Origin: Candidatus Thioglobus autotrophicus
Lineage (GTDB): Bacteria > Pseudomonadota > Gammaproteobacteria > PS1 > Pseudothioglobaceae
Direction: 5' to 3'
DNA: 64,000 bases
Assembly (NCBI RefSeq): GCF_001293165.1
Contig: NZ_CP010552.1
Coordinates: 1,178,001 to 1,242,000 of the forward strand
Part shown: one piece after another, positions 1 through 64,000 of the stretch
How the letters are laid out: the number at the start of each line of letters is the position of its first letter
Numbering within the stretch: the stretch's first letter is position 1
Made by a program: the position numbers and the translations under genes
The notes under the pieces: generated by a model
The model's database searches: none
Seen by the model: only the letters and a program-made list of their open reading frames with translations
What the model was told of the DNA's origin: nothing

Positions 1-1020
1 AATGTTATCTGGGTCGCAATTAGGGATTTCAGTGAGTGCTTTCCAGCCTAATACATCGTGACTTACTGTTTCTTTAATAATGTCAACCAAATCGGCAATG
101 ACCGCACTGGCAGTGGCTTCATCGCCTGCACCTGCGCCATAATAAAGTGTTGGGCCGACTGCATTACCTTTGACCAATACCGCGTTCATCACGCCATCAA
201 CATTAGCTAAGAGTTGGGTTTTAGGGATAAGCGTTGGGTGAACACGCATTTGTAGCTCGCCATTGACTTTTTTAGCAATACCTAAATGCTTGATTGAATA
301 ATTAAGTTCGGTGGCAAACGCAACGTCTTCGCCACTAATTTGGCTAATACCTTGTGTCGATACTTTATCCATTTGTAATTCACAGCCAAATGCAATAGAA
401 GCTAAGATCGCAAGTTTGTGAGCAGCATCAATGCCCTCTACATCAAAAGTTGGATCTGCTTCGGCGTAGCCTAAATCTTGAGCTTCTTTTAATACATCGG
501 CAAAGTCTCTGCCTTTATCACGCATTTCAGTAAGGATGAAATTGCCTGTACCGTTAATGATGCCAGCGACTAACTCAATTTTATTAGCACTTAAACCTTG
601 TTCTAAAGATTTTAGAATGGGAATACCACCAGCAACAGCCGCCTCAAACAACAAATGCACGTTTTTTTCTTTGGCCAAAGTTAATAGCTCATTACCGTGA
701 GTGGCAATTAAAGCCTTGTTGGCAGTAATAACATGCTTGTTGTTGTTGATTGCCGCTATGACTAATTCTTTGGCAATGGTTGTGCCACCAATAAGCTCTA
801 AAACAACGTCTATTGTTGGATTGTTAACTATTTCAAAAGCGTCTTCGGTGATATTGATATTGCCATCTGCGCAAATTCTAGGCTCAGAAATGCTTTTAAC
901 TGCGCCGTGGGTAACGTTGATCTGTTCACCAGTGCGCGCAAAGATTTCATTTTCATTTTTACTTAAAACGTTGACAACGCCACCGCCTACAGTACCCAGT
1001 CCTAAAATTCCAATATTCAC
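1..1020 (-). CDS. hom: Homoserine dehydrogenase, 3' end cut by window edge
   Basis: Reduces aspartate semialdehyde to homoserine, the branch point to threonine and methionine. Read on the minus strand from a GTG at 1020 with AAAGGA nine bases upstream. The protein opens with a dinucleotide-binding motif (GILGLGTVGGG) and continues with ITANKALIATHG, a GIINGTGNFIL segment and a substrate-binding region rich in DPTFDVEGIDAAHK. About 340 codons are visible; family members of this type have roughly 430, so the C-terminal part (probably an ACT domain) lies outside. No aspartokinase domain is fused at the N terminus, so it is the monofunctional form. An in-frame TTG at 1032 is a less likely start. 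Confidence 0.93.
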   Translation of the reverse strand, partial: MNIGILGLGTVGGGVVNVLSKNENEIFARTGEQINVTHGAVKSISEPRICADGNINITEDAFEIVNNPTIDVVLELIGGTTIAKELVIAAINNNKHVITANKALIATHGNELLTLAKEKNVHLLFEAAVAGGIPILKSLEQGLSANKIELVAGIINGTGNFILTEMRDKGRDFADVLKEAQDLGYAEADPTFDVEGIDAAHKLAILASIAFGCELQMDKVSTQGISQISGEDVAFATELNYSIKHLGIAKKVNGELQMRVHPTLIPKTQLLANVDGVMNAVLVKGNAVGPTLYYGAGAGDEATASAVIADLVDIIKETVSHDVLGWKALTEIPNCDPDNI

Positions 1021-1106
1021 GTTACTCAATCCTTTTTCAAAATGTTTGATAAGAGGGGAATTATACCAACTGGATATTGCTGTATAAAGGTATTAGAGTT
1101 GGGAAT

Positions 1107-1652
1107 TTATTTGGTTTTGTCTAGCGTAATGGCAGAGCACTTGAGTGGGCGTGAATAATGTGCAGGAATAGTGTGTTGATTGTTAAAAAGTACAGGTGCT
1201 AGTGCCTTTAACATATCTTCGTAAATTGGCTTTTTAAAGTCAATCACTTTTTCGATAGGATGCCAATAATCTACCCAAGCCCATTCGTCAAATTCAATAT
1301 CAGAATGTGTATCTAGCTTAATATTTTCTTCGCCTGAGGTTAGGCGTAGTAGAAACCAAACCTGCTTTTGTCCAACGCAAATAGGTTTTTGAGAGCGTCT
1401 AATGTGGCAGTCTGGCAGATCGTAACGTAGCCATTTTGGTGTTTTAGCAAGCACACTAACGTGATGAGACTCTAATCCAACCTCTTCGTTGAGTTCGCGA
1501 AAAAGCGCCTCTACATCGCTTTCACCTTGATCAATGCCACCTTGTGGCAGCTGCCAAGAATTTTGCTTATAGCGCTTGGCTAATAAAACTTGGTGTTTGT
1601 CATTGGTGATAACAATGCCAACATTGGCACGATATCCCTCACTGTCAATCAT
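1107..1652 (-). CDS. rppH: RNA pyrophosphohydrolase (Nudix)
   Basis: Removes pyrophosphate from the 5' end of triphosphorylated mRNA and so starts RNase E-dependent decay. The 181-residue protein has the complete Nudix box from about residue 39 (GGIDQGESDVEALFRELNEE) with the metal-binding RELNEE core. The N terminus MIDSEGYRANVGI is the characteristic RppH start, which fixes the initiation codon. It lies 24 bases after the Bax inhibitor-like gene and is probably cotranscribed with it. Length is normal for the family. Confidence 0.95.
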   Translation of the reverse strand: MIDSEGYRANVGIVITNDKHQVLLAKRYKQNSWQLPQGGIDQGESDVEALFRELNEEVGLESHHVSVLAKTPKWLRYDLPDCHIRRSQKPICVGQKQVWFLLRLTSGEENIKLDTHSDIEFDEWAWVDYWHPIEKVIDFKKPIYEDMLKALAPVLFNNQHTIPAHYSRPLKCSAITLDKTK

Positions 1653-1675
1653 GATTAGGTGGCGTTTTTTACGCT

Positions 1676-2341
1676 TTAATCGTCGTTAGAAAAGGCGCCT
1701 AGCAGATGTAATAAGCTGGTAAACATATTGTGGAGTGCCAGGTAAAGACCAACAGTTGCAGAAATGTAATTTGTTTCGCCACCATTGATAATGGCAGACA
1801 TTTGACTAAGCATGAAAGCACCCATAATCATCACCACGGCAAATGAAATAAGAAGGCTAAAAGCAGACGACTCAAGGAAGAAGAAGTTCAATAAAGACAA
1901 AATAATAATACCCACCATAGCGAAAAAGATCATGCCATTTAAAAAGCTAAAATCTTTCGTGGTATTTTGAGCGTAAAAACTAATGGCAAAAAACGCAACA
2001 CCCGTTCCTGTTAAGGCCTGAATAACCAAATCAGCACCATTTGGCATGGCTAGATAATGCGTGAGCATTGGACCAATTGAATAGCCAAGTAGGCCCGCTA
2101 CAGCAAAGGCTGTTAAGATGCCTTTGTTGCTATTTTGGGTTTTTGGTAATACAAACCAGATTACCGCGATTGCAGCAAGAGAGCTAACTATAGCTGAGCC
2201 AAATCCAGCGCCTGAGGCGACTGAAAACCAAGAGGCTAGACCACCAAAGACCAGCGTATAAGAAAGTAATCTCATTGTATCTGACAAGACTTTATTTTTA
2301 ACTTTAATATTGCTAACGGCAGTCGTTGAAAATGTACTCAT
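1676..2341 (-). CDS. Bax inhibitor-1/YccA family membrane protein
   Basis: A 221-residue integral inner-membrane protein with about seven hydrophobic segments after a short polar N terminus. The spacing of helices and the C-terminal LYLALHNMFTSLLHLLG match the BI-1/YccA family, in which YccA is an inhibitor and slow substrate of the FtsH protease. The specific role here is inferred from the family only. It is upstream of rppH on the same strand and divergent from murD, with about 60 bases between the two start codons. Confidence 0.85.
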   Translation of the reverse strand: MSTFSTTAVSNIKVKNKVLSDTMRLLSYTLVFGGLASWFSVASGAGFGSAIVSSLAAIAVIWFVLPKTQNSNKGILTAFAVAGLLGYSIGPMLTHYLAMPNGADLVIQALTGTGVAFFAISFYAQNTTKDFSFLNGMIFFAMVGIIILSLLNFFFLESSAFSLLISFAVVMIMGAFMLSQMSAIINGGETNYISATVGLYLALHNMFTSLLHLLGAFSNDD

Positions 2342-2404
2342 AATTTATCCTTCGGATTAAGTGTGTAAAATAATCTTATTTTATACTGAAAATAAAGTAA
2401 TAGC

Positions 2405-3703
2405 ATGAAACTAGTTTTAGGCTTAGGAGTGACCGGTTTTTCCATTGCACGCTTTTTACAGCAACAAGAAATTGCATTTAAAGTGGCCGACTCTCGACAA
2501 GCGCCACCCTTATTAGCTGAGTTTTTATTAGAATTTCCAGTAGTGGAGCTTTCTTTAGGTGATTGGGATGATTCTGTACTTGAAGGCGTTGATGAAATTT
2601 TTATCTCCCCAGGTATTGCCAAACGCGAAGCGATTGTTGTATGGGCATTGGACAGAGGTATCGAGGTTGTTAGTGATATTGAATTATTTTCTAGGTATGC
2701 CCAAGCACCTGTTATTGGCATTACTGGCTCGAATGGTAAGTCAACAGTCACTCAGCTACTCGGAGAGATGATTCAGGCTAGTGGTCAAAAAGTAGCAGTG
2801 GGTGGTAATATCGGTACACCAGCCTTAGAGTGTCTGGATGAGACGGTTGAATTTTATGTGTTAGAGTTATCAAGCTATCAGCTGGATTACAGCAAAAATC
2901 TGAATTTATTAACGGGTGTGGTGCTTAACATAACCCCTGATCATTTGGATCGATATGACAGTTTTGAACAGTATATAAACTCGAAGCTAAGCTTGTATCA
3001 ATATTGTCAGCAATCGGTTGTTAATATTGATGAGCCACTTGTTCCTAAGCAAGATTCAGCTGTTTATTTTGGTATTAGTATTCCAAAACAAGAGCAAGAT
3101 TTCGGCACCGTTACTTGCCATGGTAGTTGTTATTTTTTAAAGGGTGACGATGTGCTAATGGGTGTGGATGAAATGCAGCTAATTGGTGAGCATAATGTGG
3201 CCAATATTTTAGCCGCATTAGCACTGGGCGATCAAATTGGCTTAGATATGACTTTAATGACTGATTGTGTTAAGGTTTTTAAAGGGCTTGAGCATCGATT
3301 AGAATGGGTGACAGATCAGCAGGGTATTGCATTTTATAACGATTCAAAAGCAACCAATGCTTTGGCTAGCATGACAGCGCTTAGAGCTCTGATTGATAAA
3401 CATGAAAATATTGTTTTAATTGCAGGCGGTATGGCTAAAGATGAAGATTATTCTGAGTTTTTTAAGCTGGTTGATCAAAATGTATTTGGTGTGGTCTTAA
3501 TTGGTCGAAGTGCGATGTATTTTGAGCGCGGTATTCACACAGCAAAAACGCTTCATGCTCAAAATATGCATGAAGCAGTTGCTTTGGCTAGAGGTATGAT
3601 TAACAAGGGTGTGGTACTGTTATCCCCAGCCTGTGCAAGTTTTGATATGTTTGATAATTTTGAGCAACGAGGTCGTGAATTTAAACGCGCTATTGCTGAA
3701 TAA
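2405..3703 (+). CDS. murD: UDP-N-acetylmuramoyl-L-alanine:D-glutamate ligase
   Basis: Adds D-glutamate to the peptidoglycan precursor UDP-MurNAc-L-Ala in the cytoplasm, using ATP. The 432-residue protein has an N-terminal Rossmann domain (LGLGVTGFS), a P-loop GITGSNGKST at about residues 105-114, the central ELSSYQLD and NITPDHLDRY motifs, and the C-terminal YNDSKATN and LLSPACASFD blocks typical of MurD. It stands alone, away from murC-murB-ddl at 9-12 kb, so the usual division/cell-wall cluster is broken up. The 3' end overlaps the convergent miaA by 14 bases. Confidence 0.96.
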   Translation: MKLVLGLGVTGFSIARFLQQQEIAFKVADSRQAPPLLAEFLLEFPVVELSLGDWDDSVLEGVDEIFISPGIAKREAIVVWALDRGIEVVSDIELFSRYAQAPVIGITGSNGKSTVTQLLGEMIQASGQKVAVGGNIGTPALECLDETVEFYVLELSSYQLDYSKNLNLLTGVVLNITPDHLDRYDSFEQYINSKLSLYQYCQQSVVNIDEPLVPKQDSAVYFGISIPKQEQDFGTVTCHGSCYFLKGDDVLMGVDEMQLIGEHNVANILAALALGDQIGLDMTLMTDCVKVFKGLEHRLEWVTDQQGIAFYNDSKATNALASMTALRALIDKHENIVLIAGGMAKDEDYSEFFKLVDQNVFGVVLIGRSAMYFERGIHTAKTLHAQNMHEAVALARGMINKGVVLLSPACASFDMFDNFEQRGREFKRAIAE

Positions 3704-4607
3704 AGTTAACAGATTTTTCAAGATCTGCAGCTTTCAGCGTTAAGCCTTCAGTCTCATTTTTTAGCCAAGTACTTTGACGCTTACACAACTGGCGTGTAGC
3801 AATAATCGATCTTTCAATCATTTCTGCTTCATCAATTTCCTTATTTAAAAATTGCCAAGCTTGTCGATAGCCAACGCAACGAATTGAAGGCAGGTCTTGA
3901 TGTAGTTCTGGTTTGGCTTTTAAAGTTTTTACTTCTTCTATGAAGCCTTGCTCCATCATTAAATGAAACCGAGTTTGAATACGCTGGTGCAATTCAGAGC
4001 GATCAGGCATTAGGATGATTTTTTTAATCGTGTAATTTAGCCCACCTTGTTTTTTCCCCTGAAGTTTTGTGAGGGTCTGGCCACTAATATCAAAAACCTC
4101 CAGAGCACGGGTAATACGTTGTGCATCGTGAGCATGAATTCTTTCAGCGGCTATAGGGTCGATTTTTTGCAAATCTTGGTGTAATGCTGCCACGCCTTTT
4201 GTTTTGAGTAGCTGGTTATATTTTTCTCGTGATTCTGGTGTGGATTCAGGTAGATCAGATAAGCCGTGCTCTAAAGCATTGAAATAAAATGAAGTGCCGC
4301 CGACCAAAATAGGAAGCTCACCGTTATTAAAAGCCAGCTCAATTTGCGCCTTAGCATCGGTAATAAAATCTTGAGCCGAATAAGCATCGCTAGGTTTGCA
4401 GATGTTAATCAAGTAATGAGGGTGGGCGCTAAGGGTTGCTGCATCAGGTTTAGCGGTACCAATGTCCATGCCTTGATAAATTAATGCAGAATCGACACTA
4501 ATCAGTCTGGATTTGATTTTTTGGCTAATTTTAATGGCCAGATCTGTCTTGCCTGAGGCGGTAGGGCCCATTAAAAAAAGCACAGTGTTAGTTGGTGGAT
4601 TGAGCAC
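3690..4607 (-). CDS. miaA: tRNA dimethylallyltransferase
   Basis: Transfers a dimethylallyl group to N6 of adenosine 37 in tRNAs reading UNN codons. The 305-residue protein has the P-loop GPTASGKT at about residues 14-21, DSALIYQGMDIGTAKP near residue 40 and the GGTSFYF motif, all diagnostic of MiaA. MiaB, which thiomethylates the product, is encoded at 22357-23676. The gene overlaps the end of murD on the other strand. The usual hfq neighbour is absent here. Confidence 0.96.
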   Translation of the reverse strand: MLNPPTNTVLFLMGPTASGKTDLAIKISQKIKSRLISVDSALIYQGMDIGTAKPDAATLSAHPHYLINICKPSDAYSAQDFITDAKAQIELAFNNGELPILVGGTSFYFNALEHGLSDLPESTPESREKYNQLLKTKGVAALHQDLQKIDPIAAERIHAHDAQRITRALEVFDISGQTLTKLQGKKQGGLNYTIKKIILMPDRSELHQRIQTRFHLMMEQGFIEEVKTLKAKPELHQDLPSIRCVGYRQAWQFLNKEIDEAEMIERSIIATRQLCKRQSTWLKNETEGLTLKAADLEKSVNFIQQ

Positions 4608-4689
4608 AAAGATCCTTGTATTAGTAAGTATTTTTCATAACTAACCTAGATTATAATGTCAGCATTAAAAATATTGATAGAATAAAGTC

Positions 4690-5703
4690 ATGTTTACAGT
4701 AGAAAATCAAGTGAGCGGTAATCGCTTTGAAGTTGCACAAGACGAAACCATTCTCGATGGCGCTATTAGTCATGGCCTGGGGTTTCCTTACGGGTGTCAA
4801 AATGGCTTTTGTGGCAAGTGTAAAGCGACACTTATGGAAGGTGAAGTGGGTTATTTAGAAGGTATTCCGCCTGGAATTACGCCTGCAGAGGTTAGCGACA
4901 ATATGATTTTGCCATGTAAGTGTTATGCCAAAACAGATGTGTCAATTGTGGTTACAGAGCTTGAAAGTATTGCAGATATTGAAGTTAAAACACTGCCTTG
5001 TAAAGTGGCTAAGATAGAGCATTTAAACGAGGATGTGGCCAAAGTTGTTTTGAAAATTCCAGGTAATGAGGCGCTGCAATATTTAGCTGGTCAATATATA
5101 GATTTAATTCACCCTGATTTTGAGCCACGTGCTTTTTCTATTGCTAATGCGCCGCATAATACTGGCATTATTGAACTGCACGTGCGTCTGATCTCAGGGG
5201 GCAAATTTACCAATTTTGTGTTTAATGAAATGCAAGAAAAATCCTTGTTAAAAATCCAAGGCCCTAAAGGAAGTTTTTATTTAAGAGAAGATAGTGAAAA
5301 GCCTATGATCATGATTGCTGGTGGCACAGGGTTTGGCCCTGTAAAGGCTATGGTTGAGCATGCTATTGAATCTGGTAGTCGAAGAAAAATTGATATTTAT
5401 TGGGGAGCGAGAAGTGAGCAAGATTTATACATGTCACTACCTAATGAGTGGGCTGAGAAATTTGACTATATTAATTTTGTACCTGTATTGTCCATGCCAG
5501 ATGACAATTGGCAGGGTCGAGTAGGCTATGTTCATGATGCGGTTTTAACGGATTTTGAAACATTAACTAATTACGAAGTGTATGCTTGTGGACCGCCAGA
5601 GATGGTTAAATCTGCTGCTAATACCTTTGTTAAAAAAGGCATGTTCGAGAAAAATTTCTTTAATGATAGTTTTGATTTCGCCCATCAAGTGAGTAGTGTA
5701 TGA
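4690..5703 (+). CDS. 2Fe-2S ferredoxin/FAD/NAD(P)H oxidoreductase (AscD/Fre-like)
   Basis: A 337-residue three-domain electron-transfer protein. The N terminus is a plant-type [2Fe-2S] domain with Cys36, Cys41, Cys44 and a fourth cysteine at residue 76 (or 78). Next come an FAD-binding barrel with PRAFSIANAP and an NAD(P)H domain with GGTGFGPVKAMVE and YACGPPEMV. The domain order matches CDP-6-deoxy-hexulose reductase (AscD) and the reductase parts of ring oxygenases. In gammaproteobacteria such single-gene forms are often housekeeping reductases of unknown partner. The stop overlaps the bolA start by 4 bases (ATGA), so the two are translationally coupled. Confidence 0.85.
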   Translation: MFTVENQVSGNRFEVAQDETILDGAISHGLGFPYGCQNGFCGKCKATLMEGEVGYLEGIPPGITPAEVSDNMILPCKCYAKTDVSIVVTELESIADIEVKTLPCKVAKIEHLNEDVAKVVLKIPGNEALQYLAGQYIDLIHPDFEPRAFSIANAPHNTGIIELHVRLISGGKFTNFVFNEMQEKSLLKIQGPKGSFYLREDSEKPMIMIAGGTGFGPVKAMVEHAIESGSRRKIDIYWGARSEQDLYMSLPNEWAEKFDYINFVPVLSMPDDNWQGRVGYVHDAVLTDFETLTNYEVYACGPPEMVKSAANTFVKKGMFEKNFFNDSFDFAHQVSSV

Positions 5704-6008
5704 ATGATTTGCAACAGCATTTAACGCAGCAGCTCCAAGTGGCTCTAGCGCCAAGTTATTTAGAAGTGATTAATGAGTCTGCCAATCATTCTGGGCCAGC
5801 AACACAGTCACATTTTAAGTTGATTGTTGTGAGTGATTATTTTAAAGATTTGACATTAATTGCCAGACATCGCTTTATCAACCAACTATTTAAAGAAGAA
5901 TTGGATCATATTCATGCACTGGCGATGCATACTTACACACCCGATGAGTGGCAACTAAAAGGCAGCGCTCCCAGCTCTCCAAACTGTGCAGGTGGTAGTC
6001 AATCTTAA
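5700..6008 (+). CDS. bolA: BolA family protein
   Basis: A 102-residue BolA-type protein, a class that partners monothiol glutaredoxins in [2Fe-2S] cluster handling. The core SHFKLIVVSDYFKDLTLIAR with the RHRFI segment and LAMHTYTPDEW near the end are characteristic. The C-terminal tail GSAPSSPNCAGG carries a cysteine. Overlap with the upstream [2Fe-2S] reductase gene suggests a shared role in iron-sulfur or redox metabolism; that link is inference from position. Confidence 0.9.
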   Translation: MNDLQQHLTQQLQVALAPSYLEVINESANHSGPATQSHFKLIVVSDYFKDLTLIARHRFINQLFKEELDHIHALAMHTYTPDEWQLKGSAPSSPNCAGGSQS

Positions 6009-6010
6009 GA

Positions 6011-7555
6011 GTGATTAAACAATCTCTATTTGCTAGCTTTTTGTTTTTGGGTGCTTGCAGCTCTCAAACAAACAATGCAATAAGCCAGTTAAGCAAAACT
6101 GACGCACCACAAATGGCGAGTGTTAAATCGATTGCTGAAAAAGATCTTTGGCGTTATATTACCAATAGATCAACCTTAAAAGCGCCGAGTCAAAAACAAT
6201 TGTATTGGCATATCGATTGGTTTAAAAAACATCCTGATTATTTAACGCGTATTACCAAGCGCGCCAATCCTTATTTGCATTTAGTTGTGCAAGAGGTTGA
6301 AAAAGCAGGATTGCCACTTGAAATTGCCCTACTACCTATTGTGGAATCTGCGTATTATCCATTTTCATATTCCCACGGTACAGCGTCTGGACTCTGGCAG
6401 TTTATTCCATCGACAGGCAGGCTTTATGGTTTAAGGGATAACTGGTGGTATGACGCGAGACGTGATGTGCTAGCCTCTACCAAGGCAGCAGTAAAATATT
6501 TGAAAAATTTAAATAAGCTGTTTAAAGGTGACTGGTTGCTAGCTATTGCGGCTTATAACTCTGGCCCAGGGCGTGTGCAAAGGGCCATCCGAGATAACAA
6601 AAAACAAGGTAAGCCAACTGACTTCTGGCATTTGAAATTGCCGAGTGAAACCAAAGGTTATGTGCCTAGACTGTTAGCGGTGACCGAGCTAATCAAGCAT
6701 CCTGAAAAATATGCACAGACTATTACACCTGTTGAGAATAAAGCTATTTTGCGCTCCATTCGACTAAAAACTCAATTTGACTTGGCTTTAATTGCCGAAT
6801 GGTCTGCTGTAGAGTTGGAGGATTTGTACACTTTAAATCCTGGTTTAAAGCGTTGGGCAACGCCTAACAAAGGTTCTTATACTTTGTTGCTGCCTAATAA
6901 GAACATGGACTTGTTTAAGAAGGCTATGCTTGGCAACCCAGATATGGCTCGACTAAAATGGATACGTCACCTAGTTAAGCAGGGGGATAGCTTGAGTATG
7001 ATTGCACAGCAATATGCAACTACCACCAGTCAAATTATCAGTGTCAATCAGTTAGAAGATCACTTGATTAAAGCGGGTGATTATTTAATTGTACCTATTG
7101 CTAAAAAAGGTGCTAAAGCCTATTCATCATCAGAATCTGAGCGAGAAAAATCTCGTTTAAATGCGAATAAAGCGGGACGCAAAGTTATTCACCTTGTTAA
7201 AGCGGGAGATAGTTTATGGTCAATTTCTAGGCAATATCAAGTTAGTATTAATCAACTTATTAAATGGAACCATATTAAGCGCTCAGAGCCTTTAAAATTA
7301 GGCAAAAAATTAGTGCTTTGGCAAGCTAACGTTGCATCAAATAAAGATTTATCGTCGGTTACTTCACTGGGTATTGATATTGATAGAAAAGTGGTTTACC
7401 GGGTAAAAAGTGGCGATAATTTATCAGTTATTGCGCTTAAGTTTGGAGTGAGTGTTAAACAGATTAAACACTGGAATCAGCTTAGTAATAAACCCCTGCA
7501 GCCAGGCCAAAGACTAACTATTATGGTTAATGTTATTAATTCAAAAATGAAATAA
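6011..7555 (+). CDS. mltD: Membrane-bound lytic murein transglycosylase D, LysM repeats
   Basis: Cleaves the MurNAc-GlcNAc bond in peptidoglycan with formation of 1,6-anhydro ends. The 514-residue protein has a lipoprotein signal (LFLGAC, Cys16), a family 1D SLT domain with the catalytic glutamate in PIVESAY (about residue 112) and SGLWQFIPSTGRLYGL, and three C-terminal LysM repeats starting near residues 317, 392 and 461. The start is a GTG two bases after bolA. Three LysM modules indicate strong peptidoglycan binding. Confidence 0.95.
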   Translation: MIKQSLFASFLFLGACSSQTNNAISQLSKTDAPQMASVKSIAEKDLWRYITNRSTLKAPSQKQLYWHIDWFKKHPDYLTRITKRANPYLHLVVQEVEKAGLPLEIALLPIVESAYYPFSYSHGTASGLWQFIPSTGRLYGLRDNWWYDARRDVLASTKAAVKYLKNLNKLFKGDWLLAIAAYNSGPGRVQRAIRDNKKQGKPTDFWHLKLPSETKGYVPRLLAVTELIKHPEKYAQTITPVENKAILRSIRLKTQFDLALIAEWSAVELEDLYTLNPGLKRWATPNKGSYTLLLPNKNMDLFKKAMLGNPDMARLKWIRHLVKQGDSLSMIAQQYATTTSQIISVNQLEDHLIKAGDYLIVPIAKKGAKAYSSSESEREKSRLNANKAGRKVIHLVKAGDSLWSISRQYQVSINQLIKWNHIKRSEPLKLGKKLVLWQANVASNKDLSSVTSLGIDIDRKVVYRVKSGDNLSVIALKFGVSVKQIKHWNQLSNKPLQPGQRLTIMVNVINSKMK

Positions 7556-7560
7556 ATATT

Positions 7561-8253
7561 ATGAATATACTTCCTATCAATAAAATTATCTTAGCCAGTT
7601 TTGCCTTTGCGCTTACGCATTGGAAAAAGATTGCTGAAATCTCGATTCTTCCAGTGGCTATTTCACTGCCATTATTAATGATATTGCCGCAAATGCTTGA
7701 GTTGATGGAAATGGTCTTTCAAGGCGGGGATCTGAGCGAGGTGATATTGCCAGACAATACCCCTATATATTTGCTGTTTTTTTTATATGGCTACATCATG
7801 TTGTCAGTTAATATGTATCGTTTGGTTGTATTGGGTGAGCAGAGCGTTGTGGCTTTATCGCCAATTTTTAATATTCGTCAAATTTTTAGATTTATTGGTT
7901 TAACGCTTTTTATTGGGTTTGTGACTACGGTGCCTGTTATGCTGACAGGTATTGGCTTTTTACAACTAATTATTTATTTTTTAATTATGCCAATTACCCT
8001 TAATTTTATTAATATTGCCACTAACCAGCCTTCAAAATATAAATGGCAATTAAGTTTTGCTTCTCAGACTAATTTGTTTTTATTGCAAGCTATTATTCCT
8101 GCTTTAATTGGTATGATTTTCACAGCATTGTTTAATGCTGTAGGTTTGCCAGAGGCTTTTGGGTGGGGAGTTAAGATAATTCTCTTTTACTGGGGCTTGG
8201 TTAATTTGGCATTATGTTATCAATTAATTCAAAAGGCTAATACTTCAGCGTAA
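7561..8253 (+). CDS. Uncharacterised multi-pass membrane protein
   Basis: A 230-residue hydrophobic protein with about five or six membrane segments; I do not recognise a family or catalytic motif. It begins five bases after mltD on the same strand and is likely cotranscribed with it. Its 3' end overlaps the convergent ftsQ by 17 bases. A role in the envelope is plausible from location only. Confidence 0.75.
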   Translation: MNILPINKIILASFAFALTHWKKIAEISILPVAISLPLLMILPQMLELMEMVFQGGDLSEVILPDNTPIYLLFFLYGYIMLSVNMYRLVVLGEQSVVALSPIFNIRQIFRFIGLTLFIGFVTTVPVMLTGIGFLQLIIYFLIMPITLNFINIATNQPSKYKWQLSFASQTNLFLLQAIIPALIGMIFTALFNAVGLPEAFGWGVKIILFYWGLVNLALCYQLIQKANTSA

Positions 8254-9016
8254 AGCCTTTTGGATAGCGCATATCATAAGTCATCTTATGTAGTTTTTTG
8301 AGGGATATTTTCTGTCTCAATTTTTGATAAATTTTAATAAAGTTTTTTAGTCGTTGTTGCTGATTGTTGTAGCCAAGGATAACCGTCATGTTTGGCTTAA
8401 TGGTTAAACGATCAATATTACTTCTTGCTAAAGAAAGAATTTTCATCTCTGCCAAGATGGTTTGATAGGTACGATAATCTTTAAAAAGTGCAGTACTTTG
8501 CTCTGGGCTGTGATTAGATTTAAGTAGTGCTAGAGGCTCGCTTTCTTGAGAATTAGACTGATAGGATAAGTTTTTAGGCGTAATTAACACACCTTCGGTG
8601 GTGATATAGCCTTGGCATTTTTTTGATTCAGTGGTTTGATTGCAAGCAATATTCTGCCAATGAGTAGCAATCTGGTGTGTGGTTATATTGATCCCAATAG
8701 CATCCCAAAACAAGCGTTTTACTTGGGCGTATTGCACCCAAGGGTGCCGCTCTAATACGTATTTAATTTCATGTAAATCGAGTTGGTAAGCCTCATTGAT
8801 TAATGACTTTATTTGTTGTTCGAGTGCTTCTATATTAACGAGATCGCTGCGATCTATTGTCCAATTGATATCCACTTTTAGTAATTCACGCGGATTGTAA
8901 TGGGTGGCACTCCAGCCGATGATTGCCATGATTAGAATCAAGATGGCTGGTTTAAGCCACAATCTTAAATATTGAGAAAAAGACCGTCTATGCCGGTTTT
9001 TACTTTTAAGCTTCAT
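8237..9016 (-). CDS. ftsQ: Cell division protein FtsQ
   Basis: Inner-membrane divisome protein that links FtsK/FtsA to FtsB-FtsL. From the ATG at 9016 it has a basic cytoplasmic tail (KLKSKNRHRR), one membrane helix (LILIMAIIGWSA), then a POTRA domain with the typical RHPWVQYAQVKRLFWDAI segment. A TTG at 9043 would add nine residues. It follows ddl with a short overlap, the normal dcw order, but ftsA and ftsZ do not follow: a convergent unrelated gene does. Confidence 0.9.
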   Translation of the reverse strand: MKLKSKNRHRRSFSQYLRLWLKPAILILIMAIIGWSATHYNPRELLKVDINWTIDRSDLVNIEALEQQIKSLINEAYQLDLHEIKYVLERHPWVQYAQVKRLFWDAIGINITTHQIATHWQNIACNQTTESKKCQGYITTEGVLITPKNLSYQSNSQESEPLALLKSNHSPEQSTALFKDYRTYQTILAEMKILSLARSNIDRLTIKPNMTVILGYNNQQQRLKNFIKIYQKLRQKISLKKLHKMTYDMRYPKGFTLKY

Positions 9017-9887
9017 CGATAATTTGTTGAACCAGTTGTTCAAAGGTAATGCCTGCTGCTTTAGCAGCCATTGGCACTAGCGAATGAGAGGTCATACCAG
9101 GAACCGTGTTAATTTCTAATAAACAAGGTGCGTTATGCTTATCTAGAATAAAGTCGACTCTCCCCCAGCCTGTTGCATTGATCGCTTGAAAAGCTTTTAG
9201 TGCAATTTTTTGTAATTGGTTTTCTTGTTCTTTGCTTAAGTCGCAGGGGCAAAGGTATTGAGTGGTGTTTGATAGGTATTTGGATTCATAATTATAAAAG
9301 TCCTGGTCGGTGACAATTTTAATGACAGGCAGAGTCTTATTACCCAATATGGCAACCGTATACTCTTCTCCTGCAATCCACTGTTCAATTAATATTTTGT
9401 CATCATAGCGCTGAGCAAGTGTTAGAGCACTGTCGAGTTGCGAGCGATTGGTGACTTTGCTAATGCCGATGCTAGATCCTTCTGAAGCCGGCTTAACCGC
9501 CCAAGGCAGAGGGAAGTTAATATCAGGCAGTTGAGACTCTTTATTGACTAGAACAGAAGCCGCCAAAGGCAGGTTTTCAGACTGCCAAATTTCTTTGCAT
9601 AGGTGTTTATCCATGCCATTTGCACTGGCAGTTGAATTGGAGCCAGTATAGGCAATATGACGATCTTCCAGTTGTTTTTGTATCACCCCATCTTCACCAC
9701 CGCGACCATGTAAGACAATAAAGGCTAAGTCAAATTTTTGCGACCAGAGGTTGTTTAGGTTGTCACCATGCCAGTCAAATTTAAAGCAGGCAATGTGTTG
9801 AGATTTTAATGCTTGGTAAACAGCCTCTCCACTATCTAAAGACACTTTTCGTTCAGCAGAGTTGCCACCCATTAATACTGCAATCAT
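9006..9887 (-). CDS. ddl: D-alanine--D-alanine ligase
   Basis: Makes the D-Ala-D-Ala dipeptide of the peptidoglycan stem, an ATP-grasp enzyme. The 293-residue sequence opens with VLMGGNSAERKVSLDSG, has HGRGGEDG, PASEGSSIGI, the EEYTVAILG region and LLEINTVPGMTSHSLVP, which form the substrate and Mg-ATP sites. Compact DdlB-type length. It overlaps murB by 4 bases upstream and ftsQ downstream. Confidence 0.96.
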   Translation of the reverse strand: MIAVLMGGNSAERKVSLDSGEAVYQALKSQHIACFKFDWHGDNLNNLWSQKFDLAFIVLHGRGGEDGVIQKQLEDRHIAYTGSNSTASANGMDKHLCKEIWQSENLPLAASVLVNKESQLPDINFPLPWAVKPASEGSSIGISKVTNRSQLDSALTLAQRYDDKILIEQWIAGEEYTVAILGNKTLPVIKIVTDQDFYNYESKYLSNTTQYLCPCDLSKEQENQLQKIALKAFQAINATGWGRVDFILDKHNAPCLLEINTVPGMTSHSLVPMAAKAAGITFEQLVQQIIDEA

Positions 9888-10717
9888 ATAATTTTTAGCT
9901 CGGTTTCTAAATCAATATCAAAATTTGATTTTACGGTTTGTTGGATATGAAGGATTAAGTTTTCAATATCAGCAGCGCTAGCATGCTGATGGTTGATAAT
10001 AAAGTTGGCATGTTTATTCGATACACAAGCACCACCAATACAAAACCCTTTCAACTGAGACTTTTCAATCAACTCAGCGGCATAATGCTTGGCTGGATTT
10101 TTAAAAACACTGCCACAACTTGGTAAGCCAATAGGCTGAGTGTTGTTTCTTTTTTGTAAAAGTTGTTGAATATTCTGATTAGAAGGTTTTTGATTAAACA
10201 CCAATTCTGCAGAAATAAAAAATTCATGAGAATGGGTTGGCGTTGCCTGGCGATAACCAATGTCAAAATCAGCTGGCTGACGCTGAAACACTTCCCCTGA
10301 GGTATTCATAGTATTCACACACTTAACAAACTGCCAAAATTCCGAACCAAAGGCACCGGCATTCATAGCCAATGCGCCACCAATTGTGCCAGGAATGGCG
10401 CTTAGGAACTCCGCACCATATAGGTTTTTCTCTTGTGCAAATCTGGATAATTTGGCGAGCGTTACACCAGCCTCTGCCGTTATGTGAGTTTGACTAATGT
10501 GTAGAGATTTAAGCTGAGTTAGCTTGATGACAACACCATCAAACCCTGAATCACGAACTAGGAGGTTACTACCCAATCCGAGCAATAAAACCGGTTTGGT
10601 ATTTGACTGTAGAAATTGAGCGAGTGTTTGAATGCTTTCTGGCATAAACAAATCTTGCGCCATTCCACCTGCGCGTAAAGAGCAGTGTGAAGCCATTGGT
10701 TCACTATGTTTTAGCAC
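9884..10717 (-). CDS. murB: UDP-N-acetylenolpyruvoylglucosamine reductase
   Basis: FAD/NADPH enzyme that completes synthesis of UDP-MurNAc. At 277 residues it is shorter than the E. coli enzyme and looks like the compact type II form. Visible motifs are LRAGGMA, LGLGSNLLVRD, the FAD-binding IPGTIGGALAMNAGAFG and CGSVFKNP with the catalytic serine region. Start and stop overlap or nearly touch murC and ddl, so the cluster is one operon. Confidence 0.95.
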   Translation of the reverse strand: MLKHSEPMASHCSLRAGGMAQDLFMPESIQTLAQFLQSNTKPVLLLGLGSNLLVRDSGFDGVVIKLTQLKSLHISQTHITAEAGVTLAKLSRFAQEKNLYGAEFLSAIPGTIGGALAMNAGAFGSEFWQFVKCVNTMNTSGEVFQRQPADFDIGYRQATPTHSHEFFISAELVFNQKPSNQNIQQLLQKRNNTQPIGLPSCGSVFKNPAKHYAAELIEKSQLKGFCIGGACVSNKHANFIINHQHASAADIENLILHIQQTVKSNFDIDLETELKII

Positions 10718-10726
10718 GTTGATAAT

Positions 10727-12148
10727 TCAACCATAATTTGATTTTAATAGACCAGGTACTTTGTGAATATCGCCTGCACCCAAGGTTAGTATTACATCAT
10801 TTTGATTAATCATATGAGGTAATACCTTTAAAACTTCTTGCGCATCTTTAATAACAACTGGATTTAAGGTTGAACGCTTTCTAATGGATTCTGCTAAGGT
10901 TGAACTGCTAATTTGAGCAATAGGCTCTTCACTAGCCGGGTAGATATCTAGCAAAATTAAGCCATCTGCCTGGCTTAAAATACGTGCAAAATCATCAAAT
11001 AGATCTCGGGTTCTTGAATAGCGATGTGGCTGAAAAATAACCACCAGGCGCTTATCGGGATAGGTATTTTTGAGTGAGTCAAAAATAGCGCTAATTTCTA
11101 CAGGGTGGTGTCCATAATCATCAAATAGATCAAGAGAATGTTGCTGAATCTTTAGTTGGCCATGGTAATCTAGCCTTCTAGCAACGCCAGAAAAATGACT
11201 CAGTGCAGATTGAATAATATCAATATCAATATCAAGCTCACAGCAAACACCAATAGCCGCTAAGGTGTTAAGAATATTATGTCTGCCAATTAGATTAAGC
11301 TGTATTGAGAAGGGTTGATTATATTTTGGGTGATCACGAGTGTAAACAACATCAAAATGCATTTGCATGCCAACTTGCTTAACATTAACAGCACGTATAT
11401 CAGCCTTTGAATTAAACCCGTAGCTGATCACAGGGCGATGAATGTCAGCAATAATATCACTCACACCTTGATCGTCACTACATAGAATACAGGCACCGTA
11501 AAAAGGTAAATTTGAAGTGAAACTGACAAACGTATCTTTTAATTGCTGATAGTTGTTATCATAAGTTTCCATATGATCTTGGTCAACATTGGTAATAACG
11601 CTTAACATCGGTTGCAGATGCAGAAAAGAAGCATCAGATTCATCCGCTTCTGCAATTAAGTAATCGCTCGCACCTAATTTAGCATTAACACCATTAGAAT
11701 TTAAAATACCGCCAATAATATAAGTAGGATCGAGCTCAGCCTGATTTAGAATGTGAGCAATAATACTGGTTGTAGTGGTTTTTCCATGGGTTCCGGCAAT
11801 AGCAATACCAAAACGAAAACGCATAATTTCGGCCAACATTTCCGCCCTAGGAACAACAGGAATATGCAGTTGTTGAGCTTTTTTTAACTCAGGGTTGCTG
11901 GCGCTGATAGCACTAGAAATGACGACTGCTTGTACATCACTAATATTTTTCGCATGATGTTGATAGCTAATTTTACAGCCCATTTTTGAGAGTCTATCGG
12001 TAATATTATTTTGCTGAAGATCCGAGCCAGAAATTTGATAACCAAGGTTGTGTAATACCTCTGCAATACCACTCATACCGGATCCACCAATGCCAATAAA
12101 ATGAATTTTATGGATTCTAGACCTGGATACTTGTCTTAAATTGTTCAT
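10727..12148 (-). CDS. murC: UDP-N-acetylmuramate--L-alanine ligase
   Basis: Adds L-alanine to UDP-MurNAc. Motifs: HFIGIGGSGMSGIAEVLHNLG at the N terminus, the P-loop AGTHGKTTTTS, EADESDASFL and DDYGHHPVEI. I place the start at the ATG at 12148 because it overlaps the ispF stop as ATGA, the commonest coupling arrangement. An upstream in-frame start at 12172 would add eight residues inside ispF. About 473 residues, normal for MurC. Confidence 0.96.
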   Translation of the reverse strand: MNNLRQVSRSRIHKIHFIGIGGSGMSGIAEVLHNLGYQISGSDLQQNNITDRLSKMGCKISYQHHAKNISDVQAVVISSAISASNPELKKAQQLHIPVVPRAEMLAEIMRFRFGIAIAGTHGKTTTTSIIAHILNQAELDPTYIIGGILNSNGVNAKLGASDYLIAEADESDASFLHLQPMLSVITNVDQDHMETYDNNYQQLKDTFVSFTSNLPFYGACILCSDDQGVSDIIADIHRPVISYGFNSKADIRAVNVKQVGMQMHFDVVYTRDHPKYNQPFSIQLNLIGRHNILNTLAAIGVCCELDIDIDIIQSALSHFSGVARRLDYHGQLKIQQHSLDLFDDYGHHPVEISAIFDSLKNTYPDKRLVVIFQPHRYSRTRDLFDDFARILSQADGLILLDIYPASEEPIAQISSSTLAESIRKRSTLNPVVIKDAQEVLKVLPHMINQNDVILTLGAGDIHKVPGLLKSNYG

Positions 12149-12618
12149 GCTTGTATGACGCTTATAATGCATAACACTTGAATGCCTTCGCCTTTACCAA
12201 AAGCACTCAAACCCTCGCCAGTAGTTGCTGTGATACCAATATCATCTGTAGAGATGTCAAATAATTGTGCGATATTTTTTTTCATATCAGCCATAAATGG
12301 TGAAATCTTTGGCGTCAAACATTCAATAGAGATGGCGATATGTTGTACTTGCCAAGTATTTAAATCTTGTAAGGCAAGCTTAAGATATTCACGGCTATCT
12401 GTTACCCCTTGTTGACAAAGATTGTCTGCTTTTTCACCCAGTATATTGACACCAGTGATAGAGGAAACCGCGTTGGTTAGAGCGTGAAGCACTACATCGC
12501 CATCACTATTTGCACGTAAACCTTGGGCATACTTACAGTCAACGCCTGCCAATAATAGAGTTTTACTATTGTTTTCAAAAGCATGTGAATCTTGTCCTAG
12601 GCCGGTTTTGAATTTCAT
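12145..12618 (-). CDS. ispF: 2-C-methyl-D-erythritol 2,4-cyclodiphosphate synthase
   Basis: Forms the cyclic diphosphate intermediate of the MEP isoprenoid pathway. The 157-residue trimeric enzyme has the metal-binding GLGQDSHAF (Asp10, His12), the DGDVVLHALTNAV segment with the third metal ligand, and TATTGEGLSAFGKGEGI near the C terminus. It overlaps ispD upstream by 4 bases, and murC downstream, joining the isoprenoid and wall genes in one transcription unit. Confidence 0.96.
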   Translation of the reverse strand: MKFKTGLGQDSHAFENNSKTLLLAGVDCKYAQGLRANSDGDVVLHALTNAVSSITGVNILGEKADNLCQQGVTDSREYLKLALQDLNTWQVQHIAISIECLTPKISPFMADMKKNIAQLFDISTDDIGITATTGEGLSAFGKGEGIQVLCIISVIQA

Positions 12619-13322
12619 GAGATTTGGGTTTGGGTTAGATAAAAATTGGCTAAAGCCAAGTCTTCAGGATTAGTAATTTTTAGATTGGTTTTTGAGGATT
12701 CAACTAACAAAGAATTCCAGCCCATGTGTTCAATTGCGCTAGCTTCATCTGTTATGTTGACGCCATCACTATGAGCGCTATTGAGAGCTTTTAATAGTAA
12801 GCCAAATCGATACATCTGAGGTGTTTGCGCTTGCCAAAGATTGCTTCTATCGACTGTAGATTCAGCCTTTTGATGGCTTGCTTTTTTAATAGTATCAACG
12901 ACTTTGGTTGCTAACAATCCGCCAATTTCTTGACCTTCAAGCTGTTGAATAAGATTTTCAACATCGTCAGCTTTAATACAAGGTCGGGCCGCATCATGGA
13001 CCAAAACCCAATCGTTATCTTGAACAAAAGGCTTAAGTGCATTAAGTGCATTGATGACTGAGTGGTAGCGTTCTTTGCCGCCAGTAACGACTGATAAAAG
13101 TTTGGGATGGTGACAATATTTAGATGATTCAAATAAAGTATCTTGTTTTGAAATTGCCACCACACAGCCTTTTATTTTTTCAATATTGAGTAAGGTTGAT
13201 AGGCTTTGATCAAGAACGCTAAGACCATTATCTAGTTGTAAATACTGCTTTGAAACAGTCGCCTGCATCCGCGTTCCAACGCCACTGGCGGGTACAACAA
13301 GATAGCAATGATCAGTTGACAT
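12615..13322 (-). CDS. ispD: 2-C-methyl-D-erythritol 4-phosphate cytidylyltransferase
   Basis: Couples CTP to MEP in isoprenoid synthesis. The 235-residue protein has the nucleotide-binding start VVPASGVGTRM, a slight variant of the usual PAAGxGxR, then VHDAARPC and TDEASAIEHMG. The order ftsB-ispD-ispF is common in gammaproteobacteria and supports the call. Confidence 0.95.
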   Translation of the reverse strand: MSTDHCYLVVPASGVGTRMQATVSKQYLQLDNGLSVLDQSLSTLLNIEKIKGCVVAISKQDTLFESSKYCHHPKLLSVVTGGKERYHSVINALNALKPFVQDNDWVLVHDAARPCIKADDVENLIQQLEGQEIGGLLATKVVDTIKKASHQKAESTVDRSNLWQAQTPQMYRFGLLLKALNSAHSDGVNITDEASAIEHMGWNSLLVESSKTNLKITNPEDLALANFYLTQTQIS

Positions 13323-13375
13323 AAGGTTTGAAATTAAACTAGATTATTTTTTATTATACCCAAGCGACGCTGGTT

Positions 13376-13711
13376 TTAATCTTGATCAGAAATGCTGATT
13401 TGGTAGTATTTTTCACCCGGTTTAATTAGGCCAAATTTTTGTCGAGCCATAGACTCTAAAATTTCTAATTTTTGATCTGATTTTGCGTTGAGCTCTAGCT
13501 GGAGCTTTGAGTTATCTTGTTTCAGTTGTTGGTTAGTAGTAAGATTTTGCTCAAGCACGGCTTGTTTATCGTACACGTCAAAAGGAAAGGAGTTAACAAC
13601 AAAGTTCTGACGAATGAGTGCAACTAGCACAACCAGCAAAATAATACTAATCCAGTAGCGATAAAAAAAGCCAAATAAACTATTTGGCTTTTTTAGAGAG
13701 TTAATGTTCAA
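13376..13711 (-). CDS. ftsB: Cell division protein FtsB (DivIC/septum initiator family)
   Basis: Bitopic divisome protein that forms a complex with FtsL and FtsQ. After a polar start there is one helix (WISIILLVVLVALI), then a coiled coil rich in Gln/Lys/Glu and a C-terminal KFGLIKPGEKYYQI block typical of FtsB. The start is a TTG at 13711 without a visible ribosome site. A perfect terminator-like hairpin (13664-13694) covers codons about 6-16, just before the membrane helix, so how translation begins is unclear. At 111 residues it has a slightly longer N terminus than E. coli FtsB. Confidence 0.85.
   Translation of the reverse strand: MNINSLKKPNSLFGFFYRYWISIILLVVLVALIRQNFVVNSFPFDVYDKQAVLEQNLTTNQQLKQDNSKLQLELNAKSDQKLEILESMARQKFGLIKPGEKYYQISISDQD
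13664..13694 (-). terminator. Terminator-like hairpin inside ftsB 5' coding region
   Basis: Perfect 14-base arms (AAAAAAGCCAAATA and its complement) separated by three bases, with an A run before and a T run after, so it looks like an intrinsic terminator on either strand. On the minus strand it lies just downstream of the small membrane protein gene (stop at 13729) but inside the ftsB reading frame. It would reduce read-through from that gene into ftsB. Confidence 0.6.
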
Positions 13712-13728
13712 TGTTGTGACTTAAGGTA

Positions 13729-13968
13729 TTAGCCGTCAGCAAGATTTTGACCATCTTTAGCATCTTGCGCAAACATCCAAATTGAGCCGCCAATAATATA
13801 AATAGTAGAGGCGATGACGCCGAAAGCAGCAATCCACTCTGCTGTTCCAGTAATAACTTCAATGTATGAAAGGATAATCAAGGCTAATGGCGCAACTAAA
13901 GAAACTGCCAATGTGCTGATCATTAAAATATTGCCTTTTGCACTACTGTTATCGACTGTTGAGCTCAT
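13729..13968 (-). CDS. Small two-helix membrane protein, unknown
   Basis: About 79 residues from the ATG at 13968, chosen because AAGGGA sits at a proper distance upstream; an ATG at 13992 lacks such a site. The sequence has a Ser-rich polar N terminus, two hydrophobic segments (LMISTLAVSLVAPLALIILS and WIAAFGVIASTIYIIGGSIW) and an acidic tail. I do not recognise a family. It precedes ftsB with a terminator-like hairpin between. Confidence 0.65.
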   Translation of the reverse strand: MSSTVDNSSAKGNILMISTLAVSLVAPLALIILSYIEVITGTAEWIAAFGVIASTIYIIGGSIWMFAQDAKDGQNLADG

Positions 13969-14044
13969 GTCTTTATCCCTTGATGAATTCATTAATTAAT
14001 TAAAAATATTATATCACAGATCTTTTTGCCTTTCTTGACGTAAG

Positions 14045-14440
14045 TCAATTTTTCACCAATAAGGTATGGGAAATTTTGTCGTGCCAAGCTAGGTTATTTT
14101 GATTAAAAAGTTGGTATATAAAGCCACTACCTAATGTTAAAAATGAGATAAATCCTGCCAGAAACCGCACGAAAGCCTGTTGATGAGTGATGCTTTGCTG
14201 ATTGGGCTGGATGACTTGAAATTTCCAAGCTTTCATACCAATGGTTTGACGCCCTTTAACCCAAGAAATAGTAAAGTATAAATAAATACTTGGCAGGGTA
14301 ATTAAGTAGAAAAAAGCATCACCCATGCCGCCAAATAAAGCATTGGTCACCAAGCCTATAAAAAAGACCAAGGAAAAAGCTAGGCAGGTATCGTAAAACA
14401 TAGCGCCTAAACGGCGAAATAAAGAGACATTAGATTTCAT
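14045..14440 (-). CDS. RDD family membrane protein
   Basis: A 131-residue protein with three hydrophobic segments and the RDD pattern: RRLGAMFYDTCLAF at the start (an Arg then Asp in helix 1), GRQTIGMKAWKFQVI in the middle and WHDKISHTLLV at the end. RDD proteins are of mostly unknown function; some are proposed ion transporters. The start overlaps the M23 peptidase gene by 11 bases. Confidence 0.85.
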   Translation of the reverse strand: MKSNVSLFRRLGAMFYDTCLAFSLVFFIGLVTNALFGGMGDAFFYLITLPSIYLYFTISWVKGRQTIGMKAWKFQVIQPNQQSITHQQAFVRFLAGFISFLTLGSGFIYQLFNQNNLAWHDKISHTLLVKN

Positions 14441-15254
14441 TATTTATCAGTAGGTTGGGGTTGATTACGGTTTGGTTAAGGTAAATGCCAAAATGTAGGT
14501 GCGGTCCTGTCGCTCTGCCTGTTTGACCTATTGTACCAATAATATCACCTTGTTTGACGATCTGACCAGCTTCAACTAGGCGTTTGTTTAAATGAATATA
14601 AACGCTAATCAGTCCCTGTCCATGGTCAATAAAGACAGTATTACCATTAAAGAAAAATTCATCACTAATGATGACTTTGCCACTCGCCGAGGCTTTAATG
14701 TTAGCACCAGTTTCTCCGGCATAATCTAAGCCTGTGTGTGGGCGTCGAGCTTGCCCATTGTAAAAGCGCTTAAAGCCAAAAGGACTAGTGGTTACACCTG
14801 GAACAGGGCGCATAAAGGCAGATTCTTGAATACTGGCATCTGAGAAGGTTTTACGAGCTTTGGATAGAATTGGGCGCTCTTGCTTGATTCTATCCATGTG
14901 TGACAAATTAGGATTAACATATTTTTTATTTTTTCCGCTGAGGGTAATATGCTGCTCTTGATAGGCATGCTCTCCAACTTTAAAAGTGATTTGGCGTGTG
15001 GAAAAGTCTTTAATGGTAAGTTGCTTATCGCCTGTTTTGGCTAGTAAAGGAATACCAATGAGCGCTTGCCAATGCGTATCGTTAAGGTGTTGAATGTAGA
15101 CCGGAACTTGACTGTAAAAAGCTTTTGGATTGCTGTGGTTGGTATAAAAATCAACTACGGCAACACCGCCTGGTACAGGGGTGTTTTTAATCGTTAGATT
15201 TGCCATAACAGTTAGTGGCAAAAGTAGCAGAAGTAAGAGTTTAATTTTTTTCAA
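14430..15254 (-). CDS. M23 family peptidoglycan metallopeptidase, secreted
   Basis: A zinc endopeptidase predicted to cut peptidoglycan peptides in the periplasm. From a TTG at 15254 the protein begins with a clear signal peptide (KKIKLLLLLLLPLTVMA). The LytM domain near the C terminus has both metal motifs, RRPHTGLDYAG and GPHLHFG, so it should be active, in contrast to the degenerate LytM protein at 24747. An upstream ATG at 15287 would lengthen the N terminus inside xseA and spoil the signal peptide. Confidence 0.88.
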   Translation of the reverse strand: MKKIKLLLLLLLPLTVMANLTIKNTPVPGGVAVVDFYTNHSNPKAFYSQVPVYIQHLNDTHWQALIGIPLLAKTGDKQLTIKDFSTRQITFKVGEHAYQEQHITLSGKNKKYVNPNLSHMDRIKQERPILSKARKTFSDASIQESAFMRPVPGVTTSPFGFKRFYNGQARRPHTGLDYAGETGANIKASASGKVIISDEFFFNGNTVFIDHGQGLISVYIHLNKRLVEAGQIVKQGDIIGTIGQTGRATGPHLHFGIYLNQTVINPNLLINNEI

Positions 15255-16641
15255 TTTTTTCCACCTTAGAATAAATAACGCCATCACTTAGGCGCGTTTG
15301 GATGGTTTGTCCGGATTGAGCCTGGGTTGTTAATGTGAGTACTTGTTGCTTGGTATTGGTGGTAATACTATACCCTCTAGATAGAGTGCTGAGAGGGGAT
15401 AGATGCTCGAGCGCATATGCATGGTTGGCGAGTTGGTTTTTTTGTTGATTAATCAATTGCCGCGTTGCATTTTTAAGTCGAATGTTTAACTGTACAAGTG
15501 TTTGTTTGTGATGTTGGATCAGCTGACTGATTTGCTGATTTAGGCGTTTAGCTGATAGCTGATTAAGAGTTATGGCGTGTTTAATTTGCGCCTCTGGTGA
15601 GTGTTGTTTCAAGTTGGAAGACAAGCTACCCAGTTTAAATTTTTGGCTGTCAACAATACTGGTAATGATATTCCCTAGGCGATGTGATAAGTAATCCAGT
15701 TGTTGAGACAAATAGTTGAGTTGCCTATCAGGTGTGATAATTCTCAGTTGGAGCTGATCAAGATAGGCTTGTTGACGTTGTTGATTTTGAGCAATCTGCT
15801 GGCGTAATAGGCTTGATAATTTTACCACACGAGAAAGCAATTCTAATTTATCAGGGGTGGCCAGCATGGCAGCAGCACTCGGTGTCGGTGCACGTACGTC
15901 AGCAACAAAATCAGCAATAGTGGTATCTGTTTCATGACCAATAGCACTAATAATAGGCGTTTTAGCATGGTAGATAATGCGGGCCAATGATTCTTCATTG
16001 AAAGCCCATAAATCTTCCAATGACCCACCGCCACGAGCAATAATTAGCACATCACAGCGCTGAGAATTGTCTGCTGCAATAATAGCTTGCTCGATTTTTG
16101 CAGCCGCACCTTGTCCTTGAACGACGCTGTCAAATAATAAAATATCAGCAAAAGGGTAGCGCTTGTTAAGCACCTTGATAATATCTTGAATAACAGAGCC
16201 TGTAGATGAAGAGATAACACCAATCGTGTTGACTTGAGTAGGTAGTATTTTTTTATGGGAAGGATCAAACAAGCCTTCATCAGTAAGCTTACTTTTTAAT
16301 TGTTCAAAGGCAAGATTAAGATTGCCCACGCCAACAGGTTCAATCTGTTGAACAATCAGTTGAAAATCTCCTCGCGCCTCGTACAAGGTGGGTGCGGCGC
16401 GTACCAAAATCTCCATGCCATTTTCAGGTGTAAATTTAACATTGCGCTGATTGAGACGAAATAGAGCGCAACGAACTTGAGTTTTGTTGTCTTTTAATGA
16501 GAAGTACCAGTGTCCAGAAGCAGGACGCGCTAAGTTAGATATTTCTCCTTGTAGCCAGCAAGTTGGAATATTATTCTCAACTGTTTTATTACACAACGAT
16601 AAGAAGTTAGAGACACTATAAATTTCATCTAAATTAAACAT
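15241..16641 (-). CDS. xseA: Exodeoxyribonuclease VII large subunit
   Basis: Degrades single-stranded DNA with the small subunit XseB, which is not encoded in the window. The 466-residue protein has an N-terminal OB fold (CWLQGEISNLARPASGHWYF), the nuclease core with ARGGGSLEDLWAFNEE and SAIGHETDTTIADFVAD, then a long Gln-rich coiled coil. Length is normal. It sits four bases after the Smr gene. Confidence 0.95.
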   Translation of the reverse strand: MFNLDEIYSVSNFLSLCNKTVENNIPTCWLQGEISNLARPASGHWYFSLKDNKTQVRCALFRLNQRNVKFTPENGMEILVRAAPTLYEARGDFQLIVQQIEPVGVGNLNLAFEQLKSKLTDEGLFDPSHKKILPTQVNTIGVISSSTGSVIQDIIKVLNKRYPFADILLFDSVVQGQGAAAKIEQAIIAADNSQRCDVLIIARGGGSLEDLWAFNEESLARIIYHAKTPIISAIGHETDTTIADFVADVRAPTPSAAAMLATPDKLELLSRVVKLSSLLRQQIAQNQQRQQAYLDQLQLRIITPDRQLNYLSQQLDYLSHRLGNIITSIVDSQKFKLGSLSSNLKQHSPEAQIKHAITLNQLSAKRLNQQISQLIQHHKQTLVQLNIRLKNATRQLINQQKNQLANHAYALEHLSPLSTLSRGYSITTNTKQQVLTLTTQAQSGQTIQTRLSDGVIYSKVEKIEKN

Positions 16642-16644
16642 AGG

Positions 16645-17127
16645 CTAGTGTTTAAGCAGGGCGAATACCGCTCCTGTACCACCATCTTTATCAGGACAAG
16701 AATTAAAAGCAAGCACTTGAGGATGTTGACTTAGGAAGCTAACAACCTGGGTTTTTAAAATACTCATACCATTTTCAGAGTGATAACCTTTGCCATGAAT
16801 AATATGAACAAACTCTTCATGCTGATGATGATGCATAAACTGACTCATTGATTCACAAGCTTCAACTACCGTCTGTCCATGAAGGTCTAGTGTTGGTGTG
16901 TAACCAATATCGCCGCGTTTCATTTTTTTGATGATTTTTGGTGATAGGCCGCCTTTAGCGTAAGCTACGATCTCTGAGCCGTTTAATCGCGCTTCAGTAA
17001 TATAGCTGTAAGCAGTGAAGGCTGGCTGATTAGCTTGGTGAGCTACTTGCCTAGTGCTATCTTTATCAATGGGCGCATTGGCATCAACACTGGCTCTAAA
17101 CAGTTGTTTATCGTCGTCGTTGATCAT
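16645..17127 (-). CDS. Smr domain protein
   Basis: A 160-residue protein with a C-terminal Smr domain: LDLHGQTVVEACESM, the VHIIHGKGYHS motif and a Gly-rich DGGTGAVFALLK end. Stand-alone Smr proteins such as YdaL/SmrA-SmrB act as nucleases; SmrB cleaves mRNA at collided ribosomes. The N-terminal half is polar and not recognisable. It is cotranscribed with xseA. Confidence 0.85.
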   Translation of the reverse strand: MINDDDKQLFRASVDANAPIDKDSTRQVAHQANQPAFTAYSYITEARLNGSEIVAYAKGGLSPKIIKKMKRGDIGYTPTLDLHGQTVVEACESMSQFMHHHQHEEFVHIIHGKGYHSENGMSILKTQVVSFLSQHPQVLAFNSCPDKDGGTGAVFALLKH

Positions 17128-17144
17128 GATTTGGTTTGTACATT

Positions 17145-17168
17145 AAAAAAGCCCTCAAAAGAGGGCTT
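17145..17168 (-). terminator. rpsT transcription terminator
   Basis: On the minus strand a GCCCTC stem, TTTT loop and GAGGGC stem are followed by a run of six T, 27 bases after the rpsT stop codon. It separates rpsT from the Smr-xseA operon. Confidence 0.9.
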
Positions 17169-17194
17169 AATTATAGCAATGTTAAATAAGTTTT

Positions 17195-17455
17195 TTACAG
17201 AGCTTTAATTTGTGCATTAATACGAGCCTTCTTTCTAGCCGCTTGATTTTTATGCATAAGACCCTTGCTAACTGACTGGTCAATCATTTTTTGCATTTCA
17301 ACATAACCACCTTGAGCCTCTTCTTTGTTACCAGCTTCTAGTGCATAAGAGACTTTTTTGATGAAAGTACGTACTTTAGCGCGAATTTGAGAATTATGCT
17401 TGTTACGTTTTGTTGCTTGTCTTGCGCGTTTTTTTGAACCTGCTGAATTGGCCAT
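17195..17455 (-). CDS. rpsT: 30S ribosomal protein S20
   Basis: An 86-residue, very basic protein with the characteristic start MANSAGSKKRARQ, internal VRTFIKKV and the end GLMHKNQAARKKARINAQI. It binds 16S rRNA in the small subunit. It is a single-gene unit with its own terminator downstream. Confidence 0.97.
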   Translation of the reverse strand: MANSAGSKKRARQATKRNKHNSQIRAKVRTFIKKVSYALEAGNKEEAQGGYVEMQKMIDQSVSKGLMHKNQAARKKARINAQIKAL

Positions 17456-17542
17456 TGTGTTATATAAGGATTAAAATAATTAAAGGCGTAATTATAAAGT
17501 CTTAGTGAGAAAAAGTCTAGTAAAAATTTAAAATTTAAATGA

Positions 17543-18181
17543 CTAGGATTGTGCGAGATTTTCTGGCGAGTTAGTAGCGCTCTCTATTAAATCTATAGTC
17601 TTGAGTATCTTGCGCTTCTTGATGAGTAAATGCCAGGTTTTGCCACCTTGAGATCTCCATAAAGAAGCTGCTCGTATGCCAGATAATAGCAGTGCTCTAA
17701 TATGGTCCGCAGTACGTTGATTGGATAAATACACTTGCTCACCCTTGACCATGATCCTAGGGTTGAGCTCGCCTAGGGTTGATTTGTATAACTCACCCAA
17801 GCGAGCAATAGAATTGGTATGCGTAATTTCAAAGAACGCTTGTTTGTTAAGGGTATTGATCTCAGCAGTAATAGTATCCAGCAAGGCGGGATTTTTCATC
17901 AACTTCTTTTCTAGATTAATCAGCGACAAAGTGTAGAAAGTAATAACTTGCATGGATTTTGTTTTTTTACCTAACACCGCTTTCAAGGTGGAGATGCCAA
18001 TAGACAGTTGTTTTTGTGAGTTAAAAATATCCACTACATTCGAGCTAGTGTTGACGATACTACCGAGGCTGGCACTAGCGCATTCGTTATGGCAGCTACC
18101 ATTTGAAGCGAGCTGATCAACTAATGCTGCACTTTGTAAAATACCTGCAAGGGCTAGCGTTTGATTTTCTATTTTATTCAT
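17543..18181 (-). CDS. hflD: High-frequency lysogenisation protein HflD homologue
   Basis: About 212 residues aligned by eye along the E. coli HflD sequence: [18 protein letters not shown] at the start, [14 protein letters not shown] in the middle and [19 protein letters not shown] near the end. HflD is a membrane-associated protein that binds phage lambda CII; its native role is unknown. I use the ATG at 18181, which overlaps the mnmA stop as ATGAATAA; an upstream ATG at 18208 would add nine residues. mnmA-hflD order is usual in gammaproteobacteria. Confidence 0.92.
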
Positions 18182-19259
18182 AGTTCCTTTGTTCAATAAT
18201 GGCGCCACCTAGGCAAATGTCTGCTTGATAAAACACCACAGATTGCCCAGGCGTTATCGCTCTTTGTGGAAGTTCGAAAATAACCTTTAGTGAATCACCG
18301 TAGCTAATAACCTGGCAATTTTGTGAAGCTTGTCGGTAACGAATTTTAGCCTGGCAATCAAGGGGTAAGTTTGGCGGAGTTCCAATCCAATGTAGATTGG
18401 AAGTGGCGAGCGTCTGGTGATATAAAAGCGGATGATTACCCTGGACCACTAAAAGCTCATTAGTATCGATGTGCTTATCGGCGACAAACCAAGGCTCTGG
18501 CGAGTCACTAAAGCCGCCGCCAATTTCCAAGCCTTTTCTTTGGCCAATAGTATAAAAAGCCAAACCTTGATGGTGTTTGATAAAATTTCCATGCTCATCA
18601 ACTATATTGCCCGGCTGTTTAGGTAGATAAGTTTGTAAAAATTGTGAAAAATTACGCTCCCCAATAAAACAAATTCCAGTGGAGTCTTTTTTATCAGCTG
18701 TGATTAAATCATGTTTTTTGGCCAGTGCGCGCACGTCAGTTTTGCTAATTTCTCCCAACGGAAACAAACTTTTACTCAGTTGGTTTTGATTTAAAAGATG
18801 CAAGAAATAGCTTTGATCTTTGCTATCGTCCAGTCCAGCTCTAAGTTGGTATTCACCATTGTCTTGTGTAATTCTAGCGTAGTGGCCTGTGGCAATTTTG
18901 TCAGCCCCTAGTGACAGAGCGTGTTCAAGAAAAACCTTAAATTTTATTTTTTGATTGCAAAGTACATCTGGATTTGGGGTTCTGCCTTTTTTGTGCTCTT
19001 GTAAAAAATGTTCAAAAACATCCTCCCAATAATCTGCCGAAAAATTAATACTATGAAGTTTTATGCCGAGTTTGTCGGCTACTTTTTGTGCATCTGATAA
19101 GTCTTGTTCGGCGGTGCAGTGGCCGTCTTTATCATCCTCATCCCAATTTTTCATAAACAAAGCTTCTACTTCGTAGCCTTGTTCTAACAGCATGAGTGCG
19201 GCAACTGATGAATCAACACCACCCGATAAGCCAACTATGATTTTTCCAAGCTTATTCAA
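18174..19259 (-). CDS. mnmA: tRNA 2-thiouridine synthase MnmA
   Basis: Thiolates uridine 34 of tRNAs for Lys, Glu and Gln with sulfur delivered by the Tus relay. The sequence has the PP-loop [13 protein letters not shown], the MKNWDEDD segment, catalytic cysteines in [12 protein letters not shown] and [11 protein letters not shown], and the C-terminal [19 protein letters not shown]. Starts at 19259 and 19280 are both TTG and neither has a clear ribosome site; I chose the shorter because it mirrors the overlap seen with hflD. Confidence 0.95.
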
Positions 19260-20169
19260 AGATTTCGTAAGCCTGCACAATGCGTTGGACTAATTTGTGT
19301 CTCACCACATCTCGAGAATGAAAATGACAAAAAGAAATCTTAGACTCACTTTCTAACACTTTCATTGCATGTAGTAAGCCTGATTGATTAGGTCGAGCTA
19401 AGTCAATTTGAGTGACATCACCGGTAATCACCATTTTTGAGCCGAAACCCATGCGCGTTAAAAACATCTTCATTTGTTCGGTGGTCGTGTTTTGCGCTTC
19501 ATCGAGAATGATAAAAGCTTCATTTAGTGTACGTCCGCGCATAAAAGCTAAAGGCGCTACTTCAATAATGTTTTTGTCCAATAATTTGGTGACTTTATCA
19601 AAGCCCATCATTTCGTATAATGCATCATAAATGGGGCGTAGATAAGGGTCTACCTTTTCAGTTAGATCACCTGGTAAAAAGCCAAGCTTCTCACCCGCTT
19701 CAACCGCAGGTCGAACCAATATAATGCGTCTAACATCTGAGTGTTCGAGCGCTTCAACAGCGCGCGCAACAGCGAGGTAGGTTTTTCCAGTACCCGCAGG
19801 GCCAATACCAAACGTACAATCTTGATCCTTAATGGCTTTGACGTAATGTTGTTGATTTTTTGAGCGCACATGAATAAATTTGCGCTTAGTTTTGATATTG
19901 ACTGATTCGCCAGGTAAGTCGTCTTCTGTGTAAGCTTTTAAACTCATTTCAACGTCATGAACTTCAATTGTTTGAGTTTGTGATAGGGCGCTTAAATCTT
20001 GCAAAATTCGAGCTGCCAAGTGTTTGTTGTCGCCGCGTATAACAAACTCTTCGCCTTTATTGTTAATGTCCACATTTAGACTTTTGGCAATGGTTTCTAA
20101 ATGGCGATCAAATGATCCGCAAACGTTAGCGAGCTGCTCGGTGTTATTAACTTCTAGAGTGATATGCAT
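19252..20169 (-). CDS. ybeZ: PhoH-like ATPase (YbeZ)
   Basis: A 305-residue protein with an N-terminal RNA-binding-like region and a PhoH ATPase domain: Walker [32 protein letters not shown] and Walker [13 protein letters not shown]. YbeZ works with the endoribonuclease YbeY in ribosome quality control and 16S processing, but ybeY is not next to it here; mnmA follows instead. Confidence 0.93.
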
Positions 20170-20281
20170 AAAATATATTTTAGCATTTTTGCTGGCAACA
20201 ATAAAAACAGTTGTCTTATTAGAATTTCAAAATACGTTATGATACAATGATTAAAATACATAACAAGGGCAGTAGATAAAT

Positions 20282-20662
20282 ATGCGTTTAATGATGGGCA
20301 ATAAATCCCTATACGCTATTCGTATGACAATATTAGTCATGCTGTTTCAGCTGTTATCTCCAGCAGCTTCAGCGCTGATTGCAGAGTCACAGAAGAACGG
20401 GGAGTTTGCTGTTGTTTGCACCCTGCAAGGTTATCAGCAAGTTTGGATTGAAGCGAATAATCCACAAAAGCACTCTAATACTTTAAATTGTCCAATTTGC
20501 TTATTGGCTTTAAGCTCGCTAGACGTTATAAGTCCAGATACTGGGCGTGCTATTAACAGGGTTGATGAGGGTGTAATTTACACCTCAGCGATTCAAAAAA
20601 ATACCCAATTAAGTAATTTATCTCAATCTTTTGCCATTCGTGCGCCACCTCTTTTTAGCTAA
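20282..20662 (+). CDS. DUF2946-like small protein, CPxC motif
   Basis: A 126-residue protein with an N-terminal hydrophobic segment (MTILVMLFQLLSPAASALIA), a CPICLLAL motif near residue 70 and the C-terminal IRAPPLF that is typical of DUF2946 proteins. This family is often found beside copper and heme-copper oxidase assembly genes, and the cysteine pair could bind metal. It begins the operon with PCuAC and SCO downstream. Assignment is by motif only. Confidence 0.7.
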   Translation: MRLMMGNKSLYAIRMTILVMLFQLLSPAASALIAESQKNGEFAVVCTLQGYQQVWIEANNPQKHSNTLNCPICLLALSSLDVISPDTGRAINRVDEGVIYTSAIQKNTQLSNLSQSFAIRAPPLFS

Positions 20663-20676
20663 TAGAAATTTTTACA

Positions 20677-20702
20677 ATCCCACTGACGATTGATAGTGGG
20701 AT
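20677..20702. repeat. Intercistronic inverted repeat
   Basis: Arms ATCCCACT and AGTGGGAT separated by ten bases, between the DUF2946 gene and the PCuAC gene. There is no T run on either side, so it is more likely an RNA-stabilising or processing hairpin, or an operator, than a terminator. Confidence 0.45.
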
Positions 20703-20731
20703 AAATACTATACAGTTAAAAGGAAAAAACC

Positions 20732-21226
20732 ATGCTAAACAATATTAAAAAAATACTATTTATATTAGTGGCATTCGTCAGTATAACAGCGACAAATGCC
20801 GCATCTCACGCACACCAAAACAATCACGTAAATCATCAAATCACTATTACAGACCCCTGGATTCGTTCAGCGCCTATTAATGCACCTGCATTAGGCTTGT
20901 TTATGAATATTAGTAATAATACTAATCAGGAGGTTAGACTAATTTCTGCTCACACTAAGGGCTATAAACGCATTGAATTACACAGAACAATTGATAGTAA
21001 TGGTGTTATGAAAATGGTTAAACAGGCGTTTATGCCAATTCCTGCACATGCTAAATTGCACTTAAAGCCTGGTAGTTGGCATATTATGCTAATTGCACCA
21101 GAGCAAGTGCCAAGTGAAGGTGAGCAGGTTAGCGTGAGTCTTAAGTTTAATGACGGCAGTACGCAAACGATTCAAGTTTTGGTTAGAAAGGGAGGAATGA
21201 TGATGCAACATCATTCGATGCATTAA
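20732..21226 (+). CDS. Periplasmic copper chaperone PCu(A)C
   Basis: A 164-residue secreted protein that carries Cu(I) to the CuA site of cytochrome c oxidase. It has a signal peptide (ILVAFVSITATNAASHA) and the full copper motif H-x10-M-x21-H-x-M, formed by His in IELHR, the Met of VMKM and the His and Met of WHIML. His-rich stretches flank it at the N terminus (HAHQNNHVNHQ) and C terminus (MMMQHHSMH). SCO is immediately downstream. Confidence 0.92.
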   Translation: MLNNIKKILFILVAFVSITATNAASHAHQNNHVNHQITITDPWIRSAPINAPALGLFMNISNNTNQEVRLISAHTKGYKRIELHRTIDSNGVMKMVKQAFMPIPAHAKLHLKPGSWHIMLIAPEQVPSEGEQVSVSLKFNDGSTQTIQVLVRKGGMMMQHHSMH

Positions 21227-21916
21227 ATGAGAGCTAAGTTTTTTATGGTGGCTGGTGCGGCTATCTTGTTGATAGCTGCAGTACTCTATTCTTTGAGCGG
21301 TAGCAAAGATTATAGAAGTTTAAATGCTAAATTAACAGCAGCGCAAATCATGCATAATCCGCAGAGGCCGTTATCTACATTCTCTTTGAGTGATCATAAT
21401 GGCGATGTGTTTAATAATAACAGTCTTATGGGTGATTGGTCGCTGGTGTTGTTTATCTATACTCATTGCCCAGATGTCTGCCCAACGGAATTAGCCAATA
21501 TGGCTATGTTGAAAGCGCAGCTTAAAAATAAGCACGCAGCTATTATTCCTAAAGTCGTTGCCATTACATTTGACCCTCTAAGAGATACGCCCAAGGTACT
21601 GAAAACCTATGTTGCTCATTTTGATAAAGCGTTTATCGGTGTATCAGGCGATACCCAACAAATTGACCAACTAGTTAAGGATTTGGGTGCGTATTATGAG
21701 CGCGTGGTTTATGATGAAGCAGGCAAGCCAATAACGCTTAAAAAGCACGAGCCATTACCTGATGACGCAATAGAGAAGGGCTATGTGATTAATCATACGG
21801 CTAGAGTCTATTTAATGAGTCCCGATGGGCAAGTTTTAGCTGGTTTTCCAACACCGCATAAGGTGGATGATATGGCTAATGATATCGAATTATTAATCAA
21901 AGCTTTTGAAGAATAG
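21227..21916 (+). CDS. SCO1/SenC copper chaperone or thiol-disulfide reductase
   Basis: A 229-residue membrane-anchored thioredoxin-fold protein. One N-terminal helix (MVAGAAILLIAAVLYSL), the copper-binding CPDVCPTE (CxxxC) and the conserved distal histidine in VINHTARVYLM are all present, so it should bind copper and assist CuA assembly. It begins directly after the PCuAC stop codon. The pair is the standard CuA maturation set. Confidence 0.94.
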   Translation: MRAKFFMVAGAAILLIAAVLYSLSGSKDYRSLNAKLTAAQIMHNPQRPLSTFSLSDHNGDVFNNNSLMGDWSLVLFIYTHCPDVCPTELANMAMLKAQLKNKHAAIIPKVVAITFDPLRDTPKVLKTYVAHFDKAFIGVSGDTQQIDQLVKDLGAYYERVVYDEAGKPITLKKHEPLPDDAIEKGYVINHTARVYLMSPDGQVLAGFPTPHKVDDMANDIELLIKAFEE

Positions 21917-22364
21917 AAATGCCCTTCTGGCCATTTTGGCAAGCTTGCTTATCGTTGGTGGCTATCTATATCAATGGGTGAATGAACGCTCCGTTACCCA
22001 TGATGTTCAAGTGTCAAAGTGTCAAATATCAAAATCGATCTGTATGGTCGGCTTGGATGGCGATAAAAGTATTGAGTTTAGTATTACACCACAAGGCATT
22101 CCTACCACTCAAGCTCTATCACTCAGTGTGTTAACGCACGGCTTGGATGCAGATGAAATATCGGTTAATTTTGAAGGCATTGAGATTGATCATCACTTAC
22201 CTCCTTACCTACTCAATAAAATAGATGATGAAAAGTACATAGGTAAGGGTTTTTTGTCACTGTGTGTGCTTGATACCATGCATTGGTTGGCGCATGTTAA
22301 GATTCAAGAAGGGCAAACTATTTGGCGTATTTCATTCCCATTCGAGACGCACAAGGCTAACTAA
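21906..22364 (+). CDS. Membrane-anchored periplasmic protein, unknown
   Basis: A 152-residue protein from a TTG inside the end of the SCO gene. It has one N-terminal helix ([19 protein letters not shown]), then a soluble domain with three cysteines ([11 protein letters not shown] and LSLCVLD). I do not recognise a family, but the operon position after PCuAC and SCO suggests a part in oxidase or copper handling. The 3' end overlaps miaB by 8 bases on the other strand. Confidence 0.75.
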
Positions 22365-23676
22365 GCAGCTCACCCACTAAAGAATTGCCGCGAGCAGCGG
22401 TGATCTTGACATTAACAATTTGACCAATAAGTGATTCATCGCCTGCAAAATGTGTATTGCGCATATTTTCAGTGCGTCCGAACATGCCGTCACTTTTTTT
22501 AGCCTTATTTTCTACTAATATTTTTTGCACACTACCGACCATGGATTTTGAAATAACTTCGGTTGATTCATCAATAGTTTTTTGCACGCGCGCTAGGCGA
22601 TCTTTTTTCACCTGCATATCAACATCATCAACAAAATTACCCGCTGGCGTACCTGGGCGAGCAGAGTAGATGAAACTAAAAGATTTATCAAAACCAATGT
22701 CATCGATAAGCTTCATAGTCTGTTCAAAATCTTGATCATTTTCACCTGGAAAGCCAATAATAAAATCACTAGATATGGAAATATCAGGTCGAATTTCACG
22801 TAATTTCCTGATCTTTGATTTGTATTCGAGCGCCATATGTCCGCGTTTCATTAGCCCTAAAATTTTGTCAGAGCCACTTTGAATAGGTAAGTGCAAATGT
22901 GAAACTAGCTCAGGCACCTCAGCGTAAGCTTCAATGAGTGAGTCTGAAAATTCAACTGGGTGAGAGGTGGTGTAGCGAATGCGATCAATGCCGTCAATTT
23001 GTGCAACAATATTAATCAAAAATGCCAAATCAGCCAATTCTCCATCATCCATTAATCCTTGATAAGCATTAACATTTTGACCCAATAAATTAACCTCACG
23101 AACGCCTTGTTTGGCCAGTATTCCTACTTCCTTAATGACGTCATTAAAAGGGCGAGAAACTTCTTCTCCACGTGTGTAAGGTACGACGCAAAATGTGCAA
23201 TACTTACTACAGCCTTCCATAATAGAAACAAACGCACTAACGCCGTTTGATTCTGGCTCGGGTAAGTGGTCAAATTTTTCAATCTCAGGAAAAGAGATAT
23301 CAATACTGGTTTGTTTGTCATTCAACACTTCGTTAAGCATTGTCGGCAAACGGTGTAGAGTTTGCGGCCCAAAGATAATGTCCACATACGGTGCGCGTTT
23401 AAGGATTAGTTCACCTTCTTGCGAGGCCACACAACCACCAACACCAATCACTAAATTAGGATTTTTTTCTTTAAGTTTGCGCCAGCGACCCAGCTGATGG
23501 AATAGTTTTTCTTGGGCTTTTTCACGGATAGAGCATGTATTGAGTAGTAGTACATCTGCCTCACCCGCTTCATCCGTGAGTGTTAAGTTGTGTGAGTGTT
23601 TCAGTACGTTGACCATTTGGTCAGAATCGTACTCATTCATTTGGCACCCAAAAGTGCGGATGTGTAATTTATTCAT
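22357..23676 (-). CDS. miaB: tRNA-2-methylthio-N6-dimethylallyladenosine synthase
   Basis: Radical-SAM methylthiotransferase acting on the A37 product of MiaA. The 439-residue protein has the N-terminal cluster domain ([26 protein letters not shown]), the radical [18 protein letters not shown] motif and a C-terminal TRAM domain. It uses two SAM molecules per reaction, so it is one consumer of the metK product made nearby. Confidence 0.97.
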
Positions 23677-23691
23677 TATTAAGGCTTGCTA

Positions 23692-24735
23692 CTACGATTC
23701 GGCGCTATTCTGAATATGTAGCGTTTGAGTTGGGAAGGCAATCTCGGCTTGGTGAGATTCAATAATTTTGGCCACTTGAAGCAAGACGTCTTGCTTGATT
23801 TTTTGATATTCACCCTTGCCAGTTGTATTGGTGAAGGCGTAGAGATTAAAATCAATTGATGAAGCATTAAAATAGTTAAAGTACACTCGTAATGATTGAG
23901 TTTGATCAATATCTTTGCGCATTTTCAGCATATTCTCAACCTCGGTTACAATCAATGGCATTTGCTTAATGTCATCATAGCGAATGCCAATCACTTCATT
24001 AATGCGACGATTGGTCATGCGCGAGGGTGTTTCGATAGGGATTGAGGCGAAAATTGAATTAGGGATATAGACTGGATTTTTGCTAAAAGTGCGAATGCGT
24101 GTCATGCGCCAGCCAATTTTTTCAACGGTACCTTCAAACTCGCTAGAGCGAATCCAGTCGCCGGTAGAAAAAGGCTTATCCATTTGAATCATCAGGCCGC
24201 CAAAAATATTGCTTAGCATGTCTTTAGCCGCAAAGCCCATAACAATGCCGCCAACACCACCAAATGTTAGTAGACTTGAAATTGAAAAACCTAGAAATTG
24301 AGCAACCCCCAGCAAAATAGCAACAATAACCAAAATCTTAATGAGTCTTGAGAATAATCTGACAGAGTCATTATCAACGTTATTGTTATCTTCAATTAGG
24401 TAGGTTTCAACGCCTGAAATCACGCGCACAACGCCCCATGTAATAATAAATATTGGGGTGATGTCAATATATTCAGTCACGGAAGCCAGCACCTCAATTT
24501 GGTCTTTAAAGGCGACAATAGAGAAGTAAATCCAGCCAAACCAAATAAGAGCTTTAAGTGGGGTAGAAATGGATTTGATCAGATGATCATCGAGCTGATT
24601 TGTAGTTTTATCAGTGTGCTTGATAATCTGATTTAAGATGAAGCCAAGAATTACATGCGCAACCAGTGCCACAACAAATAAAATACCAACGGCTTGGTAG
24701 GGTGTCATATTTTGTAAAAAATCATTCATAATCAA
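23692..24735 (-). CDS. MscS-family mechanosensitive channel
   Basis: A 347-residue protein with five hydrophobic segments. The last is the pore helix with Gly/Ala packing (LTFGGVGGIVMGFAAKDMLSNIFGGL), followed by the beta domain with FSTGDWIR and a cytoplasmic alpha-beta domain. It is longer than E. coli MscS at the N terminus by two helices, more like YbdG/YnaI types. It probably opens under hypo-osmotic stress. Confidence 0.9.
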   Translation of the reverse strand: MIMNDFLQNMTPYQAVGILFVVALVAHVILGFILNQIIKHTDKTTNQLDDHLIKSISTPLKALIWFGWIYFSIVAFKDQIEVLASVTEYIDITPIFIITWGVVRVISGVETYLIEDNNNVDNDSVRLFSRLIKILVIVAILLGVAQFLGFSISSLLTFGGVGGIVMGFAAKDMLSNIFGGLMIQMDKPFSTGDWIRSSEFEGTVEKIGWRMTRIRTFSKNPVYIPNSIFASIPIETPSRMTNRRINEVIGIRYDDIKQMPLIVTEVENMLKMRKDIDQTQSLRVYFNYFNASSIDFNLYAFTNTTGKGEYQKIKQDVLLQVAKIIESHQAEIAFPTQTLHIQNSAES

Positions 24736-24746
24736 TATTTTAGTCT

Positions 24747-25313
24747 TTATTTTAGATATTTTAGCGGATCAATGGTTTGTTCGAATTTTTTCATTTCAAA
24801 GTAAAACGGCTGGCTATTAGTGCTGGCAATAACCTGATTTTTGCTAATTTGATCGCCAACCGCAACTGACAAAGACTGGCTTTGAGTATAGGTGCTATAA
24901 AACCCCAATGGGTGACGAATAATAATCATGGTGCCGTGGCTTTTCATTTTGTCACCAATATAGATAACTTTACCTTTACGAATGGCGCGAATTTTTTGCC
25001 CAGATTGCGTGTTAAAAGTTAAGCCTTGGTGTTTTTTAGAGAAAGTTTGGCTAACTTTTGCGCTCACTGGAGTGCGCCAGGTTTTGCGTTGATTGGATTT
25101 TTGCTGAGGCTGAGATTTTTGTTGACTAACTTTTGCCGTACTTTTATCTACGGTTCGGTGATTTTTTTCACTGGGCTGAATAGTCAGACGTTGCTGATTA
25201 ATATTCTCTAAATGGCTAGATTTTTCAACAACAATGACAGCTTGTTTGGGTGTTGTAGAATAACACCCACTGAGTGATAGTAACACAACCAAACTGAATA
25301 ATTTAACCAACAT
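24747..25313 (-). CDS. NlpD-like lipoprotein with degenerate LytM domain
   Basis: About 188 residues from the ATG at 25313. Lipobox LLSLSGC gives a lipidated cysteine. The central part is Gln/Ser/Lys-rich and the C terminus is a LytM fold in which the metal ligands are missing: the usual HxD is replaced by LTFN and the usual HxH by FYFEMKKF. NlpD and EnvC use such inactive domains to activate amidases during septation, so I infer an activator, not an enzyme. No LysM repeat is visible, unlike standard NlpD. Confidence 0.82.
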   Translation of the reverse strand: MLVKLFSLVVLLSLSGCYSTTPKQAVIVVEKSSHLENINQQRLTIQPSEKNHRTVDKSTAKVSQQKSQPQQKSNQRKTWRTPVSAKVSQTFSKKHQGLTFNTQSGQKIRAIRKGKVIYIGDKMKSHGTMIIIRHPLGFYSTYTQSQSLSVAVGDQISKNQVIASTNSQPFYFEMKKFEQTIDPLKYLK

Positions 25314-25875
25314 ACCAAGCTCCAAAAATAACAATAACAATTAATCCGTAGCCTAAACGATCAATGTATTTTTGCAACCATTGATCACATTGACTACCGT
25401 AGGTTTTAACCAGACTGGCTACAAGATAGTAGCGTGCGCCACGTGCGAGTATTGAAATCACAATAAACGGCAAAAGCGCCATGGCCATGCTACCTGCGGT
25501 AATGGTGGCGAGTTTATAAGGAATAGGGCTAAACGCCGCCACACCAACAACCCAGATGCCGTATTGATCAAAAAAATCTTTCACCGCATAGATTGCATTG
25601 GGCTTAATGAGTTCGGTTGTGAGTAAGAAATTAAGTAGAATTTCGCCCAAAAAATAACCGACCAAGCCGCCTAAAACCGAAAACAGAGTTGTGATTAAGG
25701 CGAAGTAATAAGCCTTTTCAGGACGCTTTAGCACCATTGGTGCCAAGATAATATCAGGTGGCGGGTAAGGCAAAATAGAGGATTCTAAAAAACTAACTAT
25801 TGATAGCCAGTAAATCGCAAATTGACTTTGAGCCCAATCCAGGGTTTTTTGATAAAGTCTAGAAAAGATCTGCAT
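25303..25875 (-). CDS. YqaA/DedA-type (VTT domain) membrane protein
   Basis: A 190-residue integral membrane protein with about five helices and the SNARE-associated/VTT pattern: ILPYPPPDIILAPMVL, GGLVGYFLGE and FSPIPYKLATITAG. Related proteins affect envelope integrity and may flip lipids. It overlaps the nlpD-like start by 11 bases. In other genomes genes of this type are also found by nlpD and pcm. Confidence 0.88.
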   Translation of the reverse strand: MQIFSRLYQKTLDWAQSQFAIYWLSIVSFLESSILPYPPPDIILAPMVLKRPEKAYYFALITTLFSVLGGLVGYFLGEILLNFLLTTELIKPNAIYAVKDFFDQYGIWVVGVAAFSPIPYKLATITAGSMAMALLPFIVISILARGARYYLVASLVKTYGSQCDQWLQKYIDRLGYGLIVIVIFGAWYVG

Positions 25876-25881
25876 GGTGCT

Positions 25882-26781
25882 TTAGCTGTCTTGCACCATT
25901 GGAAAGCCCAATGCTTCTCGAGAGTCAAGGTAAGTTTGTGCGACTTTTTGGCTCATAGCTCGTACGCGACGAATAAAGCGCGCTCGATCTGTCACACTAA
26001 TAGCATGACGGGCATCGAGCAAGTTAAATAAATGAGAGGCTTTCATCACCTGCTCATACGCAGGATAAGGCAGTGCTTTTTCAATCAACTGCTCGTTCAT
26101 AGCTTCTGCTTCATCAAATTGTTTAAATAAAACATCGGTATCTGCAATTTCAAAATTATAGGTAGATTGCTCCACTTCATTTTGGTGGAAAACATCGCCA
26201 TAGCTCACGCCTTCTGTCCAAACCAAATCAAACACACTGTCAACACCCTGAAGATACATAGCCAAACGCTCAAGACCATAAGTCAGTTCGCCCGCAACTG
26301 GCTTACAAGCCAATCCACCGACCTGCTGGAAGTAAGTAAATTGCGAGACTTCCATGCCGTTTAGCCAAATTTCCCAGCCCAAACCCCAGGCGCCAAGTGT
26401 TGGCGATTCCCAGTTGTCCTCTACAAAACGCACATCGTGTTTTGCCAGGTCGATACCAATTTCAGCCAAAGACTCTAAATACAAATCTTGAATATCCTTG
26501 GGCGAGGGTTTTAGAATAACTTGGAACTGGTAGTAATGTTGCAGGCGGTTTGGATTTTCACCATAACGCCCATCTGTTGGGCGGCGTGAAGGCTGCACAT
26601 AAGCTGCTTTCCAAGGCTCGGGACCTATAGCCCTTAAAAAGGTTGCTGGATGAAAGGTACCAGCGCCCATTTCCATATCAAAAGGTTGCAGTAAAGTACA
26701 ACCTTTGGACGCCCAAAAAGTTTGCAGCTTTAAGATTAAATTTTGGAAAGAGGCGCTTGCATCTAAGTCTGAAATTGACAT
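25882..26781 (-). CDS. glyQ: Glycyl-tRNA synthetase alpha subunit
   Basis: A 299-residue class II aminoacyl-tRNA synthetase subunit, with [30 protein letters not shown] and [17 protein letters not shown] typical of bacterial GlyQ. The beta subunit glyS is not adjacent but at 41882-43921 on the other strand; both must be expressed together to make the heterotetramer. Upstream DNA of about 275 bases holds a long inverted repeat. Confidence 0.97.
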
Positions 26782-26960
26782 AAGTCAGTTTGGAATAAGT
26801 CTAAAAATTACAAAAATTTTACCGCATCAAACCACAATAGATTGGGTTTTATTGATAGATAAAATAGAGAAAAATGAGGGTTTTTATAGATAAAACCGAG
26901 AAGAATTATTTAAAACCCCCAAAAGTTAAAAAAGCAATATGGAGATAAGGTCTTTTTTAA

Positions 26961-26993
26961 CAATTACTAAATGTTGAGGTTATTTAGTAATTG
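26961..26993. repeat. Inverted repeat between glyQ and HIT-type gene
   Basis: Perfect 12-base arms (CAATTACTAAAT and its complement) around a nine-base loop GTTGAGGTT. The surrounding 275 bases are AT-rich and hold no ORF I can support. It lies 3' of the HIT-type gene and 5' of glyQ. It has no good T run, so an operator or an RNA hairpin are both possible. Confidence 0.5.
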
Positions 26994-27057
26994 CGTCAAT
27001 TATAGCAAAAAAAAACGATTTTAGTATAATTGACCAAAATACTATATTAATAATTTA

Positions 27058-28041
27058 CTAGGTTATTTTGAGTTTTAATAATTCCGCTTTAAGTTTGTCT
27101 TCACTCAAATGATCGTAGTCATCAAGTGTGGCAGTATTAACACCGCCACAGGCTTCATACCAAGCGTATCCAGAAGTCCAGCTCGCATGCTTATAATCAT
27201 CTTGACGCTGTCGAACGACACACAAAATAGCTTGATTTCGATAGATTAAATGATAGGGTTGCTCGTCACGATGTAGGCTTTGAACAAACTCCCAAGCGTC
27301 ATTAACCGAATTAAACCAATAGTTAATTAAAGGAAATTTATCATCATTTTCAATGGGTAATGGCTGCTCACGAACAAAACACTGCAGATGAAAATGATTA
27401 ACCGAGGCGTAGGCACCATATGAATTGTAAGCCAAAGTAAAACCTTTTATGTTTAAGCCAATGGCATTGGCCATCATCCAGGCAAATTGATGTAATTCCG
27501 GCGTGAGTAGTTGTGGATGTTGCTTTTCTGCTTCAACCACGACTAGTCCGTGGTATTTCGCAAAAGGGAATTTGTTATAAAAAAGTGAGATCTCTTTAGA
27601 GAATAGTTTGCCTTGGAAGAGCAATTCTTTTTGCAAAAAATCTTTATTAAAATGAAAACCATTTTCGTTAAAGTCTGCACTCATGCCTTGGGTTTTGGCA
27701 CTAGACATGCGCTGTGGGCGCAAGGCTCGCAGTGGATTGTATTGCAGTTCAAAGTTGCCAAGGATTTTGTGTTTAGTGGCCTCCAAGGTATTTAAATCAA
27801 GTTTGAGTAGTTGCTTAAAAACGATCACGTCATCTTCAGCGCCCGTTATTTCTCCCATTTTAAGCTGTTCAAATTTTTGGATTAATACTGGCTTTAACGC
27901 TCTCCAGAGTTTTTCATCAGACAAAGCGTTGGCGAGCACTAAAATAAACACCCCTAACTCGTTATTATTTAACATTTTTTCCAAATTATTGGAAAATTCC
28001 TTTTCGAAGTGGTATGTGTCAGTAAAAATAGGGTTTATCAT
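27058..28041 (-). CDS. HIT-superfamily nucleotidyltransferase/phosphorylase-like protein
   Basis: A 327-residue cytoplasmic protein with a HφHφQ active-site motif, NHFHLQC (His216, His218, Gln220), preceded by AYNSYGAYASV. That context resembles the GalT-like branch that includes GDP-D-glucose phosphorylase (VTC2/GDPGP1), in which the second histidine is the nucleophile. The N-terminal 100 residues are not recognisable. Substrate is unknown; a sugar-nucleotide or dinucleotide phosphorylase is the best guess. It stands alone between two AT-rich spacers. Confidence 0.7.
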   Translation of the reverse strand: MINPIFTDTYHFEKEFSNNLEKMLNNNELGVFILVLANALSDEKLWRALKPVLIQKFEQLKMGEITGAEDDVIVFKQLLKLDLNTLEATKHKILGNFELQYNPLRALRPQRMSSAKTQGMSADFNENGFHFNKDFLQKELLFQGKLFSKEISLFYNKFPFAKYHGLVVVEAEKQHPQLLTPELHQFAWMMANAIGLNIKGFTLAYNSYGAYASVNHFHLQCFVREQPLPIENDDKFPLINYWFNSVNDAWEFVQSLHRDEQPYHLIYRNQAILCVVRQRQDDYKHASWTSGYAWYEACGGVNTATLDDYDHLSEDKLKAELLKLKIT

Positions 28042-28182
28042 GGTAAATACCTTAAAAATAAGCGATTTTTAGTTAATTTCATTAAAAAATAGCCAAATAT
28101 TGCTTTAAAAGTGCCATTTTTTGTTAATTTTGTCGATTTATTGTTTTGCTTTAAAAAATTTAGCAAATAATCCAAATGACGT

Positions 28183-28206
28183 AAAAAATGCGACCCGAAA
28201 GCCGCA
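28183..28206 (-). terminator. ahcY transcription terminator
   Basis: On the minus strand a six-pair stem (TGCGGC with GTCGCA, one G-U pair) is followed by six T, about 50 bases after the ahcY stop. A second hairpin at 28212-28227, with ACCCC/GGGGT arms, lies between and is followed by T only on the plus strand. The 210-base spacer otherwise has nothing I can name. Confidence 0.75.
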
Positions 28207-28253
28207 CTTGTACCCCCCTTTCGGGGTGTTTTTTATTTTACTAAAGCTAGAGT

Positions 28254-29624
28254 CTAGTATTTATAAGATTCTGGCTTAAATGGACCTTCTTTCGAGACAT
28301 TAATGTAATCTGCTTGCGTATCAGTTAGTTTGGTTAATACACCGCCAAATCCACCAACCATACCGGCTGCTACTTCTTCGTCAAGCTTTTTAGGGAGAAC
28401 CTCTACGTAAATATCACCACCACGTGATGCAAATTTTGCATCAAACAGGTGCATTTGCGCCAATACTTGGTTAGCAAATGAGCCGTCCATAATGCGTGAA
28501 GGGTGGCCTGTAGCGTTTCCTAGGTTAACTAGGCGACCTTCTGATAAAAGAATTAGGTAATCGTTTTTATCGTCGCTGCGATAAACGCGGTGAACCTGAG
28601 GCTTAACCTCATCCCAGCGCCAATTATCACGCATGTATTGCGTGTCGATTTCATTGTCAAAATGACCAATATTACATACTACAGAGCCCGCTTTAAGCGT
28701 TTGTAACATAGCAGAATCACACACATTGTAGTTACCTGTCGTGGTGACAATTAGGTCAGTTGTCGCTAATAAGCGTTTATTGATATCATCAGTTTTTCCG
28801 GTGTTATTGCCCTGATTATAAGGCGATACAATTTCGAACCCGTCCATGCAAGCTTGCATGGCACAGATTGGGTCAATTTCAGCAATTTTAACAATCATGC
28901 CTTCTTGACGCAGAGATTGCGCTGAGCCTTTACCAACGTCACCATAGCCAATAACCAACGCTTTTTTACCTGACATAAGCATATCAGTACCACGCTTGAT
29001 TGCATCATTTAAGGAATGACGACAGCCGTATTTATTGTCATTTTTTGACTTGGTAACAGAATCGTTAACATTGATCGCTGGCACTTTAAGTGTGCCTGCT
29101 TCCATCATCTCAAGTAGACGGTGAACGCCAGTTGTGGTTTCTTCACTAATGCCGTGAATATCGTTAAGCATTTCTGGGTATTTGTCGTGTAGCATTTCAG
29201 TTAAGTCGCCACCATCATCAAGTACCATATTGGCATTCCAAGGCTTACCATTGTCTAAAATCGTTTGTTCAATACACCATAAAAACTCTTCCTCTGTTTC
29301 ACCTTTCCAAGCAAAAGTAGGAATATCTGCGGCAACCATTGCTGCGGCTGCATGATCTTGAGTTGAAAAAATATTACAACTTGACCAGCGCACTTGTGCA
29401 CCGAGGTCAACCAAGGTTTCCATTAATACTGCTGTTTGAATGGTCATGTGAATACAGCCCAAGATGCGCGCATCTTTTAGAGGTTGTTCGTTACGGTACT
29501 TATCACGCAATGTCATTAGTGCTGGCATTTCCGCTTCGGCTAATTCTACTTCTTTACGCCCGTAATCAGCCAATGACATGTCTGCTACTTTATAGTCGTT
29601 GTTATTCATTGTTGAGTTGCTCAT
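28254..29624 (-). CDS. ahcY: Adenosylhomocysteinase
   Basis: Hydrolyses S-adenosylhomocysteine to adenosine and homocysteine with bound NAD. The 456-residue protein has [23 protein letters not shown], the NAD-binding [14 protein letters not shown] and the C-terminal KPESYKY typical of the long bacterial form. Using this enzyme, the cell does not rely on the Pfs/LuxS route for SAH removal, at least not alone. A strong ribosome site (AAAGGAG) precedes the ATG, and an SAH riboswitch lies in the leader. Confidence 0.97.
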
Positions 29625-29651
29625 TTTTTCTCCTTTAAGAAACTTAAAAAA

Positions 29652-29724
29652 ATGAGCGTCGTTCTAGTGATTCTGATTGCCAAGCCTGATTGAAAAAAAT
29701 TCAACGCAACGCTCCTTGGCGGTT
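29652..29724 (-). ncRNA. SAH riboswitch in the ahcY leader
   Basis: Read on the minus strand the leader contains CCAAGGAGCGTTGCG, a GTTGAA/TTCAAT hairpin, CAGGCTTGG and, further on, CGACGCTCA. These are the conserved blocks of the SAH aptamer. CCAAG pairs with CTTGG (P1), and GAGCGTTG pairs with CGACGCTC to form the pseudoknot. The class is an ON switch that raises expression of SAH-recycling genes when SAH accumulates; ahcY 28 bases downstream is the classical target. The last pseudoknot strand ends about 11 bases before the ribosome site. Confidence 0.9.
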
Positions 29725-29750
29725 TGGTTATTATACCAAATTTGATTAAT

Positions 29751-30902
29751 TTAGTTTGTTTTCAACAAGTGAGTGCGATCGGTTTTTTCCCAGGTAATGT
29801 CATCTTCTGTACGACCAAAATGACCATAACTTGCTGTTTTTTGGTAGATTGGACGCTTAAGATCAAGCATAGCGATTAGACCTTTTGGACGTAAGTCAAA
29901 ATGCTCGCGTACGAGTGCCTCGATGGCGTCGTTAGAAATTTTGCCTGTGCCAAAAGTTTCAACACTGATAGAGGTTGGCTCAGCCACGCCAATAGCGTAA
30001 GAGACTTGCACCTCGCACCTATTAGCCAAGCCAGCTGCCACAATATTTTTAGCCACGTAGCGCGTTGCATAAGCCGCAGAACGATCGACTTTTGAAGGGT
30101 CTTTGCCTGAGAATGCGCCGCCGCCATGACGTGCCATGCCGCCATAAGTGTCAACGATGATTTTACGACCAGTAAGGCCTGCGTCACCAACTGGCCCTCC
30201 AATTACAAAATTACCCGTTGGGTTGATGTGAAATTTGGTCGAATCCGTTAGCCATTTACTCGGTAGAACAGGCTTAATAACTTCTTCTAAAACTGCTTCA
30301 CGCAAATCGTCCAAAGAAATATCTGCATCGTGTTGAGTAGAAAGTACCACAGCGTCAATACCAACAATTTTATGATCTTTATAAATACAAGATACTTGTG
30401 ATTTTGCATCAGGGCGCAACCAAGGTAGTGTGCCATTTTTCATGAGTTCGGCTTGTTTGGCCACTAAACGGTGTGCGTATAGAATTGGTGCAGGCATAAG
30501 CACGTCAGTGGCATTACAAGCGTAACCAAACATAAGACCTTGGTCGCCCGCACCTTGTTCGTGATCTGATGACTCATCAACGCCCATGGCAATATCTTGA
30601 GATTGCTCTCCTAATAGGTTTGTAAGGTCGCAAGTGTGGCCATTGAAGCCGTATTCTTCTTTATCGTAGCCAATGCCAATAATGGTGTCGCGTACGATTT
30701 TTTCATAATTAATGGTTGCACCTGTCGTGATTTCACCCGCTAAGACAACATGATTGTCTTTGACGAGGGTTTCAACCGCAACGCGTGAATTTTTGTCTTG
30801 CGCTAGTGCAGCGTCTAAAATAGCATCAGAAATTTGATCGCAAACTTTATCGGGATGTCCTGCCGAAACAGATTCAGAAGTAAATATCATTTTGTTCTCC
30901 AT
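29751..30902 (-). CDS. metK: S-adenosylmethionine synthetase
   Basis: Makes SAM from methionine and ATP. The 383-residue protein has [20 protein letters not shown], the [12 protein letters not shown] nucleotide motif and [19 protein letters not shown], all diagnostic of MetK. The ATG has GGAG in front. It lies directly upstream of ahcY, so synthesis of SAM and removal of its by-product are neighbouring but separately controlled steps. Confidence 0.97.
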
Positions 30903-30911
30903 ATGAACATT

Positions 30912-30937
30912 AAAAAACCCTTGTCAAGAAGGGTTTT
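30912..30937 (-). terminator. Intrinsic terminator in the metK leader
   Basis: On the minus strand AAAACCCTT and AAGGGTTTT form a nine-pair stem around CTTGAC, with the pairing end running into a T tract. It falls between the SAM-II-like element and the metK ribosome site, so it could be the expression platform of that riboswitch. Confidence 0.75.
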
Positions 30938-30952
30938 CAATGAAGAATAACG

Positions 30953-31015
30953 CCTGCTTTAGCTTGATTTAACTACTCTGGGTAGTGACGCTAGCAATCG
31001 GGACAAATCAGCGTG
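30953..31015 (-). ncRNA. SAM-II-like riboswitch in the metK leader
   Basis: On the minus strand the order is ACGCTGATTTGTCCCGATTG, then CTAGCGT, a small hairpin ACTAC-CCAGA-GTAGT, then AAATCAAGCTAAAGCAGG. ACGCT pairs with AGCGT (P1) and TGATTT in the loop pairs with AAATCA downstream, giving an H-type pseudoknot. The loop and the GCTAAA-AGG tail match the SAM-II consensus as I know it; the extra hairpin is an insertion in the connecting loop. SAM-V shares this core and is the alternative. It would turn metK off when SAM is high. Confidence 0.78.
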
Positions 31016-31044
31016 TATGAAAATATTATAACAAATAAAAAGGT

Positions 31045-31710
31045 TTATTCCAAACTTATTTTTAAGGCGATGGCGCTCACAAAGGGCGCACTCATTAAAC
31101 TGAGTACTAGAAATAGGGCTAGGAAATACAGCTGACTGCTAATATCTAGACCAAATTGCGCTTGGGAAACGGCGCTTGAGGCAAAGATTAAAATAGGAAT
31201 ATAAAGTGGCAAAATAAGTAAAGATAATAGCATGCCAGAGTTTTTAATACCGACAATCAAAGAAGCGCCAATACTGCCGATTAAACTCAAACTTGGGGTG
31301 GCGAGTAATAAAGTGATCATTAATACCTTAATACCTTCATCATCGAGAAATAAAAATACTCCTAATAAAGGTGATAATAAAATAATAGGAATGCCGGTTA
31401 ATAACCAATGGGCGGTAATTTTTGACAGGATGAGTAGTGGCAGGGAGTGATGCGAAGTCACCATCTGCTCCAAGACGCCATTTTCAAAATCGTGATGAAA
31501 TAGCGCGTTAAGCGACAACAGTACAGCCAGCATGCTAGCCACCCAAATAATGCCAGCCGCAATTTGAGATAAAGTCTCGGCTTCTGGGCTAATAGCGAGC
31601 GGGAAGAGTGAGACAGAAATTATAAAAAATAACAAAGGATTAAGAACACTAGAGGGGTTTCTAAGAGCTATGCGCAGGTCTCGGCTTAATGTTTGCAGGT
31701 AAATATTCAT
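31045..31710 (-). CDS. ccmB: Heme exporter permease CcmB
   Basis: Membrane subunit of the CcmAB(C) ABC system for cytochrome c maturation. About 221 residues with six helices; the start MNIYLQTLSRDLRIALRNPSSVLNP is typical. I use the ATG at 31710 because it overlaps the ccmA stop as ATGA; the longer ORF reads back into ccmA. The rest of the ccm genes (ccmC-ccmI) are not in the window, so the ccm set is split. Confidence 0.93.
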   Translation of the reverse strand: MNIYLQTLSRDLRIALRNPSSVLNPLLFFIISVSLFPLAISPEAETLSQIAAGIIWVASMLAVLLSLNALFHHDFENGVLEQMVTSHHSLPLLILSKITAHWLLTGIPIILLSPLLGVFLFLDDEGIKVLMITLLLATPSLSLIGSIGASLIVGIKNSGMLLSLLILPLYIPILIFASSAVSQAQFGLDISSQLYFLALFLVLSLMSAPFVSAIALKISLE

Positions 31711-32309
31711 AGCGCAATCGTGCGTTGGTTGGGTAGTGCAGAGTCTTGGTGCGTGGTAAATAGGCACATCCCGCCATCGGCACAATGTTGAGAAATTCTA
31801 TTTTCAACAATTTTAACGCCTTTGGGATCAAGCGCAGTAAAGGGTTCATCTAGTAGCCATACTTTGGCTTTTGAGATGAATAAACTGGCCAAAATAACAC
31901 GTCGTTTTTGACCAGCTGAAAGGTTGGCACAAGCCTCGTCTGCATAGCCTTTTAGGCCAATATCTTCTAATGCTTGGATAAGAACTTCACGTGCAACCGG
32001 CTGATTTAGAGCGCTTAAAAATTCAAGATTTTCAAGACTACTGAGTTCAGCACTGAGTGCTGCTTGATGGCCTAGATAAAACACCTCTTGTTGATATTCG
32101 TCACTTTTAACAAAGTGCTGATCGAGTTTAATATCACCTTGCTCTTGAATATTAACCCCTGCTAAAATTTTTAAGAGTGAGGTTTTTCCACTACCATTTG
32201 TGCCAGTAATTCTAAGCACTTCTTGGGCATGCACCTGAAAAGAAAGGTTTTGAAAAAGCTGACTATAGCCTCTTTGACACTCAAGATTGTTAATAATAAG
32301 AGATGACAC
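31707..32309 (-). CDS. ccmA: Heme exporter ATPase CcmA
   Basis: A 200-residue ABC ATPase with Walker A GTNGSGKTSLLKILAG, signature NLSAGQKRRV and Walker B VWLLDEPFTALD. The short length and the QKRRV variant of the signature are typical of CcmA. It powers release of holo-CcmE in c-type cytochrome assembly, which the cytochromes at 51.4-52.4 kb would require. Confidence 0.94.
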   Translation of the reverse strand: MSSLIINNLECQRGYSQLFQNLSFQVHAQEVLRITGTNGSGKTSLLKILAGVNIQEQGDIKLDQHFVKSDEYQQEVFYLGHQAALSAELSSLENLEFLSALNQPVAREVLIQALEDIGLKGYADEACANLSAGQKRRVILASLFISKAKVWLLDEPFTALDPKGVKIVENRISQHCADGGMCLFTTHQDSALPNQRTIAL

Positions 32310-32315
32310 AATTAA

Positions 32316-33038
32316 TCAATCCATCCAGAATTTGTACCAAGGCGCTGGTACTGGTGCTTGTGGTTTTTTATTGATAGTTTTTGGTTTGATGTGTTTTACT
32401 GGCGCTATTTCAGAAGTTTTGCTCGGCTGTGAGCTGACCACTTCCTTAGCTTTAATTGGCTGCTTGGCTTGTGCTAGTTCAGTCTTTTTTTTTAATGCCT
32501 CAGCCTCTGATTTTTCTGCCGCAATGCGCTGAGCCTCTACTTCTGCCTTTTCTTTGGCGAGCTCCTGTGCTTTGATTTTGGCTTGTTTAGCGGCTTCAAT
32601 TGCTACTTTTGCTTCAGTAAGGCGCTTTTCTTCAAGTGCTTTTTCTTTGTCGGTCAGCTCAGGTAGGCTGGCAATTTCTGTTGTATCAATAAGGGTTAAT
32701 TTATTTTGCTCAAACTTTAAAACCAAGCGATAGTGAATATCACCCTGTTCATGACGAGTTGAGTGGTTGACATAGTTCCATTGGTTATTATGAAAAGGGT
32801 CGATAACGCTTGGTGAGCCGATTAAATCTTGCACCTGTGCGGTTGACATGCCAACTTTAAGCTGGTTAATTTTAAATCTTGTTAGTACCGATCCTTGCTG
32901 AACATCATCTTTATAAAGCGTAGGTAGTGATAGATCAGGCAAGATGTTAGGCATGTCAGGTAGTGTCGGCATAGAAGGGGTGCAAGCAGACAGAAATGGT
33001 AATGAGAACGAGAATGCAATTAAAGTTAGTTTGTTCAT
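32316..33038 (-). CDS. bamE: BamE/SmpA-type outer membrane lipoprotein with long C-terminal extension
   Basis: Lipoprotein of the BAM complex for outer membrane protein insertion. Lipobox LSAC, then a proline-rich linker and the BamE fold (RFKINQLKVGMSTAQVQDLIGSPS, NQWNYVNHS). Normal BamE proteins end after about 110-120 residues; this one continues to 240 with an Ala/Lys/Glu coiled coil (for example AKQAKIKAQELAKEKAEVEA) and the end PAPWYKFWMD. The divergent fur gene next door is the usual neighbour of bamE in gammaproteobacteria. Confidence 0.88.
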   Translation of the reverse strand: MNKLTLIAFSFSLPFLSACTPSMPTLPDMPNILPDLSLPTLYKDDVQQGSVLTRFKINQLKVGMSTAQVQDLIGSPSVIDPFHNNQWNYVNHSTRHEQGDIHYRLVLKFEQNKLTLIDTTEIASLPELTDKEKALEEKRLTEAKVAIEAAKQAKIKAQELAKEKAEVEAQRIAAEKSEAEALKKKTELAQAKQPIKAKEVVSSQPSKTSEIAPVKHIKPKTINKKPQAPVPAPWYKFWMD

Positions 33039-33101
33039 TTGTAATTAATTGATTAAAATGATTAAGAAATATTTTTCTGATTTTACCTCAAGGATTCGAA
33101 T

Positions 33102-33509
33102 ATGGACGCCCAAGATTTAAAAACTGCAGGTCTTAAAGTTACACTGCCAAGACTTAAAATTTTAGAAATTTTAGAAAAAAGCGATAACCATCACATGAGT
33201 GCTGAAGATATCTACCGTTCTCTAGTGATGCAAGGTGAAGAGGTCGGGGTGGCAACTATTTATCGAGTGCTCACTCAATTTGAAGAGGTGGGCATGATTA
33301 ACAAGCATAATTTTGATAATGGCCAGAGTGTTTATGAGCTGTCTAATGCTGAGCATCATGACCATTTATTGTGTGTTAAATGTGGCAAGATTGATGAGTT
33401 TAATGACGCAGTAATTGAGCAGCATCAACATGATATTGCTACTAAATATGGCTATCAGCTAACCGATCATTGTTTGTACTTGTACGGTCTGTGCAAAAAC
33501 TGTCAATAA
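33102..33509 (+). CDS. fur: Ferric uptake regulator
   Basis: A 135-residue metalloregulator. The N terminus AGLKVTLPRLKILEIL, the recognition helix segment GVATIYRVLTQFEEVGM, the metal-site HHDHLLCVKCGKIDEF and the C-terminal CKNC match Fur rather than Zur. With Fe(II) it represses uptake genes; four candidate operators occur at 48.1 and 53.0-53.7 kb in this window. A znuB permease gene follows 16 bases later, so Zur-like function cannot be excluded. Confidence 0.93.
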   Translation: MDAQDLKTAGLKVTLPRLKILEILEKSDNHHMSAEDIYRSLVMQGEEVGVATIYRVLTQFEEVGMINKHNFDNGQSVYELSNAEHHDHLLCVKCGKIDEFNDAVIEQHQHDIATKYGYQLTDHCLYLYGLCKNCQ

Positions 33510-33524
33510 TAGGCTAATCTAATT

Positions 33525-34313
33525 TTGGAAGATTTTATTCTAAGAGCACTTATAGCGGCGCTCGGTATTTCTATTATCGCAGGCTCGCTCGGCTGTTTTG
33601 TGATCTGGAAGCGTATGAGTTACTTCTCTGAGTCTATCTCGCACTCTGCCTTGCTTGGTGTATCGCTTGGCTTGGCTAGTGGCTTGGGTATGCACGTAGG
33701 ATTGATAGTGGTGGGTACTATTTTTGCAGGATTGATTGTTATACTGCAACAAAAGAATTTTTTGTCTAATGATGCTATTTTAGGGATATTTTCACACCTC
33801 GCACTATCACTCGGTATTGTTATTTTGAGTATTGTTGGTGGAGAAAACACAGATTATTTTGCCTTGTTATTTGGTGATGTCTTGTCGATTAGTACTCAAG
33901 ATATTATTTGGATCTATGTAGTTTTAGGGATTGTGGTTGGCTTGTTGGTCGCTTTTTGGCAAAAATTATTACTGTTAACACTCAATGAAGAGTTAGCGGT
34001 TTCTCAAGGGTTGAATCGAACTTTTTATCAATTATTGTTTATGTTGATGATTGCTTTAACGGTGTCAATTTCTGTGCAAATTGTTGGCGTTTTACTCATT
34101 ACTTCTTTGCTAATCATTCCGCCTGCAGTTGCCAGAGTATTTGCACGCTCTCCACTGGCCATGGTTTTTCAATCGATTGTTGTCTCTATGGTGGCTGTGT
34201 TGATGGGATTGAGCGCTTCTACATTTTACGATTTGGCCACAGGCCCAACAATTGTGATTGCGCTAGGCGTGTTGTTTATCCTATCGCAATTATTTACTAG
34301 AAGGCTAGGCTAG
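33525..34313 (+). CDS. znuB: Zinc/manganese ABC transporter permease (ZnuB type)
   Basis: A 262-residue ABC-3 family permease with eight or so helices, starting from a TTG. Motifs include [23 protein letters not shown] at the start and [17 protein letters not shown] near the end. No ATPase (znuC) or binding protein (znuA) gene is adjacent; those must be elsewhere. It overlaps prfA on the other strand by 9 bases. Confidence 0.9.
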
Positions 34314-35396
34314 CGCGTCGTTCAAATCTGTTAATTGGTTAGTTTGTTGCTCAACAATGAGTGGCTCAATAATAGACTCTAAATCCCCTTCCATGATTTC
34401 TGCTAATTTATATAGCGTTAAGTTAATTCTATGGTCAGTGATACGCCCTTGAGGGTAGTTGTAGGTACGAATTCTTTGTGAGCGATCACCACTACCAACC
34501 AACTCTTTGCGCGCAGAGGCTTGTTCTTTTTGTTGAACTTGCTGCTGGGCATCTAAAATTCTGGATGCTAGGACTGACATTGCTTGCGCTTTATTTTTGT
34601 GTTGCGAGCGTCCATCTTGGCATTCCACTACTGTTCCAGTTGGAATGTGGGTAACGCGCACAGCTGAATCGGTTTTGTTAACGTGCTGACCGCCTGCGCC
34701 ACTCGCTCTAAAAGTATCAACACGTACATCACCCATGTTGATATCAATATCTTCAATATTTTCCACTTCCGGCATAATGGCCACAGTACAAGCAGAAGTA
34801 TGCACACGACCTTGGCTTTCAGTTTCTGGCACGCGTTGAACACGATGCGCACCTGACTCAAATTTAAGTTTGGAATAAACATCAACACCACTAATGCGAG
34901 CAATAATTTCTTTATAGCCGCCATGATCACCAACATTGGCACTTAAAGTCTCTATTTGCCATTTTTGTTTTTCACAGTAGCGCGTGTACATTCTAAATAG
35001 ATCTCCTGAAAAAATGGAAGCCTCATCGCCGCCCGTGCCTGCACGAACCTCTAGAATAATATTACGAGAGTCGTTAGGATCTTTAGGCAGTAAGGATTTT
35101 TTTAGCTCGAGATCTAGGCGCTCTAAATTATCTTTAGCACCACTAATCTCTTCTTTAGCCATAGCCTTAATATCTGCATCTTCCTCTTCCAGCATTATCT
35201 TAGCATCTTCAAGGTTTTGCTCGGTTGATAGGTATTCTTGATACTGATCATTAACAGGGGTTAGCTGTGAGTGCTCAATAGACAGGTCTCTAAATTTTTT
35301 GGCGTCGCTGGCAACAGTTGGGTCGCTTAACATAGCGCCTACTTCTTCTAGGCGCATAGACATTTGTTCTAACTTAGCAAGAATAGATTCATTCAT
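34305..35396 (-). CDS. prfA: Peptide chain release factor 1
   Basis: Releases finished peptides at UAA and UAG codons. The 363-residue protein has the codon-recognition region [15 protein letters not shown] and the catalytic [15 protein letters not shown]. The start overlaps the hemA stop by one base, the usual hemA-prfA coupling. prmC, which methylates the GGQ glutamine, is not adjacent. Confidence 0.97.
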
Positions 35397-36646
35397 TATT
35401 TTTTAAGATTGGGTATGCAACCTTCGCATTGAGATAAAGCTTCGTGCGGAGTTTGCTTGATATTTTTAAAGGTAGTATGGAGTATTTTGTTAGCCAATTG
35501 GTCAGCTAATTTTTTAATAATTTGTTCGCTATCGCCACCATTATTTAGACGTTTTAAGGCATCTACGAGTGCCTCGTCTTTAATTTGATTAACGCTGTTG
35601 CGATAAGTTTGTACTAATTGTTCATTAGGTAGGACCGATAGCCATTTGTTAAAAACTTGCGTTTGCTTGATGATAATCTCTTGTGCCAAGACCTTTTCTT
35701 TTTCACGCGAATCGATATTGTCGTTTACCACTTGTTCAAGGTCGTCAATGGTGTAGAGATAGACATCATCTAATTGACCCACTTCAGGCTCAATATCCCT
35801 TGGAATGGCAATATCAAGCATAAACATAGGCTTGTGTTTGCGAAGTTTTAGAGCGCTTTCAATCAGACCTTTGCCAATCACTGGCACTGAAGCGGCTGTT
35901 GATGAAATAATAATATCAGCTTGATGAATAACCGTAGAAAACTGCTTTAAGCTGATGGATTGTGCATTGTAAAGTGCGGCAATTTTTTGGGCATTTTCAA
36001 GAGTTCTATTAGCCACAATCATATTTTTAACACCTTTTTGACTTAGGTGTTGTGCGCAGAGTTCGATCATCTCTCCTGCGCCGATTAATAAAACGGTTTG
36101 TTCGGATAAATCAGTAAAAATCTTTTCGCTAAGTTTGACAGCGCAATAGGCAATAGAAACAGGGGATGAGCCAATCTGTGTATCCGTACGTACTTTTTTT
36201 GCGGTTGAAAAAGCATGTTGAAATAGTTTTTCTAGCTTTTTATCCAGTGTCTTTGCTTGTTTGGCTGCGTGATAAGCATCTTTAAGCTGGCCTAAGATTT
36301 GCGGCTCTCCCAATACCAAAGAGTCGAGCCCGCAAGCAACATTACAAATATGCTCTAAAGCAGCGTCATCTTCAAAATATACCAAATAATCATCAATTTC
36401 TTCTCTAGAGATTTGGTGTGTGTCGGCTAAATATTGGCTTAAAATTTCTTGTGGATTGTCAGCATTAACGATCGCATAAATTTCCGAACGATTACAGGTG
36501 GATAAAATAACACCCGCCTCAACGCCTGCAAGAGCATTTAATGTTTGCAATTCACGATTTAAATGGTTGGGCGCAAAAGCCACGCGCTCACGCACCGAAA
36601 CAGGTGCTTGTGCATGGTTAACACTTAAAATAGCAATGCGTGACAT
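35396..36646 (-). CDS. hemA: Glutamyl-tRNA reductase
   Basis: First committed enzyme of the C5 heme pathway; reduces Glu-tRNA to glutamate-1-semialdehyde. From the ATG at 36646 the protein opens [19 protein letters not shown], followed by the catalytic cysteine in [25 protein letters not shown] and the NADPH motif [15 protein letters not shown]. About 416 residues. It is divergent from lolB. Confidence 0.97.
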
Positions 36647-36743
36647 AAACCTAAATAACAAACTCAATAAGCGCTTAATTATACAGCAAACGCATTTTTT
36701 TAGGCGTTCGCTATTACAACTCCAATGTTAGAATAGCCACCTT

Positions 36744-37253
36744 ATGAAAGCACTCTTTATCGTCCTTATATTTTTGTTCTTGCAGGGCTGTGAAACGCTT
36801 AATATTCGGGATCAGCCTGCTACTTCAGGATCTATTCCTGAATCGTGGTCTGCTAAAGGTAGAGCGGGTGTTAGCGTTGACGATAGTTATCAAAGTGTTG
36901 GTTTTGATGTTGAGTTTGTAGACCAAGAGTTTGAGCTAGTATTGGTCGGCGCACTAGGATTGGGCAAGGTGAATATTCGCTCAACAGTACAAGGTCTATG
37001 GGTAAATCATCAGCGCACATCACTCAGTCTGCAGCAATGGATGGAGCAAGAGTTGGGCTGGCATCTACCACTGAGTAGTTTGGCCAATATTGTCTTTGAG
37101 CATCAGCTTAATGCGAGTCATGAATGGCAGGTTAAGATTAGTAGATTTATGCCATATCAGGAAGTAAATGTAGCCAAATTGGTTAAATTACAGCATCAAC
37201 ATAAGCCAATCAAAATCAAACTATTGTTCCAAGAAGTTAATCAGTTAAAATAA
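36744..37253 (+). CDS. lolB: Outer membrane lipoprotein LolB
   Basis: Receives lipoproteins from LolA and inserts them in the outer membrane. The 169-residue sequence has a lipobox FLFLQGC (Cys16), WSAKGRAGVSVDDSYQSVGFDVEF and GWHLPLSSL, which fit LolB. It is divergent from hemA, the common order in this group, but ipk/ispE does not follow; ruvB does. Confidence 0.88.
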   Translation: MKALFIVLIFLFLQGCETLNIRDQPATSGSIPESWSAKGRAGVSVDDSYQSVGFDVEFVDQEFELVLVGALGLGKVNIRSTVQGLWVNHQRTSLSLQQWMEQELGWHLPLSSLANIVFEHQLNASHEWQVKISRFMPYQEVNVAKLVKLQHQHKPIKIKLLFQEVNQLK

Positions 37254-37275
37254 CTTAAAAAATGATTAAATTAGC

Positions 37276-38304
37276 ATGATAGAAGAAGACTCTTTAGTAG
37301 GCGGCGAAGACCAAGGCGGCGAAGATATTATTATTGCCTCAGTGCGCCCAGATAGCTTGTCAGAGTATATTGGCCAGGATGATGTTAAATCGCAAATGTC
37401 CCTGTTTATCAAGGCCGCCAAAAAACGCCAAGATGCACTCGATCACTGCCTAATTTACGGCCCACCTGGGCTAGGAAAGACAACTTTAGCCAATGTCATT
37501 GCCAACCAAATGGGTGCAGGGATGAAGCAAACTTCTGGACCAGTTTTAGAGCGTTCGGGTGATTTAGCCGCTATTTTGACAAAATTAGAGCCTTATGACG
37601 TCTTGTTTATTGATGAGATTCACCGTCTAAATCCTGTGGTTGAAGAGATTTTATACCCAGCCTTAGAGGATTTTAAATTAGATATTATGGTGGGCGAAGG
37701 TGTGGCTGCACACTCTGTGCAATTAGATCTGCCACCCTTTACCTTAATTGGTGCAACCACACGCGCTGGCATGCTTACTTCTCCGCTACGCGATCGTTTT
37801 GGGATTGTCCAGCGTTTAGAATTTTATAACAATCGCGATTTGCAAATTATTGTAGAGCGCTCCGCTAAGATTTTAAATATTGAAATTGAGTCAAGTGGTG
37901 CATATGAAATTGCCAAACGTTCGCGTGGCACGCCAAGAATTGCTAATCGACTATTACGCCGAGTGCGTGATTTTGCAGATGTTAAAACCAACGGTATTAT
38001 TCATCAAGCGATTGCCAACGAAGCGTTAAGTGCGCTTAAAGTAGACGAAGCAGGGCTAGAACAGCTAGATCGTGATTACTTATCTATTATGACTAATAAA
38101 TTCGCAGGTGGTCCGGTTGGACTAGATACATTAGCCACTGCCATTGGTGAAGAGCGTGGCACTTTAGAAGATATGGTTGAGCCTTATTTAATTCAGCAAG
38201 GCTTTATTCAGCGCACTCCCAGGGGGCGTAGCGCTACCAATTTAACCTATAAACATCTAGGCTTGGCCCAGCCTTCAAATCGCCAAGATTTGTTTAATGA
38301 GTAA
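37276..38304 (+). CDS. ruvB: Holliday junction helicase RuvB
   Basis: AAA+ motor that drives branch migration with RuvA. The 342-residue protein has Walker [16 protein letters not shown], Walker [10 protein letters not shown], sensor [17 protein letters not shown] and the C-terminal winged helix with TPRGRSAT. ruvA is not here and ruvC lies apart at 46251, so the usual ruvCAB cluster is dispersed. Confidence 0.97.
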
Positions 38305-38698
38305 TTTAGAAGTTAGGGTTTATTACGAAGATACTGACAGTGGCGGTGTGGTTTATTATGCTAATTACCTGAAGTTTATTGAGCGTGGACGCAGTGAATT
38401 TTTGCGTGAAATGGGTTTTGAGCAAGATCAGCTGATTAAGCATCAAGGCGTTGTTTTTGCGGTTAAATCATTGCAGGCTGAGTATCTTCTGCCAGCTAGA
38501 TTTAATGATTTGCTAAGGGTCCACACTGAGGTGAAAAAATCGCGTCGTGCAAGCTTGATTTTTTCACAGAAAATAAGGGATCTTAAGCAAAATAAGGTAT
38601 TATTTGAGGCACAAGTTACCGTTGCTTGTTTGGACGTGCAAAATTTTAAACCGCGCGCCATTCCAAGCGACATTCTGGAGAAAATAAATGGACAGTAG
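38297..38698 (+). CDS. ybgC: Acyl-CoA thioesterase YbgC
   Basis: A 133-residue hotdog-fold thioesterase with the catalytic [19 protein letters not shown] and [10 protein letters not shown] motifs. First gene of the Tol-Pal cluster; interacts with phospholipid enzymes in E. coli. It overlaps ruvB by 8 bases and tolQ by 11. Confidence 0.94.
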
Positions 38699-39356
38699 TT
38701 TATCAATTTTTAGCTTAATTATTAGCGCAGGTTTTGTGGTGCAGGTAGTGATGTTTGTTTTGGTATTAATGAGTATTTATTCTTGGACTGTTATTATGTC
38801 TAAGAAGAAAACTCTAATGGACGCCAACAAAGACATTAAGCGTTTTCATAATAATTTTTTAGCTGATACAAATTTGTCAATTTTGCATGGACAGATTCCC
38901 GCTCAAGTTTCTAATCGTACCCCGATGGAGCATATTTTTGGTGCGGGTTATGGTGAATTTACTCATACCACCTCTGCTTCTAACCAGGCGCTAGTGATGA
39001 ATTCAGAGCGTGCTTATCGCTCTATGAATACTGCCGTTAATAATGAGGTTGACCGCTTAGATCATGGCTTGAGCGTGTTGGCCATGATTGCTTCATCAAG
39101 CCCTTATATTGGTTTATTTGGTACAGTTTGGGGCATTATGCATTCCTTCATTGGTCTGGCATCTGTTAAGCAAGCAACCATCGCTATTGTTGCACCTGGT
39201 ATTGCTGAAGCATTAATTGCCACAGCATTTGGCTTATTTGCCGCAATCCCGGCAACCATTGCCTACAATCGATTAATTACCCAAGTGGGTGAGATTCAAA
39301 ACAAATATACATCGTTTGTTGAAGAATTGTTTGTTACCTTCCAAAGGCAAAAATAG
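38688..39356 (+). CDS. tolQ: Tol-Pal system protein TolQ
   Basis: Inner-membrane proton channel subunit with TolR that energises TolA. The 222-residue protein has three helices and the conserved LFGTVWGIMHSF, APGIAEALIATAFGLFAAIPA segments of the ExbB/TolQ family. It works in outer-membrane constriction during division. Confidence 0.95.
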   Translation: MDSSLSIFSLIISAGFVVQVVMFVLVLMSIYSWTVIMSKKKTLMDANKDIKRFHNNFLADTNLSILHGQIPAQVSNRTPMEHIFGAGYGEFTHTTSASNQALVMNSERAYRSMNTAVNNEVDRLDHGLSVLAMIASSSPYIGLFGTVWGIMHSFIGLASVKQATIAIVAPGIAEALIATAFGLFAAIPATIAYNRLITQVGEIQNKYTSFVEELFVTFQRQK

Positions 39357-39365
39357 CTTTTAGTT

Positions 39366-39818
39366 ATGATGGAGCTACCTCAACGCCACAGACCAAGTGT
39401 TGATGCACATATCAATATTGTGCCGTATATTGATGTTATGTTAGTGCTGTTAGTCATTTTTATGATGACAACCCCTATTATTGAGCAAGGTATTGAGGTT
39501 GATTTGCCAACAGCTGATGCCAAAATGGTAGATTTTACTGAGCAACAGCCTACCATTGTCACCATTAATAAAGAAGGTGAGTATTTTATTAATTCACTGA
39601 ATGAAGATGATTCAGATGTTGCCCAAGGTGAAAAACTACCACTCGGTATTATTGCAGGTCGTGTGAGTGCGCGCCTAGAGATTTATCCAACCATGAAAGT
39701 TTTTGTCAGGGGTGATGCCAGTGTGGCGTATGGATCGGTCGTGTCTCTTATGTCTTTCTTGCAAAAAAATGGTGTTAATAAGGTTGGCATTGTGACTGAA
39801 TCGGGCGATGGTCAATAA
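39366..39818 (+). CDS. tolR: Tol-Pal system protein TolR
   Basis: A 150-residue ExbD/TolR protein: one N-terminal helix with the proton-carrying aspartate in INIVPYIDVMLVLLVIFMM, then a periplasmic domain ending in SLMSFLQKNGVNKVGIVTE. Its stop overlaps the tolA start by one base. Confidence 0.95.
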   Translation: MMELPQRHRPSVDAHINIVPYIDVMLVLLVIFMMTTPIIEQGIEVDLPTADAKMVDFTEQQPTIVTINKEGEYFINSLNEDDSDVAQGEKLPLGIIAGRVSARLEIYPTMKVFVRGDASVAYGSVVSLMSFLQKNGVNKVGIVTESGDGQ

Positions 39819-40747
39819 TGAAAACTGAGCTAATTAAAAACATTAAGCTGCCCAAAATTGCCAACAAGCATCCTGTGGCATTTTGGAGTGCAATCGCGCT
39901 ACATGTGATATTGGTTATTGGCTTGGTGTTTTCGAGTGTTCAGCGTTGGGAGATTCCTAAAACAGCGCCAAAATCCTCAGCCCATTCAGTGCCTAAAGCA
40001 GTCACTGTTGACTTGAGCGAAATTAAAAAAGAAAAGCAGCGCTTAATTACTATTAAGCAAAAGCGTGAAAAACGCTTAGCAGACCTTAAGCGTGCTGAAA
40101 AACGTGTCGAAAATGAGCGTTATAAAGAACAGCAACGCTTGAAAAAATTAAAAGCAAAAACCAAAAAAGAGCAACAAGCTAAAGCCAAAGCTGAAAAAAG
40201 TAGAAAAGCTGCTGAAAAGAAAAACAAGCAAGCGTTAAAGAAAAAGAAATTAGCAGAGAAAAAAGCACTTGAAGCTGAAAAACGCAAAAAGATAGCGGAA
40301 AGTAAAGCAAAGACAGCTGAACAAGAAAAGCAAAAAATTGAAAAATTAAGAGCTGTAGAGGCTAATAAGTTTGAAAAAGAACAAGATACTCGCTCTCTAA
40401 AGAAAGAGATTCAAGCGGAAGAGGATCAAGAAAGAGAGATTGCTCAAGAAGATATCTTAAGCGAATTAAAGGCAAATTATGTCAATCAAATTGCTGCAAG
40501 AGTTAAAGAAAAATGGCGCTATCAAGGCGCACAAGATGATTGGGGTTGTGATGTTTACATATTGCAAGATTTAAACGGCAATGTACAAAGTGTTAATTTG
40601 CAATCTTGCAATGTTAGCAATAGCGCCAAAGCAAAAGTATTTAAAGATGCTATTGAGAGGGCAGTTTACAAGGCTTCGCCACTGCCACATGCGCCTGATA
40701 AAAGTGTATTTGATCGCGAAGTGTTATTCCATTTTAGGGTGAATTGA
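39818..40747 (+). CDS. tolA: Tol-Pal system protein TolA
   Basis: A 309-residue protein that spans the periplasm. One helix near residues 22-42, a highly charged Lys/Glu/Ala coiled coil from about 65 to 210, and a C-terminal TonB/TolA domain (YVNQIAARVKEKWRY, CDVYILQDLNGNVQ). It contacts Pal and TolB, neither of which is encoded after it here; an antitoxin-like gene and minC follow. Confidence 0.93.
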   Translation: MKTELIKNIKLPKIANKHPVAFWSAIALHVILVIGLVFSSVQRWEIPKTAPKSSAHSVPKAVTVDLSEIKKEKQRLITIKQKREKRLADLKRAEKRVENERYKEQQRLKKLKAKTKKEQQAKAKAEKSRKAAEKKNKQALKKKKLAEKKALEAEKRKKIAESKAKTAEQEKQKIEKLRAVEANKFEKEQDTRSLKKEIQAEEDQEREIAQEDILSELKANYVNQIAARVKEKWRYQGAQDDWGCDVYILQDLNGNVQSVNLQSCNVSNSAKAKVFKDAIERAVYKASPLPHAPDKSVFDREVLFHFRVN

Positions 40748-41163
40748 TGCATAAAAATACCGCCTCAGAGCAAGACATCGTTAATTTCAATGATGATGAA
40801 AAAAACCAGTTAACTTTCCAGCTTTCACAAATTTTAGAAAATTGGAAATTAGAAGATAGCGATCAATTGATTATTTTGGGTCTTGAGGATATCATCAAGC
40901 CTAGGCATTTGTATTTATATCGCCGTGGCGACAAAGCGTTTGAATTTAATGACAATATGGTGAAGCGTAGTAGAATGATTCTAGGCATTCACGAGTCATT
41001 GGGAACCACCTTTCCTACCAATAAAGAATATGCCAGTGTCTGGCTCAAGCGTAGTGTGAAAAAGTTCAAACACAAAACCCCATTAGAGTTGATGTTAAGT
41101 GGCGATGGTGGGATGAACCGAGTATGGCATTTCTTAGATTGCACGCAAGGGTGGCGCAGTTGA
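40747..41163 (+). CDS. Antitoxin Xre/MbcA/ParS-like (DUF2384) domain protein
   Basis: About 138 residues from the ATG overlapping the tolA stop. The second half, MILGIHESLGTTFPTNKEYASVWL through KTPLELMLSGDGGMNRVWHFLD, has the pattern of the toxin-binding domain of Xre/MbcA/ParS antitoxins (partners of RES-domain toxins). No RES toxin gene is next to it. An N-terminal HTH is not obvious, although residues 15-60 are helical. It is placed between tolA and minC, so a housekeeping role is possible. Confidence 0.65.
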   Translation: MHKNTASEQDIVNFNDDEKNQLTFQLSQILENWKLEDSDQLIILGLEDIIKPRHLYLYRRGDKAFEFNDNMVKRSRMILGIHESLGTTFPTNKEYASVWLKRSVKKFKHKTPLELMLSGDGGMNRVWHFLDCTQGWRS

Positions 41164-41873
41164 ATCAGATTGAAGTTATTACTCAAACAGAGGCACTCTA
41201 CACGTTAAGGGTTTTAACAAATAACACCGACGCTTTGGTGGACGAAATTACCACGCTTGCCAGTAGCAATAAATCGCAATTTCAGCACGCCCCGGTGATC
41301 TTGGAAATTGAACATAAAAACTTTCAAGCCAATGAACTAGCGGTTTTAATTGAAATTTTGGCGCAAAATGAAATGGTGGCAGTGGGTATTCGTTCACGTA
41401 AACAAGAGTTAATTGATTTTGCAAAGTTCTCTGGTTTGGCTGTATTTGGAAAATCATTATCGCCAAGTAGCAAATCAAAAATTAAAACTCAAGCGCCACA
41501 ACAACCAACACCAAGCGCACCAAATCCACATCAAGACAAGATCTACCAAGCACCAAAAATTATTACCAATAAAGTTTATTCGTTTCAGCAGGTGATCGCT
41601 GAAGATAGAGACTTGGTGCTATTGGCCAAGGTTAAAGCGGGCGCTGATGTTATGTCATTTGGCTCTATTTCTGCTTATAAAGAGGTTCAGGGCAGTTTAT
41701 TCGCTGGCATTCAAGGCGATGATAAAGCAACTATTTTTGTACAATCGTTTAATGCAGAATTAGTTTCCATTGCGGGTGTTTATAAGAAGTTTGATGTAGT
41801 GCCAACTAAGTTATACGCTCGCTCAGTGATGATTGATTTGTCCAATGGCCAGCTTCGATTCCAAATTATTTAA
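41160..41873 (+). CDS. minC: Septum site-determining protein MinC
   Basis: Inhibitor of FtsZ assembly away from midcell. The C-terminal beta-helix domain is clear ([55 protein letters not shown]) after a Pro/Gln-rich linker and an N-terminal domain. I use the TTG at 41160, overlapping the previous stop; an ATG at 41124 would add 12 residues inside that gene. minD and minE are not adjacent. Confidence 0.9.
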
Positions 41874-41881
41874 AATTTATT

Positions 41882-43921
41882 ATGATGAATACACAAGATT
41901 TTTTACTCGAATTAGGCACGGAAGAGTTACCACCTAAACTATTACCAAAACTCTCACAAGCATTGACAGCTAATTTAGTTAAAGAATTGTCTGAATTAAA
42001 GCTTAGTCATGCCAAAGTTGAGTCGTTTGCTACTCCGCGTCGCTTAGCGGTTTTGGTACGTGATTTACAATGCCAACAAGAGGATCAAATAATTGAGCGC
42101 AAAGGGCCTTCGGTTTCTGCACCAGAGCAAGCAGTTGAAGGTTTTGCAAAGTCTTGTGGGGTGTTATCGTCTGAGCTTGATAAAAAACCATTTGGAAAAT
42201 CAGATTATTATTTCTTTAGTAAAGAACAAAAAGGCTTGGAAGCTAAAGACTTATTGGCGCAAGTAGTTGACACTGCTATTAAAAATATTCCAATTGCCAA
42301 GCCTATGCGCTGGGGGAGTTCTGAGCAGCAATTTGTACGCCCAACGCATTGGCTGGTGATGCTATTAGGTGCTGAGGTTATTCAAACGCAGGTGATGGGT
42401 TTGAATGCAGGTAATGTCACACACGGTTTACGCTTTACAGGTCCAAAAACGATTGAGATTGACCAAGCTAAAAACTATCGTACTATTATGCAACAGCAAG
42501 CACAAATCGAAGTTGATTTTGATACGCGAAAAGAGATGATTCGACAGCAGGTTATCCAAGTGGCCACTGAGAATAAAGCAACAGCAGTGATCGATGAGTC
42601 GCTATTGAGTGAGGTTTGTGCCTTGGTTGAGTATCCTCGTGCATTCTCTGGCGGGTTTAGCGAGTCATTTTTAGCGGTGCCTGAAGAGGCGCTTATTTCT
42701 GCTATGAAATCTCATCAAAAATATTTTCATATGCTAGACAAGCATAACAAATTATTACCAAGTTTTATCTCGGTGGCTAATATTGAATCAAGTGATCTTG
42801 CTGTTATTGTTAGCGGTAACGAGCGAGTTATTCGACCAAGATTAGCGGATTCAGAGTTTTTTTGGGAGCAAGACAAATCTCAAACACTACACTCGCGCTT
42901 AGAAAAGCTAGATCGTGTGTTGTTTATGAAATCACTAGGTTCTATGGGCGATAAGGCTAAGCGTATTGAGATTTTATCAGGCGATATTGCTAAAATGATT
43001 GGCATTGATGAAGCGGACGCTAAGCGCGCTGGATTACTCTGTAAAACAGATTTGGTGTCAGAAATGGTGGGTGAATTCGCCGATCTTCAAGGGGTGATGG
43101 GCGGTTATTACGCTCAGAACGATCAGGAGAGTTCTGCTGTTTCAATAGCGATTAGTGAGCACTACCATCCACGATTTTCTGGTGACACGCTACCTTCAAC
43201 CGAGACAGGCTTGGCGGTTGCTATTGCAGATAAGCTTGATACGATTACCGGTATTTACGGTATTGGACAAGGGCCAACAGGATCTAAAGATCCTTATGCA
43301 TTACGTAGAATGGCATTAGGCTTGTTAAGAATTATGGTGGAGAGTAAGCTTGAGCTAAACCTTAAGGCTTTAATCGCCAGTTCTTTATCCGCTCACTCTG
43401 CCGATGTAGATAGGCAATGTGCACCTGCTATTTACACATTTATGATGGATCGCCTGCGTGCTTATTACAAAGAAAAACAAGTGAGTGGTAAGGCGTTTGA
43501 GGCGGTGTTAGCAGTGGCGCCAGAATCTCCATACGACTTTCATCTACGGGTTGAGGCCTTAAACATCTTTACTCAAGATCAGGCTGCTGAGAGTTTAATT
43601 GAGGCCAATAAGCGTATTGCTAATATGCTCAAAGATCAAAAGAATTTATCCATTGAGGTGGACGCCTCTGTATTGGTTGAAAAAGCAGAAAAAACTTTAT
43701 TTGCTCAGACGCAAGCGGTAGCTGAAAAATTGTCTAACTCTACAGATTATGCATCCAGTATGAGTGAGTTGATTTCTCTTAAAGTGAGTATTGACCAGTT
43801 CTTTGACCAAGTGATGGTTAATAGTGATGTGGCTGAACTAAAGCAGGCTCGTCTTAATTTAATCTATTGGGTTAGATCGCTGTTTTTGTCGGTTGCTGAT
43901 GTATCACACTTAAGTGCTTAA
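41882..43921 (+). CDS. glyS: Glycyl-tRNA synthetase beta subunit
   Basis: A 679-residue subunit with the start [18 protein letters not shown] and [17 protein letters not shown], and [15 protein letters not shown], typical of bacterial GlyS. It carries the tRNA-binding and editing-like regions. Its partner glyQ lies 15 kb away on the opposite strand, an unusual separation. Confidence 0.97.
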
Positions 43922-43927
43922 TATCAA

Positions 43928-44365
43928 ATGAAAGCTCTAATTCAACGCGTTTCTAAAGCCGAAGTAGAGGTCGATGGGCAGATAACAGGTGCGATTAATC
44001 AAGGTCTTTTGGTGTTTATTGGCATTGAGAAAAATGATGAGCAGGCACAGGTTAATAAAATGATTAAAAAAATATTGGCCTACCGAGTGTTTTATGATGC
44101 AGATGAAAAAATGAATTTATCAGTTAAGGATGTTGAAGGCGAGCTTTTGTTGGTCTCTCAATTTACCTTAGCAGCAGACACTAACTCAGGCACAAGACCT
44201 GGATTTTCAACAGCTAAAGTCCCCGCAGAAGCTAAAGAGCTTTATGAATACTTTTTATCGAGTATTTCTCAGCAGTATGCGCAGATTCAAAGTGGGGTGT
44301 TTGGTGCAGATATGCAAGTGTCTTTAACCAATGATGGGCCAGTTACTTTTTTATTGTCATGCTAG
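43928..44365 (+). CDS. dtd: D-aminoacyl-tRNA deacylase
   Basis: Removes D-amino acids (and glycine mischarged on tRNA-Ala) from tRNA. The 145-residue protein has the SQFTLAADTNSGTRPGF motif and the cross-subunit Gly-Pro motif NDGPVTFLL. Its place right after glyS fits its role in proofreading glycine and D-residues. Confidence 0.95.
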   Translation: MKALIQRVSKAEVEVDGQITGAINQGLLVFIGIEKNDEQAQVNKMIKKILAYRVFYDADEKMNLSVKDVEGELLLVSQFTLAADTNSGTRPGFSTAKVPAEAKELYEYFLSSISQQYAQIQSGVFGADMQVSLTNDGPVTFLLSC

Positions 44366-44769
44366 CAGATTTGTTTGAATATTTTAATCAATACGAAGAG
44401 TTATTGATATTAGTCAGCTTGATTTCTGCAGTTGTGTTTGTTTTAACTTTGTTATTAACACCATATTTACTCGGACTTATTGCTAGTGATTATTTCACTA
44501 TGGAAAATCCCCATAAGTTAGAAATTAAGCATATTGGTCATGTTATTGCGGTAATTATTAAAAGTGTTATTGGCCTAGCATTATTGCTTGCTGGAATCAT
44601 TATGCTTGTTACCCCAGGACAGGGCGTTATATCAATTTTATTGGGATTGTTTCTAATGGAGTTTCCCGGTAAGCGCAAACTTGAGCTTAAGATTATTAAC
44701 CACGATCCAACATTTAAAACCCTAAACTGGCTGAGAGAAAAAGCCAGCAAACCACCATTTAAACGATGA
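44359..44769 (+). CDS. PGPGW-like small membrane protein
   Basis: A 136-residue protein with two or three helices and a LVTPGQGVISILLGLFLMEFPGKRKLE segment like the Pro-Gly-rich hairpin of the PGPGW transmembrane family. The function of that family is not known. It overlaps dtd by 7 bases and the next gene by 4. Confidence 0.75.
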   Translation: MLADLFEYFNQYEELLILVSLISAVVFVLTLLLTPYLLGLIASDYFTMENPHKLEIKHIGHVIAVIIKSVIGLALLLAGIIMLVTPGQGVISILLGLFLMEFPGKRKLELKIINHDPTFKTLNWLREKASKPPFKR

Positions 44770-45389
44770 AAGAAAGACACATAGTTGGCTACACGTTATT
44801 AGGCTCCATACTAGCATTTTTGCTAATTTTTCTATTAACGCGTGATGTTGAAATGCCTGAAAATCAGGCCATGCCTTGGCAAAGTTATCTAAATGAGCAG
44901 GGTCAAACTGTGGTTTTTGAATTGACCATGGGTCGTAGTCAGTTAATTGATGCGGCGCGCCAGTTTGGTGTGGAGATTGAGGCATCACTGTTTGAGCGTG
45001 AACACATAGAGCCTGAGCTAGAAGTATACTTTCCAAGTACCAAAGTAGGCGGTATTGGCGCTAATATTATTTTAAATTTGGCAGTAGATGCTCAGCACCT
45101 TGAAATGCTCAGAAAAAATATAGACCAATCTATGTTAATGCCTTCAGGGGTTAAGAAAACTACCTTTACAACAACTGGTGAGGCACTAATGTCGCATTAT
45201 CAGATTAAATCTCTGAGCTTTGTACCTAAGACCGATTTAAGTGAGGAAGTGATGTTGAATTTATTTGGCAAGCCAGAGCAAATAGAGTCTGCTTCTCCAA
45301 GCGTGTCTTATTGGCATTATCCTCAAAAAGGGTTGCGTATTATTGTTGACGATGAGCATAAAGAAATTCTTGAATTTTTTAATCAGTAG
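44766..45389 (+). CDS. Membrane-anchored periplasmic protein, unknown
   Basis: A 207-residue protein with a single N-terminal helix (YTLLGSILAFLLIFLL) and a soluble domain. The last 45 residues (VMLNLFGKPEQIESASPSVSYWHYPQ) look like the GxP..W.Y segment of BamE/OmlA-type domains, but the similarity is short. I do not recognise a family. Likely cotranscribed with dtd and the following arsC-like gene. Confidence 0.7.
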   Translation: MKERHIVGYTLLGSILAFLLIFLLTRDVEMPENQAMPWQSYLNEQGQTVVFELTMGRSQLIDAARQFGVEIEASLFEREHIEPELEVYFPSTKVGGIGANIILNLAVDAQHLEMLRKNIDQSMLMPSGVKKTTFTTTGEALMSHYQIKSLSFVPKTDLSEEVMLNLFGKPEQIESASPSVSYWHYPQKGLRIIVDDEHKEILEFFNQ

Positions 45390-45397
45390 GTCAGCAG

Positions 45398-45727
45398 ATG
45401 ATAACCATGTACGGCATTAAAAATTGTGACACCATTAAAAAAGCCAGGCGTTTTTTAGAGGATCATCAAGTTGAATTTGAGTTTATAGATTTTCGCCAGC
45501 AACCAATCGAGCCAACACTGTTACAAAGTTTTGTTGATCAAATTGGCTGGGATAAGCTAATCAATAAACGCTCTACAACTTATAGAAGTTTGAGCGATGT
45601 ACAAAAGGCTAATATCACTTTAGAGCTGACGTTAAAAAACCCAACCCTTATCAAGCGACCTGTTTTAGTAACAGATGGCAATATAAGAGTTGGGTTTAGT
45701 GAAAAAGGCTATTCAGATTTAGTTTAG
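45398..45727 (+). CDS. ArsC/Spx-type thioredoxin-fold protein (YffB-like)
   Basis: A 109-residue protein with MYGIKNCDTIKKARRFL, the single active-site cysteine of the ArsC/YffB family (C-D-T-I), and KRPVLV. YffB-type proteins reduce glutathione adducts; arsenate reduction is less likely given the housekeeping context and no arsenic genes. Two starts are possible, at 45398 and 45407. Confidence 0.88.
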   Translation: MITMYGIKNCDTIKKARRFLEDHQVEFEFIDFRQQPIEPTLLQSFVDQIGWDKLINKRSTTYRSLSDVQKANITLELTLKNPTLIKRPVLVTDGNIRVGFSEKGYSDLV

Positions 45728-46089
45728 CTTTTCGCTTGTTCTTCAATTTCCTTACGCACAACATCCATATCAAGCTCTTTCGCTTTATTTAAAACATTTT
45801 CAAGGTCTGCTTCTGCCATTGCACCAGGTTGTGAAAAAATAGCGATTTGATCTCTGAAAATCATCAAAGTTGGAATAGAGCGAATTTGGAATTTACCGGC
45901 TAAATCTTGCTCATCTTCGGTGTTAATTTTGGCAAATGTTACGCCATCAATTTTTTCACTCATGGCTTCATAAGTTGGTGCAAATGATTTACAAGGTCCA
46001 CACCAGGGTGCCCAAAAATCCAAGATAACTAGCTCGTTGTTTTGAATAGTGTCGTCAAAGTTGTCTTTGTTTAGCTCTAATACTGCCAT
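45724..46089 (-). CDS. Thioredoxin
   Basis: A 121-residue cytoplasmic thioredoxin with the active site FWAPWCGPCKSF and the cis-proline in RSIPTLMIF. The C terminus has about 12 extra charged residues (VVRKEIEEQAKS) compared with E. coli TrxA. It overlaps the YffB-like gene convergently by 4 bases. Confidence 0.93.
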   Translation of the reverse strand: MAVLELNKDNFDDTIQNNELVILDFWAPWCGPCKSFAPTYEAMSEKIDGVTFAKINTEDEQDLAGKFQIRSIPTLMIFRDQIAIFSQPGAMAEADLENVLNKAKELDMDVVRKEIEEQAKS

Positions 46090-46250
46090 GATTTATCCTT
46101 GTTTAATCTTAAAGGGCTAAAGTATATCATAAATGCCTTATATCTATCAACCTGTGCAACAAGATTTTAAGGCTTAATATGGGTTTTTGTTCAGCTAGAA
46201 ATACTTTTATAGTAAACTTATTTTTTAGGTATTTATATTTGTAATAGTTC

Positions 46251-46721
46251 ATGAAAATTTTAGGAGTTGACCCTGGCTCAAGAATCACAGGCTTTGGCCT
46301 GATTGAAGCTCAAAAGCTTAAATTTAGCTATATTGCTAGCGGCTGCATTCGTACTAAGGGTGAGTTGACAGATCGAATTACCACGATTTTTTTAGAAATT
46401 GATCAGGTGGTTAAAAAATATCAGCCCGATATCGTAGTGATTGAGCGTGCTTTTATGCGCCCTGATCGACCTAATCCTGATGCAGCTATTAAGCTGGGCC
46501 ATGCACGGGGCGCTATTATCTCGGCTGCAGGTATGAATGGCATTACGATGGTTGAATATAGCCCCAATCAAATTAAAAAGGCAGTTGTGGGCAAAGGGCA
46601 CGCGAGTAAGGATCAAGTGTCTTATATGGTGTGTGAGTCCTTAAAGCTTAACAAAGCACCTCAAGAGGATGCGGCAGATGCGTTAGCAGGTGCTATATGT
46701 CATGCCTATCACAGTCTTTAG
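46251..46721 (+). CDS. ruvC: Holliday junction resolvase RuvC
   Basis: A 156-residue endonuclease with the catalytic acidic residues in LGVDPGSRITGFGL, VVIERAF and DAADALAGAICHA. Cuts four-way junctions after RuvAB migration. It stands apart from ruvB. A 160-base AT-rich spacer precedes it; its end overlaps the CDF gene by 4 bases on the other strand. Confidence 0.96.
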   Translation: MKILGVDPGSRITGFGLIEAQKLKFSYIASGCIRTKGELTDRITTIFLEIDQVVKKYQPDIVVIERAFMRPDRPNPDAAIKLGHARGAIISAAGMNGITMVEYSPNQIKKAVVGKGHASKDQVSYMVCESLKLNKAPQEDAADALAGAICHAYHSL

Positions 46722-47857
46722 CTTTTACTAAAGTAAACCTTAACCTTTCCAAATCCTTCTAAAGCATCCACTGTTTCATGTAATTTAGATAAGATTTCAT
46801 CACTACTTTGGTCAGATTCCAGGCAGCTTAGTGGCAGGTAAAAATCAACATGAATTCTACTATCTAGATAATGCAATTGAATGCGCTCAATCTCCCCATC
46901 ACATTTATTGCTAAATAAGGCTTTTGTTAACATTCCTAGCGCTTCAGCTCGCTCTGGAAGGGTTGCGTAAGGGGCAACGGTCTCATCATCTTCAGGATCG
47001 ATGTGAACAGTTACATCATTAAGATCCTCTAGGCACTCTTTAGCGACACGCTCGACGCTCACACTAATAATATGACCTTCGCTCACACTTAAAAAAGGAT
47101 CAACTTGTACATGCACATCGCAAGAGATTGCATGCCCGATTTTACGAGTGCGTAATGAATGGACGCTATTAACCCCGCTAATTCTACCAATGGCGTTTCT
47201 AAGATTTTCTACCTGATCTGCATCAATCGAAGAGTCGACCAGCTCTTTGGTAGCACCCAGTCCTAGCTCCCAAGCAATATAGATAATCATGAATCCTACT
47301 ACGATTGCCGCCGCACCATCTAAGTACAAATAGCCATTAAGGCTACCCAAAATGCCAATAAATACAACGATAGAAGAGAGAGCGTCAGAGCGATGATGCC
47401 AGGCATTGGCTTTCAACATGTCTGATTTGTAAGTTTTGGCCACTTTTAGCGTATACCAATATAACGCTTCTTTGGAAAAAATTGATAGCGCGGCAACACT
47501 AAGCAGCAGCACGTTGTACGATAGCTCACTAGGGCTAAATAAACGCTCAAACGCGTCATAGATAATCCCTATGCCAATGATGACTAAGATGATGGCAAGA
47601 CCAAGTGTAGCAACAGTTTCAAACCGCTCATGACCGTAAGGATGTCCATCATCTGCCTCTTCGGCTGAATGCTTGGCAGCGTAGAGTACAACACCATCTG
47701 ATAATAAGTCAGAAAATGAGTGAATGCCATCGGCGATTAAAGCGCCTGAATTGCCCAAGGTGCCAACAATAACTTTAAAGATTGCTAGCAAGAAATCAAT
47801 GATAGCACCAATAATGGTTACTTTTTGACTGGCTTTTGCGCGATTTTCTAAATTCAT
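46718..47857 (-). CDS. Cation diffusion facilitator family transporter
   Basis: Exports divalent metal ions (Zn, Fe, Co or Mn) in exchange for protons. The 379-residue protein has six helices with the metal-site motifs HSFSDLLSDG in helix 2 and HHRSDALSS in helix 5, then a cytoplasmic ferredoxin-like domain (VHSLRTRKIGHAISCDVHV). After it there are about 90 further residues forming what looks like a second copy of that type of fold. The neighbouring feo operon hints at iron, but this is inference. Confidence 0.9.
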   Translation of the reverse strand: MNLENRAKASQKVTIIGAIIDFLLAIFKVIVGTLGNSGALIADGIHSFSDLLSDGVVLYAAKHSAEEADDGHPYGHERFETVATLGLAIILVIIGIGIIYDAFERLFSPSELSYNVLLLSVAALSIFSKEALYWYTLKVAKTYKSDMLKANAWHHRSDALSSIVVFIGILGSLNGYLYLDGAAAIVVGFMIIYIAWELGLGATKELVDSSIDADQVENLRNAIGRISGVNSVHSLRTRKIGHAISCDVHVQVDPFLSVSEGHIISVSVERVAKECLEDLNDVTVHIDPEDDETVAPYATLPERAEALGMLTKALFSNKCDGEIERIQLHYLDSRIHVDFYLPLSCLESDQSSDEILSKLHETVDALEGFGKVKVYFSKS

Positions 47858-48112
47858 AGCTATTGCGTATTCGTATTTAATATTTTGACCATTTTATGAC
47901 ATCTGGCGCTGATTGTGTATTTATCAATGCGGTATAAAAATTTAGGAAATTTTGTGAATGGCTATTTAATTGGGTGAAAATATTATAAATAAGAGTCTTT
48001 TGAAAGGGTTTAGAGCTTGATTTTCAAGAAAAACACCTTATTTTTACAACTTAATGTCCTGTATTTTATTTATTTCGGAAATTTTTAAAATGGACTATTT
48101 TTTAATTCTTAT

Positions 48113-48149
48113 ATTAATGCAAATGATAACGTGTATCATTTGCATTAAT
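48113..48149 (+). promoter_or_regulatory. Long perfect palindrome (Fur-type operator) before feo
   Basis: Perfect 16-base arms (ATTAATGCAAATGATA and its complement) around ACGTG. The inner part ATGATA-N5-TATCAT is the same as in the operator at 53705, so I read it as a Fur site. The extended symmetry is unusual. The rest of the 397-base spacer from the CDF start to feoA holds only this and a 23-codon ORF. Confidence 0.75.
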
Positions 48150-48174
48150 TATTTAACAATAAATAGGGAGTAAA

Positions 48175-48246
48175 GTGACTCGTAAAAAATCTTATATAAA
48201 ATTAACACCACAACAGTTGAAAGATTTTATTAACCGTTTAAAATAA
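48175..48246 (+). CDS. Candidate 23-residue small protein before feoA
   Basis: A GTG start with AGGGAG five bases upstream, then 23 codons (begins MTRKKSYIKLTPQQL) and TAA eight bases before the feoA ATG. It is basic, with Lys/Arg at both ends and a short amphipathic centre. I do not recognise it and it is not FeoC, which is longer and has an HTH. It may be a real small Feo-associated protein or a leader peptide. Confidence 0.45.
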   Translation: MTRKKSYIKLTPQQLKDFINRLK

Positions 48247-48254
48247 TACAATCT

Positions 48255-48476
48255 ATGAAATTACTCTGCACACTCGATACTGACCAACAAGGGTTAGTTA
48301 GTCAAATTAATGCGACGCATGAAAAGAAAATCAAGTTATTAGGTTTGGGTATTAATACCAACTCTAGTATTGTTGTACTTAGGAATCGAGGGGGAGATAT
48401 GGTGCTGGCACTGGGTAATGCTAGAGTTAGTGTAGGCAGAACTTTGGCCAAGCTTATTGAGGTGCGTGAGTTATGA
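48255..48476 (+). CDS. feoA: Ferrous iron transport protein FeoA
   Basis: A 73-residue SH3-like protein, with LGLGINTNSSIVVLRNRGGDMVLALGNARVSVGRTLA typical of FeoA. It aids FeoB-dependent Fe(II) uptake. The stop overlaps the feoB start by 4 bases. Confidence 0.93.
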   Translation: MKLLCTLDTDQQGLVSQINATHEKKIKLLGLGINTNSSIVVLRNRGGDMVLALGNARVSVGRTLAKLIEVREL

Positions 48477-50656
48477 GTTTTGAAAAAATCGCCTTAATTG
48501 GCAATCCTAACGCCGGCAAAACAACATTATTTAATTTATTAACAGGTGCTAAGCAGCGTACGGGTAATTGGCCGGGTGTGACAGTTGAACGCAAAGAGGG
48601 TGAATTTTATATTGAGAATCAGCAATTTTCAGTCACTGATTTGCCAGGGGTGTACTCGATTGACGATAAAAACTCATCCATAGATGAGCAAATTGCTCGG
48701 GACTTTGTGCTTAATAATCCTGATCATTTATATTTTAATATTGTCGACGCATCCACACTAGAGAGAGGGCTATATTTAACAACTCAGCTTAGAGAGCTTG
48801 GGGTGAATGTCGTGGTCTTGCTTAATATGATGGACGTTGTTGCTAAGCGTGATATGCAAATCGATGTCGCAGCTTTAAAGGGCGCCTTTGCTTGTGAAGT
48901 GATTCCTGTGTCATTAAAAGGAGCAGCCGATTTAACACAATTACTCGAATCTATTACGCACTATCAGCCTCTACAGGCGTTTAACATCGAATACCCAATA
49001 AAAAAAATCACCGATTTACAGGGTGATCATAAAGCGATAGAATTATTAGAGGCTGAAACGAGATTTAACAGAGCAAATAGTATTGCTCAGGCGGTCACTA
49101 CCCATGCAAAAAGTTTTAAAAAAACATTATCTGATACCATAGATCATTGGATATTGGGCGCTTGGACGGGCGTGCCAATTTTCTTGACAGTTATTTATCT
49201 TTTATTTTTGTTTAGTATTAATTTTGGTGGCGCACTGATTGATTTTTTTGATATTTTTGCCGGAGTTGTTTTTGTAGAAGGCACACGCTACGTGCTCGAT
49301 TCCATTGGTACACCTGAATTCATGCAAGTAATTTTAGCGGATGGCGTGGGTGGCGGCATTCAAGTTGTGGCAACGTTTATTCCTATTATTGCCTCCTTGT
49401 ATCTGTTCTTAACTTTGTTAGAAGAAGTGGGTTATATGGCGCGCGCTGCTTTTGTGATGGATAAATTTATGCGCCGTATTGGCCTATCAGGTAAGGCGTT
49501 TATTCCTTTGATTGTGGGTTTTGGCTGTAATGTGCCCGGCATTATGGCGGCCAGAACACTTGATACTCACAGAGAAAGGGTTACTACAGTGATGATGTCA
49601 CCTTTTATGTCATGTGGCGCAAGACTCGCTGTGTATGCATTGTTTGCGGCGGCTTTTTTCCCGGTGGGTGGGCAAAATATTGTGTTTTCCTTATATTTAA
49701 TTGGTGTGATGTTTGCCATATTAACCGGCTTAATTTTAAAGCGCGCATTTAAAGGAGGCGCTGATACTAGTGATTTCTTAATGGAGTTACCGGGCTATCA
49801 ATTACCTTCATTCAGAAATCTTGGTATTAACACTTGGAATAAATTAAAGGGCTTTGTACTAGGCGCAGGTAAGGTGATTGTGATAGTGGTCACTCTTATT
49901 AATGTCGTGAACAGTGTGGGCATGGATGGCTCATTTGGTAATCAAAACTCTAAGAATTCAGCACTTAGTGCGTTGGCACAAACCATTACACCTGTCTTTG
50001 AGCCGATGGGTATTGATCAAGACAACTGGCCGGCAACGGTTGGTATTGTCACAGGTATTTTGGCTAAAGAAGTGGTGGTTGGAACGCTTGACTCCTTGTA
50101 TTCAAATTTAGATGTAACAGTGGATGCCAATGAGATAGCGGCTGAGTATGATTTGGTGAATGGTGTGAGTGAAGCTTTAGCAACCATTCCTGTTAATATA
50201 GCAGAGGCCGTGTCAAATATTTCAGACCCATTAGGCTTGAGTGTTTTGGATGATACACATTCTCAAGATTTAGCGGCAGAGTCGCAAGCCGTTTCTGCAG
50301 ATACTTTTGGGGTGATGGTTTCTCGTTTTGATGGAAAAATAGGTGCTTTTGCTTATTTATTGTTTATTCTTTTATACTTTCCATGTGTCGCCGCCTTTGG
50401 TGCTATGACGCGTGAAGTGGGTAAAAAATGGGCGATTGTAGGTGCCCTATGGGCAACAGGCTTAGCCTATTTTTCAGCAACTGTTTTTTATCAAATCGGC
50501 ACATTCTCACAACATCCAATGCACTCACTACTATGGATTGGCGTGTCTATCGTCATATTAATTATCTCAGTGATGATGTTGATGACAACAGGCAGTAATG
50601 CCAGTAATAGAGCTATTCCAGTTGTTACTGAGACTGAATGTCACCACTGTAAGTAG
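48473..50656 (+). CDS. feoB: Ferrous iron transporter FeoB
   Basis: A 727-residue GTPase-permease for Fe(II). G1 IGNPNAGKTTLFNLL, G2/G3 GNWPGVTVERKEG and DLPGVYSID, G4 NMMD; then two Gate domains with conserved cysteines (VGFGCNVPGIMAAR and FMSCGARLAVYALF). The C terminus ends ECHHCK, a small Cys-rich tail. FeoC is absent from the operon. Confidence 0.96.
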   Translation: MSFEKIALIGNPNAGKTTLFNLLTGAKQRTGNWPGVTVERKEGEFYIENQQFSVTDLPGVYSIDDKNSSIDEQIARDFVLNNPDHLYFNIVDASTLERGLYLTTQLRELGVNVVVLLNMMDVVAKRDMQIDVAALKGAFACEVIPVSLKGAADLTQLLESITHYQPLQAFNIEYPIKKITDLQGDHKAIELLEAETRFNRANSIAQAVTTHAKSFKKTLSDTIDHWILGAWTGVPIFLTVIYLLFLFSINFGGALIDFFDIFAGVVFVEGTRYVLDSIGTPEFMQVILADGVGGGIQVVATFIPIIASLYLFLTLLEEVGYMARAAFVMDKFMRRIGLSGKAFIPLIVGFGCNVPGIMAARTLDTHRERVTTVMMSPFMSCGARLAVYALFAAAFFPVGGQNIVFSLYLIGVMFAILTGLILKRAFKGGADTSDFLMELPGYQLPSFRNLGINTWNKLKGFVLGAGKVIVIVVTLINVVNSVGMDGSFGNQNSKNSALSALAQTITPVFEPMGIDQDNWPATVGIVTGILAKEVVVGTLDSLYSNLDVTVDANEIAAEYDLVNGVSEALATIPVNIAEAVSNISDPLGLSVLDDTHSQDLAAESQAVSADTFGVMVSRFDGKIGAFAYLLFILLYFPCVAAFGAMTREVGKKWAIVGALWATGLAYFSATVFYQIGTFSQHPMHSLLWIGVSIVILIISVMMLMTTGSNASNRAIPVVTETECHHCK

Positions 50657-50677
50657 CCATTCGTGTTATTGGTGCGA

Positions 50678-50697
50678 TTTCAGTCTGGTAACTGAAA
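50678..50697. repeat. Inverted repeat after feoB
   Basis: Arms TTTCAGT and ACTGAAA around CTGGTA in the 160-base spacer between feoB and the cytochrome b561 gene. There is no T run, so it is a weak terminator candidate at best. Nothing else recognisable is in the spacer. Confidence 0.35.
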
Positions 50698-50819
50698 TAA
50701 GACATATGTCCTAAAGTTGCGTCCTTTTAGTAATATACGAACCTTTGTCCAATAGACTTTGCAAGCCATTGTCGTTATTCTTGATTGCAAGTTATTTTAA
50801 TTGAGAAGTGTATTTACTA

Positions 50820-51431
50820 ATGAAGTCTGTCCAGTCAATGCCATTAATCCAAGAAGCGTCCATTAATATTATGGTCAGGGTCTTCCATTGGAGTGTTGTC
50901 ATTTTATTTAGTGTTTTGTTTATCACTGGAGATCAGGGCGATGGCGCTGATGCCATGCACATCATTACTGGATATTTGTTAATCAGTGTTATTGTTGCAA
51001 GAATATTATGGGGATTTATCGGTGATGAAAATGCACTTTGGAAAAATTACCTAAATCACCCAAAGCTGATATTTACTTACTTATCTAAATTACTTTCATC
51101 CGTCAAAGTTAAATTTCAAATGCATAACCCTGCTGGTAGCAGCATGATACTGGCCATGATATTGACGTTATTAATAACAACGTTTAGTGGCTTGTTATTG
51201 GAGGCGGTGTTTGAATTTAGCGGTGCACTATTATGGCTATCTACTGTTATTAGTGATGATCAGTCTTTTCTAATTAAAGAGCTGCATGGTATTGCCGCAC
51301 ACCTTATGTTATTTGCTATTACGTTGCATTTTCTAGGGGTTTTATACTCAAGTTACCGATACCGAGTCAACATGCCACTGATGATGATTACTGGACGTCT
51401 TCATTTTATAGAAAATAAGGGAAAAATATGA
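50820..51431 (+). CDS. Cytochrome b561-type membrane protein
   Basis: A membrane di-heme b protein of the cytochrome b561/Ni-hydrogenase b family, about 203 residues from the ATG at 50820 (a GTG at 50808 is also possible). Four helices with candidate heme histidines in RVFHWSVV, DAMHIITGYL, KELHGIAAH and ITLHFLGV. It would pass electrons between the quinone pool and the c-type cytochromes encoded just downstream. Confidence 0.88.
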   Translation: MKSVQSMPLIQEASINIMVRVFHWSVVILFSVLFITGDQGDGADAMHIITGYLLISVIVARILWGFIGDENALWKNYLNHPKLIFTYLSKLLSSVKVKFQMHNPAGSSMILAMILTLLITTFSGLLLEAVFEFSGALLWLSTVISDDQSFLIKELHGIAAHLMLFAITLHFLGVLYSSYRYRVNMPLMMITGRLHFIENKGKI

Positions 51432-51811
51432 ATAAAAAATATCTAACTGTGTTGATATTATTTGCTTGCACAAGTCACGCACAAGCTGTTGATTTTAACC
51501 AATTGTATCAGTCATGGTCGGGCACAAGTTTGGTGTCTCCCAGCGCCTCTAAAGGTCAAGAGTTATGGGAGTATGAATTAATTCCTGGAAAAAGTTGCGC
51601 TAGTTGTCATGGTAGTGATCTTGCTCAATCAGGCTCACATACTAAGACCAATAAATTGATCAAGCCTTTATCGCCCAATACAAACTCGAAGCGATTAACC
51701 AAAGTTAGTAAGATAAATAAATGGTTGAAACGCAATTGTAAGTTTACTTATAAGCGCGAATGCACCCCGGAAGAGAAAGTTAATTTTATTGAATTTATAA
51801 GAACAAACTAA
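51428..51811 (+). CDS. SHP-type (DUF1924) monoheme cytochrome c
   Basis: A 127-residue periplasmic cytochrome with a signal peptide (YLTVLILFACTSHAQA) and one heme site SCASCHG. GQELWEYELIPGKSCASCHG and the spread of Lys/Asn after it fit DUF1924, the family of the sphaeroides heme protein SHP, an oxygen-binding cytochrome c. Its partners DHC and b561 flank it, as in Rhodobacter. Confidence 0.85.
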   Translation: MNKKYLTVLILFACTSHAQAVDFNQLYQSWSGTSLVSPSASKGQELWEYELIPGKSCASCHGSDLAQSGSHTKTNKLIKPLSPNTNSKRLTKVSKINKWLKRNCKFTYKRECTPEEKVNFIEFIRTN

Positions 51812-51821
51812 GGAGAAAATT

Positions 51822-52385
51822 ATGTTTAAAAAAAATGTATCAGTTATTTTATTTTTTGCGGTGACTTTTTTTGCACTACAAAGTCAATCAGATAGTAGTA
51901 TTTGGCGTTATTTTAGTGGCGAAGAGCGAGGTGTTGCTGCGGTTAACAACGACTTATATCAGGAAGAATGTGGCGCATGCCATTTTACTTACCAGCCAGG
52001 GCTATTGCCAGCTAGATCATGGGATCGGCTAATGAGCAATAAGGAATTGACAGATCATTTTGGTGAAGATATTGCATTTGATGATCAAGTGAGCGTTAAC
52101 AGCCTAACCAGTTATTTAATAAAAAACGCGGCCGATAATTCTTCATATAAACGTTCACGAAAAATCATGCGCTCTCTTGGGTCGATTGACACACCTTTAC
52201 GCATTACCGATACCCCGTATATTATTCGTAAGCATCGTGAGATTCCAGACAAGCTAATTAAACAAAAAGAAGTGGGCTCTATTGCCAATTGTAGCGCTTG
52301 TCACCAAAATGCAGATACTGGTAGTTTTGATGATGATAATGTTCGCATTCCAAATACTGGGTTTAGAGGCTGGGATAATGATTAA
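51822..52385 (+). CDS. Diheme cytochrome c (DHC family)
   Basis: A 187-residue secreted protein with two heme sites, ECGACHFTYQPGLLPARSW and CSACHQ. The LLPARSWDRLM segment and the SIWRYFSGEE-like start are typical of the DHC family that donates electrons to SHP. Eleven bases separate it from the SHP-like gene. The end overlaps the regulator by 4 bases convergently. Confidence 0.9.
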   Translation: MFKKNVSVILFFAVTFFALQSQSDSSIWRYFSGEERGVAAVNNDLYQEECGACHFTYQPGLLPARSWDRLMSNKELTDHFGEDIAFDDQVSVNSLTSYLIKNAADNSSYKRSRKIMRSLGSIDTPLRITDTPYIIRKHREIPDKLIKQKEVGSIANCSACHQNADTGSFDDDNVRIPNTGFRGWDND

Positions 52386-52903
52386 AGCAAATCTTCAAAG
52401 AAAAAAGCGGAAAGTTCGTGCCGACCTTTGAGGTTAGATTTTTTATAAATTGCAGAGGCTTGTTGACGGGTTGTTTTTTCTTTAGTCTTTCTGATTTGAC
52501 TAATTTCATCCAGCGACAAGCCTTTTAGTAGCAATATTGCCACCTCTTGTTCTGATTTGCTTAATAACCAGTCTTCAAGCTGAGCGCTAACCACTTGAAA
52601 CAATTCATGCTTCAATATTTTTACTTGTTTAGAATAGTTAAGATTATCCAAATCTAGGCGTTGTATGGATTTTTTTAATGATTTTTCATTGCGATAGCCC
52701 GCTTTAATCTCTTTCCATACTATAGTAGTTGCCACAATGGTTAAAAGTAAGATTAAGCCCTCATTAAATAAGTGCAGGTTGTCATGATATCCTTCATTAA
52801 TATCTTGCACAAAGGCTAAAGCATTGATTAATAAAAAATAGGCCAAAGGTAATAAAACCAAATATTTTCTTGTGAATAGTTTTTTCAAGTTGTATTTGAT
52901 CAT
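52382..52903 (-). CDS. Membrane-tethered LuxR-type regulator
   Basis: A 173-residue protein with two N-terminal helices (YLVLLPLAYFLLINALAF and EGLILLLTIVATTIVW), a coiled-coil stretch around residues 70-100 and a C-terminal LuxR-type HTH (LSKSEQEVAILLLKGLSLDEI, then QQASAIYKKSNLKGRHEL). No receiver domain is seen. A regulator anchored in the membrane that faces the cytochrome cluster could sense respiratory or redox state; that is inference. Confidence 0.75.
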   Translation of the reverse strand: MIKYNLKKLFTRKYLVLLPLAYFLLINALAFVQDINEGYHDNLHLFNEGLILLLTIVATTIVWKEIKAGYRNEKSLKKSIQRLDLDNLNYSKQVKILKHELFQVVSAQLEDWLLSKSEQEVAILLLKGLSLDEISQIRKTKEKTTRQQASAIYKKSNLKGRHELSAFFFEDLL

Positions 52904-53026
52904 TGGGTAATACCCCTATTAATAACAAGTTGTTGTTTTATTATAGCTACTAAATGCCATTCACTATAGATGATGAACATCTTTAAAGAGTTTGTTGGTT
53001 TTGTAATCCGTCGTCTTGTATAATAT

Positions 53027-53041
53027 TGAGAATCATTCTTA
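53027..53041 (+). promoter_or_regulatory. Fur box before the iron ABC ATPase gene
   Basis: TGAGAATCATTCTTA matches the 15-base 7-1-7 Fur consensus (TGATAAT-N-ATTATCA) in 12 positions and lies 16 bases before the ATPase start. Confidence 0.7.
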
Positions 53042-53057
53042 TTAGTATTTACACTTT

Positions 53058-53708
53058 ATGTTGGCTATTCATAACTTATCGGTTGTCTATCAAAACAATA
53101 TTGTTTTAGAAGGCTTTGATCTGAGCCTTGAGCAGGGTGAAATTTTTGCCTTACTGGGGGATAGTGGTAGTGGCAAGAGCTCTACACTTAGATTTATAGC
53201 AGGACTTGATGAGGCAGCTAATGGAGATGTATTATTAGACAGTGTTCAATTATCCCGGGACGGCATTCATTTGGTGACACCAGAAAACCGGGAAGTTGGT
53301 ATGGTGTTTCAAGATTATGCGTTATTTCCACATATGACAGTTTTTAAGAATATTAGCTTTGGCATTCATAATCTTGCTAGCGATACACAACAGCAAAGGG
53401 TGGCAGAATTGTTGTCGATGATTGGTTTAGAGGGTATTGAAAGTAAGTATCCGCATCAGTTATCAGGAGGTGAGCAGCAGCGAGTTTCTCTGGCTCGAGC
53501 CCTGGCACCTTCGCCCAAAATCTTGTTAATGGATGAGCCTTTTTCTAGTTTGGATAAAAATCATCGTGATCAATTAGTATCGCAAGTTCGACACATCCTT
53601 AAAAAAACTAACACCACTTCAATTTTGGTGACACATGATATTAATGAGGCTAATGCCCTTGCTGATAAAGTGGGAAAAATTCAGAATAAGCGCTTGACTA
53701 TTAAATGA
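53058..53708 (+). CDS. fbpC: Iron(III) ABC transporter ATP-binding protein
   Basis: A 216-residue ATPase with Walker A GDSGSGKSSTLRFIAG, signature LSGGEQQRVSLARAL and Walker B ILLMDEPFSSLD. It lacks the C-terminal regulatory domain of standard FbpC (about 350 residues) and ends soon after the H-loop. It comes first in the cluster, unlike the usual fbpA-fbpB-fbpC order. Confidence 0.88.
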   Translation: MLAIHNLSVVYQNNIVLEGFDLSLEQGEIFALLGDSGSGKSSTLRFIAGLDEAANGDVLLDSVQLSRDGIHLVTPENREVGMVFQDYALFPHMTVFKNISFGIHNLASDTQQQRVAELLSMIGLEGIESKYPHQLSGGEQQRVSLARALAPSPKILLMDEPFSSLDKNHRDQLVSQVRHILKKTNTTSILVTHDINEANALADKVGKIQNKRLTIK

Positions 53709-53723
53709 TAATGAGTATCATTA
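53705..53723 (+). promoter_or_regulatory. Fur box between fbpC and fbpA
   Basis: ATGATAATGAGTATCATTA: arms ATGATA and TATCAT with five bases between, as in the palindrome before feoA. It overlaps the fbpC stop codon. Confidence 0.7.
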
Positions 53724-53728
53724 GTAAT

Positions 53729-53743
53729 TGATAATCATTATCA
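53729..53743 (+). promoter_or_regulatory. Consensus Fur box before fbpA
   Basis: TGATAATCATTATCA is an exact match to the 7-1-7 Fur consensus and a perfect palindrome around the central C. It lies 29 bases before the fbpA ATG. Together with the site at 53705 it indicates a separate iron-repressed promoter for fbpA. Confidence 0.88.
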
Positions 53744-53772
53744 TTTATAAAAAAATCAGGAGAAAAAGTAAA

Positions 53773-54792
53773 ATGAATATTAAGAAATGGGTTTCATCAG
53801 CAATTATGCTATCAGTGGCATTAGTGTCAAGTATGTCAGCAGTGCAAGCAGCAAGTGACGATTCAGTCACTGTCTATAGTGCTAGAAAAGAGCATTTAAT
53901 TAAGCCATTGTTTCAAGCCTTTACACAAGATACAGGCGTCAAGGTTGACTACCTAACAGGTAAGGGCGGAGCGTTGATTGAGCGTTTGAAGCTTGAAGGT
54001 GCTAATACGCCAGCAGATATATTTATGACAGTCGATGCGGGTAATCTTTGGTATGCAGGTTCGCAAGACTTGTTCCAGAGTGTGCAAACAGATATCTTAA
54101 AAAGCAATATTCCTGCTTATTTAAGAGATCCTCAAGGATTGTGGACGGGTTTATCAGTTCGTGCACGTACGATTGTTTACTCAACGGACCGCGTTAACCC
54201 TAATGAACTATCAAGCTATGAAAATCTTGCAAGTGAGAAATGGAATGGGCGCCTATGTTTAAGAACCAGTAAAAAGGTTTATACCAAATCGTTAGTGGCC
54301 TCTGTTATTTACCACCATGGTAAGGAAAAGGCGGGTGATATTGTTAATGGTTGGGTGAATAATTTGAGCGCCACACCGAATGCTAAGGATTCGCATGTCA
54401 TGAATGCTATTTTGGCAGGCCAGTGTGATGTTGGACTGGTCAATACATATTACTTTGGCCGTCTGATTGAGAAAAATCCAGAAGCGCCACTCAAGCTATT
54501 TTGGGCTAATCAAGACACAACAGGTGTACATGTTAATGTCTCTGGTGCGGGCGTGACTAAGCATGCATCTAATGCAGCTAGCGCTATACAATTGTTAGAA
54601 TGGTTATCATCTGCAAAGGCGCAAGCGATTTATGGTTCTTTGAATAAAGAGTATCCGGCTAATCAAAATATTGCAGCAGATGAGGTAGTGTCCACTTGGG
54701 GGTCTTTCAAACAAGATAACATGAATTTGTCACAGGCAGGTATTTTGCAGTCTGAAGCGGTTAAGTTGATGCAGATAAAAGGCTATCGATAA
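53773..54792 (+). CDS. fbpA: Iron(III) ABC transporter substrate-binding protein
   Basis: Periplasmic ferric-binding protein of the FbpA/FutA type. From the ATG at 53773 (AGGAGAAAA upstream) there is a clear signal peptide (MLSVALVSSMSAVQA) and about 314 mature residues starting DDSVTVYSARKEHLI. YSARKEH, the VRARTIVYS segment and the NTYYFGRL tyrosine pair fit Fe(III) ligands. A longer ORF from 53728 reads through the Fur box and is rejected. Confidence 0.93.
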   Translation: MNIKKWVSSAIMLSVALVSSMSAVQAASDDSVTVYSARKEHLIKPLFQAFTQDTGVKVDYLTGKGGALIERLKLEGANTPADIFMTVDAGNLWYAGSQDLFQSVQTDILKSNIPAYLRDPQGLWTGLSVRARTIVYSTDRVNPNELSSYENLASEKWNGRLCLRTSKKVYTKSLVASVIYHHGKEKAGDIVNGWVNNLSATPNAKDSHVMNAILAGQCDVGLVNTYYFGRLIEKNPEAPLKLFWANQDTTGVHVNVSGAGVTKHASNAASAIQLLEWLSSAKAQAIYGSLNKEYPANQNIAADEVVSTWGSFKQDNMNLSQAGILQSEAVKLMQIKGYR

Positions 54793-54806
54793 ACCTAAGT
54801 TAACCT

Positions 54807-54847
54807 AAACAACAAAACCCAGGCTAGATACTTGGGTTTTGTTGTTT
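54807..54847 (+). terminator. Long hairpin between fbpA and fbpB
   Basis: Perfect 15-base arms (AAACAACAAAACCCA and its complement) around an 11-base loop, 14 bases after the fbpA stop. The 3' arm is T-rich. It probably stops part of the transcripts and protects fbpA mRNA, so the binding protein exceeds the permease. Confidence 0.75.
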
Positions 54848-54877
54848 AGTATTAAATTAAAAAATAAGAGAAAAATT

Positions 54878-56485
54878 TTGAAAAAATACTGTCTTAGCTC
54901 AAAAATTTGGATTAGCTTACTAGCTTTGTTAGTGGCCATGCCAATCTTTGTGGTGGCATTTTCTTGGCTACTTCCTGAGCATGAACTCTGGACGCATTTT
55001 TCTCAAAATTTGCTACCTGACTTAATCAGTTCAACGGTTATTTTGTTATTTGGGGTAGGTCTCGGTGTCACGTTGCTAGGCACTGTATTGGCTTATTTGG
55101 TGGTGATGGTTGAGTTTCCGGGTAGAAAATGGTTGGAATGGGCGCTATTTTTGCCCTTTGCGGTTCCTGCTTACGTCTTAGCATTTGTCTATTTAGGGGT
55201 TTTTGATTATTCAGGTTATGTACAAGTTTGGATGCGCGAAGTCTTAGGCTTACCAGGATTTGATATTCGCGCTGGCTCATGGGCGATTATTCTTACCTTT
55301 GTATTGGTGTTTTATCCGTATGTTTACATGATGACCAGAGCGTCGTTTAAGCGTCAAAAAATTAGCATGATTGAAGCGGGTAAGTTGCTTGGTGCTAACC
55401 CCATTCGTGTTTTCTTTAAAATTTCCTTGCCTTTGGCTCGTCCGGCAGTAGCGGCAGGGCTGCTAGTAACACTGATGGAAACCCTGGCAGATTTTGGTGT
55501 GGTGAGTTTGTTTAATTATGATACATTCACAACCGCTATTTACTCTGCTTGGGGAGATTTCCGCTCAATTGAAGTGGCAGCTCAGCTGGCATCTTTATTA
55601 GTTTTGGTGGCATTTTTCTTGATTTATTTTGAAAAGAAAGCGCGCGGTCAGGCTAAATATTATTCAGCAGATGTTGTTAATAAAAAACCTTATCAGGCTA
55701 CAGGGGTCATTGGTTGGTTGATTAGTTTATTTGTCTTAAGTGTGTTTATGTTTTCTTTTGCCTTGCCAATGTTGCAGTTGGTTGTTTGGGGTTGGGCGTC
55801 GGTGGGCGAAGAGTGGAGTTCAAAATATTTTGATTTGATCACATCTACTTCTATTTTAACCATCTCAGCTGCATTGATAACGGTGGTGATTGCGACTGTA
55901 TTGGCGCTACCGGGACGATGTAAGCAAGGTAGTATTTGGCTTAAAAGCGTCATTCGACTGGCTACATTGGGCTATGCTCTACCGGGTTCAGTGATGGCAG
56001 TTGGGCTACTATATGGGATTAATCAAATCTCTGAGGTGAATATTCATTGGGGTGGTGAAAGTATTAATCATCTTATTTTTGGCTCCATTGCACTCTTAAT
56101 TTTTGCCTATGTTTCTCGTTTTATGGCTATTGCTTATAGTTCAATTGAGGCAAGCGCCCAACAAATTAAGCCGGTTTACACCCAAAGTGCAAGGCTTTTA
56201 GGTGCGTCGCGATTACGACTTATTTGGCAGGTGTATTTACCCATGATGATGCCGGGAATCTTGGCAGGAGGGTTGTTAGTAGCAGTTGATGTCATGAAAG
56301 AGTTGCCAGCTACTTACCTGTTACGCCCATTTGGCTGGGATACTTTGGCTATCCAAGTGTATGAGCTTAGTGCTGAAGGTTTGTTTGAACGTGCTGCAAT
56401 TCCAGCGTTGATTATGGTGCTGTTTGGTGCAATACTAATGGGTGTTTTCCAGTATCTGGATAAAAAATCTTCAAAAACTTCGTAA
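54878..56485 (+). CDS. fbpB: Iron(III) ABC transporter permease
   Basis: A two-domain permease of about 535 residues, with twelve helices and two EAA loops (MIEAGKLLGANPIRVFFKISLP and YTQSARLLGASRLRLIWQVYLP). I use the TTG at 54878 preceded by AAGAG, since the ORF start at 54839 lies within the hairpin. It forms the inner-membrane channel for FbpA-delivered iron. Confidence 0.93.
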   Translation: MKKYCLSSKIWISLLALLVAMPIFVVAFSWLLPEHELWTHFSQNLLPDLISSTVILLFGVGLGVTLLGTVLAYLVVMVEFPGRKWLEWALFLPFAVPAYVLAFVYLGVFDYSGYVQVWMREVLGLPGFDIRAGSWAIILTFVLVFYPYVYMMTRASFKRQKISMIEAGKLLGANPIRVFFKISLPLARPAVAAGLLVTLMETLADFGVVSLFNYDTFTTAIYSAWGDFRSIEVAAQLASLLVLVAFFLIYFEKKARGQAKYYSADVVNKKPYQATGVIGWLISLFVLSVFMFSFALPMLQLVVWGWASVGEEWSSKYFDLITSTSILTISAALITVVIATVLALPGRCKQGSIWLKSVIRLATLGYALPGSVMAVGLLYGINQISEVNIHWGGESINHLIFGSIALLIFAYVSRFMAIAYSSIEASAQQIKPVYTQSARLLGASRLRLIWQVYLPMMMPGILAGGLLVAVDVMKELPATYLLRPFGWDTLAIQVYELSAEGLFERAAIPALIMVLFGAILMGVFQYLDKKSSKTS

Positions 56486-56498
56486 GTCAGTAAAATAC

Positions 56499-56520
56499 CC
56501 TTAATTATTAAGGATTTTTT
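56499..56520 (+). terminator. Terminator after fbpB
   Basis: CCTTAA-TTA-TTAAGG stem-loop followed by A and six T, 13 bases after the fbpB stop and just before argJ. The stem is short and AT-rich, so termination may be partial. Confidence 0.6.
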
Positions 56521-56527
56521 ATCAGTT

Positions 56528-57712
56528 ATGAGTCAAGCGTTATTAAAGGTTAAAGGTGTAATTTGCGGTGCAATTAATGCACATATTAAAAATAATGACG
56601 CCCTGGATTTGTCGGTTATTTCATTGGTTAAAGGGTCAACAACTGCAGGCGTTTTCACTCAAAATATTTTTTGTGCAGCACCTGTTTTGGTGGCTAAAAA
56701 TCACCTGCAGTGCTCGCCATTGGCACTACTAATTAATAGTGGTAATGCGAATGCTGGAACGGGTGCGCAAGGGTTGAAAAATACGGTTAAAACTTGTGAG
56801 TTGTTGGCTAGCGAGCTAAATATTAAAACAGAGCAAGTGCTACCTTTTTCAACGGGCGTGATCGGCCAGCAGCTTGATGTCTCTAAGTTTGAAGTAGGCA
56901 TTCCAAGTGTGGCTGCCCAGTTGTCAGAAGACGCTATGGATAAGGTGGCGAAAGGCATACTAACTACAGATTTGCTAGAAAAAACCCATTCCAAGACATT
57001 CGATGTGGCCGGGAAAACGGTAACTATTAGTGGTATTGCCAAAGGTTCAGGCATGATTCGTCCTGATATGGCCACCATGTTAAGCTTTGTTTTTACTGAT
57101 ATTAAGGCGACTCAAGATCAGTTGCAAGCTTGCTTAACACAGGCGACCAATCAGTCTTTTAATCGAATTACCGTTGATGGTGATACCTCTACTAATGATG
57201 CTTGTACACTCAGTGCAACAGGGGCAAGCGGTATTAATTTCGCTGATTGCAAAGACGTGTTTCAAGAGGCGCTAAATGAAGTGACAAAGTCTTTAGCGCA
57301 TCAAATTATTAAAGATGGTGAAGGCGCCACAAAATTTGTTGAAGTATGTGTCAAGGGTGGCAGTACTTATAATGATTGTTTAGAAGTGGCCTATACGGTC
57401 GCACACTCTCCTTTAGTTAAAACAGCTTTATTTGCTAGTGATGCAAATTGGGGACGTATTTTGGCAGCCGTGGGGCGTGCACATGTTAAAGACTTGGATA
57501 TTAGTAATATTAATATTTATCTAAATTCAGTTAGCCTAGTCAAGGCAGGCGAGCCAGATCCTACTTATACAGAGGCGCTGGGTAGTGCACAAATGCAAAA
57601 AACCGATATTGTGATTACCATAGAAATTGGCGCCAGCGATCTACAAGAAAGTGTTTGGACGACGGATTTTTCTTATGATTATGTCAAAATTAATGCGGAG
57701 TATCGAACATGA
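56528..57712 (+). CDS. argJ: Glutamate N-acetyltransferase/amino-acid acetyltransferase
   Basis: Recycles the acetyl group between ornithine and glutamate in arginine synthesis. The 394-residue precursor cleaves itself at the Ala-Thr bond in PDMATMLSFV (about residue 186) to give alpha and beta chains. Other motifs are INSGNANAGTG and ASDANWGRILAAVGR. The stop overlaps purU by 4 bases. Confidence 0.96.
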   Translation: MSQALLKVKGVICGAINAHIKNNDALDLSVISLVKGSTTAGVFTQNIFCAAPVLVAKNHLQCSPLALLINSGNANAGTGAQGLKNTVKTCELLASELNIKTEQVLPFSTGVIGQQLDVSKFEVGIPSVAAQLSEDAMDKVAKGILTTDLLEKTHSKTFDVAGKTVTISGIAKGSGMIRPDMATMLSFVFTDIKATQDQLQACLTQATNQSFNRITVDGDTSTNDACTLSATGASGINFADCKDVFQEALNEVTKSLAHQIIKDGEGATKFVEVCVKGGSTYNDCLEVAYTVAHSPLVKTALFASDANWGRILAAVGRAHVKDLDISNINIYLNSVSLVKAGEPDPTYTEALGSAQMQKTDIVITIEIGASDLQESVWTTDFSYDYVKINAEYRT

Positions 57713-58560
57713 GTGTTTATCGATTGTTGATTTCTTGCCCTGATACCCATGGATTGGTGGCTATTGTCAGTCAGTTTATTCTTGAATATAATGGCAATAT
57801 CAAAGAAGCGCACCATCATTTGGATGAGCAAAACCAGCACTTCTTTATGCGTATTGAGATTGAATCAAACTCTATCTCCTGTTCTTTAGATGAATTTAAA
57901 GAGGCTTTTTCTGTTTTAGCCGAGCGGTGTAACATGGCTTGGAAGCTGAGTGACGCTACACAGCTTAAGCGTATCTTGATTATGGGATCAAGTGCCTCAC
58001 ATTGTGTGGCAGATCTCTTGCATCGCGACCATGAAGACGAGCTTGAAGGTGAAATTATTGGTGTTTTATCAAATCATAGCAAACTCTCAAAGCTGGCTAG
58101 TTGGTACGACGTGGCGTTTAAAAAAGTAAGTATTAGCCAAGACACTCAAGAGGCTGATAAAGTGAAAATGATGCAAGCGGTTGACAGCTTTAATCCAGAT
58201 GTGATTGTTCTAGCGCGCTATATGCAAATTATCCCTGAAGAGATGTGTGCTGAATATAACGGTAGAATTATTAATATTCACCATTCATTTTTGCCATCAT
58301 TTGTGGGCGCTAATCCGTATGCACGTGCCGCTGAACGTGGAGTAAAGCTGATTGGCGCAACCTGTCATTATGTGACGGCTAATTTGGACGAAGGGCCGAT
58401 TATTGAACAAGACGTGGTGCGTGTTGATCATGGTGATAGCGCCGATGACATGAAAAAAATGGGCCAGGATGTTGAGAAAATTACCCTAGCTAAAGGCCTC
58501 AAGTATCATCTAGAAGATCGCGTTTTAACCTGTAACAATAAAACCATTGTATTCTCATAA
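57709..58560 (+). CDS. purU: Formyltetrahydrofolate deformylase
   Basis: Hydrolyses 10-formyl-THF to THF and formate. The 283-residue protein has an N-terminal ACT domain (LISCPDTHGLVAIVSQFI) and a formyltransferase-like domain with the catalytic NIHHSFLPSFVGANPY and ATCHYVTANLDEGPIIEQ. It balances one-carbon pools, which link to the methionine and SAM cycle. Confidence 0.95.
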   Translation: MSVYRLLISCPDTHGLVAIVSQFILEYNGNIKEAHHHLDEQNQHFFMRIEIESNSISCSLDEFKEAFSVLAERCNMAWKLSDATQLKRILIMGSSASHCVADLLHRDHEDELEGEIIGVLSNHSKLSKLASWYDVAFKKVSISQDTQEADKVKMMQAVDSFNPDVIVLARYMQIIPEEMCAEYNGRIINIHHSFLPSFVGANPYARAAERGVKLIGATCHYVTANLDEGPIIEQDVVRVDHGDSADDMKKMGQDVEKITLAKGLKYHLEDRVLTCNNKTIVFS

Positions 58561-58612
58561 TTGTTGACTTAGGTCAATCAATTGAGTGGGGCTATCCGTA
58601 AAATAAACCCAC

Positions 58613-59371
58613 ATGGAAGCAGTCCTCTATATTGATTATCTATTGCCGTTCTTGTTTTTTATTGTGGCGTTTGTCTATTCTTCGGTTGGCATGGGGGGCG
58701 GCTCATCCTATACAGCCATTATGGTGATTGCAGGCATGTCTACTTTAGTGATCCCGATGGTTTCTTTATCGCTTAACCTTTTTGTAACGACCATTGGAAG
58801 TTATAACTATTTGCGTAACAAGCATGGTAAGTTGCGTATTATTCTGCCATTTTTGTTCTCAGCAATTCCATTCGCTTATGTAGGTGGCGCGCTGCATTTA
58901 CCTAAACAAGTATTTTTATGGATACTGCTGGCCTCGTTGATATTAGTTGCTATACGAATTTACTTCTGGAAAGATACAGGCTTTAGGTGGCAATTAAACC
59001 ATTGGGGTAAAATTGCCATTTCTTTAATTGCTGGCTCTATTATGGGATTGGTTGCGGGTATTGTCGGTATTGGCGGCGGCGTATATTTGGTGCCTTTGAT
59101 TATTATGCTAAATATTGGTACGCAAAAAGAAGCAGCAGCAGCGGGTGTGGTGTTTGTTTGGGTGGTGTCTCTATCAGGATTGGTATCGCGTTTGCACTAT
59201 AATTCGATCGATCTATCTGAATATATACCTCTGATTGTGGCAGTCGTTGTGGGTGGGTTTTTAGGCTCTTATATGGGTTCGTTTAAGTTTAACCCAAAGA
59301 CTATGGAGAAAATACTAGGTCTGGTTATTCTTGTGGCTATTGCGCTACTTATTAAGAAAATAGTTTTTTAA
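58613..59371 (+). CDS. TauE/SafE family permease
   Basis: A 252-residue membrane protein with about eight helices and the duplicated motif of this family (VGMGGGSSYTAIMVIAG and VGIGGGVYLVPLIIML). Members export sulfite or organosulfonates. In a sulfur oxidiser, sulfite export is a reasonable guess; the substrate is not shown by sequence. It is convergent with the RuBisCO regulator gene. Confidence 0.88.
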   Translation: MEAVLYIDYLLPFLFFIVAFVYSSVGMGGGSSYTAIMVIAGMSTLVIPMVSLSLNLFVTTIGSYNYLRNKHGKLRIILPFLFSAIPFAYVGGALHLPKQVFLWILLASLILVAIRIYFWKDTGFRWQLNHWGKIAISLIAGSIMGLVAGIVGIGGGVYLVPLIIMLNIGTQKEAAAAGVVFVWVVSLSGLVSRLHYNSIDLSEYIPLIVAVVVGGFLGSYMGSFKFNPKTMEKILGLVILVAIALLIKKIVF

Positions 59372-60246
59372 CTATTTTCAACGATAAATTTTTTAAAGCG
59401 TTCGGCAATCGGCGAAAGCTTGTTTTTAGAATGATGCACAACATACCAATGACGAGTAATCGGAAATTTATCAATATCAAGCTGCTTAATAACATTATTT
59501 TCAAGCTCTAATTTAACCGTATGTTTGGATACAAATCCAATACCCAGTCCAGCTTGAACAGCCTGGATAATAGCTTCATTAGAGTTTATTTCAATATCAG
59601 AGTTGAGTCGCATGCCAATAATTCTTTCAATGGTAATGCGTGTACCTGAGCCTTGCTCTCTAGTAATAAGTGTCTCATTAGTGAGATTTTTAATGGTATT
59701 TTTCTGATTTTTAAGTAAGGGGTGCTCTGGATGAGCGATAGCAATTAGAGGATTCTCCATAAATGGCTGGGTAATCAGAGGCATGTCTGTTGGGGGTTCC
59801 CCCATAATAATCAAATCCGCTTCATTGTTATCAAGCTTTTTAAGTAATGATTCACGATTGGTTACATCTAAATAAAAAGACATTCGTGGGTATTTTTTCT
59901 TAAATTTAGCCAAAATATGACTAACAAATGAGTTGGTGGTCGTGGCAACGGCAATTTGCAAATGACCTGCTTCAGGATCTAGCGTTTGATCAATATCTAA
60001 TTTACTTTTTTCAAGCGTATCAATAACGTCGATACAGGTCTGATAAAACATTTTTCCAATGTAGGTTGGTGTCACTGTTTTTCCTTTGGTATTAATAAGA
60101 TCTGCCCCAATATTTTTAGTGAGTTGTTGTATCTGCATATAAACAGCAGGTTGGGTTACAAACAGCTCTTTACTTGCTCGGGTAAAACTTTTGGTGCGCA
60201 CAACCGCTTCAAAGCTATACAATTGTTTAAGTGTGTAATTAATCAT
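59368..60246 (-). CDS. cbbR: LysR-type regulator of RuBisCO genes
   Basis: A 292-residue LysR regulator with an N-terminal HTH (FEAVVRTKSFTRASKELFVTQ, then PAVYMQIQQL) and an effector domain (LITREQGSGTRITIERI). It is divergent from cbbM with 388 bases between, the classical CbbR layout. CbbR proteins respond to metabolites of the Calvin cycle and activate cbb operons. Confidence 0.9.
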   Translation of the reverse strand: MINYTLKQLYSFEAVVRTKSFTRASKELFVTQPAVYMQIQQLTKNIGADLINTKGKTVTPTYIGKMFYQTCIDVIDTLEKSKLDIDQTLDPEAGHLQIAVATTTNSFVSHILAKFKKKYPRMSFYLDVTNRESLLKKLDNNEADLIIMGEPPTDMPLITQPFMENPLIAIAHPEHPLLKNQKNTIKNLTNETLITREQGSGTRITIERIIGMRLNSDIEINSNEAIIQAVQAGLGIGFVSKHTVKLELENNVIKQLDIDKFPITRHWYVVHHSKNKLSPIAERFKKFIVENS

Positions 60247-60314
60247 AAATAAATATTATTATTTAATAAAAAAATATTATTTTACCTTTTTAATCAAGTA
60301 TTTAAATTAGCTTT

Positions 60315-60342
60315 CACCTCTATTTTATTAGGTGTTTTTTTT
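60315..60342 (+). terminator. Weak terminator-like hairpin in cbbR-cbbM spacer
   Basis: CACCT and AGGTG arms, ten-base AT loop, then eight T on the plus strand. It has no gene upstream on that strand. If the cbbM promoter lies beyond it, it may act as an attenuator; otherwise it may end antisense or leader transcripts. Confidence 0.35.
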
Positions 60343-60386
60343 ATGGCTAATTTGATTATTGATACTAACCATATTGGCAATATGTT

Positions 60387-60424
60387 TTTATATAAACCCT
60401 TGTTTTAACAAGGTTTTATATAAA
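60387..60424. repeat. Near-perfect palindrome in cbbR-cbbM spacer
   Basis: Two 18-base arms (TTTATATAAACCCTTGTT against its complement, one mismatch) around TT. Its centre is about 230 bases before cbbM. Length and symmetry suit a protein-binding site or a strong RNA hairpin. The rest of the 388-base spacer is AT-rich and includes a 34-codon ORF at 60521. Confidence 0.6.
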
Positions 60425-60520
60425 TACCCTAATAAATAAGTAAAGTTTATTTTTATTAAATTTTTGATTAGTTTTTATTAATAAATATTTATAAAAATAT
60501 ATAAGGATTTATTAAGAAAA

Positions 60521-60625
60521 ATGGCTTTATATCGGTATTTTTTGCCAAAAAATGTTGAAACTGAAAAACAAAAGACTTACAAAATGAATGGTATTAATTA
60601 TAATGGTATTTTTTTTGTTAAATAG
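60521..60625 (+). CDS. Candidate 34-residue small protein before cbbM
   Basis: ATG with AAGAAAA in front, 34 codons (starts MALYRYFLPKNVETEKQK, ends GIFFVK) and a TAG that forms part of the cbbM ribosome site (AGGAG). It is basic and aromatic-rich. An open frame of this length in DNA so rich in TAA is notable, but no homologue is known to me. It could be a leader peptide coupled to cbbM. Confidence 0.4.
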   Translation: MALYRYFLPKNVETEKQKTYKMNGINYNGIFFVK

Positions 60626-60634
60626 GAGTCCACA

Positions 60635-62017
60635 ATGGATCAATCGAATAGATATGCTGATTTGTCATTAGACGAAGATACGCTAATCGCACAAGGTGGC
60701 CATATTTTGGTTACATACACTATGCACCCAATGCCTGGTTTTTTTGGCTATTTAGAAACTGCTGCTCACTTTGCAGCTGAGTCTTCAACAGGTACAAACG
60801 TAGAAGTTTGCACAACAGACGACTTTACTAAAGATCTAGATGCAATGGTATATGAAATTGATGAAGCTAAAGGCATCATGAAGATTGCATACCCATGTGG
60901 CTTATTTGACCGCAATGTAATTGACGGTCGTGCAATGGTTGTATCTTTCTTGACACTTGCTATTGGTAACAACCAAGGCATGGGTGATGTTCAAGATGCG
61001 CAAATGATTGACTTCCATGTTCCTAAGCAGATGCTTGACATCTTTGATGGCCCATCTATGGATATCACTGATCTTTGGAGCCTATTAGGTCGCGACCGTG
61101 AAAATGGTGGTTACATTGCTGGTACTATTATTAAACCTAAGTTAGGTTTGCGTCCTAAGCCTTTTGCTGAAGCTGCATACCAGTTCTGGTTAGGTGGCGA
61201 CTTCATCAAGAACGATGAGCCTCAAGGTAACCAAGTTTATGCTCGTATGAAGGATGTAACGCCTTTAGTTGCTGATGCAATGAAGCGTGCACAAGATGAA
61301 ACAGGTGAAGCTAAGATTTTCTCTGCAAACATTACAGCTGATGATCATCATGAGATGATTGCCCGTGGTGAATACATCTTGGAAGCATTCGGTGAGAATG
61401 CTCATCACGTTGCATTCTTAGTTGACGGTTATGTTGGTGGTTGTGGTATGGTTACTACAGCACGTCGTAACTTCCCTGGTCAATACTTACATTACCATAG
61501 AGCCGGTCATGGTGCGATTACATCTCCATCTTCAGTTCGTGGTTACACTGCATTTGTTCTTGCTAAGCTTTCTCGCCTTATGGGTGCGTCTGGTATCCAC
61601 GTGGGTACAATGGGCTTCGGTAAGATGGAAGGTGGTGCAGATGATAAGCATATTGCATACATGATTGAACGTGATAGCGCTCAAGGTCCAGTTTATCACC
61701 AAGAATGGCACGGTATGAAGCCGACTACACCAATTATTTCTGGTGGTATGAATGCGCTACGTCTTCCAGGTTTCTTCGAAAACCTAGGTCACGGTAATGT
61801 AATCAACACTTCTGGTGGTGGTTCTTACGGACATATTGATTCTCCTGCAGCGGGCGCTAAGTCATTGCGTCAAGCGTACGAATGTTGGATGGCTAAAGCT
61901 GATCCAATTGAGTTTGCTAAAGAACACAATGAGTTTGCTCGTGCATTCGAGTCATTCCCAGGTGATGCAGATTCTCTATACCCAGGTTGGAGAGATCAGC
62001 TAGGTGTTCACAAGTAA
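60635..62017 (+). CDS. cbbM: Form II ribulose-bisphosphate carboxylase
   Basis: Fixes CO2 in the Calvin cycle. The 460-residue protein is form II (no small subunit gene follows). The carbamylated lysine is in [14 protein letters not shown], with the Asp and Glu metal ligands after it; loop 6 has the catalytic lysine in [20 protein letters not shown] is the active-site histidine region. Codon use leans to GGT, CGT and AAC, unlike neighbouring genes, as in highly expressed genes. Good SD AGGAG. Form II has low specificity and suits high CO2 or low O2. Confidence 0.97.
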
Positions 62018-62037
62018 ATCTTGTAACGTTTAGTTAT

Positions 62038-62070
62038 AAAAGCCTCTGCTACATGTAGAGGCTTTTTTTT
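62038..62070 (+). terminator. Terminator after cbbM
   Basis: AAAGCCTCT and AGAGGCTTT form a nine-pair stem around GCTACATGT with a T tract of eight, 20 bases after the cbbM stop. Together with the AAGCCTCT symmetry it is strong, so cbbQ and cbbO would be expressed less than cbbM, or from their own promoter in the 108 bases that follow. Confidence 0.9.
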
Positions 62071-62178
62071 CTAAGAAACTCTTACCCAAGTGAGAACGTA
62101 GGTTCTTATTTTGGTAAGCGTTTCAAACTACACAAGTTATTGTGTTTAAGTATAACTTAAATTAATAAGGATAGAACT

Positions 62179-62988
62179 ATGTCAGATTTCGATATCAATC
62201 AATTTAAAATTGAATCAGAGCCGTTTTACGAAGCACAATCAAACGAAGCAGAACTTTATACGGCGGCATACAATGCAAGATTTCCGGTGATGGTTAAAGG
62301 TCCAACAGGTTGTGGTAAATCTCGTTTTATTGAGTATATGGCGTATAAGTTAGATAAGCCTATTATTACCGTTTCTTGTAATGAAGATATTACCGCTTCA
62401 GATCTAATTGGTCGCTACTTGTTGGATTCTAATGGTACTCGTTGGGTAGATGGTCCTTTAACATTAGCAGCGCGTCATGGCGCTATTTGTTATTTAGATG
62501 AAATCGTTGAGGCTCGTCAAGACACCATGGTGGTTATTCACTCATTAACGGATCATCGTCGTGAATTAATGTTGGATAAAAAAGGCGAACTTGTTAAGGC
62601 ACACCCTGATTTCCAATTAGTGATCTCATATAACCCTGGTTATCAGTCACTCATGAAAGATCTTAAGCAATCAACCAAGCAGCGTTTTACAGGTATGGAC
62701 TTTGACTATGCTTCAGCTGAATTGGAAGCGTCAATTGTTGTTAAGGAATCGGATGTAGATGCAGATACTGCCGCTAAATTGGTTAAGCTTGCTGAAACCA
62801 CTCGTAATTTAGTAGGGCATGGATTGGATGAAGGTGCTTCAACGCGTCTTTTAAATTATGCAGGCACGTTGATTGCTGCTGGTGTTGATACTAAGGATGC
62901 TTGCCATATGGCATTAGTGTGTCCAATTACAGATGATGCTGAGGTTCGCACAACTATGAGTGGTGCAATTGACGCTATTTTTGGCTAA
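62179..62988 (+). CDS. cbbQ: RuBisCO activase AAA+ subunit CbbQ
   Basis: MoxR-family ATPase that, with CbbO, removes sugar-phosphate inhibitors from RuBisCO. The 269-residue protein has Walker A VKGPTGCGKSRFIEY, Walker B ICYLDEIVEARQD and sensor SYNPGYQSLMKDLKQSTKQRF. The arrangement cbbM-cbbQ-cbbO is the known one for form II activases (Q2O2 type). Confidence 0.95.
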   Translation: MSDFDINQFKIESEPFYEAQSNEAELYTAAYNARFPVMVKGPTGCGKSRFIEYMAYKLDKPIITVSCNEDITASDLIGRYLLDSNGTRWVDGPLTLAARHGAICYLDEIVEARQDTMVVIHSLTDHRRELMLDKKGELVKAHPDFQLVISYNPGYQSLMKDLKQSTKQRFTGMDFDYASAELEASIVVKESDVDADTAAKLVKLAETTRNLVGHGLDEGASTRLLNYAGTLIAAGVDTKDACHMALVCPITDDAEVRTTMSGAIDAIFG

Positions 62989-63002
62989 TAGGTAAATAAC
63001 TT

Positions 63003-64000
63003 ATGACCGAAGAAGTTCAATATAAGCCTCTAGATTGCGCATTTGAATCCGTACAAGCCGTTTTTGCCTTAAATATTGAGCAGGCAGTAGAGCACTTATC
63101 AGAAGCCAGCCTTAGTGAGTATTATGAGGGTGCTGAGTTTTTGGCTAAAATTGGCCAGGGTGACAAATTATCTATTGCATTTTTAAAAACCATGCCATGG
63201 GCGGGTGAGCATTTTGGTGACGGTAGCATTAAAAAAATTACTGATTTCACCTACAATAAAATTTGTAGAACGCCCAACAAACCAGCTGTTGAAAAGTTTC
63301 TAGATAGCTTTATTATTGTTGTTGATCATATTGACAAAGATCAGCTAGATGAATATTTAGCATTAATTGAATATCATTTGTCTGAGACAACCTTCTCTAT
63401 TCATGGTATTCACGACACACATCCATCGCCATCGCTAATAGCAATGCTTGCTAATATTAATTTATTATTAGAGCAACTAGATTTTAAAGGTATTTATGAG
63501 TGGATTAATTATGGTCTTAGATATTTTAAAGATCATCCAGAGCGCCAAGAAGAGTATTTTACGTTAACAACGGCTGATTCGAAAGCAGTCTTTCAGCGTC
63601 AACGAAAAGGTTTGTTATTTAGTGATATTGAACGTCCTATTAATTTATTCCAGCAAGCTCTATGGAAGACGAATTTTATGTACGCGCCGTATTCACCAGA
63701 TTTTGAAGCGCTTGAGCATTTTCATCCTTATTTAGAAGATGAAGTTATTCGCTTGCCTGATATTTATAGCGACTTAAATGGTGTTAACGGTTGTAAGCGC
63801 TATATGGCATTAATTGCGCATATTATTGCCCATCATCAGTTCACCACAAAAATTGTGGCTGATAACGTCTCACCACAGCAACGATTCTTTACCGAAGTGT
63901 TTGAAGATGCACGCGTTGAATATTTAGCCATTCAGCAATATCCAGGTTTGAAAAAACTTTGGTTAAGTTTAATGCCAGTAGTGGACGAGTTTGATTGTGA
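63003..64000 (+). CDS. cbbO: RuBisCO activase adaptor CbbO, 3' end cut by window edge
   Basis: Begins MTEEVQYKPLDCAFESVQ 14 bases after cbbQ and is open to the end of the window (332 codons). The visible part is the helical N-terminal region of CbbO, with repeats of helices and a segment FFTEVFEDARVEYLAIQQYPG before the cut. The C-terminal VWA domain that contacts RuBisCO is expected outside the window. Assignment relies on context and family resemblance. Confidence 0.88.
   Translation, partial: MTEEVQYKPLDCAFESVQAVFALNIEQAVEHLSEASLSEYYEGAEFLAKIGQGDKLSIAFLKTMPWAGEHFGDGSIKKITDFTYNKICRTPNKPAVEKFLDSFIIVVDHIDKDQLDEYLALIEYHLSETTFSIHGIHDTHPSPSLIAMLANINLLLEQLDFKGIYEWINYGLRYFKDHPERQEEYFTLTTADSKAVFQRQRKGLLFSDIERPINLFQQALWKTNFMYAPYSPDFEALEHFHPYLEDEVIRLPDIYSDLNGVNGCKRYMALIAHIIAHHQFTTKIVADNVSPQQRFFTEVFEDARVEYLAIQQYPGLKKLWLSLMPVVDEFDC

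Follow-up and report, generated by a model that had tools for sequence, protein, structure and literature searches.

A SAM-II-type riboswitch with an inserted hairpin in the metK leader of Candidatus Thioglobus autotrophicus and its relatives

The DNA analysed here (the window) is a stretch of 64,000 nucleotides from the complete 1,512,449-bp genome of Candidatus Thioglobus autotrophicus. On its reverse strand metK, the gene for S-adenosylmethionine synthetase, is preceded by a leader RNA (Table 1) that is flanked, on the other side from metK, by a gene whose translation marks it as ccmB-like. The open reading frame list puts the metK start at an ATG at 30902, but this codon shares bases with the Shine-Dalgarno GGAGAA, and the start in relatives corresponds to 30890. 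A promoter lies upstream of the leader, and a TATAAT box was located 5' of P1 in every one of the 60 family leaders, mostly 6-11 nt off; the metK transcript probably starts a few bases 5' of the aptamer. An Rfam scan also identified an SAH riboswitch between metK and ahcY (29647-29723, reverse strand, 42.6 bits), giving a row of SAM-II-type switch, metK, SAH switch and ahcY.

Table 1. Features of the metK locus in window coordinates; z-values are for segments picked after inspection.
Feature	Position	Strand	Remarks
Promoter	31025-31053	-	TTGGAA (31053-31048), 17-nt spacer, TATAAT (31030-31025), TG preceding
metK leader RNA	30888-31017	-	SAM-II-type aptamer, inserted hairpin and predicted terminator
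P1 5' strand, ACGC	31011-31014	-	Helix 99.3% paired
Third strand of P2 triplex, TGATTTG	31004-31010	-	Role taken from SAM-II/SAM-V structures
P2 pseudoknot 5' strand, CCGATTGC	30994-31001	-	A20-C24 invariant (73 aligned sequences)
P1 3' strand, GCGT	30988-30991	-	
Inserted hairpin P3, ACTAC-CCAGA-GTAGT	30972-30986	-	z -3.65
Aptamer 3' tail, GCTAAAGCAGG (P2 3' strand and antiterminator 5' strand)	30953-30963	-	GCTAAAG invariant
Predicted antiterminator hairpin, tail and GTTATTC with GAAAACCCTTCTT	30926-30960	-	-6.7 kcal/mol, z -2.36
Anti-Shine-Dalgarno strand, TTCTTCAT	30940-30947	-	
Predicted intrinsic terminator, GAAAACCCTTCTTGACAAGGGTTTTTT	30912-30938	-	-10.1 kcal/mol, z -2.65
Shine-Dalgarno region, ATGGAGAA	30895-30902	-	Helix enclosing terminator, z -2.66
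metK, S-adenosylmethionine synthetase, regulated gene	29751-30890	-	Start taken as ATG 30890

The spread of the leader was determined by fetching and reading 60 metK leaders of the family, all 60 of which have metK downstream. The elements of the SAM-II-like aptamer that a preliminary description of the window had placed before metK recur in these leaders, and that assignment is upheld. When the family was searched at the DNA level with a loose cut-off (E <= 1), 82 of 83 genomes had a match, and a covariance model built from the 60 leaders (R1) found a copy in 74 of the 83, with a second, weak match in two of these. Among the nine R1-negative genomes, five had no metK match, G048 had no readable metK start, and G001, G061 and G013 contained metK with no recognisable aptamer in its leader. 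The MetK protein of G013 is just 61% identical. The leader from G001 (L285) keeps AATTGC and GCTAAAATAGG with no recognisable P1, and is perhaps a decayed copy of the aptamer.

P1 is a helix of four base pairs, with a possible extra U-A pair in the window. It was 99.3% paired among 72 distinct sequences, and two of its pairs were changed on both sides, with examples such as C-G replaced by U-A in L287 and A-U by G-C in L202 (a single sequence each). The core that forms the ligand site in SAM-II (UGAUUU, AUUGC and GCUAAA) showed little or no variation among 73 aligned sequences, including T8 and A10-T13 of the third strand, which did not vary at all. P2 was 97.8% paired in the 72 distinct sequences; its core pairs never vary, which is conservation and not covariation. 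The lower part of P2 consists of two G-C pairs followed by a two-nucleotide linker, and slid versions of the structure lost pairing support in P1, P2 and P3. The pseudoknot is the canonical P2 of SAM-II, GAUUGC with GCUAAA. A different pseudoknot, TGATTT with AAATCA, had been proposed at first; it can be drawn in the window, but it showed no covariation, 49 of 59 sequences break one of its pairs, and it was rejected. The comparison among relatives suggested in the preliminary description gave a divided answer, with covariation in P1 and in the extra stem, failure of the pseudoknot as drawn, and conservation of the correct one.

All columns aligned to the residues reported to contact SAM in SAM-II (PMC11508383) were invariant in the family (73 sequences, in our own alignment). 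This invariance, together with the identity of the gene as metK, argues against a leader that has kept the SAM-II fold for a changed ligand, such as SAH or another SAM relative. Such a change has a precedent in another class, the spermidine-sensing SAM-I variants (PMC10853860), but is highly unlikely here.

The stem-loop inserted between P1 and the tail (ACTAC/GTAGT), recognised in the preliminary description and named P3 here, was borne out by folding and by covariation. In the window it folded better than dinucleotide shuffles (z -3.65, for a segment picked after inspection), and among 72 distinct sequences it was 96.3% paired, and each of its five counted pairs showed changes on both sides. 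When forms of P3 were sought elsewhere in the class, the matches outside the family looked like chance. A similar insertion was seen at only one of the inspected loci outside the family, in Kangiella spongicola (L200), where a SAM-II-like core before a membrane protein gene has ACTCT/AGAGT at the P3 position.

An Rfam scan of the leader found no family at threshold, but RF01726 (SAM-II long loop) aligned on the exact spot with 13.1 bits, where the gathering score is 44, and it recurred at the same place in relatives with 19-28 bits (family best 27.9). None of the four family genomes in the class sample, this one included, was matched by RF00521, and RF01826 (SAM-V) was absent among matches to E 10 for the window leader and 20 relatives. 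Since these membership tests were mixed, we refer to the leader as a superfamily variant and not as a member of RF00521, RF01726 or RF01826. The preliminary description had named two results that would count against it, the lack of a covariance-model hit and the lack of conserved pseudoknot pairs; formally both were obtained, for the Rfam thresholds and for the pseudoknot as drawn, whereas the correct pseudoknot has conserved pairs. The sub-threshold scores would also suit an ordinary attenuator or terminator that resembles SAM-II by chance, a reading made barely credible by the exact SAM-II core conserved throughout the family, the covariation in P1 and P3, and the metK context.

RF01726 (Weinberg 2010), whose listing covers Bacteroidetes and marine samples, shares with the family leader the core GAUUUG..GAUUGC..GCUAAAGCAG and a long insertion that separates the tail from P1. 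It differs in its scores (13-28 bits against 44) and in the covarying hairpin that the insertion contains here, although this comparison was made by model alignment and RF01726 members may have hairpins too. SAM-II proper (SAM_alpha, RF00521) shares P1, the P2 pseudoknot, the third strand and a terminator platform, whereas P3, inserted in the family leader, is said to be absent from SAM-II (PMC6061858). The hairpin lies at the position of P3 in SAM-V, between P1 and the tail (PMC6061858), and to that extent the earlier naming of SAM-V as the main alternative was well placed; P3 would then mark a gammaproteobacterial form of SAM-V under translational control. However, RF01826 was unreported in the leader searches, though the same Rfam library detects it in L201. 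The lower P2 has the short SAM-II form with its linker, while that of SAM-V is longer and abuts P1. A terminator is present, and the Shine-Dalgarno lies approximately 50 nt downstream instead of within P2a. Assignment to SAM-V is thus very unlikely.

The preliminary description considered both a SAM-II switch in a gammaproteobacterium and its transcriptional platform to be unusual, which overstated the case. SAM_alpha-type SAM-II leaders were found in 117 of 369 sampled gammaproteobacterial genomes (E <= 0.001), 30 of them over the Rfam cut-off, Coxiella was among the species of the 2005 SAM-II description (PMC1273637), and a terminator is usual for SAM-II. What stands out is P3, known otherwise from SAM-V, and the platform, in which the 3' tail would form an antiterminator with the left arm of the terminator and the neighbouring UUCUUC would switch between this antiterminator and a block of the Shine-Dalgarno. 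Several of the gammaproteobacterial SAM_alpha-type leaders that were inspected (L248-L267 and others) precede a metZ-like gene, named by translation, and some precede metK; these are without P3. In L201, a Pelagibacteraceae contig, a SAM-II core lies near a match to SAM-V (53.9 bits), as in the known tandem. No described SAM riboswitch of SUP05 or Thioglobus was recognised among the papers listed by an open-access library.

The intrinsic terminator reported after the aptamer was confirmed by direct folding in a model without pseudoknots, as a hairpin followed by six U whose fold in the window beats dinucleotide shuffles (z -2.65; this segment, like those of the antiterminator and the Shine-Dalgarno helix, was picked after inspection). 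A terminator scanner gave no site in the window where direct folding shows the hairpin, probably because the stem runs into the U-run; a strict terminator search found a terminator in 41 of 60 leaders. When only the part of the leader as far as the terminator loop was folded, the tail of the aptamer and the GUUNUUC that follows it paired with GAAAACCCNCUUU, which constitutes an antiterminator, and an equivalent hairpin was obtained in 59 of 60 leaders, with a mean z of -1.65. The tail-to-arm duplex alone was no better than shuffles in the window's own genus, but the full hairpin was better. Partial covariation was observed between the tail and the terminator arm (summed p 0.0065 with anchored windows, not corrected for descent), and this permutation gives weaker support than a biased first test whose windows maximised pairing. 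Counts were not drawn from a MAFFT alignment of the platform, which misregisters the repeats. Antiterminator and terminator are predicted mainly from folding.

UUCUUC can also pair with the Shine-Dalgarno region, a complementarity that tracks across leaders: own pairs gave -8.46 kcal/mol against -7.25 kcal/mol for swapped pairs, and 0 of 5000 permutations were as good (not corrected for descent). Covariation in the sequences supports this helix as well as P1 and P3, and invariance supports the aptamer core and P2. In folding calculations the mean probability of an open Shine-Dalgarno was 0.42 with the antiterminator enforced and 0.09 with the tail masked, and openness was higher in the antiterminator state in 59 of 69 leaders. 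The terminated OFF state was thermodynamically favoured by a mean of 3.4 kcal/mol (folding without the pseudoknot), and switching must therefore be kinetic, taking place during transcription. Because the aptamer tail is also a strand of P2, SAM binding and antitermination should be mutually exclusive.

These results indicate that the metK leader is very probably an OFF riboswitch that senses SAM and belongs to the SAM-II/SAM-V superfamily, with a SAM-II-type core, P3 and a double-lock platform. It is a real, conserved riboswitch of a known kind and a new variant, which by analogy would bind SAM and switch. When SAM is low, the tail (AAAGCAGG) and the following GUUAUUC would pair with GAAAACCCUUCUU to form the antiterminator, which would occupy both the left arm of the terminator and the anti-Shine-Dalgarno strand, so that metK could be transcribed and translated. 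With SAM bound, the tail would be held in P2 and the terminator could form, and in transcripts that are read through under these conditions UUCUUCAU would pair with the Shine-Dalgarno region. At high levels of its product metK would probably be shut off twice, by the end of transcription and by a hidden ribosome-binding site. We infer SAM as the ligand, the direction of control, the order of events and the effect on metK from what is known of the riboswitch family, in which OFF control with terminators is an established mode of SAM-II (PMC1273637; PMC9373788).

It is possible, if less probable, that the same aptamer acts through transcription termination only, and that the complementarity of UUCUUC to the Shine-Dalgarno is that of a pyrimidine-rich antiterminator strand to an ordinary purine-rich site, with no regulatory role. 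Purine richness is common to all Shine-Dalgarno sequences, and even swapped pairs reach the energy given above. However, own pairs beat all 5000 permutations, matched pairs such as UUUUCCUU with AAGGAAAA (L064) and UUCUUCAU with AUGGAGAA (window) occur, and the Shine-Dalgarno block is retained in leaders without a recognisable terminator. Such leaders are L080, L087 and L091, from one genus, with L215 of the same kind, and likewise L160, L205 and L238, from the same genus or its kin. They keep a strand able to pair with the tail or with the Shine-Dalgarno, and control in them appears, from these predicted pairings, to have become translational.

Returning to the double-lock platform, termination and Shine-Dalgarno control both occur among the SAM-II switches of Sinorhizobium meliloti metZ and metA (PMC9373788). 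There the two predicted modes are split between two genes, and no riboswitch-driven antiterminator is predicted for the metA terminator (PMC9373788), whereas in the family leader one platform before metK appears to hold both. On balance we favour the view that the Thioglobaceae have a separate structural subclass, with a SAM-II core and a SAM-V-like P3, in which one platform locks metK twice, by a terminator and a Shine-Dalgarno block that a single antiterminator releases, and in which one branch appears to have lost the terminator and become purely translational. The family would then be a natural series in which a switch moves from transcription termination to a translation block with its aptamer unchanged. 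A metK switch missed by the standard RNA library, in which a single RNA unites traits of two classes of SAM riboswitch, would point to how SAM synthesis is controlled in this marine sulfur bacterium of the SUP05 clade and in the abundant ocean bacteria and deep-sea symbionts of its group. The second switch of the locus, the SAH switch, was present in 63 of 83 family genomes, and in L146 and L234 an SAH switch was found close to a metK gene bearing a P3-less SAM-II leader.
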